Source of the DNA: Bacillota bacterium
Lineage (GTDB): Bacteria > Bacillota > Clostridia > Peptostreptococcales > Anaerovoracaceae
Assembly (NCBI GenBank): GCA_017397825.1
Contig: JAFQHT010000009.1
Span: 1 to 52,971 of the forward strand
Direction of reading: 5' to 3'
Length of the DNA stretch: 52,971 nucleotides
The translations under genes were made by a program, and so were the position numbers. How positions within the stretch are numbered: the first letter of the stretch is position 1; each line of letters begins with the position of its first letter. Below the pieces are notes generated by a model. It searched no databases. It had not been told where the DNA came from and saw only the letters and a list, made by a program, of their open reading frames with translations. Of this stretch, positions 1 through 52,971 are shown in pieces.

Positions 1-101
1 ATCGTATGGTCTGCAACTATTTTTTCAAATAACAAATCCATGTGCCTTGATGGAAACAATAAGGCTGAGATTAGCACATTGGTGTCTAACATCACCCTCA
101 T
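1..101 (-). CDS. PIN-domain toxin (VapC-like), N-terminal fragment cut by window edge
   Basis: Reading the minus strand from the ATG at 101 gives 33 residues that begin MRVMLDTNVLISALLF and stay open to the window edge. The LDTNVLISA stretch carries the first conserved acidic residue of PIN-domain ribonucleases, so this is most likely the toxin of a VapBC-type pair that cleaves RNA. The start lies one base after the stop of the AbrB-like antitoxin gene, and a GGGAGG ribosome site sits in the antitoxin's last codons, so the two are translated in series. A second ATG three codons in could also serve. The remaining acidic residues of the active site are outside the window. Confidence 0.75.
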   Translation of the reverse strand, partial: MRVMLDTNVLISALLFPSRHMDLLFEKIVADHT

Positions 102-102
102 G

Positions 103-351
103 TTAAGCCTCCCTGCGCATCTCCTTAATTAATTCCATTACATCATCTTCATTCTTTATTCCTGCCCGTTCTGCTTCTCCCGCAAACTGGCGCTGTGCTT
201 CTTTTAGCGCTGCAATAGTTGCATTGATTATTACAACCTTATCGCCATCTTCAACAAAAAGTATTTTGTCGCCGGTTTTTACTCCAAGCTTGCGTCTGAT
301 TTCAACAGGAATTGTAATCTGTCCCTTTGAAGTTACTTTTGCAAGTTCCAT
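103..351 (-). CDS. AbrB/MazE-type antitoxin (VapB-like)
   Basis: An 82-aa protein. Residues 1-45 form a SpoVT-AbrB swapped-hairpin DNA-binding domain (AKVTSKGQITIPVEIRRKLG, then GDKILF and GDKVVI). The C-terminal half is charged and helical, as expected of the part that neutralises a toxin. The gene directly precedes a PIN-domain gene, which is the usual antitoxin-first order; such antitoxins bind the toxin and repress their own promoter. The start is backed by an AAAGGAGG site just upstream. The function is inferred from domain and context. Confidence 0.8.
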   Translation of the reverse strand: MELAKVTSKGQITIPVEIRRKLGVKTGDKILFVEDGDKVVIINATIAALKEAQRQFAGEAERAGIKNEDDVMELIKEMRREA

Positions 352-398
352 AATATCCTCCTTTCTCGCGGAAACAATTCCTTACTTTCCTTACATTC

Positions 399-427
399 AT
401 TATATTCCATTTACTATAAAAAAGCAA
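399..427 (-). promoter_or_regulatory. Promoter of the vapBC-like pair
   Basis: On the minus strand TTGCTT (427-422) and TATAAT (404-399) are separated by 17 bases, about 40 bases upstream of the antitoxin start. The -10 box is consensus and the -35 is partial. Confidence 0.55.
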
Positions 428-447
428 TCATGTGAATCAAAAAAATA

Positions 448-501
448 TTGACATACTCTGTCTAACAGTGTAGACTAAATTTGAAGTCTATTACAGTAGA
501 C
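448..501 (+). promoter_or_regulatory. blaI promoter with two BlaI-type operators
   Basis: A TTGACA box (448-453) and TAGACT (471-476) with a 17-base spacer form a good sigma-A promoter. Two 16-base elements with identical arms, GTCTA-N6-TAGAC, lie at 460-475 (over the spacer and -10 box) and 486-501 (just downstream). Their centres are 26 bases apart. Paired dyads over the promoter are the usual autoregulatory layout of BlaI/MecI repressors. A ribosome site AAAGGAGG follows at about 511-518. Confidence 0.8.
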
Positions 502-526
502 ACCATTTCAAAAGGAGGTTTAATAT

Positions 527-892
527 ATGCCAATTCCAAAAATACACGAAAGTGAATATCGTTTCTGCCTTATTATGTGGGAACATGAGCCTGTTACTGC
601 TGTAGAGCTTGTAAAGCTCTGCCAGAACCAGCTCGGTTGGAAACGCACCACAACCTACACAGTTATCAAACGTCTCGGGGAGCGCGGTGTGCTTCAGAAT
701 AATAACGGCACGGTCACTTCTCTGATTTCAAAGGACGAAGCTCAGGCCGGCGAAATTGAAGAACTTGTCGAAAAAAAATTCGGAGGTTCCCTCCCTGCTT
801 TCATTGCGGCCTTTACCCGCCATCAGGACATGTCCGATGATGAGCTTGATGAAATTCAGCACATGATTGACCGCATCAGAAAAGGAGAATAG
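527..892 (+). CDS. blaI: BlaI/MecI/CopY-family transcriptional repressor
   Basis: A 121-aa winged-helix repressor. The N-terminal half carries the recognition region of BlaI/MecI proteins (AVELVKLCQN, then KRTTTYTVIKRLGERG), and the C-terminal helices (residues 70-121) would form the dimerisation and protease-target segment. Such repressors sit on paired dyads until a partner M56 sensor protease triggers their cleavage; a matching M56 gene begins two bases after this stop codon. No beta-lactamase or penicillin-binding protein gene is seen in the window, so the controlled genes outside this operon are unknown. Confidence 0.88.
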   Translation: MPIPKIHESEYRFCLIMWEHEPVTAVELVKLCQNQLGWKRTTTYTVIKRLGERGVLQNNNGTVTSLISKDEAQAGEIEELVEKKFGGSLPAFIAAFTRHQDMSDDELDEIQHMIDRIRKGE

Positions 893-894
893 TA

Positions 895-2679
895 ATGAAC
901 ATGCTTTTCCTGAAAATTATAAATATGAGCATTGCTGCAAGCTGGCTTGTACTGGCCGTACTGGTACTCAGGCAGGTTATTAAAAAAGCCCCCAAGTGGG
1001 CCAATGTACTGCTTTGGGGAATTGTCGCAGTGCGTCTTGTCTGCCCTTTTTCTGTAGAAAGCGATTTCAGCCTGATTCCAAGCGCGCAGACTCTTCCCGA
1101 AAAATTAATTACAGGACCAAGTTTTGATGTCAATACAGGAATCCCGCCTGTGGATACGATGGTAAACGATTACCTTGGTGACCGGTATTTTGAAGGTGCC
1201 ACAGTTCCGGCAGATAATGGTGCCGATACCATGACAATCCTTGCAATTGTCTGGATTGCCGGCATATTGATTCTGGCAGCATATACACTGATCAGTTACA
1301 TCCGTATTCAGCGTCAGACTGAAACTGCTGTGCTGTACAACGAAAACATCTATCAGAGTGAAAATGTAAACTCACCTTTTGTTCTTGGAGTAGTCAGACC
1401 GAGGATATACCTGCCATTCAATATTGATGAACAGACTTTCAGGCATGTTGTGGCCCATGAACAGGCTCATATCAGCCGCAGAGACCACTGGTGGAAACCT
1501 TTCGGATTTCTGCTGCTTATGGTCCACTGGTTCAACCCTCTCATGTGGGTTGCTTACGCCCTTTTCTGCCGCGATATTGAACTGGCCTGCGATGAAAAAG
1601 TTATCAGGGAACTGGACAATCAGCAGCGCGCCGATTACTCCCAGGCACTTGTTTCATGCAGCATAAACCGGCCGGTGATAACTGCCTGCCCGCTGGCCTT
1701 CGGGGAAGTCAGCGTAAAGGACAGAGTCAGGTCCGTTATGAACTACAGAAAGCCAAAGTTCTGGATCGTGATTACGGCTGTAGTGCTTTGCATGGCGGCA
1801 GCGGTATGCTTTCTGACTGATCCGTTTGTGCCTTCAATCTATGATGTTTTTACATCAGGCAGGTACAACGTACTGAATCAGAAAGATATAAATCTGACAC
1901 TTTCAGTTCCAAAATCCAGCCTGCCGGAAAGCATCTACACCTCTGAAGGACATACTTTCAGCCCGGAAGAGGTCATCGCATATAAAGAAGACGGAACAGC
2001 CATTTACCTGCATAAGGCAATGCTTTCCAACGAAAATGATGACCTGCTGTACTTCTTCTTTGACTTTTCCCATGATTTCGGTAAATACGGCAGCTTCCCT
2101 TCGCCATACAAATATGTTCCAGGCCCTGACAGTATCCAGTCCCATCTGCTTCTTGCAAGCAGCGACCTTAAAGATATAAAAGGTATATATCCTGAAACAG
2201 TTTTCACACGCAGTTTCGGTCCCGGAACCCAGTTCGGCTTTTATGTGTCTAAGGATGCCTGCCGGAATGCTGTCGGAAATATTATGATTGATATAGCCTG
2301 CAACAGAGTTTTTTATGAAGAAAAAAGCAGAAAAAAAGAACTGGTCCATGGCGGCCTTAACGCTGAAATCGTTGAAATAGACCAGGATAACAGCATTCTG
2401 TATGTCAGAGATATCATCGAAAATATCGGCATCTTCGGCGACAGATGTGCCCTGGACTTAAACCGCGCAATGAGCAAGTTACAGCTTTTTTACGTAAATT
2501 ATGACAGTGGCCACCTGAAAGATATTGAATTTACAGACTTTCAGGTTGGCGATTCGATAATTATCTACCTGCGGGACAGTGAATTTAAAAAGGCACTTAA
2601 TAATACTGCTGTGGCAGAGCAGGTTCAGCTGGACACGCAGCGGATAAATGATTCTGAAAACAATCCACACACAATATAG
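895..2679 (+). CDS. BlaR1/MecR1-like M56 membrane metallopeptidase
   Basis: A 594-aa membrane protein. Hydrophobic helices lie near residues 8-26, 36-52, 113-133 and about 290-308. An M56 zinc-protease motif HEQAH is at residues 188-192, followed by a WFNPLMWVAY helix and the downstream ELACDE motif that provides the third zinc ligand. The C-terminal ~280 residues are extracytoplasmic and do not show the SxxK/SxN/KTG motifs of the beta-lactam sensor domain of true BlaR1, so the stimulus may be something other than a beta-lactam. It probably inactivates the BlaI encoded just upstream and is co-transcribed with it. Family assignment is firm; the ligand is unknown. Confidence 0.85.
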   Translation: MNMLFLKIINMSIAASWLVLAVLVLRQVIKKAPKWANVLLWGIVAVRLVCPFSVESDFSLIPSAQTLPEKLITGPSFDVNTGIPPVDTMVNDYLGDRYFEGATVPADNGADTMTILAIVWIAGILILAAYTLISYIRIQRQTETAVLYNENIYQSENVNSPFVLGVVRPRIYLPFNIDEQTFRHVVAHEQAHISRRDHWWKPFGFLLLMVHWFNPLMWVAYALFCRDIELACDEKVIRELDNQQRADYSQALVSCSINRPVITACPLAFGEVSVKDRVRSVMNYRKPKFWIVITAVVLCMAAAVCFLTDPFVPSIYDVFTSGRYNVLNQKDINLTLSVPKSSLPESIYTSEGHTFSPEEVIAYKEDGTAIYLHKAMLSNENDDLLYFFFDFSHDFGKYGSFPSPYKYVPGPDSIQSHLLLASSDLKDIKGIYPETVFTRSFGPGTQFGFYVSKDACRNAVGNIMIDIACNRVFYEEKSRKKELVHGGLNAEIVEIDQDNSILYVRDIIENIGIFGDRCALDLNRAMSKLQLFYVNYDSGHLKDIEFTDFQVGDSIIIYLRDSEFKKALNNTAVAEQVQLDTQRINDSENNPHTI

Positions 2680-2681
2680 CA

Positions 2682-2712
2682 AAATCCCCGTAGCTTCAAA
2701 CTCCGGGGATTT
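2682..2712. terminator. Bidirectional terminator between the M56 gene and the XRE gene
   Basis: AAATCCCCG (2682-2690) pairs perfectly with CGGGGATTT (2704-2712) across a 13-base loop. It lies between two convergent genes and has A/T flanks on both sides. Confidence 0.8.
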
Positions 2713-2721
2713 AATATTACC

Positions 2722-3513
2722 TTATTCTCCATAATAAAAATTATAATTTATATCGTATCTCCAGCCCTCCATACCTTCCAGTACAGCCAGAGCCTCACTT
2801 GTGGCAATTATACGGCCATCTTCAAGCTCAAATGCGAAATTCTTCATATTATCAGAAATATATAGTTTCTGTTTTATACCCGTCTCTACAAGATTCATAC
2901 CATCGCGGTAATAGTAAATCTGTGGAAACCCGTTCATGCTTCCCTTATCCCACTTTATACTGGCAGTAAGTTTTTCATCTGCCGTAACAGGGAGTACCTC
3001 AACATGAAATTTCCCCCAGAAAGACTTGTTCCTACCATCTTTATAAGTGCCCTCCATATATATTTTCGTTTCGCCTGTCACCTTCCCATTTTCATATATG
3101 TCTGCCATCACTTCCTGACTGATGTTCTCAAGAAAAGCTCCCGAATAGTCCAACACTGCATACATCACAAACACTGACATAATCAGGCAAATTAAACCGG
3201 CAACTAAACTCACAATATTCCTGCGAACTTTTTGAATAGTCTGTCTGTAAACAAACTTCACAGCATTTCTCACTGCTTCGTCGTCTTTCGCTGCTTCTGC
3301 AGAATCCTGTTTGCCGCTTATCAGACATTGCATCGTGATTCCCAGCTCATCAGAAAGTGCCTCCAGCAAAGTCACATCAGGAAAACCTGCGCCCCTCTCC
3401 CACTTGCTGACTGCTCTGTCCGAAACATTAAGCCGGTCTGCCAGTTCTTTCTGTGTGTAACCCTTATTTTCTCTTGCCTCTTTTATTATAAGTCCTGTTC
3501 TCTTTATATCCAT
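2722..3513 (-). CDS. XRE-family helix-turn-helix regulator with membrane anchor
   Basis: A 263-aa protein. Residues 8-62 are a Cro/C1-type helix-turn-helix (YTQKELADRLNVSDRAVSKWERG, here quoted in part as KELADRLNVSDRAVSKWE). A single hydrophobic helix lies at about residues 100-122 and is followed by a ~140-residue extracytoplasmic or surface domain with many Tyr and Gly that I do not recognise. This suggests a one-component signal system in which an outer domain influences a DNA-binding domain. An extended -10 box (TGC-TATAAT, minus strand, 3552-3544) lies about 30 bases upstream. The target is unknown. Confidence 0.75.
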   Translation of the reverse strand: MDIKRTGLIIKEARENKGYTQKELADRLNVSDRAVSKWERGAGFPDVTLLEALSDELGITMQCLISGKQDSAEAAKDDEAVRNAVKFVYRQTIQKVRRNIVSLVAGLICLIMSVFVMYAVLDYSGAFLENISQEVMADIYENGKVTGETKIYMEGTYKDGRNKSFWGKFHVEVLPVTADEKLTASIKWDKGSMNGFPQIYYYRDGMNLVETGIKQKLYISDNMKNFAFELEDGRIIATSEALAVLEGMEGWRYDINYNFYYGE

Positions 3514-3642
3514 ATCAGCACCCCTTCTCTTTCTTTGGCTTTGATTATAGCAGGTTATACAGAAAAAAGAAACAAACGCTGCGTAGAGTTAATTTGTTAT
3601 TACATATTTTTACATTTAATCATTTATTTTCCACAAATTATA

Positions 3643-3651
3643 TGGTATAAT
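3643..3651 (+). promoter_or_regulatory. Extended -10 promoter of the small toxin gene
   Basis: TGG-TATAAT at 3643-3651 is an extended -10 element; no good -35 box is seen at 17 bases. The predicted start of transcription is near 3658. The mRNA would then open with CCTCC (3665-3669) able to pair with the GGAGG ribosome site (3678-3682), which would hide the site from ribosomes. Confidence 0.6.
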
Positions 3652-3689
3652 AGGGGTACTGCTTCCTCCCTTTGAAAGGAGGTGAACCG

Positions 3690-3776
3690 ATGCAAATACT
3701 TATACCCCTGATTGTCGCTGTCGCGGCAGATGTAGTCAGCTACTACATCTGCAAGTGGCTGGACAGAGACAAATAA
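3690..3776 (+). CDS. Fst-like type I toxin peptide (28 aa)
   Basis: A 28-residue peptide, MQILIPLIVAVAADVVSYYI then CKWLDRDK: one membrane-spanning helix and a short charged tail ending in KWLDRDK. This matches the build of Fst/Ldr-family toxins, which damage the cell membrane when made in excess. An AAAGGAGG site precedes the ATG at the right distance and can be masked by an upstream CCTCC. The gene ends just before a shared bidirectional terminator, and a convergent small RNA gene with a repeat of the start-codon region lies beyond it. Assignment rests on peptide shape plus this layout; toxicity is inferred. Confidence 0.75.
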   Translation: MQILIPLIVAVAADVVSYYICKWLDRDK

Positions 3777-3790
3777 AGCAGTCAGCCCAT

Positions 3791-3862
3791 GAAAAAACCC
3801 CGGAGCTGCAACTCCGGGGTTTTAAAGTTTTGCGATTTGATGCAATTCTTATACCCTTTATT
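3791..3862 (-). ncRNA. Predicted antisense antitoxin RNA of the Fst-like module
   Basis: A consensus minus-strand promoter (TTGACA-N17-TATAAT, 3897-3869) would start a short RNA near 3862 that ends at the shared terminator, about 70 nt in all. Its 5' part is the complement of 3839-3856, a repeat of the toxin start region: GATGCAA then CTTATACCC occurs at 3689-3707 around the ATG and again at 3839-3856 (16 identical positions). The RNA can therefore pair with the toxin start codon as well as the terminator loop. This is the RNA I/RNA II arrangement known from the pAD1 par system. No open reading frame is seen in it. Confidence 0.75.
3795..3822. terminator. Shared bidirectional terminator of toxin mRNA and antisense RNA
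   Basis: A perfect 11-bp stem: AAACCCCGGAG (3795-3805) with CTCCGGGGTTT (3812-3822) and a 6-base loop. An A-run on the left (3792-3797) gives a T-tract for leftward transcripts; T-rich sequence follows on the right. Confidence 0.88.
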
Positions 3863-3868
3863 GGTTAT

Positions 3869-3897
3869 ATTATATGGTTCTTTTACGCAATTGTCAA
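3869..3897 (-). promoter_or_regulatory. Consensus sigma-A promoter of the antisense RNA
   Basis: On the minus strand TTGACA (3897-3892), a 17-base spacer and TATAAT (3874-3869) match the consensus at all 12 positions. It sits downstream of the ileS stop codon and points at the toxin gene. Confidence 0.85.
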
Positions 3898-3948
3898 TAC
3901 TTTTACAGTTTTTTACTGTGCAATCGTTTATCGCGCAATCGCTTGCAG

Positions 3949-6900
3949 TTAGACACGTTCAACCTCAATACCAGACTTATGTCCGTTAAGGTCTGTCTTT
4001 GCTTCCAGTGTGTCAACGAATTCTACGGAAACTGCCAGAGTTTCGTTCTTGATGTAGTCTTCGTGCTTGCGGGCTGCAGCCTTTACAGCATCGTCGCATG
4101 TTACTGTAATCTTGATGTTATCCATCATTTCGAAATCGTACTGCTTACGGAGCTGCTGAACCTTGGAAATAAGTTCTCTTGCAAGACCTTCGTCGATGAG
4201 TTCGTCAGTTAAAGTAGTGTCGAGGATTGTGAAGATGTTGTTTTCCATTGCAACTGCGAAACCTTCCTTAGCTGCGATTCTGATGTCAACAAGATCTTTT
4301 GTTACTTCGAAAGTTTCACCGTCAAGGTCGATTGCAACCTTTCCTTCTGCTTCCATCTTGCCTACGAATTCAGCTGCATTAACCTTAGCCATTGCAGCGC
4401 CGAATGCCTTGACTTTGCTTCCAAGAACAGGACCTGCTGCTCTGAAGTTTGGCTTCAGGGAGAAGTTCATGTACTTGTCAAGTTCCTTTTCGAATACTAC
4501 CTTCTTAACGTTAAGTTCTTCCATGATTAATGGAGTAAGGTCGCTGATGATTGCTTCATACTTACCGTCAACGAGAACTTCGGAAAGAGGCTGTCTTACT
4601 TTGATTTTTTCTTTTTCACGTGTACCACGGCCCAGAGTTACCAGTGCTCTTACAAGGTCCATTCTTTCTTCAACACCCTTATCCACAAGGCTCATATCAG
4701 CCTTAGGGAAGTATGCAACGTGAACTGTTTCTTCGCCTGTAAGGTTAGTGTAGATTTCGTCGGAAAGGAATGGTGCAAACGGTGCGATGAGCTTTGCAAC
4801 GCCTACGAGAACTTCGTAAGTAGTTGCGTATGCACTCTTCTTGTCGTCTGTAAGTTCTTCTGCAAAGAATCTTCTTCTTGCACGTCTGATGTACCAGTTG
4901 GAAAGGTCTTCTGCAACGAAGTCAGTCATTGCTCTTACGCTCTTCATGTGGTCATACTGATCCATGTATTCAGTAACTTCCGCAACCAGACCGTTGAACT
5001 TGCTTAGGATCCATCTGTCAAGTTCAGGACGGTTTTCGTAAGGAACGTCCAGAGCCGCAGGATCCATGTTGTCCTGGTTGGAGTAAAGTACGAAGAAGTT
5101 GTATACGTTTCTCAGAGTTCCGAAGAACTTGGAAACTACGTCGATAAGGCCATCTTCGTCGAACTTTGTTGGTGACCATGCAGGTGATACGCTGAGCAGG
5201 TACCATCTTGTTGCGTCAGCACCGTACTTGTCGAAAAGTTCGAACGGAGATACAGTGTTGCCTCTGGACTTGGACATCTTCTTTCCTTCCTTGTCCAGGA
5301 TAAGGTCGTTAACCAGTACGTTCTTGTATGGAGCCTTGCCCATGATGAAAGTAGCGATTGCCATGAGGGAGTAGAACCATCCTCTTGTCTGGTCGATACC
5401 TTCGCAGATGAAGTCTGCAGGGAAAAGCTTGTCAAAGTTTTCTTTGTTTTCAAACGGATAGTGCCACTGTGCGAAAGGCATTGCACCGGAGTCGAACCAG
5501 CAGTCCATAACTTCCGGAATTCTGTGCATTTCCTTGCCGCAGTGAGGGCATGTAAGTGTTACATCATCAACATATGGTCTGTGGAGTTCGATAGTTTCAT
5601 CGATATCCTGGTTAGCCAGTTCCACAAGTTCTGCTCTTGAGCCTACGCAGTGAAGGTGGCCGCATTCGCATCTCCAGATAGGAATTGGAGTACCCCAGTA
5701 TCTTGAACGGGAAATTGCCCAGTCCTTAACTTCTGCAAGCCAGTTTCCGAAACGCTTTTCGCCTACGAAATCAGGGAACCAGTTAACAGTGTTGTTGTTT
5801 GCAACCAGCTGGTCTTTGAGCTTGGACATTTCAATGTACCAGGATGGCTTAGCATAGTATACTAATGGAGTGTTGCATCTCCAGCAGTGTGGATAGTTGT
5901 GCTCCATCTTTTCTTTCTTGAAAATCTTGTCGCCTTCTGCAAGGTACTTGATGATATCAACATCAAGACCTTCTTCCATTACGAAACGGCCGGCCCAAGG
6001 AGTTGCTGTGTAGCATCCGCTTTCGTCAACCGGCTGAAGTACAGGAAGGTTGTACTTACGTCCGCACTGATAGTCGTCTTCACCGAATGCAGGAGCTGTA
6101 TGAACGATACCAGTACCATCTTCAGTGGAAACGTAGTCCATGCAAGTTACGAAGAAAGCCTTCTTGTCAGCCTGTACGAATGGCATAAGCTGTTCGTATT
6201 CCATGTATTCAAGGGCAGAACCCTTCATTTCTTCAAGAACTTCGTACTTAGCACCGAGAACCTTGTCAGCAAGGCCCTTTGCCACGTAGAAGATATTGCC
6301 TTCGTTGTCGCCTTCAAGCATCTTAACCTTAACGTAATCAACGTCAGGACCAACTGTAAGAGCAACGTTGGAAGCCAGAGTCCAAGGAGTAGTAGTCCAT
6401 GCCAGGAAGTATTCGTTTTCTGCGCCGACTTTCTTGAACTTTACTGTGAGTGTGTTTACCTTTACCATCTTATAGCCCTGTGCTACTTCGTGGGAAGCAA
6501 GGCCTGTACCGCAGCGTGGGCAGTATGGAAGAATCTTGTGACCTTCGTAGATAAGGCCTGCGTCAAAGAATTTCTTTAAGATCCACCAGCCGGACTCGAT
6601 GTAGTTGTTGTCCAGAGTGATGTATGGATCGTCAAGGTCCACAAGGTAACCCATTCTTTCAGTCATATCTCTCCACATGTCAGTGTAAGTGAAAACTGAT
6701 TCTCTGCACTTCTGGTTGAATTCTTTGATACCGTATTTTTCGATGTCCTTCTTGCCGGACATATTGAGCTGCTTTTCAACTTCGATTTCTACAGGAAGAC
6801 CGTGTGTGTCCCATCCTGCTTTTCTGTTTACCTGGAATCCCTGCATTGTCTTGTAACGGCAGATGGAGTCCTTTAAAGTTCTTGCCATAACATGGTGGAT

Positions 6901-7062
6901 GCCTGGCTTACCGTTTGCTGTAGGAGGTCCTTCATAGAAAATGAACGGAGTAGCTCCTTCTCTTGCTGTTACGCATTTTGTGAGCAGATCTTCTTCTTTC
7001 CACTTGGCAACCTGCTCGTTCTGAACCTCTGCGATTGGTTTTTCTGATAGATTCTTGAACAT
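3949..7062 (-). CDS. ileS: Isoleucyl-tRNA synthetase, type 2 (IleRS2)
   Basis: A 1037-aa class I synthetase that charges tRNA-Ile in the cytoplasm. The nucleotide-binding signature is GIHH at residues 54-57 (context NGKPGIHHVMA) in place of HIGH; the second signature is KMSKS (GKKMSKSRGN). Two Cys pairs (CECGHLHC and CPHCG) lie around residues 460-515. Length and N-terminal context fit the type 2 family rather than the E. coli-like type 1. GXHH variants of type 2 enzymes are reported to be hyper-resistant to mupirocin. A T-box leader precedes the gene, so expression should rise when uncharged tRNA-Ile accumulates. It is the only ileS in the window. Confidence 0.97.
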   Translation of the reverse strand: MFKNLSEKPIAEVQNEQVAKWKEEDLLTKCVTAREGATPFIFYEGPPTANGKPGIHHVMARTLKDSICRYKTMQGFQVNRKAGWDTHGLPVEIEVEKQLNMSGKKDIEKYGIKEFNQKCRESVFTYTDMWRDMTERMGYLVDLDDPYITLDNNYIESGWWILKKFFDAGLIYEGHKILPYCPRCGTGLASHEVAQGYKMVKVNTLTVKFKKVGAENEYFLAWTTTPWTLASNVALTVGPDVDYVKVKMLEGDNEGNIFYVAKGLADKVLGAKYEVLEEMKGSALEYMEYEQLMPFVQADKKAFFVTCMDYVSTEDGTGIVHTAPAFGEDDYQCGRKYNLPVLQPVDESGCYTATPWAGRFVMEEGLDVDIIKYLAEGDKIFKKEKMEHNYPHCWRCNTPLVYYAKPSWYIEMSKLKDQLVANNNTVNWFPDFVGEKRFGNWLAEVKDWAISRSRYWGTPIPIWRCECGHLHCVGSRAELVELANQDIDETIELHRPYVDDVTLTCPHCGKEMHRIPEVMDCWFDSGAMPFAQWHYPFENKENFDKLFPADFICEGIDQTRGWFYSLMAIATFIMGKAPYKNVLVNDLILDKEGKKMSKSRGNTVSPFELFDKYGADATRWYLLSVSPAWSPTKFDEDGLIDVVSKFFGTLRNVYNFFVLYSNQDNMDPAALDVPYENRPELDRWILSKFNGLVAEVTEYMDQYDHMKSVRAMTDFVAEDLSNWYIRRARRRFFAEELTDDKKSAYATTYEVLVGVAKLIAPFAPFLSDEIYTNLTGEETVHVAYFPKADMSLVDKGVEERMDLVRALVTLGRGTREKEKIKVRQPLSEVLVDGKYEAIISDLTPLIMEELNVKKVVFEKELDKYMNFSLKPNFRAAGPVLGSKVKAFGAAMAKVNAAEFVGKMEAEGKVAIDLDGETFEVTKDLVDIRIAAKEGFAVAMENNIFTILDTTLTDELIDEGLARELISKVQQLRKQYDFEMMDNIKITVTCDDAVKAAARKHEDYIKNETLAVSVEFVDTLEAKTDLNGHKSGIEVERV

Positions 7063-7081
7063 GTCTCTTCTATTTTTCCTT

Positions 7082-7340
7082 TCTTGGTTTCCTGCTTAAG
7101 GACAAACAAAAACGCCCCCAAGCCGATAGTGAATTATCAGTTTAGGGACGATTAATTACATTTCTGTATGCTAACCGCGGTACCACCCTAATTGCGAGCC
7201 TCTGACAAGGCCGCCTCTCTTTAGTGTGTCAGACTCCGGAGTGATATTCGCACAGGTTTCACCGCTGCCCTCTCAGCCAAGAGGCCGCTCTCTGTAAGGA
7301 TTTTTACGCCTGGTTACTGGTTCCTTCACCGTCTGTATAT
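7082..7340 (-). promoter_or_regulatory. T-box leader (tRNA-Ile sensing) of ileS
   Basis: The minus strand carries the T-box core GGTGGTACCGCGG (7187-7175). The terminator hairpin CGTCCCTAA...TTGGGGGCG (7150-7113) is followed by a T-rich run at the end nearest the gene. A candidate specifier AUC (Ile) is at 7245-7243 within GAATATCAC. Uncharged tRNA-Ile would pair with the T-box bulge, favour the antiterminator and let transcription enter ileS. The outer limits of Stem I are estimated. Confidence 0.92.
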
Positions 7341-7393
7341 TTAACTTTTTCCAAAGGTTATTTTACCCACGGAAAGAGTAAATGTCAAGGTTT

Positions 7394-7609
7394 TTAGTTG
7401 ATTTCGTCTTTAAGACTTTCTTCTCTGCTGTAAGTGATTAAATCTTCAGCGATTTCGTGTGCTGCGATGGATACAGGTCTGTCAATATCAACATCTGCAA
7501 GGATTGGCTTGCCATCAATGATGTCTCTTGCTCTCTTTGCAGCTAAAATTACAAGTGTGTATCTGCTGTCTGCTTTCTTTCTGATTTCGTTAACTGATGG
7601 ATATAACAT
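7394..7609 (-). CDS. rpoZ: RNA polymerase omega subunit
   Basis: A 71-aa protein with the RpoZ signature (YTLVILAAKRARDI, followed by a conserved PVSIAAHEI segment). Omega binds the beta' subunit and aids assembly of RNA polymerase. It lies two bases after the gmk stop; gmk-rpoZ is the standard order in Bacillota. Transcription probably starts at the gmk promoter. Confidence 0.95.
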   Translation of the reverse strand: MLYPSVNEIRKKADSRYTLVILAAKRARDIIDGKPILADVDIDRPVSIAAHEIAEDLITYSREESLKDEIN

Positions 7610-7611
7610 TA

Positions 7612-8232
7612 TTATTCCTCCTCATACTTTCTGATCAACTCTTCTGCTGTAAAAGTCACTTTGGAATGTTCTGCAACAACGATTGATTTCACTCTCGTAA
7701 CTGCTTCATCCAGTTCACCGTTTACTACGCAGTAATCATATTTTTCAATGAAGGAAAGCTCCTTCAGAGTTTCTCCCAGTCTCATTTCGATGGCTTCAGG
7801 TGTTTCTGTACCTCTTCCGGTCAGACGCTTGCGCAGCACTGACATTGATGGCGGGAGAATAAAGATAAATACGCCGTCAGGGTAGTTTTCCTTAACTTTA
7901 AGGGCGCCCTGAATGTCTATTTCAAGTATTACGTCTATGCCTTTTTCGAGTTTTTCAATGACCGGTGCTTTAGGTGTTCCGTAACGTCTGCCATATACCT
8001 GAGCATGCTCAAGAAAACCGTCATTTTCAATATTTGCAACGAATTCTTCTTCACTGACAAAATAGTAGTGCTTGCCATGAATTTCTCCTTCACGTGGAGC
8101 TCTTGTTGTCATGGAAACGGAAAGCTGAAGGTCAGTCTGATCAAGAAGTGCCTTGCAGATTGTACCCTTGCCCGCACCTGATGGTCCGGATAATATAAAC
8201 AGTTTTCCCGGATGGTTCTTTTCTAAGTTCAT
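7612..8232 (-). CDS. gmk: Guanylate kinase
   Basis: A 206-aa enzyme that converts GMP or dGMP to GDP or dGDP with ATP. The P-loop SGPSGAGKGT lies at about residues 15-24, and the GMP-binding region (TTRAPREGEIHGKHYYFVS, Arg and Tyr contacts) follows at about 42-60. Length is normal for the family. It is followed by rpoZ and has its own predicted promoter in the gap upstream. Confidence 0.97.
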   Translation of the reverse strand: MNLEKNHPGKLFILSGPSGAGKGTICKALLDQTDLQLSVSMTTRAPREGEIHGKHYYFVSEEEFVANIENDGFLEHAQVYGRRYGTPKAPVIEKLEKGIDVILEIDIQGALKVKENYPDGVFIFILPPSMSVLRKRLTGRGTETPEAIEMRLGETLKELSFIEKYDYCVVNGELDEAVTRVKSIVVAEHSKVTFTAEELIRKYEEE

Positions 8233-8266
8233 TGATTACTCCTGTTTTACCTAGTCTTGACAAAAT

Positions 8267-8295
8267 ATTGTAACATATGCAGCAGATTTTTTCAA
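8267..8295 (-). promoter_or_regulatory. Promoter of gmk-rpoZ
   Basis: Minus strand TTGAAA (8295-8290), 17-base spacer, TACAAT (8272-8267), with TG upstream of the -10 box giving an extended -10. It lies between the dehydrogenase stop and the gmk start. Confidence 0.65.
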
Positions 8296-8308
8296 GGAAA
8301 ATCCGAAA

Positions 8309-9256
8309 CTATTTAATGATATTCTGCGGTTTTCCTTCAATAAACGCTGCAATATTTTCAAAAGCAATATTGGCTCTCTTAACCATCGCTTCTTTTGACG
8401 CAAATGCAACGTGAGGAGTCACAACAGTGTTCTTTGAATTAAGCAGCGGATGATCCTGAGGAATAGGCGGTTCCATTTCATAAACGTCAATACATGCGCC
8501 TGCAATTCTTTCCTCATTAAGTGCATCAGCCAGAGCCTGTGAATCAAGAACCGGACCGCGGGCGAGATTGATAAGGATTGCGTTTTTCTTCATAAGAGCA
8601 ATTTTTTCTGCGCTTATCATGCCCTTTGTTTCGCTGTTGTTAGGCATGTGGAGAGAAATGATGTCAGATGTTGCCATCACTTCATCAAGACTCATGTATT
8701 TGATATATGGAATGTCCTTTACAGTACGGCTGTATGCCACAACTTCGCATCCAAAGGCATCAGCGATTTTTGCCACACGGCATCCGATTGCACCTGTTCC
8801 GATGATACCGAAGCGCTTGCCTTCAAGTTCATTACCTACAAGACCGGCCATAGTTCCGCCGTTTCTTACTGCGCTGTCACACTGAGGAAGATTTCTCATA
8901 AGGGAAATCACCATGCCGAATGCCAGATCTGAAACACAGGCAGTTGAATAACCTGCACAGTTACATACCATAATTTCACGTTCTCTGCATGCATCAAGAT
9001 CCACATGGTCCACGCCGGTAAAAGCGATGTCAAGCATTCTGCATTTATCAAAGCCTTTAATTGCCTCGTCTGTAAGCTTTATATTAGTGGAAAGGACAAC
9101 ATCTGCGCCCTTTGCTCTTTCAATCTGTACTGCAGGATCTGCAGAAACTTCGCCGTAGTACACAACTTCCGCGCTGTCACCCAGCTTTGCCTGTGCAATT
9201 TTCATTACTTCTTCTTCAGGAATTCCCAAAGGCTGAATTACTGCAACTTTAATCAT
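8309..9256 (-). CDS. D-isomer-specific 2-hydroxyacid dehydrogenase
   Basis: A 315-aa NAD(P)-dependent dehydrogenase of the phosphoglycerate dehydrogenase/D-lactate dehydrogenase family. The Rossmann motif GIIGTGAIG lies at about residues 148-156. The catalytic set is present: Arg in NLARGPVLD, Glu in DVYEMEPP and His in VTPHVAFAS. It lies between yicC and gmk, the place held by remA (DUF370) in Bacillus, and an AGAGGTGA ribosome site precedes the start. The substrate cannot be told from sequence. A role in making or using 2-hydroxyacids for the dehydratase cluster 12 kb away is possible but unsupported. Confidence 0.85.
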   Translation of the reverse strand: MIKVAVIQPLGIPEEEVMKIAQAKLGDSAEVVYYGEVSADPAVQIERAKGADVVLSTNIKLTDEAIKGFDKCRMLDIAFTGVDHVDLDACREREIMVCNCAGYSTACVSDLAFGMVISLMRNLPQCDSAVRNGGTMAGLVGNELEGKRFGIIGTGAIGCRVAKIADAFGCEVVAYSRTVKDIPYIKYMSLDEVMATSDIISLHMPNNSETKGMISAEKIALMKKNAILINLARGPVLDSQALADALNEERIAGACIDVYEMEPPIPQDHPLLNSKNTVVTPHVAFASKEAMVKRANIAFENIAAFIEGKPQNIIK

Positions 9257-9283
9257 ATTTTCACCTCTATGTTTATTACCTTC

Positions 9284-10168
9284 TTATTCGATATTCTGTA
9301 CCTGTTCTCTGATTTTTTCAATTTCGCTCTTGATATCAAGCATGTGACCTGTAATTGTAATATCATTAGCCTTGGAACCGATAGTGTTTGCTTCTCTGTT
9401 CATTTCCTGAACCAGGAAATCCAGTTTCTTGCCGTCAGGCTGCGTGCTCTTTGTAATGATGTCCTTAAGCTGCACCAGATGGCTGTTAAGTCTTGTGATT
9501 TCTTCATCGATGGCACACTTATCAGCAAAAATGGCTGCTTCTACCAGGATTCTGTCTTCAGGTACCTGAACAGAGTTTCCGATGAGTTCGGTAATTCTTG
9601 CACGGAGCTTTTCTGTATAGTTTGCTGCAACCTGTGGTGCACGCTCTGCAATCTGGTCAAGGATTTCCTTAACATGTGCGCCTTTGGCAATAAGGTCTTC
9701 CGCAAGTTTTTCACCCTCAATGGCTCTCATCTTTTCAAGATTTGCAGCGGCTTCTGCCACAGGCACCAGAATTGCCTTAGTGATTTCTTCCTCGTCTTCA
9801 ACGTCAGGAATTGCCTTCATAACGTCAGGAAGAGTAGAAAGGAACTGAAGTGTAATATCTCCGCCCACATCAAATGTTTCACGGAGCTCCATAAGGTTGT
9901 CGTAGTACTGCTTGGCAACCATGGTATTAAGCTTGATATTAACATCATTTTCAGTGATGTTTTCAACCATGATGGACACATCCACCTTACCACGTCTGAT
10001 TCTGTCCTTGACAGCATTCTTCACCTTATCTTCTGCAAAGCCATATCTGCGCGGCATCTTGATGCTTATATCAAAATATCTGTGATTTACTGATTTGATT
10101 TCTACGATGATATTACGCTTACCATCTGAATATTCGGCTCTGCCGAAACCTGTCATGCTTTTTATCAT
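9284..10168 (-). CDS. yicC: YicC/YloC-family endoribonuclease
   Basis: A 294-aa protein that starts with the family hallmark MIKSMTGFGRAE; it has the central NHRYFDISIKMPRR segment and the C-terminal domain with LDFLVQEMNREANTIGSKA. YicC proteins are reported to act as RNases. The gene opens the leftward run yicC - dehydrogenase - gmk - rpoZ and has a clear promoter at 10244-10216. Confidence 0.92.
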   Translation of the reverse strand: MIKSMTGFGRAEYSDGKRNIIVEIKSVNHRYFDISIKMPRRYGFAEDKVKNAVKDRIRRGKVDVSIMVENITENDVNIKLNTMVAKQYYDNLMELRETFDVGGDITLQFLSTLPDVMKAIPDVEDEEEITKAILVPVAEAAANLEKMRAIEGEKLAEDLIAKGAHVKEILDQIAERAPQVAANYTEKLRARITELIGNSVQVPEDRILVEAAIFADKCAIDEEITRLNSHLVQLKDIITKSTQPDGKKLDFLVQEMNREANTIGSKANDITITGHMLDIKSEIEKIREQVQNIE

Positions 10169-10215
10169 ACCGCTTTTCTACCTCTCAATCTAAATTTTCG
10201 TATGATTACCGTTTG

Positions 10216-10244
10216 ATTGTACATGAAAACAGGCAGAATTTCAA
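10216..10244 (-). promoter_or_regulatory. Promoter of yicC
   Basis: Minus strand TTGAAA (10244-10239), 17-base spacer, TACAAT (10221-10216), about 50 bases upstream of the yicC start and divergent from the rqcH promoter. Confidence 0.65.
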
Positions 10245-10272
10245 GTGGCGGAGTATAGTTTGCTGTCAACAC

Positions 10273-10301
10273 TGGAAAAATCCCCGGATATGGTGTATAA
10301 T
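10273..10301 (+). promoter_or_regulatory. Promoter of rqcH
   Basis: TGGAAA (10273-10278), 17-base spacer, TATAAT (10296-10301). A ribosome site AAGGAG precedes the ATG at 10344. Confidence 0.55.
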
Positions 10302-10343
10302 CAAACAGTATACAGACAGCGAATTCAATATTAAGGAGAAATT

Positions 10344-12059
10344 ATGGCATACGACGGTATAGTTACCTGCGCCATGGCACAGGAACTGAACGAAAAAATA
10401 TATATGGGCAAAATTGAAAAGGTTTATCAGCCGGAAGCTGACGAACTTGTTTTTGTGATACACTCAAAAACCGGCAAACACAGACTTTTTGCATCGGCAG
10501 GTTCTGCCCATGCACGCGTGCACTTTATCAGTGAAAACCCGGTAAATCCGCCTGCTCCTCTTTCTTTCTGCATGCTGCTCCGTAAGCATCTTCAGGGCGG
10601 GCGTATCATCGGCATAGACCAGAAAGATTCCGAGCGAATCATTGAAATTTCAGTGGAAACCATGAATGAACTGGGCTTTTCAGTGTCCAAGAAGATTATC
10701 TTTGAAATCATGGGCAAGCACAGCAATATAATCATAACTGACATTGCCACCGGGAAAATCATCGATTCAATCAAGCGTGTTTCCTTCGATGTAAACCGTG
10801 TGCGTCAGATTCTTCCTGGCATGATTTATCAGTACCCTCCGGCACAGGACAAGATTCCTTTTAAGGAAATCAGTGCAGACCAGCTCTGCAGCCTGGCTGC
10901 CGACGGCAGGACAATCTTAAGAAGTGTGGGCGGTATCTCCCCTGCCTTTGCGGACCAGCTGGCCCTCTATGAAGGTGAAGCACGCTGGGAATATTTCCGT
11001 GATGTGGTGGATGAAGTGGACTATGGCCCGCTGAAGATGCCCCGCGTCTATACTGATGCAGAAGGCAAACCTGTGGAATTCTACCCGGTTGCCCTGACTG
11101 ACTTTGAAGAAAGCTGCACTTCAGCTGAATTCAGTGACATGAGTTCTGCGCTGGAATTTTACTTTGGAAAGAAAGAATCCTCCAATCAGGGCCGTCAGAA
11201 ATCCCACGACCTGATCAAGTCAGTTTCCGCATCTCTGGACAAAATGTATCTCAAGAAAAAACGTCTTTCCGAAGATCTGCTCAAGGCCGAAAACTCAGAA
11301 GACCTCAGACTTTACGGTGAGTTTCTCACTGCAAACATGCACCTGATAAAACCGGGCATGAAAACCGTGGAAGTTATGAACTACTACGACGGCACTATGG
11401 TAAACATTCCTCTGGACGTAAAAGCTTCACCTGCAAAAAACGCCCAGCTTTACTTCAAAAAATATGGCAAGTCCAAGACTGCCATCAAGGAAAAACAGAT
11501 TCAGCTGGTAGAAAATGATTCTGAAATCCAGTATCTTGAATCAGTACTTTCCTACCTCGAAAATACAGACAGCGTAGGGGAAATCGAATCTCTCAGAAGC
11601 GAGCTTGTGGAAACAGGCTACGTCCGCCGCCGCAAGCAGGCCGGTGGCTTCCGCGAAAAGAAATACAGACCGCAGCCACACAAGTATACCCTCAGCAACG
11701 GCATGACAGTTCTTGTGGGCCGCAACAATAAAGAAAACGATATTCTGACCACCAAGACTGCAGCCAATAAGGACCTGTGGCTTCACACCAAGGATATTCC
11801 TGGCTCCCATGTCATCGTCCAGACAGGTGGTGTGGATATTGAAGAAGATGAAACTGCAATCTTCGAGGCTGCTGCTATTGCCGCATATCACAGCAAAGGC
11901 CGTACATCAGAAAACGTACCTGTAGACTATGTCCTTGCAAAATACGTAAAGAAGCCGGCCGGCTCCAAACCAGGCATGGTAATCTTTACAAACAACAGAA
12001 CAGTATGGGTCAACCCTGGACTGCCTGAAACTCAGCAGGAAACCAACCCGCAGGAATAA
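10344..12059 (+). CDS. rqcH: RqcH, ribosome-associated quality control factor (NFACT family)
   Basis: A 571-aa protein that in Bacillus subtilis binds stalled 50S subunits and adds C-terminal alanine tails to the blocked peptide, marking it for proteolysis. The NFACT-N domain covers roughly residues 1-200 (conserved PLSFCMLLRKHLQGGRI), a long coiled-coil lies at about 280-430, and the NFACT-R domain has the hallmark DLWLHTKDIPGSHVI. The C-terminus is Pro/Gln/Glu rich. It stands alone with its own promoter and terminator, which is common. Confidence 0.94.
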   Translation: MAYDGIVTCAMAQELNEKIYMGKIEKVYQPEADELVFVIHSKTGKHRLFASAGSAHARVHFISENPVNPPAPLSFCMLLRKHLQGGRIIGIDQKDSERIIEISVETMNELGFSVSKKIIFEIMGKHSNIIITDIATGKIIDSIKRVSFDVNRVRQILPGMIYQYPPAQDKIPFKEISADQLCSLAADGRTILRSVGGISPAFADQLALYEGEARWEYFRDVVDEVDYGPLKMPRVYTDAEGKPVEFYPVALTDFEESCTSAEFSDMSSALEFYFGKKESSNQGRQKSHDLIKSVSASLDKMYLKKKRLSEDLLKAENSEDLRLYGEFLTANMHLIKPGMKTVEVMNYYDGTMVNIPLDVKASPAKNAQLYFKKYGKSKTAIKEKQIQLVENDSEIQYLESVLSYLENTDSVGEIESLRSELVETGYVRRRKQAGGFREKKYRPQPHKYTLSNGMTVLVGRNNKENDILTTKTAANKDLWLHTKDIPGSHVIVQTGGVDIEEDETAIFEAAAIAAYHSKGRTSENVPVDYVLAKYVKKPAGSKPGMVIFTNNRTVWVNPGLPETQQETNPQE

Positions 12060-12072
12060 CAGCAAAAACCAC

Positions 12073-12107
12073 AAAAGCTGATGCAGAACATCTGCACCAG
12101 CTTTTTT
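12073..12107. terminator. Bidirectional terminator between rqcH and the SDR gene
   Basis: AAAAGCTG...GCAGA (12073-12087) pairs with TCTGC...CAGCTTTT (12091-12104) and is followed by a T-run. The two flanking genes converge here. Confidence 0.8.
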
Positions 12108-12121
12108 AATTACACAACTTA

Positions 12122-12865
12122 TTATGCCATGTAAAGTCCGCCGTTTACATCCAGGAACACACCTGTGATGAAGTTGGAGTTAGGTGAAGCAAGGAAGAGG
12201 ATTGCATGGGCAATATCAATAGGTTCGCCTCTTCTTCCAACAAGGAAGTTTTCACCACTTACCTTTGCAGGGTCAAAATCTTTAATCATTGCAGTACTTG
12301 TAGGTCCCGGGAATACGCAGTTTGCGTAGATTCCATACTTAGCACCAAGCTTGGCAATGCAGCGGTTAAAGTTTCCTACTGCAGCCTTGGATGCGGAATA
12401 GTGAGGACCTGCCTGAACACCGGCACTTCTTCCTGCAACAGAGCTTACGTTTACAATCTTACCGTATTTATTCAGTTTCATCTTTTCGTAAACAGCCTGA
12501 GTAATCAGGAAAGTACCTTTTACGTTTATATCAAACATCTGGTCCCACTCTTCTTCAGAAATATCTTCAAAAAGTGTAACTCTTGTAATTGCTGCACATG
12601 TAACCAGAATATCGATTCTTCCGTGTTTTTCATATACTTTTTCAACGCCTGCTGTAACGCTTGTCTTGTCAGTTACATTACAATTTATAATATCGTTTTC
12701 TTCGTCATCAGGAGCAAGGTCAAAAGCATATACTTTTGCACCATGTGCTCTGAAAAGGTCAGCAGTAACCTTTCCAATGCCGCCTGCACCGCCTGTAATA
12801 ATCGCAACCTGTCCTGTAAGATCCGCTTCGCCGCTAAGAGGAGCTACTACTTGATTTTCAGCCAT
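12122..12865 (-). CDS. Short-chain dehydrogenase/reductase (SDR)
   Basis: A 247-aa NAD(P)-dependent oxidoreductase of the classical SDR type. The cofactor motif TGGAGGIGK is at about residues 24-32, NVSSVAG carries the catalytic Ser, YSASK carries the catalytic Tyr and Lys, and the C-terminal GVFLDVNGGLYMA is typical. The ATG at 12865 is chosen because an AAAGGAG site sits 7 bases before it; the upstream TTG would overlap that site. It lies 66 bases after the ABC permease gene in the same direction. It may act on a sugar alcohol, hydroxyacid or acyl intermediate; the sequence does not say which. Confidence 0.85.
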   Translation of the reverse strand: MAENQVVAPLSGEADLTGQVAIITGGAGGIGKVTADLFRAHGAKVYAFDLAPDDEENDIINCNVTDKTSVTAGVEKVYEKHGRIDILVTCAAITRVTLFEDISEEEWDQMFDINVKGTFLITQAVYEKMKLNKYGKIVNVSSVAGRSAGVQAGPHYSASKAAVGNFNRCIAKLGAKYGIYANCVFPGPTSTAMIKDFDPAKVSGENFLVGRRGEPIDIAHAILFLASPNSNFITGVFLDVNGGLYMA

Positions 12866-12931
12866 TGAGATTTCTCCTTTCAAGTAAATAAAATAAACTG
12901 ATTTAAGTTTACTACATTACTGCCAAAAAGT

Positions 12932-14293
12932 CTACTCCCTCTTTATCGCTTCAAGCGCAGAAATCTTAACTGCCTTATTTGCCGGATAATATCCTGACGC
13001 CACGCCCACGAATATGGAAAAGGCAATGGCAAACAGAATAAGCCCCGGTGAAATAACTGAAATTCTCGTGATTCCTTCACCACCCAGAAGTGCATCGACA
13101 AATGCCTGTCCAGTCAGTCCGGCAGAAAGTGTTCCCATGGCGACCAGATTTATACCCACAGATATTATCAGGCTGAATATTATACCCATGATACCGCCGA
13201 TCAGGCCGATTGAACCTGCCTCCATAAGGAACATGAGCCTTATATCCTTTACATAGCAGCCCAGCGCCTTCATAATACCTATTTCACGGGTACGTTCAGA
13301 GATTGACATTACCATGGTATTAGTAATCCCGATGGCCGCTACAAAAAGAGAAATAGCACCAAGGCCGCCCAGCATGAGCTGTACCTGACGGGCACTCTTT
13401 TCCATGCTTTCACGCATACTTTCCATGGAATATGTATAGAATCCCAGTCCTGAAATTTCCTCTTCAATGGCAGTCACCAGACTGATGTCCTCTGCCTTGA
13501 CCAGGATTGTTGAGTAAGTCAGCTTCGGATCTGCCTCGCCCTTTACATCTTTTATCAGGGCTTTCATGTTATCAATGCTCATCATGATTCCTTCAGAGGT
13601 TTCCCAGCCTTTGCCGTAATCCTCCTTAGTAAGGCCGGTAATTTTCATGGTCTTGCGGTGAACGGATTCTGTACCGTCATTCGCAGTTATTTCAAGAGTT
13701 ACCGGGGTTTTAAGAATATCAAAAAACGGTTCGGGCATCTCCAATTCGTTACCGTTTTCGTCATAAATGTCCCAGCGGTCAACCATGTTATAACCTTCAG
13801 GCATCAGCGAATCGTAGAAATTGTACGCAAGGTACTGGCCACCTACAGCCTCATCTGGTCTGGCAGCAGGATACTTTCCATCAATCAGTTCAAATCCCAT
13901 GGCCTCCATGGCGTCAGTGTCAAGCCCTACAATATTGGACCAGTCGCAGTAATAACGGTCGTTGATACCGGCTTTCAGACTTACCGAAAAATCTCCCAGG
14001 CTGGCTTTAGGCATAACCGCTGCAACCCCTGCGATGTTTCTGAAAGTTTCCACAGTAACATCGTCCAGCTTTGCAGCATCATCACTGCCGTACTGCTGTG
14101 AAACTTCAATTACTGAAAGATCGCCCATTTCAGCCAGCATCTGGTCCTGGGACTCCTTCATCCCAACACCGATGGAAACCATTACAATAATAGATGTGCA
14201 GCCGATGAACACACCGAGTACGGTGAGAAAGGTCCTGCCTTTTCGCCGCTTCAGGTTGTCAGTACACATTTTAAGAATGTCAGAGAAACTCAT
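12932..14293 (-). CDS. MacB/FtsX-type ABC transporter permease
   Basis: A 453-aa permease. One N-terminal membrane helix (about residues 25-45, LTVLGVFIGCTSIIVMVSI) is followed by a large extracytoplasmic MacB-type core domain (about 50-300) and three C-terminal helices with the FtsX signature SERTREIGIMKALG. These transporters usually move peptides, lipoproteins or drugs, or pass mechanical force, rather than import solutes. The ATG directly follows the stop of the surface-protein gene, and the matching ATPase is just upstream of that gene. The substrate is unknown. Confidence 0.87.
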   Translation of the reverse strand: MSFSDILKMCTDNLKRRKGRTFLTVLGVFIGCTSIIVMVSIGVGMKESQDQMLAEMGDLSVIEVSQQYGSDDAAKLDDVTVETFRNIAGVAAVMPKASLGDFSVSLKAGINDRYYCDWSNIVGLDTDAMEAMGFELIDGKYPAARPDEAVGGQYLAYNFYDSLMPEGYNMVDRWDIYDENGNELEMPEPFFDILKTPVTLEITANDGTESVHRKTMKITGLTKEDYGKGWETSEGIMMSIDNMKALIKDVKGEADPKLTYSTILVKAEDISLVTAIEEEISGLGFYTYSMESMRESMEKSARQVQLMLGGLGAISLFVAAIGITNTMVMSISERTREIGIMKALGCYVKDIRLMFLMEAGSIGLIGGIMGIIFSLIISVGINLVAMGTLSAGLTGQAFVDALLGGEGITRISVISPGLILFAIAFSIFVGVASGYYPANKAVKISALEAIKRE

Positions 14294-16093
14294 TTACTGT
14301 CCCTCCTTCCTCTTTTCCAAAGATGTTTCTGAAGATGCCTGCTCTTCCGGAGAAGCTTCATCCTCTTCATCCCAGCTTTCCCACATCTGAGCTTCTTTTT
14401 TAGATTTGGCAGCTTTTCTTTTTTTTCGGATTATGATGGCTGAAATGGCTGCCAGAACTACTGCCACGCCTCCTATAAGCTTCCATGGAACTGTGCTTTC
14501 CTGCTCTGGCTCAATAATCGGTTCATCAAAACCGGGGTCATAAATTTCCATCTGCTCAACTGTAATTGACACAGGGAAAAGCATTTCTTTCTCCTGGCCG
14601 TTTGCATCTTCATAAACTACTTTAATTGTGAATTCTGCTTCTCCCGGTTCTGACGGTGTTACCGCAAAGGCCATGGTTCCACTTCGTCCAGCCTCTATAT
14701 TTCCAAGGTTCTGAACAGGCGTGATAGTGTCAATACCTTCAACTCTTGCTTCCAGATTATTGACCGGACTCTTACCTTTGTTTACATAGTTCATCATAAT
14801 GTTCAGTTCTTCTCCGGCATAAACCATAACAGGCACAGTCGGAGAAGTAATCTCAAATCGGTCAGGCTGGTATACAGGCACTGTTATTTTCACATCTGAA
14901 GATGCCGATATACGTTTCCGATTGTCCACATACTCATATTTAAAATTTATCATCACAGGTTCGGCACCGTTGGCGAGAGTCTGAAGTGCTTTCATAGGCA
15001 CACTGACACGCTTTTCGCCGCCCGCCTCAATTTCATCAAAATATATTGTGTTTGCTGCACCATTGATGGTAAAAGATGTCCCGCCGTCAACGGTTACAAC
15101 TACATTTTCCACATCCAGGTTTTCGCTGGTATTTGTGAATCTGAAACCCAGAGTAAAATTATTTCCTGCTGCAACAGAGGAACCGCCGTAGCTGAACTGT
15201 CCTACGATGAGGTTTGGTACAGGGCTTTCCACATCAGTTGTTTCAGGTTCTTTTTCTTTCTTTACGTTGGCCGGAATAATCACCCGGCCGCTGCCGCTGC
15301 CTTCAGCTGTTGTCACACGGTTAAAATACTGGAACTTTACTTCCGCATCTATGTACTGAACCTGACTTGAAATTTCATCAAGAGCACGTATTTTTACATC
15401 TATACTTTCTGTCTTTCCTGGTGCAATCGTCTTCAGTTGATACATGGAGGCTGTTCCTGTCATCATGAGATAATCTGACGGAGTAAAAGAAATCACCGGC
15501 GATGTCATGGACGTGCTGCCTATATTCTGCACATTGACTGTCACTGTCATCTCTTCTCCTGCGCTGATGTTTGCAGGAAGCTCTCCCCTGCTGATAATCA
15601 TCATCGGTGCTGCTACCGGATCGGGTACATAAGGTTCCGGCTCCTCGTATACAGGCTCTTCGTATTCCTTGCACTCAACTATATTTATTTCCAGATTTTC
15701 ATAAGGCGCAGACGTTCCGACATAACCTACCATCAGTTTAAGACTATTTCCTGTGCCTTTGTACTTTGCTCCGGAAACAGATACATCAAACTCAAGCTGG
15801 CCTGATACTGAATTTACCAGTGCAACATCAATTCTTCCGCCTTCAAAACTGTCCACTACTCTTGTTACATCAAGAAAACCAGCAGAAACATCCGATGCTG
15901 TTATTCCGGTATGTTTTATACGAGCGCTTATATTTACAATGTCCCCTTTGTTAACATTTGCATCATCAACAGTATAACTTATCACCACCGGACTGCCGCT
16001 GCTTTCTTCCGATGCATATCCTGCTGCTGATAAAGAAAACAACATGGACAGAACCATGGTCAAAACTAAACACTTTCTGAATAACTTTTTCAT
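14294..16093 (-). CDS. Secreted, membrane-anchored protein with CARDB-like repeats
   Basis: A 599-aa protein with a signal peptide (residues 1-28, KKLFRKCLVLTMVLSMLF) and repeated beta-rich modules of the CARDB/COG1361 kind (for example ISAGEEMTVTVNVQNIG near residue 180 and VYAGEELNIMMNYVNKGKS further on). A Pro/Glu stretch lies at about 150-165. A C-terminal membrane helix (about 538-557) is followed by a basic then acidic cytoplasmic tail. It lies between the ATPase and permease of a MacB-like system and overlaps the ATPase frame by ATGA, so it probably acts as the outer partner of that system. No enzyme motif is seen. Confidence 0.8.
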   Translation of the reverse strand: MKKLFRKCLVLTMVLSMLFSLSAAGYASEESSGSPVVISYTVDDANVNKGDIVNISARIKHTGITASDVSAGFLDVTRVVDSFEGGRIDVALVNSVSGQLEFDVSVSGAKYKGTGNSLKLMVGYVGTSAPYENLEINIVECKEYEEPVYEEPEPYVPDPVAAPMMIISRGELPANISAGEEMTVTVNVQNIGSTSMTSPVISFTPSDYLMMTGTASMYQLKTIAPGKTESIDVKIRALDEISSQVQYIDAEVKFQYFNRVTTAEGSGSGRVIIPANVKKEKEPETTDVESPVPNLIVGQFSYGGSSVAAGNNFTLGFRFTNTSENLDVENVVVTVDGGTSFTINGAANTIYFDEIEAGGEKRVSVPMKALQTLANGAEPVMINFKYEYVDNRKRISASSDVKITVPVYQPDRFEITSPTVPVMVYAGEELNIMMNYVNKGKSPVNNLEARVEGIDTITPVQNLGNIEAGRSGTMAFAVTPSEPGEAEFTIKVVYEDANGQEKEMLFPVSITVEQMEIYDPGFDEPIIEPEQESTVPWKLIGGVAVVLAAISAIIIRKKRKAAKSKKEAQMWESWDEEDEASPEEQASSETSLEKRKEGQ

Positions 16094-16185
16094 ATGACTT
16101 CCCCTTTGCTTTGCTGTAAATTATTTTCTGTCCTGACGTCGCTTACAATCTCTCCGTCAATAAGAGTCACTATGCGGTCTGCATA

Positions 16186-16833
16186 TTATGTCATTTCCGG
16201 GTCGTGGGACACCAGCACTATGGTCTGGTGGAACTTCCTCGCAAATTTCCTTATCATTGCCATAACTTCCTTGGTAGTTTTCGAGTCCAGGTTGCCCGTA
16301 GGCTCGTCTGCAAAAACTATGTCAGGCCGCGTTATGAAGGCTCTTGCTATACCTGCTCGCTGCTGCTGGCCGCCGGACATCTGCCCCGGAAAGTGATGAA
16401 TTCTGTCTTTGAGACCAACTCTTGCCAGCATTTTCATCGCTTCCCGCTCGCGGATATCTTTTGGCATACCCCTGAACATGAGCGGCATGGCTACATTTTC
16501 CAGTGCCGTCAGCTCCGGCAGCAGGTTGTATGACTGAAACACGAACCCCACATGCCTCTGTCTGAAAGCCGCAAGCTGATTTTCATCAAGCAGGGACACA
16601 GGCACTCCCCCTATAAGCACCTGGCCCCTTGTAGGTTTTTCGAGACCGGCAAGCTGGTTCAGCAGCGTACTTTTGCCTGAACCGGATGTGCCGAAAATGC
16701 AGCATATTTCACCCCTGTAAACAGAAAGGTTGATGTCCCGGAGGGCAACAACCTTTTCCTGCCCCATAATGTATTCTTTCCGAAGTTTTTTTACCTGGAT
16801 AACAGGTTTTTCTCTTGCAAAAGTTTCTCTCAT
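16186..16833 (-). CDS. MacB-type ABC transporter ATPase, reading frame closed early by in-frame TAA
   Basis: A 215-aa ATPase. Walker A is GTSGSGKST, the Q-loop follows in VFQSYNLLPE, the signature is MSGGQQQR, Walker B is DIVFADEP and the H-loop is VLVSHDPE. The frame stops at TAA (16188-16186) immediately after SHDPEMT. Reading on through that codon gives 31 more codons (YADRIVTLIDGEIV...), exactly the missing family C-terminus, and ends at a TGA at 16092-16090 that overlaps the next start codon as ATGA. The start at 16833 has an AAAGGAG site. The core ATPase motifs are intact, so the short form may work. A recent nonsense mutation, a base error and readthrough are all possible. Confidence 0.85.
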   Translation of the reverse strand: MRETFAREKPVIQVKKLRKEYIMGQEKVVALRDINLSVYRGEICCIFGTSGSGKSTLLNQLAGLEKPTRGQVLIGGVPVSLLDENQLAAFRQRHVGFVFQSYNLLPELTALENVAMPLMFRGMPKDIREREAMKMLARVGLKDRIHHFPGQMSGGQQQRAGIARAFITRPDIVFADEPTGNLDSKTTKEVMAMIRKFARKFHQTIVLVSHDPEMT

Positions 16834-16898
16834 AGTCCAAACTCCTTTCTGCAAGAAAAATATTACTACTTCAATCTTTCAATACTATTAAGGGAATC

Positions 16899-18506
16899 TT
16901 AAGTTTTTTTAAGAATTATTTCAAACTCTGTACTGTACATAGCCGACGGTTCGCAAAGGGTAATTTCACCGCCGTGAGCTTTTATAATATTTCTTGTGAT
17001 TGCAAGCCCCAGGCCGCTGCCGTTGCCGTGCCGCGACTCATCGCCCATTATGAACGGCTCGAAAATCTTCTGGCGGTAAACCTCTGGAATGCCCCTGCCA
17101 TTGTCCGCAATGCGGAGCTTTACATGGCCTTCCTCTTCATAAAGGGCTACTGCCAGCATAGTGCCAAGGCCGTTATGCTTGATAGTGTTATGAATAATGT
17201 TGTCGAGGGCTCTTCGCAGCTGGCGTCTGTCCAGCATACACATAATTCTCGATCCCGGAATTCTTATCTTCGGTGTGAACCCCGAAAGCTCAATCTCACC
17301 GTAACGGTCCGCCATGTAGCTGCGCATGAACTCGCATATATCAGTCTCTTCCGTCTGGAGCACGAATTCAGGATGCTCAACCTTGCTGTACTCATGGAAA
17401 GAATTTATCATCTCTGTCAGCTCTTCAGCCTTGCTGTCGATGAGCTTAAGGTAATGAGCGATTTTTTCAGGTGGGGTCCTGCCGTCTATTATGGCCCGCG
17501 TATAGCCTGAAATCACTGTAATAGGAGTTTTAAGGTCGTGGGAAATATCGGCAAGAAGCTTCTGACGCTCTGCGTCGAGGCGCTTTCTTTCCTTTTCACT
17601 CTCTTCCAGTTTATCAGCCATGCGGTCCATATTGCTGCCTATCTGCCGGATTTCAAGAGGCCCCTCCATCTCCCCTATTCTTCTGTAGCCTCCCGCCGCA
17701 ATATCATCTACAGCATTATTGAGCTTCACAAGAGGCTCCTTTATCTTCTTGTTGAGCCACATGAGGAAAAAGATGAGCGAAACTATGTAAAGAGGAATCA
17801 GCGCAAAATAAATCCTGTTTGCTCTGTGGGAGTATTCCTGATAATCAGTGTAATCTTTGGATTCGCTCATGAATACTATGGTTTTGATGGCATCGTCTTC
17901 AGCAACAAAGCTGCATCGCATCATATCATATCCCGCAGGCGCTTCACCTGTCATAAATGCAAATTCACTGGCTGTGTATTCCTTTCTACCGTCACCTAAG
18001 TCGCCGTTTTTTACCTTATAGTCAGTGCTGACAACAGCCACCGTTTCTTTGATTTCCATATCGTCCGTGTAATCGTATTTTACAATCAGATACTCTTTTT
18101 CTCCATCAGGTGATGTAATTTCATTCCTTTCCACATAGGAATAAACATCGTATGATTGAATACACTCCAGCTCCCCTGCTGTAAAGCTTTCATAAGGGAA
18201 TCCTTCTGTACAGTATTCTGTAGTCCCATCCCTTGAAATTACAGCAAAACCGCCGTTGCTGCCAAGAAAATTCCTCACAGCCACATCTTCGTATCTTCCC
18301 TGCTCAAAAGCCCTGCTCCCAAGAAGCCTGTCCACATCGGGAATTCTGAAAAGCCAGTTATAATAGGCGTTGCTGGCTGTAAAAACCAGTATGAAAATTA
18401 TGAGAATCACTGCTGTGAAGCCCAGATACCCTCTTGCCAGAAACCAGACCAGCTTCCTTTCACTGATACTTTTTTTAAAATTACTTTTCAAATTTGTACC
18501 CCACAC
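16899..18506 (-). CDS. Membrane sensor histidine kinase
   Basis: A 535-aa kinase. Two membrane helices (about residues 27-47 and 232-252) enclose a ~185-residue extracytoplasmic sensor domain with no motif I recognise. A HAMP linker follows, then the dimerisation helix with the phospho-acceptor His323 in SHDLKTP, and the ATPase domain with the N-box (DNIIHNTIKHN), DNGRGIP and GSGLGLAI. The start overlaps the response regulator end by 26 bases. The GTG at 18506 is close to its ribosome site, and a TTG at 18491 is a fair alternative. It partners the upstream regulator and may control the following ABC genes. Confidence 0.9.
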   Translation of the reverse strand: MWGTNLKSNFKKSISERKLVWFLARGYLGFTAVILIIFILVFTASNAYYNWLFRIPDVDRLLGSRAFEQGRYEDVAVRNFLGSNGGFAVISRDGTTEYCTEGFPYESFTAGELECIQSYDVYSYVERNEITSPDGEKEYLIVKYDYTDDMEIKETVAVVSTDYKVKNGDLGDGRKEYTASEFAFMTGEAPAGYDMMRCSFVAEDDAIKTIVFMSESKDYTDYQEYSHRANRIYFALIPLYIVSLIFFLMWLNKKIKEPLVKLNNAVDDIAAGGYRRIGEMEGPLEIRQIGSNMDRMADKLEESEKERKRLDAERQKLLADISHDLKTPITVISGYTRAIIDGRTPPEKIAHYLKLIDSKAEELTEMINSFHEYSKVEHPEFVLQTEETDICEFMRSYMADRYGEIELSGFTPKIRIPGSRIMCMLDRRQLRRALDNIIHNTIKHNGLGTMLAVALYEEEGHVKLRIADNGRGIPEVYRQKIFEPFIMGDESRHGNGSGLGLAITRNIIKAHGGEITLCEPSAMYSTEFEIILKKT

Positions 18507-19155
18507 CTCTTACTGTAATAATATGCTTCGGATTCTTCGGGTCGTCCTCAATCTTTTCTCTGATTCTTGAAATATGTACCATTATAGTGTTGTCATCACT
18601 CTCATAATACTCACCGCAGATGCTTTCATAAAGCTGGACTTTGGTAAAAATTCTGCCGGGATTTCTGAGAAGCGTGACTAAAATCTTGTACTCCATAGGT
18701 GTAAGGAAAATATGGCGGCCATCTTTGGTAATACTGCCTGCTGCAATGTCCGCAGCAAAAGGCCCGGCGCTGATTATATCCTGCGAGGTTCCGCTGCGCC
18801 TGATCAGTGCCTTTACTCTTGCCACCACTTCCAGCGGGTTGAAGGGTTTGGTCATGTAATCGTCTGCCCCGATGTTAAGTCCAAGAATTTTGTCGTGGTC
18901 GCAGTCCTTTGCAGAAAGAATCATGATAGGCATGGTGGTCTTTTCGCGGAGGATGCGTGTAAGGTCAAGTCCGCTGAGCTGAGGCATCATTATATCAAAA
19001 ATTGCCAGGTCTGGAGACTGTGTCTGCGCTATTTCCAGTGCCTGAGTGCCGTTTTCTGCACAGATGACCCCGTAGCCTTCGCTTTCAAGGTAAATTTTCA
19101 AAAGCTCCAGAATGTCTTTGTCATCTTCTGCTATTAAAATTTTCTGTCTGCTCAT
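18481..19155 (-). CDS. OmpR/PhoB-family response regulator
   Basis: A 224-aa regulator from the ATG at 19155. The receiver domain has Asp54 (AIFDIMMPQLSG) as phospho-acceptor and Lys in MTKPFNP; the C-terminal winged helix ends VRGVGYKFEK. The start at 19155 is preferred because it overlaps the TGA of the MoeA-fusion gene as ATGA, a sign of coupled translation; an upstream in-frame ATG would run far into that gene. Its partner kinase follows with overlap. Its targets are not known. Confidence 0.92.
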   Translation of the reverse strand: MSRQKILIAEDDKDILELLKIYLESEGYGVICAENGTQALEIAQTQSPDLAIFDIMMPQLSGLDLTRILREKTTMPIMILSAKDCDHDKILGLNIGADDYMTKPFNPLEVVARVKALIRRSGTSQDIISAGPFAADIAAGSITKDGRHIFLTPMEYKILVTLLRNPGRIFTKVQLYESICGEYYESDDNTIMVHISRIREKIEDDPKNPKHIITVRGVGYKFEK

Positions 19156-21125
19156 ATTTTTATGATCCGGCCTGCCTGATGCCAACCGTAACCCCCTGTT
19201 TCTTCAAGTTTTTTGTGGAACTGCGGGCTTCCGAGGATTTCCAGGAAAGCCTTTACCTGAGGAAGCTCAAGGTCCGCGGTGCGTACTGCAAAATCGTATT
19301 CCTCCACACCCACTTCAATAAAATCCAGGCCCATGGCCTCAGCCGCCGGCCTGATTCCCATACCTGCATCGATTTCCTCCGATGCTACGCTTGCTGCCAC
19401 GGCCATATGGGTTGCGGCTTCTTTATCATAGCCTGTGATATCAGCCGGTGAAATTCCTGCCTGCTTAAGCTTATAGTCAAAAAGCACCCGGGTTCCTGCA
19501 CCTCTCTGACGGTTTACATAGCGGGCTCTTACCAGGTCTTCTACACCGTTGATGCCAAGAGGATTGCCTTTTTTGACCATAATTCCCTGAATTCTGTCAA
19601 CACCCTTTATCAGGCTCATGTCCTCGCCCGGGAACAGTTTTTTAATATATGCCATGTTATATTCGCCTGTTTCTTCGTCCAGAAGATGAGTCGGCGCAAT
19701 GACGGTTTCGCCTCTCTGAAGGGCCATAAGACCGCCCATACTGCCCACATGGGTGCTTGAAAGACTCATTCCCGGAAATCTTCCGGCCATCATGTCGCTG
19801 ATAAGGTCCATGAGCATGTCGTGACTGCCGATGGATACCAGAGTATTTTCAATTTCTCTGCGGTCCTTATAAAGCTGTACATCTACAAGCTCACCTGCTT
19901 CAAAACCCTCACTGTTCTGAGGGATTATGCAGAAGCCGTCGGCTCTCACAAGGCTCATGGCTGCTCCTGCGCCGCGGGCAAGAGGCGCTGCCACAAACTT
20001 GTCTCCTACTTTTCCTGCTTTGACGCGGACATATTCTCTGTGCTTCAGGGAGGATACTATGCGCTTTGAAAGTACTGCCTGAATTACCTCCTCCTGCCCG
20101 TAAGCAGATGATGGGCTTGTGGCTGCACTGGTGGCTGCAGCAGAGTGAGTGCCTGCAATGATGCCCGTGCCTGCAAGCCTTGCAATTACAGGCCCTGCGA
20201 AATTTTCAAAGGCAAGGTACGCGCTTACAGGATACCCAGGAAGACCGATTACCGGTTTGCCCTGCACGATAGCCAGAATCACCGGCTTTCCAGGTTTCAT
20301 CGCCACACCGTGAACCACAACTTCACCGATTTCCCTGAGTACATGGACCGTATAATCTTCCGTGCCTGCACTGGAACCAGCATTGATGATTACCATATCA
20401 TTTTCTGCGGCCGCTGCCAGCACTGCAGCTTTTATCTTTTCATAATCGTCTTCTACGATATCGTATCGTTTCGGCCTGCCTCCCCACTGACTTACCATGG
20501 CGGCAAACATTCCTGAATTGGAATCAACAATGTCGCCTTCCTGCGGCTGCTCATTGGGCCGGATGATTTCTGTACCTGTCGGTATGATTCCTGCTGCCGG
20601 CTTTCTGAAAACCGGCACTTCAAGGTTGCCGCCTGCCAGCATCACCCCTATATCCGCTGGACGTATCCTGTGATGGCTTGGTATAATCATTTCTCCGGTG
20701 ACAATGTCTTCACCTATTGGGCGCACATGCTGCCAGCCGGGCACTGACTCTGTAATCTGCACGGTTTCATCGTTCAGCTCAATTACATCCTCAGCCATTA
20801 CCACCGCATCAAAAGGAGATTTCACAGGATCCCCTGTGTCCACTATTTTATAGTCCTCTCCCAGATTCAGAGTAAGAGGTCGGCTTTCGGAAGCGCCTTT
20901 TGTGGAGGCTGCCCTGACGGCAATGCCATCCATGGCTGCAGCGTTAAAAAGAGGCGAGCAGCATTTTGCAAAAACCGGCTCTGCCGTTATCCTGCCAAGA
21001 CTTTCGTAAGTGTCGGCCTTTTCTGTGACAGGCAGCAGGCACTCTTCGCTTTCCAATGCTTCCATATATTTTTTTAATGCCTCTTCCACAGGCGTTGTTT
21101 TTAAATACAGATTTCTTTTGGTCAT
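19152..21125 (-). CDS. MoeA - periplasmic-binding-like domain fusion
   Basis: A 657-aa two-part protein. Residues 1 to about 415 are MoeA, the enzyme that inserts molybdate or tungstate into adenylylated molybdopterin (AAAMDGIAVRA, GDPVKSPFDAVVMAE, NAGSSAGTEDYT, KPGKPVILAI, GLPGYPVSAYLAF). Residues about 430-657 form a COG1910-type substrate-binding domain (SIGSHDMLMDL, MALQRGETVIAPTHLLD, NRQRGAGTRVLFDYKL), which in this family is linked to metal-oxoanion or cofactor sensing. A separate plain MoeA lies at 31738-33003. The gene heads a unit with a two-component system and an ABC system. Confidence 0.92.
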   Translation of the reverse strand: MTKRNLYLKTTPVEEALKKYMEALESEECLLPVTEKADTYESLGRITAEPVFAKCCSPLFNAAAMDGIAVRAASTKGASESRPLTLNLGEDYKIVDTGDPVKSPFDAVVMAEDVIELNDETVQITESVPGWQHVRPIGEDIVTGEMIIPSHHRIRPADIGVMLAGGNLEVPVFRKPAAGIIPTGTEIIRPNEQPQEGDIVDSNSGMFAAMVSQWGGRPKRYDIVEDDYEKIKAAVLAAAAENDMVIINAGSSAGTEDYTVHVLREIGEVVVHGVAMKPGKPVILAIVQGKPVIGLPGYPVSAYLAFENFAGPVIARLAGTGIIAGTHSAAATSAATSPSSAYGQEEVIQAVLSKRIVSSLKHREYVRVKAGKVGDKFVAAPLARGAGAAMSLVRADGFCIIPQNSEGFEAGELVDVQLYKDRREIENTLVSIGSHDMLMDLISDMMAGRFPGMSLSSTHVGSMGGLMALQRGETVIAPTHLLDEETGEYNMAYIKKLFPGEDMSLIKGVDRIQGIMVKKGNPLGINGVEDLVRARYVNRQRGAGTRVLFDYKLKQAGISPADITGYDKEAATHMAVAASVASEEIDAGMGIRPAAEAMGLDFIEVGVEEYDFAVRTADLELPQVKAFLEILGSPQFHKKLEETGGYGWHQAGRIIKI

Positions 21126-21168
21126 AATAAAAATCCTTTCCGTATTACGGCTACAATTAACAGAATAA

Positions 21169-21174
21169 ATTATA
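21169..21174 (-). promoter_or_regulatory. Extended -10 promoter of the MoeA-fusion operon
   Basis: Minus strand TATAAT (21174-21169) preceded by TGG gives an extended -10 element about 45 bases before the start codon at 21125. The -35 region is poor. Confidence 0.5.
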
Positions 21175-21267
21175 CCACAAAAAAAACATAATAACTACCG
21201 TCAGGTAAAATAGAATAAATTTTTTAAACATTGGTGTATATTGTCCAAACCGGATTGTAGATTTTTT

Positions 21268-21282
21268 ACCACACTTTGTGGT
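21268..21282 (+). promoter_or_regulatory. Candidate upstream activator site for the dehydratase operon
   Basis: ACCACA-CTT-TGTGGT is a perfect 6+6 dyad about 145 bases upstream of the sigma-54 promoter, the usual distance for an enhancer-binding protein. Its core ACACTTTGTG is the reverse complement of CACAAAGTGT found at 27927-27936 upstream of the other sigma-54 promoter. Confidence 0.65.
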
Positions 21283-21425
21283 TGATTTTCCACATTTCTA
21301 ACTCTATTTTTAATAAGGCCGTATAAATGAGATGTACCTTCCCCACATTTTAAGTTAATCTTTCAGCAGAGAAGGCACATTGGCTTCAAAATTTTATATA
21401 TTGTACTCATTTATTCCGATAAAAT

Positions 21426-21441
21426 TGGCACAGTCTTTGCT
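21426..21441 (+). promoter_or_regulatory. Sigma-54 promoter of the VOC/dehydratase operon
   Basis: TGGCAC (21426-21431), five bases, then TTGCT (21437-21441) matches the -24/-12 consensus fully. It lies 97 bases before the first start codon. Two sigma-54 activators are encoded within the same island. The rest of the gap from 21126 is AT rich and holds the divergent promoter and the dyad listed separately. Confidence 0.9.
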
Positions 21442-21537
21442 TTAAATTATGTAATAAAGAACTATATTTACTATTTAATAAAATGTAGTTATAATTATAC
21501 CAAACTATGTTAAATGCATTTTAAGGAGGAAATAAAT

Positions 21538-21948
21538 ATGGTACATAAAAGATTGCATCATGTGGGTATTATCCTGCCTACAGAAGAAGCAGTAAAAGAT
21601 GTAATGGACGCTTACGGTCTCGAAGTTGACTACGAAGGTATGACTCCTTATGACACCAAGTTCATCTTTACTAAAATGAATCCTGATTTCAGTGACAGCC
21701 CTATCGAATTCCTTATTCCTTACAGCGGCGTTCTTGCTGAATATAACAAGGGCAAAGGCGGAATCCACCATATCTGCTGGGAAGTTGACGATGTTGAGGC
21801 TGCTTGTGAAGAATTCAAAGAAAAAGGTTTTGGCCTTCTTCACGAAGATGAGTGTCCTATCGCCGGCGGATTTATGAAAATTAACTTCGTAAGGCCTAAA
21901 TTCAATCACGGTATCCTTGTAGAACTCATGGAAATTTTAGAAAAATAA
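21538..21948 (+). CDS. VOC-family protein, methylmalonyl-CoA epimerase-like
   Basis: A 136-aa vicinal-oxygen-chelate protein with two beta-alpha-beta-beta-beta modules. Likely metal ligands are His8 (HHVGII), Glu57 (PIEFLIP), His77 or His78 (GGIHHICWEV) and Glu129 (GILVELME), the pattern of methylmalonyl-CoA epimerase. The ATG at 21538 has an AAGGAGG site at the right distance; a frame extension upstream does not. It is the first gene after a sigma-54 promoter and leads straight into the 2-hydroxyacyl-CoA dehydratase, so it may epimerise the alpha carbon of a CoA ester or isomerise a hydroxyacid. No mutase genes are nearby, so methylmalonyl-CoA itself is not assured. Confidence 0.8.
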   Translation: MVHKRLHHVGIILPTEEAVKDVMDAYGLEVDYEGMTPYDTKFIFTKMNPDFSDSPIEFLIPYSGVLAEYNKGKGGIHHICWEVDDVEAACEEFKEKGFGLLHEDECPIAGGFMKINFVRPKFNHGILVELMEILEK

Positions 21949-21980
21949 AAAATAGATAATAGATAAAGGAGACAATCATT

Positions 21981-23210
21981 ATGGGAGAAGAAAGAAAAAG
22001 CTCAAAACAGCTTCTTGCTGAACTCCAGGCCAAGCACTATGCTGATGCCCAGCAGGCAAAAGCTGAAGGCAAACCTGTAGCATGGTCAGCTTCCATCGCT
22101 ATGCAGGAAATCCTCGAAGCAATGGACATTGCAGTAGTATATCCTGAAAACCACGCTGCAGCAATCGGCGCAAGAAAAGAATCCATGGAATTCATCAACA
22201 ACGCAGAAGGCCGCGGATATTCCACAGATATCTGTTCTTATGCACGCGTAAACATTGGTTATTCTGATATCAAACACGCAGAAGCACAGGATATTCCACT
22301 TCCTGACTTCGTTTTCTGCTGTGATAATCTTTGCAATACAGTGTTAAAATGGTATGAAAATCTTGCCAAAGATCTCAACATCCCTATGGTTCTCGTAAAC
22401 ACGCCTTTCGTATATGACGATGAAGTTCCTGAAAGAAGCGTTAAATATATGAGAAAAGAATTTGATCACGTTATCAGACAGCTCGAAGAAATCACCGGCA
22501 AGAAGATGGATCCTAAAAGACTTGAAGAAGTTATGGAAACATCCAATGAAGCTGCAAAATGGTGGAAAGCTGCTTACTCAACTGCAGTTAAAAATCCTTC
22601 CCCTCTCAGCGGTTTTGACATGTTCAACTACATGGCTGCTGCAGTAACTATGAGAGGTAAGAAGGAAACTGTAGAACTTTTCAGAACATGGCACGACGAA
22701 CTCAAGGAAAGAGGCGAAGCCGGCATGGGACCTTGGAAACCTGGCGAAGATGAAAAGTACAGAGTTTTATGGGACGGTATTGCTTGCTGGACTAACCTTT
22801 CCACCACCTTCAAGACACTCAAAAAATACGGTGTAAACGTAGTATGCTCAACATATCCTGACATCTGGAATCTGAGATACGGTTCAAATGACCTTGACGG
22901 TTTAGTAAAGGCTTATGCTGAACATTATGCTAACAGAAGCATCAAGTTCAGCGTTGACAAGATGTCTGCCCTTGCAGAAGAATTCCAGTTAGACGGTATT
23001 TTATATCACTCCAACAGAAGCTGTAAGCTTATGGACTTCAGACAGTATGAAATCCAGAGACAGGTTGAAGCAAGAACCGGCATACCTTATGTAAGCTTCG
23101 ACGGTGACCAGACAGACCCTAGAATCTTCTCCGATGCACAATATGAAACAAGAATTCAGGCTCTCGTTGAAGTAATGGAAAATAAGAAAAATGCAAAGGG
23201 AGGTAAATAA
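21981..23210 (+). CDS. (R)-2-hydroxyacyl-CoA dehydratase, larger subunit (HgdA/HadB/FldB family)
   Basis: A 409-aa iron-sulfur subunit of the radical dehydratase that removes water from (R)-2-hydroxyacyl-CoA to give 2-enoyl-CoA. Conserved Cys positions include Cys85 (DICSYAR), Cys113/114/118 (FCCDNLC) and a late SNRSCKLMDF. The size matches HadB and FldB (about 407-408 aa). An AAAGGAG site precedes the ATG. Partner subunit and activase follow in the same operon. The acyl group cannot be read from sequence: leucine-, phenylalanine-, lactate- and glutamate-derived substrates all occur in this family. No CoA-transferase is present in the cluster. Confidence 0.9.
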   Translation: MGEERKSSKQLLAELQAKHYADAQQAKAEGKPVAWSASIAMQEILEAMDIAVVYPENHAAAIGARKESMEFINNAEGRGYSTDICSYARVNIGYSDIKHAEAQDIPLPDFVFCCDNLCNTVLKWYENLAKDLNIPMVLVNTPFVYDDEVPERSVKYMRKEFDHVIRQLEEITGKKMDPKRLEEVMETSNEAAKWWKAAYSTAVKNPSPLSGFDMFNYMAAAVTMRGKKETVELFRTWHDELKERGEAGMGPWKPGEDEKYRVLWDGIACWTNLSTTFKTLKKYGVNVVCSTYPDIWNLRYGSNDLDGLVKAYAEHYANRSIKFSVDKMSALAEEFQLDGILYHSNRSCKLMDFRQYEIQRQVEARTGIPYVSFDGDQTDPRIFSDAQYETRIQALVEVMENKKNAKGGK

Positions 23211-23213
23211 ACA

Positions 23214-24338
23214 ATGGCAGATTACAAAGCATTAATTGCTCAGTTAACAGCAGTTGCAGCTACTCCCGGTAAGTCAGTTGCTGCAGTAATTAAGGAAACA
23301 GGCAAAGAAGCTTTTGGCTGCTTCCCTCTCCATACACCAGAAGAACTCGTATACGCTGCAGGCTACATCCCTGTAGGTATGTGGGGTGGCAGAACAGAAA
23401 TCAAGCTGGCAGACAAGTACCTTCAGGGCTTCTGCTGCACAATCATCAAGGCTAACATCGAAATGGGCCTTAACGGTACATACAAGGATTTAAAGGGTGT
23501 AATCATTCCTTGCATCTGCGACACTCTCAAGTGCGTAAGTGAAGACTGGATTTATGCCTGTCCACAGATTCCTGTAATTCCTATCGCATATCCAATGCAG
23601 CGTAAAATTGACGGTGCCATCGAATATATGGTAGAAGAATTCAGACATGTTCAGGCTAAACTGGAAGAAATCTCCGGACGTAAGATTACTGATGAACAGA
23701 TTGAAGCTGCTTTCGCAATCTACGAAGATTACAGACAGGCAATGCGTGAATTCGTTGAAGTTGCTGCTGACTATCCTTTAACAATCGATGCCAAGACAAG
23801 ACATCTTATCATCAAAGCAGCTTACTTCATGGATAAGGCTAAATATACTGCAATCGTTAAGGATATCATTGCAGAATTAAAGCAGCTGCCTAAGGAAGAA
23901 GCAAAGATCAAAGTTGTAGTAAGCGGTCTTGTAAGTGAACCTGTTGAAGTACTTGACATTCTCACCGAAAACGGAATCGCAATCGTTGCAGACGACCTTT
24001 CACAGGCTTCCAGAAAGTTCAGAACTCCTGCAAGAGCTGAAGGTACTGCTCTTGAAAAAATGGCCGGTATCATCGCTGACCAGAAGGGCGACACATTCCT
24101 TTATGAACCTGAAAAATATAAAGGCTCAATGTTAATTGACCAATACAAGGCAAAGAAGGCTGACGGTATCATCTACTTCCAGATGAAGTTCTGTGACCCT
24201 GAAGAATTTGACTTCCCTATTGTAAAAAAAGAAATGGAAGAAGCAGGCATTCCTCTTCTTTATCTTGAAGTTGATCAGCAGATTGATTCCTTCGAACAGC
24301 TCAGAACAAGAATCCAGAGCTTTGCTGAAATCTTATAG
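23214..24338 (+). CDS. (R)-2-hydroxyacyl-CoA dehydratase, smaller subunit (HgdB/HadC/FldC family)
   Basis: A 374-aa partner subunit, equal in size to FldC and HadC (374-375 aa). It has the N-terminal FGCFPLHTPEELVYAAGYIP segment (Cys36), IIPCICDTLKC in the middle and FCDPEEFDFP near the end, which together provide [4Fe-4S] ligands. It starts three bases after the larger subunit with a GGGAGG site inside that gene's end. The heterodimer receives one electron from the activase encoded next. Confidence 0.9.
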   Translation: MADYKALIAQLTAVAATPGKSVAAVIKETGKEAFGCFPLHTPEELVYAAGYIPVGMWGGRTEIKLADKYLQGFCCTIIKANIEMGLNGTYKDLKGVIIPCICDTLKCVSEDWIYACPQIPVIPIAYPMQRKIDGAIEYMVEEFRHVQAKLEEISGRKITDEQIEAAFAIYEDYRQAMREFVEVAADYPLTIDAKTRHLIIKAAYFMDKAKYTAIVKDIIAELKQLPKEEAKIKVVVSGLVSEPVEVLDILTENGIAIVADDLSQASRKFRTPARAEGTALEKMAGIIADQKGDTFLYEPEKYKGSMLIDQYKAKKADGIIYFQMKFCDPEEFDFPIVKKEMEEAGIPLLYLEVDQQIDSFEQLRTRIQSFAEIL

Positions 24339-24358
24339 AACACACGAGGTAAATTATA

Positions 24359-25141
24359 ATGTTTGTAGGTATTGATATCGGATCATCATCATCCAAAGTT
24401 GCAATTCTTAATGAAAACAAGGAACTTGTAGGACTGGCTGTTGAGAATCTTGGTACCGGAACCAATGGTATACAGATTGTACTTGATAAAGCATTTACAC
24501 AGGCCGGTGTAACACCTGAAGATATAAAATATACAGTTGTTACAGGCTACGGCAGAATGACATACGAAGGTGCTGATACACAGATTACTGAAATCTCATG
24601 TCACGCCAAAGGTACTGCTTTCTTCAACTGCGATGCAAAAACTATTATTGATATCGGCGGGCAGGATGCAAAAGTAATTAAAATCGATGCAGCGGGTAAT
24701 GTGTCCAACTTCAACATGAACGAAAAATGTGCCGCAGGTACAGGACGTTTCCTCGAAGTAATGGCAAGAGTTTTGGACTGCAAGTTGGGCGACCTTTCTG
24801 ACCTGGCAAAAGCATCAAAAAAAGACGTATCCATCAGCAGCGTATGTACTGTTTTCGCAGAAAGTGAAGTTATTTCCTGCCTTTCTGCAGGGGAAAGCAT
24901 CAGCGACGTTGCAAAAGGTGCTCACCGTGCAGTAGCAAGACGAGTTGCCGGAATGTACAACAGAGTTTCCGGTGAACCGCCTGTAGTTATGACCGGCGGA
25001 GTTGCTCTTAACGCAGATATGATTACTTGTCTTTCCGACGAATTAAAAACCACAGTAACCCCTGTTTCCCACCCGCAGCTTGCAGGTGCTGTAGGGGCAG
25101 CAGTTTTCGCTTATGAAAAATATCATAAAGCAAAAAAATAA
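24359..25141 (+). CDS. 2-hydroxyacyl-CoA dehydratase activase (HgdC/HadI family)
   Basis: A 260-aa ATPase of the ASKHA fold. It uses ATP to push a low-potential electron into the dehydratase, starting its ketyl-radical cycle. The phosphate loop GIDIGSSSSK is at residues 4-13; Cys124 (NEKCAAGTGRF) and Cys163 (ISSVCTVF) are the expected ligands of the [4Fe-4S] cluster shared between two subunits; IDIGGQDAK at 98-105 and MTGGVALN near the end complete the fold. It is the last gene of the VOC-dehydratase operon and is followed by a terminator. Confidence 0.93.
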   Translation: MFVGIDIGSSSSKVAILNENKELVGLAVENLGTGTNGIQIVLDKAFTQAGVTPEDIKYTVVTGYGRMTYEGADTQITEISCHAKGTAFFNCDAKTIIDIGGQDAKVIKIDAAGNVSNFNMNEKCAAGTGRFLEVMARVLDCKLGDLSDLAKASKKDVSISSVCTVFAESEVISCLSAGESISDVAKGAHRAVARRVAGMYNRVSGEPPVVMTGGVALNADMITCLSDELKTTVTPVSHPQLAGAVGAAVFAYEKYHKAKK

Positions 25142-25160
25142 GCAAAACATCAATCCAATC

Positions 25161-25186
25161 AGCCGGGCAGAAATGTCCGGCTTTTC
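25161..25186 (+). terminator. Terminator of the dehydratase operon
   Basis: AGCCGG-G-CA (25161-25169) pairs with TG-T-CCGGCT (25174-25182) around a short loop and is followed by a T-rich tail. Confidence 0.8.
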
Positions 25187-25210
25187 TTATACTTTATAAG
25201 CTGCCACCTC

Positions 25211-25246
25211 TTGATTTTTCCTTTTCAAAATGCTACACTTTTTGAA
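25211..25246 (+). promoter_or_regulatory. Promoter of the first sigma-54 activator with overlapping inverted repeat
   Basis: TTGATT (25211-25216), 17 bases, TGC-extended TACACT (25234-25239). An inverted repeat TTCAAAA-N9-TTTTGAA (25224-25246) straddles the -10 box, and ACACTTTTTG (25235-25244) differs by one base from the ACACTTTGTG core of the upstream activator sites. Autoregulation by the encoded protein is a reasonable inference. Confidence 0.6.
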
Positions 25247-25270
25247 TACAGATAAAAAGAGGTGTTATAA

Positions 25271-26689
25271 GTGGGCAGCAAACTTTCAGAAAAAAAATTA
25301 GATTATGTAATGCGGTGTGCTTTTGAGTCTTTACCAAGTGCCAATATTATAGTGGACGAAAACGGTATCATCGTATATGCAAGTAAATTCCACTATACAT
25401 TTCTTGGAATATCACGGGAAGAAGAGATGATCGGTCTTCCTGTAGAACAGGTAATTCCCGGCACCAGAATGCATATTGTTGCCAAGACAGGGGTACCCGA
25501 ATATGGATATATATTCAGATTTATCAACCGTGAAACCAAAGAAATTGTTCCTGTAGTATGCAACAGAATTCCTATCTATGATGACGGTGTTCTTATCGGT
25601 GCCCTTGCCGAAGCAATTTTTCCACAAGGAATGGACGCAGTCCTTACCCTTGCCAAAGAAGTTGAAAAAATGAATAACCGTCCTAAAAATCCATCCTATA
25701 TGGAAGGTATCAGACAACTTGAAGAACATATTGTAGGCGTTTCTCCTGCTATCAATGACCTTCGCCAGATGATTGTCAAGATGGCTAACTTTCCTCTTCC
25801 TGTGCTCATCACAGGTGAAACCGGTACAGGTAAAGAAGTATTCGCCAATGCTTTCCATGAATTCAGTGACAAACGTAAAAATAATTTCGTAAAGATAAAC
25901 TGCGCTGCAATTCCTAACGAACTCCTTGAATCCGAACTGTTCGGATATGAACCGGGAGCTTTTACCGGAGCATCTCCTTCAGGTAAAGTTGGCAAGTTCC
26001 AGTTTGCCCAGAACGGAACAATTCTTCTTGACGAAATAGGCGATATGCCTTTCCCTCTCCAGGCGAAACTTCTCCGTGCCATTCAGGAAAAAGAGTTTGA
26101 AAAAATAGGAAGTCTTAAAACGATTCCTTTCAACGCACGTATAATATGTACAACTAACAGAAATATGGCCGAGCTCATTGAAGAACAGAAATTCAGACAG
26201 GACCTTTATTACAGAATCAATGTTATTGAAATAAAAATTCCTCCTCTCAGAGCAAGAAAGGAAGATATCGAACCTCTTTCTCAGCATTTCATAGAAAAAA
26301 TAAATGCCGAGCATGGTCTCAGTATTGTTGGCACAAGTCCTGATGCCATGAAACTTCTTATGAAGTATGACTGGCCAGGTAATGTCCGTGAACTTCAGCA
26401 TGTTATAGAGCATGCTTGTTTCAGAGTCGGTGCAGGTATTCTCGAAATGAATCATTTCAAACATCTGGAGGAGCGTATTGAAGAATCCAGACAACATAAA
26501 GAAGAAACGGCTGACGATGACGATAAAATCTTGAGCCTTGACGAAGTAAAGGCCCTTGCAGAAAAGAAAGAAATTAAAAAAGTTCTTATGCAGACTAAAG
26601 GCAACAAGTCTCAAGCCGCAAAGCTTCTTAAAATTGACCGCACTATTCTGTACGATAAAATTAAGAAGTATGACATTACAATAGAATAG
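25271..26689 (+). CDS. Sigma-54-dependent activator (PAS - AAA+ - Fis HTH)
   Basis: A 472-aa enhancer-binding protein starting at GTG with an AGAGGTG site. A PAS sensor domain (about residues 15-120, FESLPSANIIVDENGIIVYA) precedes the AAA+ domain: Walker A GETGTGKE at 182-189, canonical GAFTGA at 229-234, which contacts sigma-54, and Walker B LLDE at 252-255. The C-terminus has a Fis-type helix-turn-helix (NKSQAAKLLKIDRTILYDKIKKY). It lies directly after the sigma-54-driven dehydratase operon and is the obvious candidate activator. The PAS ligand is unknown; a CoA ester or organic acid would fit. Confidence 0.93.
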   Translation: MGSKLSEKKLDYVMRCAFESLPSANIIVDENGIIVYASKFHYTFLGISREEEMIGLPVEQVIPGTRMHIVAKTGVPEYGYIFRFINRETKEIVPVVCNRIPIYDDGVLIGALAEAIFPQGMDAVLTLAKEVEKMNNRPKNPSYMEGIRQLEEHIVGVSPAINDLRQMIVKMANFPLPVLITGETGTGKEVFANAFHEFSDKRKNNFVKINCAAIPNELLESELFGYEPGAFTGASPSGKVGKFQFAQNGTILLDEIGDMPFPLQAKLLRAIQEKEFEKIGSLKTIPFNARIICTTNRNMAELIEEQKFRQDLYYRINVIEIKIPPLRARKEDIEPLSQHFIEKINAEHGLSIVGTSPDAMKLLMKYDWPGNVRELQHVIEHACFRVGAGILEMNHFKHLEERIEESRQHKEETADDDDKILSLDEVKALAEKKEIKKVLMQTKGNKSQAAKLLKIDRTILYDKIKKYDITIE

Positions 26690-26729
26690 ACAAAAACGCA
26701 AAAATTTAATATTTAATTTCAGAAAGTCA

Positions 26730-26763
26730 AAACCGGGCATACCCTTGCGGATATGTCCGGTTT
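26730..26763. terminator. Bidirectional terminator between first activator and the dehydrogenase
   Basis: AAACCGGGCATA and TATGTCCGGTTT (ends at 26763) pair with one mismatch around a ~10-base loop, flanked by T-rich sequence on the right and A-rich on the left. The flanking genes converge. Confidence 0.8.
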
Positions 26764-26790
26764 CATTTTTTATGGGTTTAATTATGTAAT

Positions 26791-27804
26791 CTAAATGTAA
26801 TCTTTGAAGAATTCGATATTCTTTGGTGAGTATTCGTAAATACCATCCTGAATACCTGCAACAACTTTAACAATAATATCATTGATTGGAGTTGGAATTC
26901 CGCATTCTTTACCTGAATTGGAAACAACACCATTAATGTCGTAAATTTCGCACTTTCTGCCCTTTAAGAGGTCCTGTGCCATACTTGCTGTAAGCTTATA
27001 GTGTGGAGCCCAGATTTCTCTTACCAGCTTGATGGATTCTTCGTTTGTCTTTTCATTACCACGTTTGAATGCAGCATAGAAGTCATATCCTTCATATGGT
27101 TCCATTGTGATGCCAAGTTCTGCTGCAACGTCGAGACATTCTTTACCGATTCTTAAAATCAGCTGCATTGCTGTATCATCGTCAAGAACTCCGCCGAAAG
27201 TAGTTCCGAGTGCTGTGGAAAGTCCGCTGAATGTAGCATTCATAAGAAGCTTTGTCCATCTGAGGCCAAGAAGGTTTTCAGAAACTACTACTTCACCCAT
27301 ACATTCAAGAATTTCTTTAGCCTTGAGAACTCTTTCATTTACAGTTCCGTCCATTGAACCTAATGTAAAGTTAAGTCTGCCAACATCAGTTGTAAGTGCA
27401 GATTCGCCAGGGCCGATGAAAGTTGCACCCCAGCCTACAGGAGCACCAACTACTCTTTCTTCACCGATAACAGCACTTACTGCATATTCAGGAATACCGT
27501 TCTGGCACACACATACTGTACTGTTTTCATCAATGTGAGCTGCAATCTGAGGAATTGCAGTTTCATTGTAAGTCTGCTTTGCCAGATAAAGAATTAAATC
27601 ATATACACCTTCCATTTCATCCGGTGTGAGAGCATGTACAGGCTGTACGAAATCAACTACACCTGTTACATGTGCACCTTTTTCGTTAAGTGCATCTACA
27701 TGGTCCTTATAAGGGTCAATTAAATCAATATCATATCCTGCCTTTGCGATATACGCACCTAAAATTGTTCCCAGAGAGCCAGCACCCATAATTGCAATTC
27801 TCAT
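26791..27804 (-). CDS. Ketopantoate reductase-family 2-hydroxyacid dehydrogenase (ApbA/PanE family)
   Basis: A 337-aa NAD(P)H-dependent enzyme. The N-terminal Rossmann motif GAGSLGTILGAY is at residues 7-18; the catalytic Lys lies in LRWTKLLMNATFSGLS, and the C-terminal helical domain is normal. The family includes ketopantoate reductase (pantothenate pathway) and D-2-hydroxyacid dehydrogenases. A sigma-54 promoter upstream and its place inside the dehydratase island favour reduction of a 2-keto acid to the (R)-2-hydroxyacid used by the dehydratase. No other pantothenate genes are near. The assignment of substrate is inference. Confidence 0.82.
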   Translation of the reverse strand: MRIAIMGAGSLGTILGAYIAKAGYDIDLIDPYKDHVDALNEKGAHVTGVVDFVQPVHALTPDEMEGVYDLILYLAKQTYNETAIPQIAAHIDENSTVCVCQNGIPEYAVSAVIGEERVVGAPVGWGATFIGPGESALTTDVGRLNFTLGSMDGTVNERVLKAKEILECMGEVVVSENLLGLRWTKLLMNATFSGLSTALGTTFGGVLDDDTAMQLILRIGKECLDVAAELGITMEPYEGYDFYAAFKRGNEKTNEESIKLVREIWAPHYKLTASMAQDLLKGRKCEIYDINGVVSNSGKECGIPTPINDIIVKVVAGIQDGIYEYSPKNIEFFKDYI

Positions 27805-27867
27805 ATTGTACCTCCTTAATCAATTAAATATATATTTATCTGTAATTATGAACTTATAAATATATAA

Positions 27868-27883
27868 AGCAAAACCCATGCCA
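27868..27883 (-). promoter_or_regulatory. Sigma-54 promoter of the ketopantoate reductase-family gene
   Basis: Minus strand TGGCAT (27883-27878), five bases, TTGCT (27872-27868): one change from the TGGCAC-N5-TTGCW consensus. It sits 64 bases before the start at 27804. Confidence 0.82.
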
Positions 27884-27926
27884 ATCAAAACCCGCTTATT
27901 TTCAATGTTTACATGCCCAATATGTT

Positions 27927-27970
27927 CACAAAGTGTTTACTTTTATGTACATGTCATGTTACAATGTACA
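27927..27970. promoter_or_regulatory. Regulatory region with activator core and TGTACAT dyad between divergent genes
   Basis: CACAAAGTGT (27927-27936) repeats the core of the dyad at 21268-21282. TGTACAT (27946-27952) and ATGTACA (27964-27970) form a 7+7 inverted repeat with 11 bases between. The second element overlaps a likely promoter of the following activator gene (TTTACT, 18 bases, TACAAT). So the region could drive the dehydrogenase leftward and regulate the activator rightward. Confidence 0.6.
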
Positions 27971-27988
27971 GAACCGGAGGTTATAAAT

Positions 27989-29395
27989 ATGAAAAAATAC
28001 ATTACCGCAGAGACAAACAGTGTATATCAGTCTATAACAGATATTACCAACGAAGCTTACGAAAATCTTTATCATACAATAGTAATCGACAAGAATGGAT
28101 TCGTTGTGTATATAAGCAATTATTATGCTGATTTTCTCGGAAAGGCAAAGGAAGAAATTATCGGCAAAAAAATCGAGACAGTAATCCCCAACACCAAACT
28201 TTATGAAACACTTCAGACAGGGGAACCTACTTTTGACAGTCTTTTTGAATTTATGGACGGCAGAAGTCTTGTTTACAGCAGGGTTCCTGTGCGCAATACC
28301 TTCGGCGAAGTTATAGGTGTCGTTTCCATCAGTTCACTTAATACCACCGACACTGTAAATGCCCTGTATAAAGAAATAAATCATCTGAAAATGGCCAATA
28401 AAATGTACAGCCAGCAGCTCCTCGGGCTGACAGAGGCACCGTCTGTATTTGACAACATCATCGGTGTTTCGCCTCAGATTATGGAGATAAAGCAGATTCT
28501 TTCAAAAGTCAGCAACAGTACCATGCCTATACTTCTCACCGGTGAAAGTGGTGTGGGTAAAGAGGTCTTTGCCAACGCTATACATAACGGAAGTGAGCGC
28601 AAAGATGCTCCTTTTGTAAAAGTAAACTGCGCTGCAATTCCCCGCGAACTGCTTGAGTCTGAGCTTTTCGGCTATGAAACCGGTACTTTCTCCGGAGCCA
28701 TAAAAGGAGGTAAAGCCGGCAAATTTGAACTGGCCAATAACGGAACAATTCTCCTTGATGAAATTGAAGAACTTCCCCTTGAAATGCAGTCCAAACTTCT
28801 CAGAGTACTGCAGGAATACGAAGTTGAACGAATTGGTTCTATCAAGCCTATTTCCCTTAATCTGCAGGTTATATGCTGCAGCAATAAAAATCTATATAAA
28901 ATGGTTGAAGAGAAAAAATTCAGAGAAGATCTTCTTTACCGTATCAATGTAATGGAAATTGAAATTCCTCCGCTCCGGGAAAGACCAGAGGATATCCCGC
29001 CGCTCTGCAGCTCACTTATCGAAAAAATAAATCATAAATACAAACTGAATATAAGCGGAATATCTCCTGAAGCATTGGAATATCTTACCGGATATAGCTG
29101 GCCCGGTAATATCCGTGAACTGGAGCACTCTATTGAGAGAGCATGTGTACTCATTGGCAGCGGGCTTCTTTGTGAAGAAAACTTTGCTTTCATAGAAAAG
29201 AAAAAAGAACGCAGTCCAATCCAGCCTGCACCGGCTCCGTCCTCCAACTTTTTTACCAATAAAGGCACCGCTGAAAAAGAAATTATTGAAGATGCCCTCA
29301 AAACATGCAGCGGCAATAAAGTACAAGCTGCCAAACTTCTTGGCATTTCACGAAGTTTACTCTATGCAAAAATCAAAAAATATGGTATACAATAA
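27989..29395 (+). CDS. Sigma-54-type activator with variant GTFSGA loop (PAS - AAA+ - Fis HTH)
   Basis: A 468-aa protein, start chosen at the ATG with a CCGGAGG site rather than the frame's earlier ATG. A PAS domain (about residues 20-118) is followed by an AAA+ domain: Walker A GESGVGKE at 185-192, Walker B LLDE at 255-258 and a C-terminal Fis HTH (NKVQAAKLLGISRSLLYAKIKKY). The sigma-54 contact loop reads GTFSGA at 232-237 where GAFTGA is standard. It lies divergent from the sigma-54-driven dehydrogenase and just upstream of the kinase-like and BKACE genes. It may be an activator with altered coupling or a modulator of the neighbouring activator. Confidence 0.9.
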   Translation: MKKYITAETNSVYQSITDITNEAYENLYHTIVIDKNGFVVYISNYYADFLGKAKEEIIGKKIETVIPNTKLYETLQTGEPTFDSLFEFMDGRSLVYSRVPVRNTFGEVIGVVSISSLNTTDTVNALYKEINHLKMANKMYSQQLLGLTEAPSVFDNIIGVSPQIMEIKQILSKVSNSTMPILLTGESGVGKEVFANAIHNGSERKDAPFVKVNCAAIPRELLESELFGYETGTFSGAIKGGKAGKFELANNGTILLDEIEELPLEMQSKLLRVLQEYEVERIGSIKPISLNLQVICCSNKNLYKMVEEKKFREDLLYRINVMEIEIPPLRERPEDIPPLCSSLIEKINHKYKLNISGISPEALEYLTGYSWPGNIRELEHSIERACVLIGSGLLCEENFAFIEKKKERSPIQPAPAPSSNFFTNKGTAEKEIIEDALKTCSGNKVQAAKLLGISRSLLYAKIKKYGIQ

Positions 29396-29398
29396 GTA

Positions 29399-29414
29399 TG
29401 TGGATTTATCCACA
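29399..29414. promoter_or_regulatory. 16-bp dyad upstream of the acetate kinase-like gene
   Basis: TGTGGAT-TT-ATCCACA is a perfect dyad just after the activator stop codon and 36 bases before the next start. It may be an operator; no clear promoter boxes accompany it, so the following genes may be read from the activator's transcript. Confidence 0.4.
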
Positions 29415-29449
29415 AATTACTATAACTATAAGTCAAAGAGGTGATTAAA

Positions 29450-30637
29450 ATGAAAGTTTTAGTTTGCAACGTAGGCAGTACATCACTTAAGTTCAAACTT
29501 TTTGATATGCCGGAAGAAAAGGTTCTTATCGAATCCAAAGTAGAAGGAATCAGCGAAAATACTCCTGCTTCTTTCTCATACAAAGATTGTAACGGCTATA
29601 AGGCTTCCAGTTCTGACATCTGCATCCGCTCATACTCTGAAGGTATTAAATTATTCCTTCACCATGTTCTGGAAGAATCAGAAGGAATCATCAATGATAT
29701 CCTTGAAATCGAATGTGTTTGCTTCAAGACAGTAATTTCTGACGGATATTACGGCACTCACGAACTTACACCTGAAGTTATCGCTGCAATGGTAGATTTC
29801 ATCCCTATTTCTCCTGCTCACAATCCTCCTTATCTTGCTGCTATCGAAGAATTTAAGCAGATTATCCCTACTGCCAGACTGGTAGCTTCATTTGAAACAG
29901 ACTTCCACAAGACTATCCCACAGTCCCGTACAACTTATGGTATTCCATACAAGTGGACCCATGAATATGGACTTAAGAAACTGGGTTTCCACGGAGCTTC
30001 CCATTCTTTCATTGCTGCTCATCTCAGAGATGAATACGGTGAAACAGATAAAATCGTGTCTGCTCACCTTGGCGGCAGCAGCTCATTATGCGCTATCGAC
30101 AATTCAGAGAGCGTGGACGTAAGCTTTGGTTTCTCAAATCAGTCCGGCTGCATACATGCTCAGAGAGTCGGTGACGTTGACCCTGCAATCATTGAATATA
30201 TGATGGATTACAAAGGCTATTCATTCAAAGATGTAATGAGAACATTATCATCTGCCGGCGGTATTTATGGCATCTCCGATGGCATCGCCGACTTCAGAGA
30301 ACTCACAGAGGCAATGGAAGCCGGCAACGAAAAGGCAAAACTTGCTTTTGATGTTTTTATCCACGATGTTATTAAATATACAGGCATATTCTACATGGAA
30401 ATGAAAGGACTCAACTCCTTCGTATTTACAGGCGGTATCGGTGAACGCAGTGCTATAGCAAGAGCTGCAATATGCAAAGAACTGGCTTTCCTCGGCGTTG
30501 AAATCGACGAAAAGTTAAATGCAGAAAACGCTCTCATCATTTCCACTCCGGAATCCGCTGTAAAGGTTTATGTAATTCCTGCCAACGAAGAAATTATGGT
30601 AGCACGTAAATCATACAAGTGCCTTACTGAACAATAA
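29450..30637 (+). CDS. Acetate kinase-family protein with altered active-site residues
   Basis: A 395-aa member of the AckA/ASKHA kinase family, start ATG at 29450 with an AGAGGTG site six bases before it (an in-frame GTG overlaps that site and is less likely). The N-terminal CNVGSTSLKFKLFD, FHGASH (His181), QRVGDVDP (Arg239) and GGIGERSA are retained. Positions aligned with key acetate kinase residues differ: R91 to Lys93 with the whole GHRVVHGG motif replaced (CFKTVISDG), D148 to Glu149, and N211 to Gly209. This suggests another acyl substrate or a lost kinase activity. The gene is followed by a BKACE gene 35 bases on. Butyrate kinase is less likely by motif. Confidence 0.82.
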   Translation: MKVLVCNVGSTSLKFKLFDMPEEKVLIESKVEGISENTPASFSYKDCNGYKASSSDICIRSYSEGIKLFLHHVLEESEGIINDILEIECVCFKTVISDGYYGTHELTPEVIAAMVDFIPISPAHNPPYLAAIEEFKQIIPTARLVASFETDFHKTIPQSRTTYGIPYKWTHEYGLKKLGFHGASHSFIAAHLRDEYGETDKIVSAHLGGSSSLCAIDNSESVDVSFGFSNQSGCIHAQRVGDVDPAIIEYMMDYKGYSFKDVMRTLSSAGGIYGISDGIADFRELTEAMEAGNEKAKLAFDVFIHDVIKYTGIFYMEMKGLNSFVFTGGIGERSAIARAAICKELAFLGVEIDEKLNAENALIISTPESAVKVYVIPANEEIMVARKSYKCLTEQ

Positions 30638-30672
30638 ATAATATATATCACATACCGAAAGGAGAAAATCTC

Positions 30673-31665
30673 ATGGCATTATCTAATTATTTAATCGGCG
30701 ATTATCGTGAATTAATGACTTACTCCGATCAGATCAAAAAATATGGTCTGACTAAAATGTCTCCGTTAATCATCACTTGCTCAATCACAGGCGGACAGCA
30801 TGGTAAGGAAGCTAACCCTAACCTTCCTGAAGATCCTGAAGCACAGGCACAGTCCACTTTAGACGCATATAACGCAGGTGCTGTTTTAGTACATGCACAC
30901 AGAAGAGACCCTGCAAATCCTGCATTTGATACTAAAAACACTGAAGATTACCTTGAACTGAACCGTCTTATCCGTGCAAAATGTCCTGATATCATCATCA
31001 ACAATACTTGCATCGGCGGACGTACAATTGATACTGAAAACAAAATCGTATCTGACCTTCTTCACGTTTCTGCAGGCGCTCGTCCTGAAGTTGCTTCTAT
31101 CGATATCACTTCCACTTCCCAGAGAATGAACCTTGGCGCAAGAAGCGCTGAAATGGGCAGCGAAAGAGAAGCTTACACAAAGAAATTTGACTTAATCAAC
31201 AATGATGAAGATATCGTTGAACTTTTAAAGGAATTCGATGAATACGGAATCAAGCCTGAATGGGAAATGTACAACTTAACAGATATCAAGAGATTAAGAG
31301 GTATCATTGACAAGGGTATCATTAAGGGACCTCACTGGTGTATGATGTTATTCGGCGGCAACGGCGTATTCCCTAACTACCAGTCCATGGCACTTGCGAT
31401 GCAGATGCTTCCACCAGATGCTATTTTCTCAACAATCAATATCGGTGGTGCACACAACGCTATGATGGCACAGTCAATCATCATGGGTAACCACGTAAGA
31501 GTTGGTCTTGAAGACGTAGTATACTATGGTCCAAGACAGTTGGTTGTTTCCAACGCTCAGTTAGTAGAAAGAGCTGTAAGAATCGCAGAAGAACTCGGCC
31601 GTCCTGTCGCTACTCCTGAACAGGCTCGTGAAATGCTCGGACTTGGCGCACCTAGACAGTATTAA
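30673..31665 (+). CDS. BKACE/Kce-family beta-keto acid cleavage enzyme
   Basis: A 330-aa zinc TIM-barrel of the DUF849 family. Known members join a beta-keto acid with acetyl-CoA and release acetoacetate plus a new CoA ester; the founding case is 3-keto-5-aminohexanoate in lysine fermentation. The family segment PLIITCSITGG is at residues 31-41, KEANPNLPEDPE follows, and the zinc site H-A-H is at 74-76 (VLVHAHRRDP). It has about 30 extra N-terminal residues. None of the other lysine fermentation genes is present, so a different keto acid is likely. An AAAGGAG site marks the start; the terminator follows. Confidence 0.85.
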   Translation: MALSNYLIGDYRELMTYSDQIKKYGLTKMSPLIITCSITGGQHGKEANPNLPEDPEAQAQSTLDAYNAGAVLVHAHRRDPANPAFDTKNTEDYLELNRLIRAKCPDIIINNTCIGGRTIDTENKIVSDLLHVSAGARPEVASIDITSTSQRMNLGARSAEMGSEREAYTKKFDLINNDEDIVELLKEFDEYGIKPEWEMYNLTDIKRLRGIIDKGIIKGPHWCMMLFGGNGVFPNYQSMALAMQMLPPDAIFSTINIGGAHNAMMAQSIIMGNHVRVGLEDVVYYGPRQLVVSNAQLVERAVRIAEELGRPVATPEQAREMLGLGAPRQY

Positions 31666-31704
31666 TACTATTATCTGGTTTTAATAATTTGATTTCATAA
31701 AGAT

Positions 31705-31734
31705 GAAAGAAGGGACCTTAAGGCCCCTTCTTTC
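31705..31734. terminator. Bidirectional terminator between BKACE and moeA
   Basis: GAAAGAAGGG-A-CCTT pairs with AAGG-C-CCCTTCTTTC with a single mismatch; the arms are flanked by T-rich sequence on the right. The two genes converge. Confidence 0.85.
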
Positions 31735-31737
31735 AAT

Positions 31738-33003
31738 TTAACCGAGCAGATGCACCTTCACCTGCTCACCCTTATTAATTCCTTCATCGTTTACATCAAT
31801 CACAATATAGCCATCTGCCCTGCTCAACGTCCTGATAAGGCCTGACTTGCCGAGGACAGGAATTATCCGCGGCAGGCCGGTTTCATCGTCCTGATGGTCG
31901 TAATCCAGCTCCACAAGCTGGAAAGTTTTGCGTCCCGGTGAGGCTGCCATATTGGCTGCCATGATACCACTGACTGTAATTTTTTTCTCTGAAACATCGG
32001 CACCGGTGAATCTCTGCCAGATTCCGCCAACAATTTCTCTGAACAGAAGCACTGCCGCCACCGGATGACCAGGAAGACCTACTACTGCAGTCTCTGAAGG
32101 CCTGTCAAAGCCCAGAATCGTCGGTTTGCCGGGTTTTACGGCCAGTCCATGGGTAAATGCTCCACTTGATGTCAGATCGTCAATTATGGCTTCTGTAGCA
32201 TCTTTTTTGCCCTGGGAACTTCCTCCTGAAATACAGACAAAATCTGCAGTCTCCATGGCTCCGGCCACCTTTTCACGAAGAAGCTTTTCATTATCACGGA
32301 CCACATCCCAGCCCACCACTTCAAGTCCCATTCTCTCTGCTTCAGCAATGAGACTATAAGTGTTCACATCTCTTACCTGACCGGGTCCTGGTTTTTCCCA
32401 CGGCATGACGATTTCATCACCGGTAGAGATTATATACACCTTCCATGGACAATAAACATCTGCCAAAGCATTTCCCGCCGCACACAGCAGCCCTATATCT
32501 GCCGGTCTGATTCTGCGTCCCCGGCTGAGAAGTTTTTCACCTTCAGTTACATCATCTCCTGCAAATACCATGTTACGGCCATAAGAAAGCGGTGAATATA
32601 CAGCCATCTGATCTGCACCAAATGGCTGGCAATACTCAACCATTGCCACCGCATCTGCTCCGTCGGGAACCATGCCACCCGTAGGTACGTACATACATTT
32701 CCCGCTTGTAATAACTCCCGGTGCAGCCTTTCCCATCTCAACTTCTCCAGCTATTTCAAGAAAAGCCGGTATGCTTTCGCTTGCCCCTGCTGTATCGGCA
32801 GCAACTACCGCATATCCATCCACGGTAGAACGGTTGAAACCAGGTATGTTTTCGGCGCTGAAAATATCTTCTGCAAGGACTCTTCCAAGGGTATTATGAA
32901 CCGGCAGTGTTTCAGTTTCTATTATGTTTTTACCTGCTGCAGTCATTTCCTGCTCCAATTTATCAAGGGCAGTTTCCAGCAGATCCACATTAAGCAGTTT
33001 CAT
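31738..33003 (-). CDS. moeA: Molybdopterin molybdenum/tungsten transferase
   Basis: A 421-aa MoeA, the last step of cofactor assembly, in which the metal oxyanion is inserted into adenylylated molybdopterin. Seen: FNRSTVDGYAV, VPTGGMVPDGADAVAMVE, ISGGSSQGKKDAT (in part) and GLPGHPVAAVLLF, plus the C-terminal beta-barrel domain. It overlaps the tungstate transporter ATPase gene by 14 bases, so metal uptake and insertion are co-expressed. A second MoeA, fused to a binding domain, lies at 19152-21125; one may serve tungsten and the other molybdenum. Confidence 0.95.
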   Translation of the reverse strand: MKLLNVDLLETALDKLEQEMTAAGKNIIETETLPVHNTLGRVLAEDIFSAENIPGFNRSTVDGYAVVAADTAGASESIPAFLEIAGEVEMGKAAPGVITSGKCMYVPTGGMVPDGADAVAMVEYCQPFGADQMAVYSPLSYGRNMVFAGDDVTEGEKLLSRGRRIRPADIGLLCAAGNALADVYCPWKVYIISTGDEIVMPWEKPGPGQVRDVNTYSLIAEAERMGLEVVGWDVVRDNEKLLREKVAGAMETADFVCISGGSSQGKKDATEAIIDDLTSSGAFTHGLAVKPGKPTILGFDRPSETAVVGLPGHPVAAVLLFREIVGGIWQRFTGADVSEKKITVSGIMAANMAASPGRKTFQLVELDYDHQDDETGLPRIIPVLGKSGLIRTLSRADGYIVIDVNDEGINKGEQVKVHLLG

Positions 33004-33601
33004 TTACAATTCTTCCTTTTTCCATATAGTGAATCACGTCACAAAGATCTTTTTTCTGTTCCAGCTGGTGGTTTACAATAAGCCAGGTAATCGGCCTTGT
33101 CTGCTGGATTTCCTTAATCAGACTGATGATTGTCCTTTCGCTTTCAGGGTCCATATTGGACAGAGTTTCGTCCATAATCACAAACTCCGGCCCGAAAATC
33201 ACGGCTCTCAGAAATGAAAGTTTCTGTCGCTCACCGCTGGAAAGGCTGCGGGCATATTGATTTTTCTGTGCCAGAAGTCCTACTTTTTCCAGCATGGCAT
33301 CCACTTTTGCCTCATCAACAGGAATCTTCCGGATTTTCAGCGGATAAATTACATTTTCGTACACTGAATCGTGGAGCAGATAAGGTCTCTGCATCATCAT
33401 GGTCATCTTTGACTTTTCAAGGCCTTCCATGTCAATTGTACCGGAATCCGGTGTGAGTATTCCGATTATTGTTTTAAGTAAAATAGTTTTGCCGCAGCCG
33501 TTGTGTCCCACAAGTCCGTGGACTTTGCCGGGCTCTATATCAAGATGGTCAATTTTCAGCTGAAAACTTCCCATGTTTTTTTCAAGATTAATAATTTTCA
33601 T
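32990..33601 (-). CDS. tupC: Tungstate ABC transporter ATPase (TupC-like)
   Basis: A 203-aa ATPase from the ATG at 33601, which has an AAGGAGG site. Walker A GHNGCGKT is at residues 32-39, the signature is LSSGERQKL and Walker B is EFVIMDE. It is short for the family. It overlaps the permease gene by 14 bases and moeA by 14 bases, and belongs to the tupA-tupB-tupC-moeA operon. Molybdate transport is an alternative, but the binding protein looks tungstate specific. Confidence 0.88.
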   Translation of the reverse strand: MKIINLEKNMGSFQLKIDHLDIEPGKVHGLVGHNGCGKTILLKTIIGILTPDSGTIDMEGLEKSKMTMMMQRPYLLHDSVYENVIYPLKIRKIPVDEAKVDAMLEKVGLLAQKNQYARSLSSGERQKLSFLRAVIFGPEFVIMDETLSNMDPESERTIISLIKEIQQTRPITWLIVNHQLEQKKDLCDVIHYMEKGRIVNETA

Positions 33602-34280
33602 CTGCACTTTCCTCCTTCTGAAGAAAATCACAAAGCCACTGGATGATGAATGCCATAACCAGCAGCACAAGTCCCAGGGCAATACCTTCTGTAAATATTC
33701 CCTGGCTCTTTAAAAGTGAAATTGCAGTTGTCATGGTTCTGGTATGACCTTTGATGTTGCCGCCTACCAGCATAACGCTGCCCACTTCGCTGATGGAACG
33801 CCCGAAGGCCGTAACCATACAGAAATAAATATCATGGCACATTTCTTTCAGCACTGTCCATATAGTCTGGCGTCTGTCTGCACCCATAGTCATGCAGAAT
33901 TCCCTGATTGCAGGAACTTTGCTTACGGCATGCTGGTGAATCATTCCTGTCATTATCGGTGTGATAATAAGGGTCTGAGCCACAATCATGCCCTTAATAG
34001 TAAAGAGCCATCCAAGCATCCCCAGTGGCCCTCTGCGCATCAGAAGCAGGTATACCACCAGGCCCGCAACGACCGGTGGCATACCCATTAATGTTCTGTT
34101 AATTCTTACGATTAATTTTTTACCTCTGAAATCATATCTTTCAAGCAGAAGCCCGAAAGTTATACCTAAAACCGATGAAATCAGGCATGAAAACACCGCC
34201 ATCTTAAAAGTTACACCGATAGCGCTCAATATTGCTTCATCTGTAAAACATTCCTTAAACCAAATGACGATATTTTCCAT
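33588..34280 (-). CDS. tupB: Tungstate ABC transporter permease (TupB-like)
   Basis: A 230-aa membrane protein with about five or six helices and the permease EAA-like loop (MGADRRQTIWTVLKEM...). The ATG at 34280 is chosen because AAAGGAA lies 7 bases upstream; a TTG or ATG slightly earlier would overlap it. It sits between the binding protein and the ATPase genes. Confidence 0.87.
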   Translation of the reverse strand: MENIVIWFKECFTDEAILSAIGVTFKMAVFSCLISSVLGITFGLLLERYDFRGKKLIVRINRTLMGMPPVVAGLVVYLLLMRRGPLGMLGWLFTIKGMIVAQTLIITPIMTGMIHQHAVSKVPAIREFCMTMGADRRQTIWTVLKEMCHDIYFCMVTAFGRSISEVGSVMLVGGNIKGHTRTMTTAISLLKSQGIFTEGIALGLVLLVMAFIIQWLCDFLQKEESADENY

Positions 34281-34322
34281 GACTGTTCCTTTTCTGCGCA
34301 TCAATGCGCCTGTGGATTAAAA

Positions 34323-35180
34323 CTAGTTATCTGTTCCTGCATTAGGGAAGAATAAAGGTTCGCCGTATTCTTCAACACCGAATTCAGCAATCTTAGCCTG
34401 AACATCTGCAGAGCAGATCCATTCGATGAAAGCGTTTGCAGCTTCGTTGTTAAGTCCTTCGAACTTTTCAGGGTTAACAGCAATTACACCATACTGGTTA
34501 AGAAGGTTCTTTGCGCCCTGGCATACGATTTCAAGTTCGATATCAACGTCTGCGTTATTCTTCTGAGATAACCATGTTCCACGGTCAGTCATGCAGTATA
34601 CCTGCTGTTCATCAGCCATAGTGATTGTAGCACCCATACCCTGTCCGGATTCTACGTAGTTAGGGTTTGCAGTCTGGTCAAGACCGAATGCAGTCCAGAG
34701 CTTGAGTTCAGCTTTGTGTGTACCGGAGTCATCGCCTCTGGAAACGAAGCCGAGCTGTTCGTCATTAATCTTTGTGAGACAAGCTTCAAGGTCGTCACCA
34801 TAAGTATTTTCTGCTTCAGGTCCTACGATGATGTAGTCATTGTACATTACAGGGAATCTTTCAACACCGAATCCGTTTGCAACGAATTCTTCTTCACTTG
34901 CCTTAGCATGTACTAAAACGATATCAACGTCTCCGTTTTCGCCCATTTTGAGAGCTTCGCCAGTACCTACTGCAGTCCACTGAAGTTCATAACCTGTGTC
35001 TTCAAGGAATAAAGGCTGCAGATAGTCAAGAAGTCCTGTGTTGTCAGTACTTGTAGTTGTAGCCATTGTTAAAACTGTGTCTGTAACAACTTCGTCACCT
35101 GCTGGTTCGTCACCGCCGCATGCAGCAAGTGTGAAAATCATTACAAAAATAAGTAATACCGCTAATAAATTCTTTTTCAT
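34323..35180 (-). CDS. tupA: Tungstate-binding lipoprotein (TupA-like)
   Basis: A 285-aa binding lipoprotein. The signal peptide ends in the lipobox LAAC with Cys21 as the lipid site. The segment ATTTSTDNTGLLDYL near residue 42 is the oxyanion-binding motif of TupA proteins, and WTAVGTGEAL and SRGDDSGTHKAE also match the family. It would capture tungstate outside the cell for TupBC. A Moco/Tuco-like leader precedes the gene, which would shut it off when cofactor is plentiful. Confidence 0.92.
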   Translation of the reverse strand: MKKNLLAVLLIFVMIFTLAACGGDEPAGDEVVTDTVLTMATTTSTDNTGLLDYLQPLFLEDTGYELQWTAVGTGEALKMGENGDVDIVLVHAKASEEEFVANGFGVERFPVMYNDYIIVGPEAENTYGDDLEACLTKINDEQLGFVSRGDDSGTHKAELKLWTAFGLDQTANPNYVESGQGMGATITMADEQQVYCMTDRGTWLSQKNNADVDIELEIVCQGAKNLLNQYGVIAVNPEKFEGLNNEAANAFIEWICSADVQAKIAEFGVEEYGEPLFFPNAGTDN

Positions 35181-35224
35181 TTTGTCCTCCTAAATCTTTT
35201 TTGGGGATTATGAGGTCTGAAAAG

Positions 35225-35345
35225 GTAACAGAATCTCTTTTCAAACACGGAAGGCAATTTCCTTTCGGAAAGAACCCTGCGGCAACCCTGCCATGGCACG
35301 CCTCACGGCGGACTTTAGGCAGAACAGCTCGAAATCCTCTTAGTT
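35225..35345 (-). promoter_or_regulatory. Moco/Tuco riboswitch-like leader of tupABC-moeA
   Basis: The minus strand between moaA and tupA holds blocks in the same order as the E. coli moaA Moco RNA: GCCGUGA (a CGCC-GUGA-GGCG GNRA hairpin), GUUGCCGCAGGG, a UUUCC-GAAA-GGAA hairpin, then GCCUUCCGUGUUUGAAAAG, close to the E. coli 3' part. No intrinsic terminator with a U-run follows before the tupA ribosome site, so translation control is the simpler model. Whether it reads the Mo or the W cofactor cannot be told; the gene it controls favours W. Limits are approximate. Confidence 0.75.
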
Positions 35346-35390
35346 TTTATTGTCGGTTTTGGGTATTAAATTTTTATATTCTTACAGGAA

Positions 35391-36368
35391 TCAGCCTCCT
35401 ATTGCCGACATCCTGCGGGAATCTTTTTCACGGTCAGATTCTTTGCCGAAGCAGTGCTGACCAGGTTTGTTAAAAATAGTTTCTTCAATAATATTTTTCA
35501 GCTCTTCATCACCGGCGCCCTCTCTCATAATTCTGCGGAGATCCACGCCCTCTGAAAAGTTCAGGCAAGGTTTAAGAAATCCTTCTGATGTAAGTCTGAC
35601 GCGGTTGCAGTCACTGCAGAAAGTATGGCTCATGGCGCTGATAAAGCCCACATTGCCTGTGAAACCATCGAATTTATAGTATATTGCAGGCCCGTTGCCC
35701 CGCTTTTCTTCGTTTATAACAGGCTGTCCGAAAGCCGCAGTAAGTTTTTCAATGATAACATTCTGATCATATCCTCTGAAATCCTTGCCAAGGCCCATAG
35801 GCATCATCTCGATGAATCTCACATCAATGTCTCTGTCCCGTGCAATTAACGCCAGATTTTCAATTTCATCCTGATTGTAATCTGCCAGAGTTACTGCATT
35901 GATTTTTACACGCAGTTCAGGATACCTGCTGCATGCATCCAGAGAAGAAAGAACCTTTTCAATTCCTTCTTTGCGTGTTATCTCATGATATTTTTCTGCA
36001 GAAAGAGTATCAAGGCTGATATTTACACCATCAAGCCCTGCGGCAACCAGTACAGGCAGGTTTTCTTCAAGAAGTATGCCGTTGGTAGTCATAGTAACCT
36101 GCTCGATTCCTTTTACCTTTTTTATCTCTGCAATCATTCCGGGGAGTCCTTTTCTTACGAGAGGCTCGCCGCCGGTAAGTTTGATTTTTTTAATTCCAAG
36201 ACACGCAAAAACATTCACAAGTCTTAACATTTCGTCAAACCTGAGAATCTGGTCATGTGAAACCTGCTCTACACCGCATTCAGGCATGCAGTACCTGCAT
36301 CGCAGATTGCACCGGTCTGTCACCGATATTCTTATGTAGTCAATATTTCTTCTGTATCTGTCAAACAT
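35391..36368 (-). CDS. moaA: GTP 3',8-cyclase MoaA
   Basis: A 325-aa radical-SAM enzyme, first step of molybdopterin synthesis from GTP. The N-terminal cluster motif has Cys20, Cys24 and Cys27 (CNLRCRYC); a second cluster is held by CSDCNRVRL...C near residues 255-275; and the chain ends in the essential Gly-Gly (SAIGG). The ATG at 36368 follows a GGAGAG site. It has its own promoter and a terminator in front of it that ends the AOR operon. Confidence 0.96.
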   Translation of the reverse strand: MFDRYRRNIDYIRISVTDRCNLRCRYCMPECGVEQVSHDQILRFDEMLRLVNVFACLGIKKIKLTGGEPLVRKGLPGMIAEIKKVKGIEQVTMTTNGILLEENLPVLVAAGLDGVNISLDTLSAEKYHEITRKEGIEKVLSSLDACSRYPELRVKINAVTLADYNQDEIENLALIARDRDIDVRFIEMMPMGLGKDFRGYDQNVIIEKLTAAFGQPVINEEKRGNGPAIYYKFDGFTGNVGFISAMSHTFCSDCNRVRLTSEGFLKPCLNFSEGVDLRRIMREGAGDEELKNIIEETIFNKPGQHCFGKESDREKDSRRMSAIGG

Positions 36369-36388
36369 AAAAATCTCTCCTATTATAT

Positions 36389-36417
36389 AATATACCATAA
36401 ATTAGGTATTTACACAA
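36389..36417 (-). promoter_or_regulatory. Promoter of moaA
   Basis: Minus strand TTGTGT (36417-36412), 17 bases, TATATT (36394-36389) preceded by TGG. Confidence 0.6.
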
Positions 36418-36420
36418 TAT

Positions 36421-36447
36421 AAAAAGGAAGCCCGCCAGCCTCCTTCT
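36421..36447 (-). terminator. Terminator of the ADH-AOR-moaE operon
   Basis: Minus strand AAGGAGGC and GCTTCCTT pair (one G-U) around a short loop and are followed by TTTTTAT. It lies directly after the MoaE-like stop. Confidence 0.7.
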
Positions 36448-36448
36448 C

Positions 36449-36847
36449 TTATTCATATATTTCTGTTTCAGTCACGCACTCATCTTTGATACGTCCCACA
36501 AGATACTGCAATGCATTCACAATATTCGGACGGATATCTCCGCCTATGAGCACATACATGATATCGTCACCCACTGTGAGTCTGCCTTCTGCCAACCATG
36601 TTCTTATATAGTAAATGCCGGACATCTTGTAAGTATCAGCTACCGCGGCTTCCACTTTAAGAGCATCATAACTGAAATCCATGGCAGTTACAGGAAGAGT
36701 TCCTTCCATGCCATGACGTACCTGCGCTTTGGCAGTTTCACGCACCACTCCATTGTGAGTCAAGTACATGCCGATATTTTTTGCACTTTCATGTTCCTTG
36801 GCTTCTTTAAGCCAGGCATCCATTGACGGAATCTGTTTGCTGTTCAT
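36449..36847 (-). CDS. MoaE-like molybdopterin synthase catalytic subunit
   Basis: A 132-aa protein aligning with MoaE: GVVRETAK in the N-terminal half, VEAAVADTYKMSGIYYIRTW in the middle, then VGDDIMYVLIGGDIRPNIVNALQYLVGRIK. MoaE uses the MoaD thiocarboxylate to put the dithiolene sulfurs on the pterin. Lys121 aligns with catalytic K119 of E. coli MoaE, while the K126 position is an acidic or polar residue here. The segment SMDAWLKEAKEHE at the N-terminus is unusual. Its place with a MoaD-like gene in an AOR operon supports a role in making the tungsten cofactor. Confidence 0.75.
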   Translation of the reverse strand: MNSKQIPSMDAWLKEAKEHESAKNIGMYLTHNGVVRETAKAQVRHGMEGTLPVTAMDFSYDALKVEAAVADTYKMSGIYYIRTWLAEGRLTVGDDIMYVLIGGDIRPNIVNALQYLVGRIKDECVTETEIYE

Positions 36848-36850
36848 AAG

Positions 36851-37390
36851 TCATCCTTTTGCTTTAGCAGTAAAGTATTTTGCCAGATTGGTTATTATTA
36901 TAACAGCAATTCCGTTGATAATCAAGTTGCCGAGGATGCCTCCCAGCATATATGTACCAAGATGCTGACATGTCAGCTGAGGATTGATAAGACCCACTGT
37001 AAAATAGCCGAATCCCACATTATTGAAAACATAAGGCATGAATGAGTTTCCTATAATAATCAGGAAAAGCATCACTGCCAGCGGAATCATGGTTGCTGCT
37101 ACATCAGGAAGTCCTGCTCCCACCAGACTAACTTTTACCATGCACAGAGCCCATGCTCCTGTAAGACCCACAACAATACCACAGAAACATTTAATCCATC
37201 TTACCTTATATGGGTCCTCTTCCATGAGGAAAAACATGATATTTACCAGGAAAATATTCCAGGCAGCAATTCCGAAATGTTCCAGTTCATGATGGAATCC
37301 CTGCACAATCAAGTTACACAGAACAATCCAGACAAAAATAACACACTTGATTTTAAGCACCATTGCAGGTGGTTTTACAAATAATTTCAT
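36851..37390 (-). CDS. Unrecognised integral membrane protein in the AOR operon
   Basis: A 179-aa protein with about five hydrophobic helices (near residues 12-30, 42-56, 68-86, 96-118 and 148-168) and no soluble domain. A conserved-looking GNSFMPYVFNNVGFGYFTVG loop (Asn, Phe, Gly rich) lies before the last helices. I do not recognise the family. Its place between the MoaD-like and MoaE-like genes, with a GGGAGA site, suggests a link to AOR, such as metal or aldehyde/acid transport or an electron-transfer anchor, but nothing in the sequence shows which. Confidence 0.65.
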   Translation of the reverse strand: MKLFVKPPAMVLKIKCVIFVWIVLCNLIVQGFHHELEHFGIAAWNIFLVNIMFFLMEEDPYKVRWIKCFCGIVVGLTGAWALCMVKVSLVGAGLPDVAATMIPLAVMLFLIIIGNSFMPYVFNNVGFGYFTVGLINPQLTCQHLGTYMLGGILGNLIINGIAVIIITNLAKYFTAKAKG

Positions 37391-37403
37391 AAACTTTCTC
37401 CCA

Positions 37404-37610
37404 TCATCCGCCGGAGGAAATCACAATTATTTCAATTTCATCACCGTCATTGATAATTGTTTCGCTCCATTTTGAAAACACAACAACAGAGCCGTTAAGA
37501 ATGGTAATGCACTCCATCTTTGACTGACCCTGCATTTCTTTGACAAGAGCGGCCATGGTGAGGCCGCTCTTTATTTCGGTTATTTCTTTGTTGATTTTTA
37601 CTTTAATCAT
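37404..37610 (-). CDS. MoaD/ThiS-like sulfur carrier
   Basis: A 68-aa beta-grasp protein that ends in Ser-Ser-Gly-Gly. The C-terminal glycine would be adenylylated by the ThiF/MoeB-like protein of this island and turned into a thiocarboxylate that feeds the MoaE-like partner. It sits 21 bases after the AOR stop. A role in thiamine synthesis is less likely because no thi genes are near. Confidence 0.85.
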   Translation of the reverse strand: MIKVKINKEITEIKSGLTMAALVKEMQGQSKMECITILNGSVVVFSKWSETIINDGDEIEIIVISSGG

Positions 37611-37631
37611 AAATGCTCCGAAAAATTATAC

Positions 37632-39359
37632 TTAGAACTTGAAGATAGTTTCCATTTCCAGCTTGCCGATATCAAATACTTCACCAGTACCCTGATGTCT
37701 TTCTGTACGGAAGAATTCAGGAAGGTCGTCATCTGCATCTGTGAAGCCTGCCATCTGGTTGAAAGCTCTTTCTGTAAGAAGAATCTTCACGCCGAGACCT
37801 GCAGTTACTCTTGAAATATCCATTTCGCCGCCGTACATACCAACGTACATCTTAAGCAGCAGGTCGATTCTTGAGGACACCTGTGAGAATGCGAAGAGAC
37901 ACATCATGGAGTCTGAGAAAGTAATGGCAACCTGAAGCTTGTTGGATACGTAAAGAGCAGTATCTCTCGGATAGTCACCGAATGTAGTATAACCTACTGT
38001 ACATGCAGCTGTATGGTCAGCACCCTGTGTGGATGTTGCGTAAGTGATACCTGTACCCTTTGTGTTACGAGGGTCATAACCGGAAAGTGACTGGTGTTTT
38101 ACTACAGGAATTCTCTTTGCGTTAAGAGCAAGGCCTACTGCTTCGCAGCCGTCGCCGAGAATCTTACCGAATTCTGTGCCGCGCCTTACTTCTTCGAGAA
38201 GTGCCATTGCAGCATCAGCATCGCCCCATGCAATCTTACCTTCTTCCATGGCAACGGCAATTGCGTCACCCATTTCGATAGTGTCAACACCGATATCGTC
38301 GCACATTCTGTCCATCATAGCAACCTTATCAAGGTCTGTGATATCGCAGTTTGGTCCGAGAAGAGCTACTGTTTCATATTCAAAACCGGAAGTCAGGTAG
38401 TTTCCGTTTTCATCATTGTATACGTTGGAGCACTGAACCACGCATCCAGGCTGGCATGCTTTACCGTTACAGCCGCCTCGCTTAGCATTGTTTGCAAGGA
38501 ATGTTGCTGAACCAAGCTTTTCGCCTGCATCGAACATCATGTCGCCGGAGAAGTTTCTTACAGGAAGAATACCGTTTCTGGAAGTTCCGTCGATGATGGA
38601 AATAGTACCGACTTTGTGATAATGTGATTTCTGCCCATTTTCCATCATAAGTTTGTTAGTTTCCTTAACTGCTTCTTTGAAAAGTTCTTCGTTGGCATAT
38701 TCAACTTTATATTTATTATCTGGTTTGTCAACAACGATTGCCTTGAGACCCTTGGTACCCATAAGCGCACCTACGCCGCCTCTTGCAGCAGCTCTTGAAG
38801 GATAACCTTCACCGAATTCGCTAATCTGGATGGATGCTGCCTTGTATTTATTTTCGCCGGCAGGACCGATACTTGCGATTGCAACGTCTTTACCGTATTT
38901 TTCACGCATCACATCGCCGAATTCATAGTTACCCATGCCGCGGTATTCTTCAGCATCAAGAAGCTGAGCGCTGCCATCTTTGCCGATATATAAATATTTT
39001 AACTTGTCATCTGCAGGTACTCCTGCTGCAACAATCATCTTGATACCCTGGTCAGCCATCATTTTAGCTACCATACCGCCGGAGCTGGATTCCTTGATTG
39101 TTCCTGTCAGAGGGCTCTTGCAGCCTACTGATAATCTGTGTCCTGTGGAGAAGTTAGTTCCCGCAAAAACACCTGTACAGAAAATAAGTGGGTTCTGAGG
39201 TCCGAAAGGATCGCACTTAGGATCCATCTTTCCTGCTTTTACAAGACCCATTATGTAATTTACGATTAATGAACGGCCACCGAATTCTCTCAGTGCTTCT
39301 GGCACAGGAGCTTTAGTGACTGTTCCTGCATTACAATCTATATATAACTGAGACCACAT
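37632..39359 (-). CDS. aor: Aldehyde:ferredoxin oxidoreductase (tungsten enzyme)
   Basis: A 575-aa AOR-family enzyme that interconverts aldehydes and carboxylic acids with ferredoxin, using a tungsten bis-pterin cofactor and a [4Fe-4S] cluster. The pterin-binding signature AARGGVGALMGTKGLKAI is at residues 191-208; a Cys cluster lies at 297, 302, 306 and 310 and a later Cys (MMCLF) is the likely fourth ligand. The ATG at 39359 follows an AGAAAGGAG site. Its neighbours encode an alcohol dehydrogenase, a MoaD-like carrier, pterin enzymes and tungstate uptake, so tungsten is the likely metal. Confidence 0.93.
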   Translation of the reverse strand: MWSQLYIDCNAGTVTKAPVPEALREFGGRSLIVNYIMGLVKAGKMDPKCDPFGPQNPLIFCTGVFAGTNFSTGHRLSVGCKSPLTGTIKESSSGGMVAKMMADQGIKMIVAAGVPADDKLKYLYIGKDGSAQLLDAEEYRGMGNYEFGDVMREKYGKDVAIASIGPAGENKYKAASIQISEFGEGYPSRAAARGGVGALMGTKGLKAIVVDKPDNKYKVEYANEELFKEAVKETNKLMMENGQKSHYHKVGTISIIDGTSRNGILPVRNFSGDMMFDAGEKLGSATFLANNAKRGGCNGKACQPGCVVQCSNVYNDENGNYLTSGFEYETVALLGPNCDITDLDKVAMMDRMCDDIGVDTIEMGDAIAVAMEEGKIAWGDADAAMALLEEVRRGTEFGKILGDGCEAVGLALNAKRIPVVKHQSLSGYDPRNTKGTGITYATSTQGADHTAACTVGYTTFGDYPRDTALYVSNKLQVAITFSDSMMCLFAFSQVSSRIDLLLKMYVGMYGGEMDISRVTAGLGVKILLTERAFNQMAGFTDADDDLPEFFRTERHQGTGEVFDIGKLEMETIFKF

Positions 39360-39378
39360 AGTTTTTCTCCTTTCTAAA

Positions 39379-40539
39379 TTAAAGCATTTCGTCATATGCA
39401 CTGCCTAAAATCTTGGCAAGGTCACCGGATGCCATTCTGTGCGGTGACAGAGCAAGACCAGTATCCTGCATAATCATTGGAATAATGCTTAATAACTGTT
39501 CACGGGAAATACCATATTTATCAGGTCCCTTCATGCCTACGCTCTTTGCAAAGTCGCGGATTGTCTTACGTGCCAGTGCACCGACTTCTTCCTTAGGCAT
39601 ATCTTCAGGGCAGTCAACTCCCATACATTCAAGAATCTGACGAACCTTGTGTGCTTCGTTGTATGCAGTCCATTCGATAACTTCAGGAAGTACCATTGTG
39701 CAGGCATTTCCGTGAGGAACGTGGAAGCATGCACCGATTGTATGTGCAATTCCGTGGCCTGAATGTACAAGCGCATTAGTGAATGCCATACCTGCAAAGT
39801 ATGAAGCATACATCAGGTTTTCACGGGCTTCTCTGTTGGAACCGTCTGCTACTGCAACAGGGAGCCATTTGTGGATAAGTCTGATTGCTTCACGTGCCAC
39901 AGCGTCAGAAAGCGGATTCTGCTGACCACTTGTAAGTGATTCAGTTGCATGTGCCAGAGCATCCATACCAGTTGCTGCTGTCGCTCCTGCTGGCAGACCC
40001 ATTGTAAGTTCTGCGTCAAGGTAGCACTGTGTACCGATTGTAGCTGCAGAAACTACAGATGCCTTATTACCCGCAGAAACACAGGAGATAACGCACATGT
40101 TTGTTGTTTCTGAACCTGTACCGGAAGTTGTAGGGATAAAGATAAGAGGAACGCCTGGTTTCAGGTCGTATCTTACGCCGAAATACTGTCTGATTGGAGG
40201 TGGGTTGTTCATAAGAACGTTTACACCTTTTGCAGTATCCATTGAGGAACCGCCGCCAAGACCGATTATGCAGTCACATCCTGCGTTTCTTGCTTTTTCT
40301 GCTGCTTCTTCTACCATTTCATCAGGTGGATCAGGAAGTACGCCGTCAAATGTAACTACTTCAAGTCCGGCAGCCTGGAGATTCTTGATAATGGGTTCTG
40401 CGATGCCAAAATCCCACATGCCCTTGTCATAAATCATAAAGGCTTTTTTGTGACCTGCTTTAGCCAGGTCAATACCAATTCTTTTGGAACATCCCATTCC
40501 CATTGTCGGCTTTACAAAAACATCATAAGTTGTAATCAT
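39379..40539 (-). CDS. Iron-containing (group III) alcohol dehydrogenase
   Basis: A 386-aa NAD(P)-dependent dehydrogenase. The cofactor loop GLGGGSSMDTAKG lies at about residues 94-106; metal ligands are expected in MDALAHATESL and in HSGHGIAHTIGACFHVPHG. It is the first gene after the 200-nt leader and directly precedes AOR, so the pair could turn an acid into an alcohol or the reverse by way of the free aldehyde. Its exact alcohol is not known. Confidence 0.92.
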   Translation of the reverse strand: MITTYDVFVKPTMGMGCSKRIGIDLAKAGHKKAFMIYDKGMWDFGIAEPIIKNLQAAGLEVVTFDGVLPDPPDEMVEEAAEKARNAGCDCIIGLGGGSSMDTAKGVNVLMNNPPPIRQYFGVRYDLKPGVPLIFIPTTSGTGSETTNMCVISCVSAGNKASVVSAATIGTQCYLDAELTMGLPAGATAATGMDALAHATESLTSGQQNPLSDAVAREAIRLIHKWLPVAVADGSNREARENLMYASYFAGMAFTNALVHSGHGIAHTIGACFHVPHGNACTMVLPEVIEWTAYNEAHKVRQILECMGVDCPEDMPKEEVGALARKTIRDFAKSVGMKGPDKYGISREQLLSIIPMIMQDTGLALSPHRMASGDLAKILGSAYDEML

Positions 40540-40570
40540 AATTCTGCCTCTCTTTCAGAAAATTTGTAAT

Positions 40571-40767
40571 AAAAAAGCACTGAAACAAAGGCACGCAAAA
40601 CGCGTACTTATTTCAATGCACTCCTTCGCAAAATGGCAAGCAATGCCGTTCCCAGCATTACTCATTGGCTTCTGTCGCCCATGTGTTTTTATGTTGTCTG
40701 TCTCTTCACCTTTACATGCTGCCCCACATGTCGGCTGGCAGAGCTCGGAGAATATTTCATTTTTATA
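40571..40767 (-). promoter_or_regulatory. Long structured leader with terminator ahead of ADH-AOR (candidate riboswitch)
   Basis: From the promoter start near 40767 to the gene there are about 225 nt. The leader ends in a strong terminator: GCATTGAAA..TACGC pairs with GCGTG..GTTTCAGTGC and is followed by six T (40576-40571). Upstream are several helices, including CUGCC...GGCAG, AAUGC...GCAUU and a CAUGU/GCAUGUAAAGGUG block. I could not assign it to a known class with confidence; a variant Moco/Tuco RNA is one idea, given the AOR genes behind it. The region from 40571 to 40848 holds no gene. Confidence 0.65.
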
Positions 40768-40773
40768 TACTTA

Positions 40774-40802
40774 ATTTTACCACCATACAATATCAAAGTC
40801 AA
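40774..40802 (-). promoter_or_regulatory. Promoter of the ADH-AOR operon
   Basis: Minus strand TTGACT (40802-40797), 17 bases, TAAAAT (40779-40774) preceded by TGG. Confidence 0.7.
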
Positions 40803-40848
40803 TGAAAAGGGCGATTGTCAAAAAAACTACTTTCTCCGCTCTGTTATA

Positions 40849-41142
40849 TTATATTGTTTTTCCGAAAGCCACACCGCCAGCCAGAGGACACTTTTCCCCT
40901 GTACGTTTCAGCAATTCACACTCACTGAAACACCTTTTGCCCACCTTAGTTATTTCGCAGCGCCTTCCGTCTGCAAGTTCAACAGTCTTTCCCTCCTGCC
41001 AGCTGTGCACACCGTCAGCGGTAATATCAGCACGGAAACGGGCAAGGCAAAGTCCGTCCTCCGGTGCTTCCTCTTCAAGCCAGCGTGCTGCCTGACTGTC
41101 GATAAAAGAAAATTCTCTTTCTTTTCCGTATTTTTCACTCAT
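40849..41142 (-). CDS. MOSC-like mini-protein
   Basis: A 97-aa protein resembling the C-terminal half of MOSC domains: CLARFRADITADG, then KTVELADGRRCEITKVGKRC and three further Cys including EKCPLAGG. MOSC proteins are linked to the sulfurated molybdenum cofactor. It is about half the usual length and may be a minimal form. It lies two bases from the ThiF-like gene, within the cofactor island, which supports a cofactor role. Confidence 0.7.
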   Translation of the reverse strand: MSEKYGKEREFSFIDSQAARWLEEEAPEDGLCLARFRADITADGVHSWQEGKTVELADGRRCEITKVGKRCFSECELLKRTGEKCPLAGGVAFGKTI

Positions 41143-41143
41143 A

Positions 41144-41818
41144 CTACAGCTCCACTTTCTGTACTTCGTTGCTTAAAAGGTCAATGAACAGCATCTTCCT
41201 CATCAGAATATCCTCATACCCCAGAAGAACTTTGACGGTTTCACTTGCCTGTATTCCTGCAATCACTGCCGGTGTGAATGAAGGGTTTCCTTCTTCCTGT
41301 GAAATTTCCCGGTCTTCCTGATAAATCAGGCTGAGTGTGTCATTTCCCGGCAGTATGGTGCTCACCTGACCGAACCATCCACCTATGGCACCGTGAATCA
41401 TCGGAAGGCCAAGATCCCTGCATATTTTCTGGAGCATAAGTTTGCTCTTAACACTGTCCAGTGCGTCCACAACTGCATCACAATCTTCAAGAATTTCTGC
41501 GCAGTTTGCTTCGGTAAGAAACTCGTTGAACATAGTCACCCTGATTTCAGAGTTAATTTCAGAAATATGCTCTCCTGCTACTCTGGACTTGGAAAAACCC
41601 ATATTTTTCTCAGTTGAAAGAAGCTGCCGGTTCAGATTGCTTTCCGTAAAGAAATCTCCGTCGCAGCATACAATGTGGCCCACTCCTGTCCTTGCCAGCA
41701 TTTCAATCACATAGCCGCCAAGACCTCCGCAGCCTATAACAGCCACTTTTTTAGATGCCAGTTCCTCCTGCTGTGATAAGGAAAATATTCTGTTACGCTC
41801 ATATCTTTCTTCAAACAT
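41144..41818 (-). CDS. ThiF/MoeB/HesA-family adenylyltransferase
   Basis: A 224-aa E1-like enzyme. The ATP-binding motif GCGGLGG is at residues 29-35, followed by CDGDFFTESNLNRQ with the acidic and Arg residues that act in adenylylation. It would activate the C-terminal glycine of the MoaD-like carrier. No CxxC zinc pairs are evident, so it is closer to the HesA/ThiF type than to E. coli MoeB. Confidence 0.87.
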   Translation of the reverse strand: MFEERYERNRIFSLSQQEELASKKVAVIGCGGLGGYVIEMLARTGVGHIVCCDGDFFTESNLNRQLLSTEKNMGFSKSRVAGEHISEINSEIRVTMFNEFLTEANCAEILEDCDAVVDALDSVKSKLMLQKICRDLGLPMIHGAIGGWFGQVSTILPGNDTLSLIYQEDREISQEEGNPSFTPAVIAGIQASETVKVLLGYEDILMRKMLFIDLLSNEVQKVEL

Positions 41819-41829
41819 TTTTCACTCCG

Positions 41830-42351
41830 TTATTTATGGTTATGATGGTGGCGGACATCACTGCCGCATTCACCGTCACGTTCCAGCAGAATATCAAGTC
41901 CGTGATCAAGTGCAGGCATAATAAAGCCCAGATTTTCACGTACAGCCTTAGGACTTCCCGGAAGGTTTATGATAAGTGTACGGTTTCTGATAACGGAAAC
42001 TGCTCTGGAAAGCATTCCTTTAGGTGTGATTTCAAAGGATTTGGCTCTCATATATTCTGCAATTCCCGGTACATTTCTTGTAGCTACTGCCATGGTTGCC
42101 TCAGGTGTGTTGTCTCTCGGTGAAAAACCTGTACCGCCGGTGGTCAGAATCAGTTCCAGCCCTGCTTCATCACACATACGGATCAGTTCAGCTTCCAGTC
42201 CGCCGCGGTCGTCAGGCAGAATAAGTTCTTCCTCAACCTGATATCTGCCGTCTTCTTCAAGAATCTGGCGGATAAGTGGACCGCTTTTGTCCACACGCTG
42301 GCCTGCGGCACCTTTATCACTGAGGGTTATAATTCCAACTTTATATTTCAT
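41830..42351 (-). CDS. mog: Molybdopterin adenylyltransferase (MogA/MoaB family)
   Basis: A 173-aa protein with LTTGGTGFSPRDNTPEAT and GIITLSDKGAAGQRVD, the hallmarks of the family. It adds AMP to molybdopterin before metal insertion by MoeA. The C-terminus is His rich (RHHHNHK), possibly a metal-binding tail. It is co-transcribed with moaC. Confidence 0.93.
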   Translation of the reverse strand: MKYKVGIITLSDKGAAGQRVDKSGPLIRQILEEDGRYQVEEELILPDDRGGLEAELIRMCDEAGLELILTTGGTGFSPRDNTPEATMAVATRNVPGIAEYMRAKSFEITPKGMLSRAVSVIRNRTLIINLPGSPKAVRENLGFIMPALDHGLDILLERDGECGSDVRHHHNHK

Positions 42352-42371
42352 ACTGTACCTCTTGTGTTTCT

Positions 42372-42854
42372 CTATATATCCCTGGTATTTACGATGTGGC
42401 CGCTTTTGCCGCCTTTCTTTTCTGCCAGGTAAATCTGGCCGATTTCCATATCTTTATCGATTGCCTTGCACATATCATAAACAGTGAGAAGTGCCACGCT
42501 GACACCTGTCAGGGCTTCCATTTCCACCCCTGTCTTACCGCTGCATCTGACAGTACATGTGCAGTGAATTTCGCAGTTTGCCCCGTCAAGTTCCCACTCC
42601 ACAGCACATTTTGTGAGCTGCAGAATATGGCACATAGGAATAATCTGGAAAGTGTTTTTGGCACCCATTACGCCTGCTGTAGTTGCTACTGTGAGCACAT
42701 CCCCCTTGGCAATGCGCTTATCTGCCACTGCCTCAAAAACAGCCTGTGAAACCTTGATTTTACCTTTGGCAACAGCCTGTCTTACAGTGTCCTCTTTTTC
42801 TGTGACATCTACCATGCGGGCATTGCCTTTATCATCAAAATGAGTCAGTTCCAT
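42372..42854 (-). CDS. moaC: Cyclic pyranopterin monophosphate synthase
   Basis: A 160-aa MoaC, second step of molybdopterin synthesis after MoaA. It has the segments MVDVTEKEDTVRQAVA, IPMCHILQLTKCAVEW and GVEMEALTGVSVALLTVYDMCKA, including the catalytic MEALTG motif. It lies 17 bases from mog and 9 bases from the hydrolase gene. Confidence 0.96.
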   Translation of the reverse strand: MELTHFDDKGNARMVDVTEKEDTVRQAVAKGKIKVSQAVFEAVADKRIAKGDVLTVATTAGVMGAKNTFQIIPMCHILQLTKCAVEWELDGANCEIHCTCTVRCSGKTGVEMEALTGVSVALLTVYDMCKAIDKDMEIGQIYLAEKKGGKSGHIVNTRDI

Positions 42855-42863
42855 ATTTTTCTC

Positions 42864-43715
42864 CTATAAACTCTTAATAAATTCAATGGCTTCAAGAATT
42901 ACATCTTCACCTGTCTGGCCGTCCGGACCTCCGTTGTGAATTTCATGGTAGTATCCCGGCCATTCAATCATCTGGAAATATTCAGGATTCTGGTGCTTTG
43001 CAAATTTGCGGCTGCCTTCGATGGAACACACTTTGTCATCAGTACCGTGCATAAGCAGGCAAGGAATTTTCTTTGCTCTGCCGTTGTCCTCGTTTGTGCC
43101 CTTTTCAAGAGCAGCTCCTGTGGAAAAACCACCCAGTGCACAAAGCATGGAAACCTTAGGATGTACCAGAGGATCAGCCCTGTACGGACACACAAACTGC
43201 AGATTTCCCAGCAATTCTTCTGCTATTTCCTGAGTAATTGTGAATGATGGTGCAATTTTTGCCAGCGGCACGATAAGTTTGCTCAGTATTCCTGATGCCG
43301 GATTACACAGTCTTATCCATGGTGCAGAAATCACATAACCACAAGGAGCATCGTTTTTTGTGCCTCTTGCACGATAATCAAGAGCAATATTGCCGCCCAT
43401 GCTGTGTCCGTACATTACAACAGGTACTCCGGGATATAATTTCTGTGCATATTCAATCAGCGCATCGATGTCTTTAAGAACTTCTTCTCTCGGTGCACAG
43501 TGACCCCTTACGCCTTCACTGCGGCCGTGACCTCTCAGGTCCATAGCGACTGCTGCGATTTTTTCTTTTTCAAAATATCCTGCCATGCGGTCATATCTTC
43601 CTGCATGTTCACCTATACCGTGAATAAAAACTACAACTTTTTCAGGATTTTCACAAGGAAAATGGTAACCCTGAAGTTTAAAATTTCTTCCTTCGAGATC
43701 AAAAAGCTGATACAT
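42864..43715 (-). CDS. Alpha/beta hydrolase, monoacylglycerol lipase-like
   Basis: A 283-aa serine hydrolase. The oxyanion segment HGIGEHAGRYD is at about residues 33-43, the nucleophile elbow GHSMGG follows and the acid residue is in HGTDDKVC; a late His (YYHEIHNGG) completes the triad. It resembles lysophospholipase/monoglyceride lipase (Hydrolase_4). It heads the moaC-mog-ThiF-MOSC run, with an AAAGGAG site. Why a lipase-like gene leads a cofactor operon is not clear; an ester that releases an AOR substrate is one idea. Confidence 0.85.
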   Translation of the reverse strand: MYQLFDLEGRNFKLQGYHFPCENPEKVVVFIHGIGEHAGRYDRMAGYFEKEKIAAVAMDLRGHGRSEGVRGHCAPREEVLKDIDALIEYAQKLYPGVPVVMYGHSMGGNIALDYRARGTKNDAPCGYVISAPWIRLCNPASGILSKLIVPLAKIAPSFTITQEIAEELLGNLQFVCPYRADPLVHPKVSMLCALGGFSTGAALEKGTNEDNGRAKKIPCLLMHGTDDKVCSIEGSRKFAKHQNPEYFQMIEWPGYYHEIHNGGPDGQTGEDVILEAIEFIKSL

Positions 43716-43747
43716 TTCAGTCTCCTTTCAAAACACAAAATACAATT

Positions 43748-43780
43748 AACGACCAAAATATTACATAAAACGACTAAAAT
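43748..43780. promoter_or_regulatory. Direct repeat, 21-base period, upstream of the hydrolase/moaC operon
   Basis: AACGACCAAAAT (43748-43759) and AACGACTAAAAT (43769-43780) match at 11 of 12 bases and are spaced by two helical turns, 33-65 bases before the start at 43715. This fits a tandem binding site for a dimeric regulator. I see no clear sigma-A boxes close by. Confidence 0.55.
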
Positions 43781-43884
43781 CTGACATTTTTTTCCTTTTT
43801 ATATTTTATTTACAACAAAATATGCTATCATTGCCTTACAATTTCAGTTAGGACTTAGTTAATCAGAAACAGGAGGATAATACC

Positions 43885-43998
43885 ATGAAACGAGATCATT
43901 GTTGCTGTTCCCTTTGCGGAAATATTTATCATAATATCGCTTTTAGAGGTGGTTATGTATGCGAGGACTGCATTGATTACATTAAGTCCAATAACTAA
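43885..43998 (+). CDS. Small zinc-ribbon protein, Gin/CsfB-like
   Basis: A 37-aa peptide, MKRDHCCCSLCGNIYHNIAF then RGGYVCEDCIDYIKSNN, with an AGGAGG site 8 bases ahead. Two Cys pairs (CSLC and CEDC) with a Gly-Gly turn match the small Gin/CsfB anti-sigma factors, which hold sigma-G in check before spore formation. It is shorter than most. An extended -10 box (TGC-TATCAT) lies upstream at about 43828-43836. If the species does not form spores this may be an unrelated zinc-ribbon. The flanking sequence from 43716 to 43884 and 43999 to 44115 holds no other gene I can support. Confidence 0.6.
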   Translation: MKRDHCCCSLCGNIYHNIAFRGGYVCEDCIDYIKSNN

Positions 43999-44115
43999 AA
44001 TTGGTATTTTAATTCAACTTGGCGCTTAAATCAAATTTCTGGTTGAGTTACTTAAAAAGTGGTTCAGACCCTTTCCCTTTATCAAATGTAAAAATACTAT
44101 GCAGCCCCGCGCTAT

Positions 44116-44137
44116 AAGGGAGGCCGCACCCTCCCTT
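44116..44137. terminator. Terminator between the Gin-like gene and the flavin-reductase gene
   Basis: AAGGGAGG (44116-44123) pairs with CCTCCCTT (44130-44137) across a 6-base loop and is followed on the right by a T-run. It overlaps the stop codon of the leftward gene. Confidence 0.75.
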
Positions 44138-44781
44138 TATTTTTTCTTTTTGTTTGCCCGGTTTGCTCTGTTCTTTTCAACACGCTGGGAATGTTTTTCC
44201 TTGTTGATGCGCTTTTTTGTTTTTGCCTTCATGACAGAATATCCGAATCTGCCCAGAGGAGCCTTCCTGAGGCCGAAATATTCACCATGAACGTAGGCAA
44301 CCAGCCCTGCGGACGCCAGGTCTATTTTGCCTTTTTCGTCCACGATATCTTCATTTACGTGCATTGCAACGATTTCTGCAATATACATATCGTGTGTTCC
44401 GAAACGCTTTACTTCTTTTACCTTGCATTCCAGGTTCACAGGAGATTCTGCGATCATAGGACATCTGACTACATCACCATATACCGGTGTCAGTTTCATT
44501 TCCTTGAATTTATCCACATCTCTGCCTGATTTTACGCCGCAGTAATCAGTCGCAAAGGCGAGTGCTTCAGTAGTCATGTTTATAACGAATTCCCCGCTTT
44601 TTTCGATAAGGTCATGGGAATGTCTCGATGGTCTTACTGACACATATGTCATCGGAGGGTCTGAATTGATAATTCCTGTCCATCCTATGGTAATTATATT
44701 TTTTTCATCGCCTTCACCGCATGAAACCATAACAGCAGGCACAGGGCAAAGCAGTGTGCCCGGTTTAAAACTTTTTTTCAA
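44137..44781 (-). CDS. Flavin reductase-like FMN-binding protein
   Basis: A 214-aa protein starting at TTG, backed by an AAGGAGG site. Residues 1-170 form the split-barrel flavin-reductase domain (TIGWTGIINSDPPMTYVSVRPSRHSHDLI, shown here as SVRPSRHSHDLI, and GEFVINM). The last ~35 residues are strongly basic (Lys, Arg and Asn rich, ending NKKKK), which is not usual and may bind RNA or DNA. Such proteins pass electrons to FMN or act as flavoredoxins. The partner is unknown. Confidence 0.85.
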   Translation of the reverse strand: MKKSFKPGTLLCPVPAVMVSCGEGDEKNIITIGWTGIINSDPPMTYVSVRPSRHSHDLIEKSGEFVINMTTEALAFATDYCGVKSGRDVDKFKEMKLTPVYGDVVRCPMIAESPVNLECKVKEVKRFGTHDMYIAEIVAMHVNEDIVDEKGKIDLASAGLVAYVHGEYFGLRKAPLGRFGYSVMKAKTKKRINKEKHSQRVEKNRANRANKKKK

Positions 44782-44786
44782 AGGAC

Positions 44787-45713
44787 CTACCTCCTTAATT
44801 TTTCAAGTATTTTTTCAAAACTTTCCGGCAGCGGACGTTCAAATTCCATATACTCACCGGTTACAGGATGTACAAATCCAAGTATCTTCGCATGGAGCAT
44901 CTGTCCGTCTTCAGTCAATGCCTGTTTCTTAGGACCATATACCATGTCGCCTACAAGAGGATGATTCTTATATGACATATGGACTCTGATCTGATGAGTC
45001 CTGCCTGTTTCCAGACGCGCTTCAATCAGAGTATACTTACCGAAACGCTCAAGAACTTTCCAGTGTGTGACTGCATTTTTGGAGTTTTCTCTGGTAACCG
45101 CCATACGAAGACGGTTTTTCGGGTCACGCCCTATAGGCGCATCCACAGTCCCTTCGTCTTCTGCAAAATTATTATGCACCAGCGCCACATACCTTCTTGT
45201 GATAGAATGCTCTGCCAGCTGAGATGACAAAGATTCGTGTGCCCGGTCATTCTTGGCAATCATCAGGAGTCCGCTTGTGTCCTTATCAATACGGTGAACA
45301 ATGCCCGGTCTGATTACTCCATTGATTGAAGAAAGCCTTTCTCCACAGTGATACATAATTGCATTAACCAGAGTTCCTGTGTAATTACCCACCGCAGGAT
45401 GGACTACCATTCCTTTAGGTTTGTTCACCACCAGTACGTCATCGTCTTCATATACTATGTCAAGAGGGATGTCCTCTGCTTCTATTTTAAGAAGTTCCGG
45501 TTCAGGAATACTGATTTCAACATTATCCCCTGTCTGGACCTTATATTTTTTGGATGTGCACGGTTTGCCGTTCACCATAAGGCTGCCGCCTTCAATAAGC
45601 TTTACAATAAAACTTCTGGAAGTTTCCGGTAAAAGCAAAGAAAGCACTAAATCAATTCTAGTGCTTTGAGATTCTTCATCTATTAAAAAAGTGTATTTTT
45701 CCTGCTGGCTCAT
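44787..45713 (-). CDS. RluD-family pseudouridine synthase
   Basis: A 308-aa RNA pseudouridine synthase with an N-terminal S4 domain (about residues 10-75) and the catalytic motif HRIDKDTSG, where Asp is the nucleophile, plus GRTHQIRVHM. The ATG at 45713 has an AGGTGG site; a GTG nine bases earlier is possible. It follows lspA, a common order in Bacillota (ylyB position). The exact rRNA site is not proved. Confidence 0.92.
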   Translation of the reverse strand: MSQQEKYTFLIDEESQSTRIDLVLSLLLPETSRSFIVKLIEGGSLMVNGKPCTSKKYKVQTGDNVEISIPEPELLKIEAEDIPLDIVYEDDDVLVVNKPKGMVVHPAVGNYTGTLVNAIMYHCGERLSSINGVIRPGIVHRIDKDTSGLLMIAKNDRAHESLSSQLAEHSITRRYVALVHNNFAEDEGTVDAPIGRDPKNRLRMAVTRENSKNAVTHWKVLERFGKYTLIEARLETGRTHQIRVHMSYKNHPLVGDMVYGPKKQALTEDGQMLHAKILGFVHPVTGEYMEFERPLPESFEKILEKLRR

Positions 45714-45722
45714 TGTTTCCAC

Positions 45723-46205
45723 CTATGCATTATCTGCCGGAACCTGTTTTTCTTTTTTGTCCGACTCATCAAACATAAACATAAATAAAATCAAAAATCC
45801 GCAGCCCACAACTATTGCAATATCTGCAATATTGAATACCGGCCAGAAGTGAAAATCGAACATATCAGTAACAAAACCACGGGCGATTCTGTCAATCAGA
45901 TTTCCAAGACCGCCTGCAATGATCATTTCCATTGCAGCCAGGAATGTCCAGTGTTCATTTTTATGTCTTTCCATATACCATACAGCAATCATCACTGCAA
46001 TGGCCGGAAAAATCATAAGAAGAACTTCCTTTCCTTCAAAAATACTGAAAGCTGCTCCCCGGTTCTGTACATATGTGATACTGAAAATGCCTTCGATAAC
46101 AGGATTACTCTGTCCTACATACATAGTCTCCCTGATGTGAACTTTGAGAAGATAATCCACAGCAATTATAGCTGCTATAATAACATATCTGAGCTTTTTC
46201 ATCAT
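45723..46205 (-). CDS. lspA: Lipoprotein signal peptidase
   Basis: A 160-aa membrane protease that cuts signal peptides of lipoproteins such as the TupA-like protein here. It has four helices and the two catalytic Asp in NLIDR and FNIADI. The ATG overlaps the divIVA stop. The C-terminal tail is charged. Confidence 0.96.
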   Translation of the reverse strand: MMKKLRYVIIAAIIAVDYLLKVHIRETMYVGQSNPVIEGIFSITYVQNRGAAFSIFEGKEVLLMIFPAIAVMIAVWYMERHKNEHWTFLAAMEMIIAGGLGNLIDRIARGFVTDMFDFHFWPVFNIADIAIVVGCGFLILFMFMFDESDKKEKQVPADNA

Positions 46206-46765
46206 CTGACATGTACCATCGTTTTTGTTAAGTCTGCTTTTTCGTCAGTTTCTTCGGCAGGTGTCATGGATGCAGGCAGAAAATCCTTTTCGAAGTCTTC
46301 AAGAATGTCAGCATTTCCGAAATCCAGTCTTTCCAGTTCTGCCTCAAGCATCTTCTTATATCTTTCTCTGAGCATTTCCACTCTGTCTCTTAAACGGCTG
46401 CCTTCTTCAGTATATTTTGCAATGGACTCTTTCGCTTCTCTTGTGATAAGGCTTGCTTCAAGTTCTGCATTTTTAAGCAGAATTTCCGCACGTCTTTCAG
46501 CACTTGCAGCAATATCGTTCATCAGAGAACGTGCTGATTCCAGAGTTTCATATACTGAAGTTTCTGTGGACATGTGCTTATCTACCTGTACATGGGCTTT
46601 GCCCAGCTCTTCTTTAAGCTGACGGTTTTCGCGGATAAGCTTTTCCATGTCAACAATAATTAAATCTAAAAATTCATCAACTTCTTCTTCGTTGTATCCC
46701 TTTTTTGCTCTTGAAAATTCTTTGTTTTCAATGTCTGCAGGTGTAATCACGTCTTTTTCCTCCAA
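46202..46765 (-). CDS. divIVA: DivIVA-domain cell-division protein
   Basis: A 187-aa protein. The N-terminal domain has the lipid-binding segment TPADIENKEFSRAKKGYNEEEVDEFLD (key part KKGYNEEEVDEFLD at about residues 17-30), followed by a long coiled-coil (35-150). DivIVA binds curved membrane at poles and septum. It lies in the sepF-yggT-divIVA-lspA run; the S4-domain ylmH gene often found here is absent. Confidence 0.92.
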   Translation of the reverse strand: MEEKDVITPADIENKEFSRAKKGYNEEEVDEFLDLIIVDMEKLIRENRQLKEELGKAHVQVDKHMSTETSVYETLESARSLMNDIAASAERRAEILLKNAELEASLITREAKESIAKYTEEGSRLRDRVEMLRERYKKMLEAELERLDFGNADILEDFEKDFLPASMTPAEETDEKADLTKTMVHVR

Positions 46766-46791
46766 ATCTTAATACAAATCCTCTATACCTA

Positions 46792-47073
46792 TCAGAAAAT
46801 AAAGTAAACAAGTCTTATAAGGATGTTTGTTATCACCTGAAGCAGAATCAGTGCCAGAAGCAGTGAAAAATCAAGCATCCCTGTATTTACTCTGCTGAGC
46901 AGTCTGCGGCATGGTGCCACAAGAGGCTCAGTAAAATTGCTTAACAGCATATATAACTTACCCAGCGGACTGTAGCGGTCTCTTACAAACCAGCTGAGAA
47001 TTGCCTGAATAAGCATCGCTGCTGTAATAACCTCACTGAACAAGTATATTGCAAAAACCAATGTTTGTGCCAT
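46792..47073 (-). CDS. yggT: YggT-family membrane protein
   Basis: A 93-aa protein with two hydrophobic helices (about residues 5-28 and 65-90) and the family segment LSWFVRDRYSPLG followed by EPLVAPCRRLL. The ATG at 47073 has an AGGAGGGG site. Its place between sepF and divIVA is standard; its exact role near division is not settled. Confidence 0.88.
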   Translation of the reverse strand: MAQTLVFAIYLFSEVITAAMLIQAILSWFVRDRYSPLGKLYMLLSNFTEPLVAPCRRLLSRVNTGMLDFSLLLALILLQVITNILIRLVYFIF

Positions 47074-47093
47074 TTCCCCTCCTAAATTTCCTT

Positions 47094-47573
47094 TTATCTC
47101 CACGGATTTTTATTTCCGCCGAATTCAAATCCTCTTTCTTCCTGATTAGCTGCAATGTCCACGCTTTCAGGTGCAAAGATGAAAATATTATTTGCAACCT
47201 TCTGCACATTACCGTTAAGAGCATATGTTGCTCCGCTTAAGAAATCAAAAATCTTTTTTGCTGTTTCAGTTTCAATCTTTTCAAGATTGATGATAACCGG
47301 TCTTCTTCCCTTGAGGCTGTCTACCAGCTTAGGACATTCATCAAAGCTCTTAGGTTCGATTACCACAAGTTTGAAAGCATTGGTGCCTGCAATGGAAACT
47401 CTCTTTTCAACAGGAACCTTAACTGCTTCAGCAGCCTTTGGCTGAAAACTGCTTACCGGTTTTCTTTCTTCTGTGCGAATCTCTTCCTTCATCGCCTTTA
47501 CTTCTTCTTCAGAAAACTCATCGTCAACTTCTTCAATACCCACTAATTTCTTAAAAGCATCTGAAAATCCCAT
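47094..47573 (-). CDS. sepF: Cell-division protein SepF
   Basis: A 159-aa protein with an N-terminal membrane-targeting helix (MGFSDAFKKLVG), a linker and the SepF core (VVIEPKSFDECPKLVDSL, FDFLSGATYALNG). SepF binds FtsZ and helps anchor the ring. It precedes yggT and follows yggS as in other Bacillota. Confidence 0.93.
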   Translation of the reverse strand: MGFSDAFKKLVGIEEVDDEFSEEEVKAMKEEIRTEERKPVSSFQPKAAEAVKVPVEKRVSIAGTNAFKLVVIEPKSFDECPKLVDSLKGRRPVIINLEKIETETAKKIFDFLSGATYALNGNVQKVANNIFIFAPESVDIAANQEERGFEFGGNKNPWR

Positions 47574-47593
47574 GTCATTCCTCCCGTTTTCCT

Positions 47594-48301
47594 CTAGTTT
47601 CCTTGTTTTTTAGAATAATCTCTGGCACCGAAAATCATTGTGCCCACTCTTATCAGGTTAGAACCTGCTTCTATTGCAACCTCAAAATCATTGGACATAC
47701 CCATTGAAAGGTACTTAAAGTCCAGATTAGGATGGTCGATTCTGCTGTATTCATCATAAAGTGCTTTTACCTGTTCGAAGTATACACGGGCATCTTCCGG
47801 ATTGTCTTCAAAAGGTGCAATACACATAAGCCCTCTGATTCTTACATTAGGGCAGCTGTCCAGAATATCTCTGACCATCTGACCGGTTTCTTCTGTGGTA
47901 ATACCGAACTTGCTTTCCTCTTCAGCTGAATTTACCTGAATCAGGATGTCCATTGTCAGATTGTGCTGTGCCGCTCTCTTGTCAATTTCCTGAGCCAGTT
48001 TCAGTGATTCCACTGAATGAATCATGGACACTTTATCAATTATATATTTGACCTTGTTTGTCTGCAGGTGGCCGATGAGATGCCATCTAACAGGTTTCAC
48101 GCGGTCATATTTGTTCATGATTTCCTGAACTTTGTTTTCGCCGATATCAGTGATGCCGCAGTCAATTGCTTCGTTGATTTCATCAACATCGTGGAGCTTG
48201 GTAACTGCCACAAGGAGTACGTCCTCACCGGTTCTGCCGCAGCGGCGTGCCGCTTCATCTTTAATCTGGTTAATATATCCGATGTTTTCTTTAATTGGCA
48301 T
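47594..48301 (-). CDS. yggS: YggS-family pyridoxal phosphate homeostasis protein
   Basis: A 235-aa single-domain PLP-binding TIM barrel. The Lys that binds PLP lies in LLVAVTKLHD; GENKVQEIMNK, HLIGHLQTNKVK and LSMGMSNDFEVAIEAGSNLIRVG are conserved. It keeps free PLP and amino-acid pools in balance and has no known catalysis. It overlaps the HlyD-like gene by 11 bases. Confidence 0.93.
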   Translation of the reverse strand: MPIKENIGYINQIKDEAARRCGRTGEDVLLVAVTKLHDVDEINEAIDCGITDIGENKVQEIMNKYDRVKPVRWHLIGHLQTNKVKYIIDKVSMIHSVESLKLAQEIDKRAAQHNLTMDILIQVNSAEEESKFGITTEETGQMVRDILDSCPNVRIRGLMCIAPFEDNPEDARVYFEQVKALYDEYSRIDHPNLDFKYLSMGMSNDFEVAIEAGSNLIRVGTMIFGARDYSKKQGN

Positions 48302-49235
48302 CTTCTTCCTCCTCAGTAACTCTCATAATTTCCGAATAATTCTTTATTGTTTCCACAGGTCGTCCTTCTGAATCCCTGTACATATTACTTTCTACGACTG
48401 TTGTTTCGCCATCTGTTGCCAGTATCTTCACAGGTACAAACTTGGCAGTTCCCAGTATGTTGACCAGATTTACACCTGTCTGGCCATCCTTCTCGATGAT
48501 ACTGTCAGCTTCAAGGAGAATACCGCTCTTGCTGGTCTTTATAAGCTTGCATTTACCTGTACGGATACGGTCAAATTTTTCGTAATACCGGTTGCATGAC
48601 AGAATAATCTGTTTGTTCTTTCCCTGCTCATTTACCTGAAAAACTTTCATTTCCAGCTGAGTTCCGTCATCAAACCTGACGCTCATGGTTTTTCCTGGCT
48701 CAAAACCTTCAGCTTTGGCATTTTCAAGCCAGCATATTACGTACCAGGCCTTGTTGTCCACAATTTTGAAAACCGGGCTTCCGTCCTGCGCAGTTTTTAC
48801 ACATTCTTTGACAGGATTCTTTTCATCGCCCTCATCATTTTTTGTGTTCAGCGCCTTGATACTGATATTGGCCATTTCTTCAGGTGTATACACAGTCTCA
48901 AGACCATCGTAATGGTAACTTACAATCCCCCGGTTCTGTGAATAATATGCCGTGCTTCCCACAGTGACAATGCGGCTGTTTTTTCTCATAAGTTTGCCGG
49001 CAGAAACTGCTCTGTCAACTTCACCGCTTTCATCAGCGGTATACAGTCTCTCATCTCTTACAATCAGATATTCAGTTTCTTCTCCGATTTCCAGAGTGCC
49101 GTATTCAGCGATATATGTTTCCACAAAAATATCAGAAACACTTGGCACAATGTAGATGTAAGCATAGAGTCCTATGAACAGCAGCACAAGCAATACTGCC
49201 AATATTTTAAATTTTAAATTTTTACTCTTCTTCAT
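48291..49235 (-). CDS. HlyD-like membrane-anchored protein of the division cluster
   Basis: A 314-aa protein with one N-terminal helix (about residues 8-32) and an outer domain rich in beta strands with a HlyD-type barrel-sandwich (SAGKLMRKNSRIVTVGS). Such proteins often stand next to yggS and sepF in Clostridia. No transporter gene is linked, so a structural or septal role is likely. The 43-base gap to trmD has a short CACAA-AATC-TTGTG hairpin. Confidence 0.7.
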   Translation of the reverse strand: MKKSKNLKFKILAVLLVLLFIGLYAYIYIVPSVSDIFVETYIAEYGTLEIGEETEYLIVRDERLYTADESGEVDRAVSAGKLMRKNSRIVTVGSTAYYSQNRGIVSYHYDGLETVYTPEEMANISIKALNTKNDEGDEKNPVKECVKTAQDGSPVFKIVDNKAWYVICWLENAKAEGFEPGKTMSVRFDDGTQLEMKVFQVNEQGKNKQIILSCNRYYEKFDRIRTGKCKLIKTSKSGILLEADSIIEKDGQTGVNLVNILGTAKFVPVKILATDGETTVVESNMYRDSEGRPVETIKNYSEIMRVTEEEEDAN

Positions 49236-49278
49236 CTTCTTATATTACCACAAAATCTTGTGTGTTACAATAAGCAGG

Positions 49279-50019
49279 CTATGGTTTAAGTACTATTTCA
49301 TCAAGTATTTTTTTCTCATCTTTCGACAAAGTTTTTTCCTTTGCCAGATATGCTTCCCACAGGTCCGGTCTGCGCTCTTTTGTCAGCTCCAGAGAGTTTC
49401 TCAGCTGCCAGAGATGAATCAGTTTATGATTTCCTCCGAAAAGCACTTCAGGCACTTCCAGGCCTTCATATTCCCTTGGTTTGGTGTACTGATCGTACTC
49501 AAGCAGGCCGGAATAAATGGACTCTTCGGTTGCCGATTCTTTGGTACCCAGAACTTCAGGCACGAATCTTGAAACTGAGTCTATGAGCACCATGGCAGGA
49601 AGCTCACCGCCTGTGAGAATATAGTCTCCGATGGACACTTCTTCCATGTCCCAGTAGTCGATTACTCTCTGGTCCACACCTTCGTAGTGACCGCAGAGAA
49701 TAACCATTTCATCAAGACCTGCAAGTTCTTCAATCTTAGCCTGGTCAAGAATCTTTCCGCGGGGGGACATGTACATGATTTTTTTGCCTTTTGCGTCGAT
49801 GGACTTCAGCGCATCAAAAATAGGCTGGGCCAGCATAACCATACCAAGACCACCTCCGAAAGGATAGTCGTCGGCCTTCTTATGCTTGTCCAGGCTGAAA
49901 TCCCTGATATTTATTAAATTAATGTCGAGTATGCCCTTTTCTCCGGCTTTGCCCAGAATGCTGCTTTCTGTCACAGCCGTGAACATTTCCGGAAAGAGGG
50001 TCAGAACATTTATTTTCAT
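49279..50019 (-). CDS. trmD: tRNA (guanine37-N1)-methyltransferase
   Basis: A 246-aa SPOUT methyltransferase that modifies G37 next to the anticodon, preventing frameshift errors. The knot region has ILCGHYEGVDQRV and SIGDYILTGGELPAM, with SAM bound in the knot. The ATG at 50019 is used, with GAGG upstream; the stop of rimM lies just before. The rplS gene that usually follows is not here. Confidence 0.97.
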   Translation of the reverse strand: MKINVLTLFPEMFTAVTESSILGKAGEKGILDINLINIRDFSLDKHKKADDYPFGGGLGMVMLAQPIFDALKSIDAKGKKIMYMSPRGKILDQAKIEELAGLDEMVILCGHYEGVDQRVIDYWDMEEVSIGDYILTGGELPAMVLIDSVSRFVPEVLGTKESATEESIYSGLLEYDQYTKPREYEGLEVPEVLFGGNHKLIHLWQLRNSLELTKERRPDLWEAYLAKEKTLSKDEKKILDEIVLKP

Positions 50020-50023
50020 CGTC

Positions 50024-50548
50024 TTATGCCTCAATGGCTCCGTCCAGGAAACCCGGAATCAGAGTTGTAATTACAAGTCTTTCTTCGATCTTTACTTCTT
50101 TTACAAACTGGCCCACAGCAGGAATGAGAACTTCCTTGCCTGCGGCAGTCTTTACCTGATAGATGTCCTGAGCTGTGTTCTGAAGTACATCGGTGATTTC
50201 CCCTACTTCCACGCCGCTTGGCTCATCAAAAACCTTACATCCGATAAGATCCTTCACGTAGAAAGTATCTTCTGGAAGGTCTCTCAGGTCCTCTTCTGTA
50301 ATGTAGATGTCGCATTCTTTAAGCAGCTCGGCTGCATTGCGGTCATCCACACCTTTCAGTTTAAGGATTACCATGTTTTTCTGGTAACGCACGCCCTGAA
50401 TCTTATATTCAGTGAATTTGTTTTTCTTTTCAACTAAAATTTCGGAAAGTTCTTCGAATCTTTCCTTGTAGTCTGAGTAGTGGTACACCTTCACTTCGCC
50501 GCGGAGAGCCACTACGTTTACGATTTTACCAATCTTGATCTTTTCCAC
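50024..50548 (-). CDS. rimM: Ribosome maturation factor RimM
   Basis: A 174-aa two-domain protein (N-terminal RimM barrel, GKIVNVVALRGEVKVYHYSD, and C-terminal PRC barrel with DLIGCKVFDEPSGVEVGEITDV) that aids 30S head assembly with ribosomal protein S19. The start is GTG with a GGGAG site. It lies between khpA and trmD as usual. Confidence 0.95.
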   Translation of the reverse strand: MEKIKIGKIVNVVALRGEVKVYHYSDYKERFEELSEILVEKKNKFTEYKIQGVRYQKNMVILKLKGVDDRNAAELLKECDIYITEEDLRDLPEDTFYVKDLIGCKVFDEPSGVEVGEITDVLQNTAQDIYQVKTAAGKEVLIPAVGQFVKEVKIEERLVITTLIPGFLDGAIEA

Positions 50549-50571
50549 TCAAATTCTCCCATATACACTAC

Positions 50572-50601
50572 AGGCACATGCCCGTCATAAAGCATGTGCC
50601 T
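50572..50601. other. Perfect 10-bp hairpin between khpA and rimM
   Basis: AGGCACATGC (50572-50581) and GCATGTGCCT (50592-50601) pair perfectly with a 10-base loop. No T-tract follows in the leftward direction, so it is not a normal terminator. It may set RNA stability or the level of rimM-trmD, lying 24 bases before rimM. Confidence 0.6.
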
Positions 50602-50622
50602 ATATAATATGCAATCAAATCA

Positions 50623-50856
50623 TTACTCTTTAACGATTTCTACTGTCACCTTTTTATTTTCTTTTGTGGCCGCAGCCTTAACAACAGTACGCAGAGCCTT
50701 TGCGATTCTGCCCTGCTTACCGATAACCTTACCCATATCGTCCGGAGCAACTCTTAACTGAATAACTGTTCCTTGACGGCCGCTGCTTTCGGTCACAACG
50801 ACGCCTTCCGGGTTGTCTACAAGTGACTTAGCAATTGCTTCAACCAATTTAGTCAT
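50623..50856 (-). CDS. khpA: KH-domain RNA-binding protein KhpA
   Basis: A 77-aa single KH domain with the binding loop GKVIGKQGRIAKALR. KhpA pairs with KhpB in Bacillota and affects RNA levels and cell size. It lies 21 bases after rpsP in the usual order. Confidence 0.93.
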   Translation of the reverse strand: MTKLVEAIAKSLVDNPEGVVVTESSGRQGTVIQLRVAPDDMGKVIGKQGRIAKALRTVVKAAATKENKKVTVEIVKE

Positions 50857-50877
50857 TAGTTTTCACCGTTTCCTTAA

Positions 50878-51120
50878 TTATTCGATAATTCCAGATTTCT
50901 TAAATAAAGCCTTTACAGTTTCTGTTGGCTGTGCGCCGTTTCCTAACCACTTCTTAGCTAATTCTGCGTTGATCTTGATTTCCTTAGGTTCTGTCATTGG
51001 GTTGTAGTAACCTAATTCTTCGATAAACTTACCATCTCTTGGGGATCTGGAATCTGCAACTACTACTCTGTAAAAAGGCTGTTTGTGTGCGCCCATTCTC
51101 TTTAATCTGATCTTAACCAT
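50878..51120 (-). CDS. rpsP: 30S ribosomal protein S16
   Basis: An 80-aa protein with the S16 start [21 protein letters not shown] and the [14 protein letters not shown] segment, full length. It sits two bases after the ffh stop. Confidence 0.98.
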
Positions 51121-51122
51121 TT

Positions 51123-52475
51123 TTAAAATTCCTCCTTAAAATAATCCTTTAAATTTTTTATTTTTTTCATAAAGTTAGGGTTGTTGAATTGTTTCATCAA
51201 CTTTTTTGTGTCCTCATATTTTTTAATGAGGTTATTGATTTTGCTTACCGGCTGTCCGCAGCCCGCAGCAATTCTTTTACGCCTGCTGGCGTTGAGTACT
51301 GAAGGGTTCCGGCGTTCTTCAAGAGTCATGGAACAGATGATTGCTTCCATCTGTTTGAATTCTTTTTCGCTCTGCTCAATCTGATCGTCGCTGAGCTTCT
51401 TGCCTCCCATGCCAGGCATCATGTCCATCATTTTGCTGATGCCGCCCATTTTCTTGATTTCGCCTAACTGGTCCAGATAATCTTCCAGCGTGAATTCGTT
51501 CTTCTTAAGCTTCTTTTCAAGCTTCGCAGCTTTTTCTTCGTCAAAAGATTCCTGAGCCTTTTCTATTAATGAAAGCATATCTCCCATACCGAGGATTCTG
51601 CTTGCCATTCTTTCCGGGTGGAAAGGTTCCAGGGCGTCGAATTTTTCGCCCATACCGATGAACTTCACCGGTCTGCCGGTTACTTTCTTTGCTGAAAGCG
51701 CCGCACCGCCTCGTGAGTCACCGTCCATCTTGGTCATTACGATACCGTCAATGCCAAGCTTTTCGTGGAAACCTTCCGCTGCATTCACAGCGTCCTGACC
51801 TGTAAGAGCGTCCACAACCAGAAGAATTTCGTGAGGCTTTACAGCCTTCTTGACTCTTACCAGTTCTTCCATGAGCTCTTCGTCAATCTGCAGACGACCG
51901 GCTGTATCGACAATAAGAACGTCATAGCCGCGTCTTTCAGCTTCCTGGCGGGCTTTCAGTGCGATGTCCTCAGCCACCATGTTGCCTCTGTCTGTGAAAA
52001 CAGGTACGTCCACAGTCTTACCTACAACCTCCAGCTGGTCAATAGCCGCAGGTCTGTATATGTCACAAGCAGCCATCATAGGCTTCTTGCCGTTTTTCTT
52101 AAGGTAATTTGCCAGCTTACCGCAGGTGGTTGTCTTACCGGTACCCTGAAGACCGACCATCATCAGCACGGTGAATCCGCTTGGTGAATAAGTCAGTTTG
52201 CTGTTGGTACCGCCCATGAGCTCTACAAGCTGCTCATTAACGATTTTGATAACCTGCTGGCCGGGAGTAAGGCTTTCAAGAACCTCAGCACCCATGGCCT
52301 TTTCCTTGACCTGAGCAACGAACTCCTTGACAACCTTGAAGTTTACGTCAGCTTCCAGAAGTGCAAGCTTGACTTCACGCAATGCTTCGTTGATGTCAGC
52401 CTCTGTGAGCACCCCTTTGCCGCGGAGTTTCTTAAAGGTATTTTGTAATTTTTCTGATAAATTCTCAAATGCCAT
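51123..52475 (-). CDS. ffh: Signal recognition particle protein Ffh
   Basis: A 450-aa SRP54 GTPase that directs membrane proteins to the translocon. The N domain covers about residues 1-90, the G domain has [21 protein letters not shown] and TKMDGD, and the Met-rich M domain spans about 300-450 ([15 protein letters not shown]). It follows ylxM by five bases. Confidence 0.98.
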
Positions 52476-52480
52476 AAGAT

Positions 52481-52846
52481 TTATTCCTCTAATTTATTTA
52501 TAATGGTCTTGATTTCTTCAAGTTTTTTAACTGCGCCCCCATCTTCTGTGTGAGCAGCAAGTTCATCGATTATTTTATCGATTTCTTCGATAGCCTGACG
52601 GGACTTCATAAGTTTTTCAACCAGTCCCAGCTTGGATTCATAATCTGCCAGTGCAGTTTCTGCTTTTTTAAGAGTGTCGTGAACGGCCTGGCGGGAAATG
52701 CCGTACTCATCTGCAATCTCTGCCAGAGAAAGGTTTTCTTCATGGTAATATTCCATAACTTCTCTCTGTCTCTCTGTCAGAAGCCCTCCGTAAAAATCGA
52801 ACAAAAGGCTTGTTTTTGCAATGCTTTCAACGGTGTTTCTGTCCAT
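52481..52846 (-). CDS. ylxM: YlxM/UPF0122 helix-turn-helix protein
   Basis: A 121-aa protein with a sigma-70 region 4-like helix-turn-helix (LTERQREVMEYYHEENLSLA, then EIADEYGISRQAVHDTL) and a coiled-coil C-terminus. It is linked to SRP function in Gram-positive bacteria. The ATG at 52846 has a GGGAGAT site. It opens the ffh operon here; ftsY, often upstream, is outside the window if present. Confidence 0.92.
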   Translation of the reverse strand: MDRNTVESIAKTSLLFDFYGGLLTERQREVMEYYHEENLSLAEIADEYGISRQAVHDTLKKAETALADYESKLGLVEKLMKSRQAIEEIDKIIDELAAHTEDGGAVKKLEEIKTIINKLEE

Positions 52847-52902
52847 GTTTATCTCCCGATTCTGTAAAGTCATTTACCTTTACATACTTTCCGACCTTAA
52901 AT

Positions 52903-52931
52903 AATATATCATACTCGCAATTATGTGTCAA
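52903..52931 (-). promoter_or_regulatory. Promoter of the ylxM-ffh-rpsP operon
   Basis: Minus strand TTGACA (52931-52926), 17 bases, TATATT (52908-52903), about 60 bases before ylxM. The -35 is consensus and the -10 differs at one base. Confidence 0.8.
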
Positions 52932-52971
52932 GCATTTTTACTTGAAACATTTAAAAAAGTTTGAAATTTCA

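What the first reader, a model, noticed from the sequence alone, without database searches (positions are those of the whole stretch)
3643..3897. Chromosomal Fst/par-type type I toxin-antitoxin module with all parts visible
Within 255 bases lie a 28-aa hydrophobic peptide gene, a ribosome site that can be masked by an upstream CCTCC, a perfect 11-bp bidirectional terminator, and a convergent consensus promoter (TTGACA-N17-TATAAT) with no ORF behind it. The toxin start region (GATGCAA..CTTATACCC, 3689-3707) is repeated at 3839-3856, so the predicted ~70-nt antisense RNA can pair with the toxin start codon. This is the RNA I/RNA II logic of the pAD1 par system, here on a chromosome next to ileS.
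Basis: partly seen in the sequence, partly recalled or inferred. Interest (0 to 1): 0.85.

Follow-up and report, generated by a model that had tools for sequence, protein, structure and literature searches.

The report
Par-type toxin and antisense-RNA module
A tiny toxin-like membrane peptide gene in a gut bacterium faces a predicted small antisense RNA that can block its start codon; the layout resembles a known plasmid addiction system, but the peptide belongs to a sister group whose message carries a hairpin inside the coding region.

Summary
At 3643-3897 lie a 28-codon membrane-peptide ORF with an extended -10 promoter, a masked ribosome site, a bidirectional terminator (12 bp, not 11), the window's only perfect TTGACA-N17-TATAAT, and a start-codon repeat beyond the terminator. 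The layout recurs around a YYICKWLD peptide family in Bacillota genomes, plasmids and viral contigs. Start-site repeats match within loci, not between them: score 12 or more in 70 of 110 loci against 3 of 1650 cross-locus pairs; antisense promoters of 10/12 or better in 70 of 110 against 37 of 550 shuffles. Predicted antisense pairing is locus-specific. So this is par (RNA I/RNA II) logic. The peptide is a sister group of Fst, not Fst proper: no NCBIfam Fst hit, and AxxxD at the PxxxG position. New here: a hairpin inside the toxin ORF (3726-3752), backed by covariation at three predicted codon pairs (p 4e-8 to 2e-11 in 101 segments, about 2e-7 in 65 further ones). The ileS site is occupied in two of four genus members where ileS was found, empty in two. 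Transcripts and toxicity are inferred, not shown.

The parts
3643..3651 (+). extended -10 (TGnTATAAT) of the toxin promoter, weak -35
   Evidence: TGn before the best -10 in 67 of 95 family loci that have a -10 of 5/6 or better (of 108 tested), against 29 of 329 shuffled
3658..3664 (+). 5' arm of the 5'-3' helix (ACTGCTT, pairs with 3776-3782) at the predicted mRNA 5' end
   Evidence: folds in the MFE; 7 bp. Family-wide signal weak
3665..3682 (+). CCTCC...AGGAGG stem-loop masking the Shine-Dalgarno (3677-3682)
   Evidence: MFE fold; perfect 5-nt complement upstream of the SD in 21 of 100 family loci against 5.2% in shuffles
3690..3776 (+). toxin-like 28-codon ORF, one hydrophobic segment, YYICKWLD, charged tail
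   Evidence: family alignment A1
3689..3707 (+). repeat copy A over the start codon
   Evidence: cross-locus control
3726..3752 (+). hairpin inside the ORF: 11-bp arms 3726-3736 and 3742-3752, loop 3737-3741
   Evidence: MFE fold; coordinates; covariation
3776..3782 (+). 3' arm of the 5'-3' helix (AAGCAGT)
3794..3823 (.). bidirectional terminator, 12-bp perfect stem, 6-nt loop
   Evidence: stems of 8 bp or more in 82 of 110 family loci against 3 of 330 shuffles; scanner found none
3792..3862 (-). predicted 71-nt antisense RNA (antitoxin)
   Evidence: inferred from promoter and terminator; fold z -4.7
3839..3856 (-). repeat copy B, giving the antisense RNA its start-codon complement
   Evidence: predicted duplex -28.3 kcal/mol
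3869..3897 (-). antisense promoter TTGACA-N17-TATAAT
   Evidence: family statistics

Best explanation
A type I toxin-antitoxin module that works like par of pAD1. A weak extended -10 promoter makes a ~165-nt mRNA for a 28-aa single-span membrane peptide. The mRNA is kept quiet by its own folding (masked Shine-Dalgarno, 5'-3' helix, hairpin inside the ORF). A consensus promoter facing it makes a ~71-nt antisense RNA that shares the terminator and carries a diverged copy of the start region; it pairs with the terminator stem-loop and then over the start codon, blocking translation. The repeat is a private address, so several copies in one genome do not cross-silence. If antisense supply falls (loss of the locus, or slowed transcription), the peptide is made and harms the cell's own membrane. 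Shown by sequence comparison: ORF, promoter sites, terminator, locus-specific repeat, ORF hairpin. Inferred: transcripts, order of pairing, toxicity, trigger.
For: Anatomy. Same-locus repeats: score 12 or more in 70 of 110 loci, 3 of 1650 cross-locus pairs. Antisense promoter 10/12 or better in 70 of 110, perfect in 19 of 110; shuffles 37 and 0 of 550; random segments 22 and 1 of 485; sense strand 8 and 0 of 110. Duplex matrix: nine loci that keep a repeat give -23.7 to -30.7 kcal/mol with themselves, the other pairings -7.9 to -22.3, orthologues -26.9 and -30.5. 12 of 12 fetched plasmid and phage copies keep a repeat of score 11-19, and 7 of 12 an antisense promoter of 10/12 or better. Nine annotated Fst loci show the same layout by a like test: repeat of 13 or more in 8 of 9, antisense promoter 10/12 in 6 of 9.
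Against: No expression or toxicity data. The loci are related, so counts are not independent events. 21 of 110 loci score under 9 for the repeat and 40 of 110 have an antisense promoter under 10/12. The Fst residues PxxxG, reported essential for FstpAD1 toxicity (PMC7472228, section read), are A and D here. SD masking by a perfect 5-mer is seen in only 21 of 100 loci. The simple terminator scan found none. The plasmid, phage and viral sets had no cross-locus control of their own.
Confidence: 0.88

Rival explanations
1. A non-toxic regulatory membrane peptide under antisense control: same RNA logic, but the peptide modulates a membrane partner rather than harming the cell.
For: PxxxG, reported essential in Fst, is absent; the peptide is kept unchanged between two species.
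Against: Copies on small plasmids and viral contigs and several private-address copies per genome fit addiction modules; in the same-genus genome G001 two copies (L011, L013) without cognate pairing look decayed.
Confidence: 0.08
2. Ordinary 3' end of ileS: the minus promoter and terminator serve ileS or the XRE-type gene at 2722-3513, and the ORF is chance.
For: ileS (3949-7062) and the XRE-type gene both lie on the minus strand, on either side (gene names by eye); by eye I see no other terminator between ileS and the module.
Against: The module is absent from the sequence held behind ileS in two related species, recurs on plasmids and other contigs, and its repeat is locus-specific.
Confidence: 0.02
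3. The peptide is an Fst-family toxin in the strict sense, only too diverged for the models.
For: Profile-profile 90.8% probability over 31 columns against 11 Fst peptides, 0 of 100 column shuffles as good; 1 of the 32 aligned members passes the NCBIfam Fst cut-off (30.9 over 26 bits); a viral-contig peptide (L237) carries P at the Fst position together with YYICKWLD.
Against: With the WLD tail kept and only the membrane columns shuffled, 3 of 100 do as well, so much of the signal is the tail; the window peptide has no NCBIfam hit; the other 31 members miss the Fst cut-off and so does L237 (no Fst hit); 0 of 110 have P at the motif position; 0 of 149 phylum genomes, G000 among them, are over the cut-off.
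Confidence: 0.35

Closest known systems
par of pAD1 (RNA I/RNA II, Fst)
   Same: Convergent promoters, shared bidirectional terminator, start-codon repeats in both RNAs, SD stem-loop, 5' helix, Trp position at the membrane exit and charged tail (PMC7472228, sections 3, 4, 6 and legends read).
   Different: Toxin has YYICKWLD, and A or (in the family) S at the P position; no YUNR in the terminator loop (CUGCAA); antisense ~71 nt predicted rather than ~40.
fst-Sm/srSm of the Streptococcus mutans chromosome
   Same: Chromosomal, formerly unannotated peptide of ~30 aa, ~70-nt antitoxin RNA, repeats over the start codon (PMC3543317, passages read).
Fst- and Ldr/Fst-like sequences of Clostridium bolteae and C. 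asparagiforme
   Same: Earlier in-silico hits in Clostridia (PMC6563280, passage read; a paper I tried by a recalled DOI as the likely source is not held).
   Different: Their letters were not seen, so whether they are this group is unknown.
C. difficile type I toxins (NF047374; CD0956.2/RCd10 and kin)
   Same: Convergent type I modules in Clostridia (PMC6563280, passages); 15 of 32 members match weakly.
   Different: 34-53 aa with lysine-rich tails; best score seen 21.3 bits against a cut-off of 60.

Membership tests
par-like type I TA module (architecture) | convergent promoters | tested here: met
   sequence sites only; no transcript data
par-like type I TA module (architecture) | shared bidirectional terminator | tested here: met
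   12-bp stem; 82 of 110 loci with stems of 8 bp or more; the scanner found none
par-like type I TA module (architecture) | direct repeats giving complementarity over the start codon | tested here: met
par-like type I TA module (architecture) | SD-masking stem-loop and 5' upstream helix in the toxin RNA | tested here: met
   present in the window fold; only weakly general in the family
par-like type I TA module (architecture) | YUNR U-turn in the toxin-RNA terminator loop | tested here: not met
   loop 3806-3811 reads CUGCAA (from coordinates); the review says not all homologues have it
par-like type I TA module (architecture) | antisense RNA neutralises a toxic peptide | not testable with these tools
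   needs expression
Fst/Ldr superfamily (toxin) | Trp between hydrophobic segment and charged tail | tested here: met
   W23; invariant in the 32 sequences of alignment A1
Fst/Ldr superfamily (toxin) | P/D/S/TxxxG motif (majority of members) | tested here: not met
   window AVAAD; 30 of 110 family loci have P/D/S/TxxxG, none with P
NCBIfam NF033608 type_I_tox_Fst | score over the 26-bit cut-off | tested here: not met
   window no hit; 4 of 32 members match at E 10 or better, 1 of 32 over the cut-off when each was looked at
NCBIfam NF047374 CD_typeI_toxin | score over the 60-bit cut-off | tested here: not met
   window no hit; best seen 21.3 bits

The most novel reading that the evidence does not exclude
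The toxin ORF is dual-coded: the conserved A-x-[VI]-[VI]-x-Y-Y-I-C stretch is kept not only for the membrane peptide but because its mRNA must fold into a hairpin (window 3726-3752), a regulatory element of the toxin message throughout this sister group and possibly, as a shorter 6-bp form, in classical Fst mRNAs. It may hold the nascent mRNA silent or stable until antisense RNA pairs.
Probability: 0.6. Interest if true: 0.7.

Novelty: new variant of a known kind. Interest (0 to 1): 0.55.

Why it matters
The NCBIfam Fst model passes only 1 of 32 members looked at, and none of the ten plasmid copies fetched has a gene annotated at the peptide (that gene table is incomplete), so annotation tends to skip this group. 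With 2 to 10 matches in several genomes and locus-specific repeats, it is a natural test of how antisense RNAs keep specificity. The covarying hairpin inside the ORF is a testable control element, and lets one ask whether conserved residues of type I toxins are kept for the peptide or for the RNA.

Tried and rejected
Rfam: no family at gathering score over the module; with the lax threshold only sub-threshold hits, best E 0.0053 for SpF66_sRNA at 20.6 bits against a cut-off of 42, not used. PDB profile search: nothing up to E 10. Pfam: only weak hits, best E 0.0012 (a phage holin family, 10 of 32 members), Ldr_toxin in 5 of 32, best E 0.044. PHROG phrog_738 (no function) matches 29 of 32 members, best E 4.4e-6. 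SD masking and 5'-3' pairing as family-wide rules: signals real but weak (5'-3' median -14.2 against -12.4 kcal/mol), so kept as features of the window only. Base composition as cause of the hairpin signal: made unlikely because codon pairs slid by one and a Lys control show little or no association (p 0.03, 0.65, 1.0; 0.28 to 0.41). The motif in print: a search of the held library for YICKW, ICKWLD and YYICK found 3 unrelated papers; figures, supplements and most subscription journals are not covered.

Rows dropped: the first layout script did not turn minus-strand loci and was replaced. One search left out loci too near a contig end and then 4 of 114 loci with a short open frame (L017, L029, L066, L126), leaving 110 matches in 108 loci, L001 and L002 among them. 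These were not curated further: at least one chance match (L056, Planktothrix) remains, two (L122, L128) are G001's own, and some are near-duplicates; they give 101 distinct 27-nt segments. Alignment A2 holds 61 of the 65 further segments plus the window: three with a shifted register (L014, L159, L198) left out on purpose and one (L243) by oversight; the tests used all 65.

Full report
What is there. The plus strand has TGGTATAAT at 3643-3651, a leader with CCTCC (3665-3669) opposite AGGAGG (3677-3682), and a 28-codon ORF at 3690-3776. The shared terminator has a perfect 12-bp stem (3794-3805 with 3812-3823). The minus strand has TTGACA-N17-TATAAT at 3897-3869, the only perfect copy in the window. 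The start region 3689-3707 recurs at 3839-3856. Folds are stronger than 200 shuffles each: mRNA z -5.7, antisense z -4.7. The scanner's terminator rule found nothing here, which I attribute to its counting the T tract as stem.

Relatives in the genus. The same genome holds a second copy (G000:C7, 48% identical peptide) with a quite different repeat, a perfect 14-mer, and again a perfect antisense promoter. Of six genus members searched, the window's own included, three (G000, G001, G005) have convincing hits; G002 has only one, at E 0.38 with a stop inside, and G003 and G004 have none. G001 has an orthologue and seven further hits at E 0.003 or better, plus one at E 0.55 in a 510-aa frame. G001 appears to be the goat-rectum Bacillota MAG RGIG3020: contig JAFSCP010000046.1 has the same length as G001:C45 and the same peptide. 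Two of its copies (L011, L013) lack a cognate repeat, and in L014 the ATG behind the ribosome site is in another frame than the motif; these three keep an antisense promoter of 12, 11 and 12 of 12.

Site. Behind ileS, G001 (98% identical over the 333 residues searched) has the module; G002 and G005 (86%) do not, in the roughly 420 and 1170 bases held; G003 and G004 gave no ileS match. So the place is lineage-specific.

Family. In 110 testable matches the repeat scored 12 or more in 70, against 3 of 1650 cross-locus pairs; at 9 or more it was 89 of 110 against 108 of 1650. Antisense promoters scored 10/12 or better in 70 of 110, against 37 of 550 shuffles, 22 of 485 random segments and 8 of 110 on the sense strand. 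Terminator stems of 8 bp or more were found in 82 of 110 against 3 of 330 shuffles. The set is related and not curated (see Tried and rejected), so the numbers overstate independence. Searches of sampled genomes found hits in 18 of 398 of the phylum at E 0.01 and 20 of 391 of the class at E 0.001, a few of them weak.

Mobile copies. tblastn found 392 plasmid records (330 Enterococcus) and 12 phage records up to E 10; many are weak by E-value, and two phage hits lie in tail-fibre genes. I fetched ten plasmid and two phage copies: 12 of 12 have a same-locus repeat of score 11-19, and 7 of 12 an antisense promoter of 10/12 or better. Of 30 viral-contig loci tested (of 32; two at contig edges), 27 have a repeat of 10 or more; one of the other three (L229) is not the family. 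These sets had no cross-locus control. Small tandem arrays occur; in L214 three neighbouring units each match their own repeat best.

Addresses. Predicted duplexes between the antisense 5' 42 nt and start regions were -23.7 to -30.7 kcal/mol for the nine loci that keep a repeat, -7.9 to -22.3 for the other pairings, and -26.9 and -30.5 between the two orthologues; L011 and L013 gave -15.2 and -12.0 with themselves. This predicts private silencing; it was not measured.

Hairpin in the ORF. The window's fold pairs 3726-3736 with 3742-3752, codons 13 to 21. If real, the third bases of residues 18, 19 and 20 should follow the first bases of codons 16, 15 and 14. In 101 distinct segments they do: p 4e-8, 2e-11 and 1e-10, with controls at 1.0, 0.65 and 0.03. 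In 65 further distinct segments p is about 2e-7 for each, with four slid controls at 0.28-0.41. Over the whole hairpin, 88.4% of cells pair in the first set and 89.5% in the second, against shuffled maxima of 86.2 and 85.9 in 1000; the margin is modest because many positions are fixed by the peptide. A pair count on 62 sequences gives 59 double-changed cells against a shuffled mean of 25.1 (0 of 500 reach it); sliding the partner gives 0-24. Its two coarser measures are weaker: 5 pairs with a double change (33 of 500 shuffles reach it) and 15 further pair types (27 of 500). Phylogeny is not removed, but it should affect slid pairs as well. Nine classical Fst loci show a hairpin of 4-6 Watson-Crick pairs near the same place; too few to prove. 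The Fst papers I opened describe the 5' helix, the SD stem-loop and the terminator but, in the sections and passages seen, no ORF hairpin; their structure figures are not held. One search for such a report listed 3 papers, none holding the word Fst (listing only); one of them concerns structures in another type I toxin mRNA (PMC6733600).

Relation to Fst. The review defines the superfamily by a Trp between membrane helix and charged tail, most members with P/D/S/TxxxG. The window peptide has the Trp and the tail but AxxxD. In the family S is at that position in 94 of 110, and 30 of 110 fit P/D/S/TxxxG. NCBIfam Fst: none for the window, 4 of 32 members at all, 1 of 32 over the cut-off. Profile-profile gives 90.8%, 0 of 100 full-core shuffles and 3 of 100 membrane-only shuffles as good; direct matching of the two published Fst peptides to the family model is very weak (4.3 and -0.2 bits). 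I therefore call it a sister group that works like par, not a member of Fst proper.

How it most likely works. Given in the best explanation; the toxic action and the trigger are inference. One extra idea: since I see by eye no other terminator between ileS and the module, ileS transcripts may run into it and add antisense sequence; untested.

Noticed in passing
window 35218-35346 and 40605-40762, minus strand: Two molybdenum-cofactor riboswitch matches (RF01055, 58.9 and 37.6 bits, both over the gathering score).
   Followed up: no
window 527-2679, plus strand: A 121-aa ORF followed by a 594-aa ORF that look like a BlaI-type repressor and an M56/BlaR1-type membrane protease (names recalled, not searched).
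   Followed up: no
L011, L013, L014 (same-genus genome G001): Copies without cognate repeat pairing (L011, L013) or with the motif out of frame from the ATG (L014) still keep an antisense promoter of 11 or 12 of 12.
   Followed up: partly
L213, L214, L215: Neighbouring copies of the module with different repeats per unit; three units in L214 each match their own repeat best.
   Followed up: partly
L196, L197 (Enterococcus faecium plasmids): A relative with HYICKWLD and a longer tail and its own start repeat; no gene is listed there in the two records, and 330 of the 392 plasmid records matched up to E 10 are Enterococcus.
   Followed up: partly
window 3875-3949, minus strand: No obvious terminator between the ileS stop and the module, so ileS transcripts may end at the module's terminator (read by eye).
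   Followed up: no
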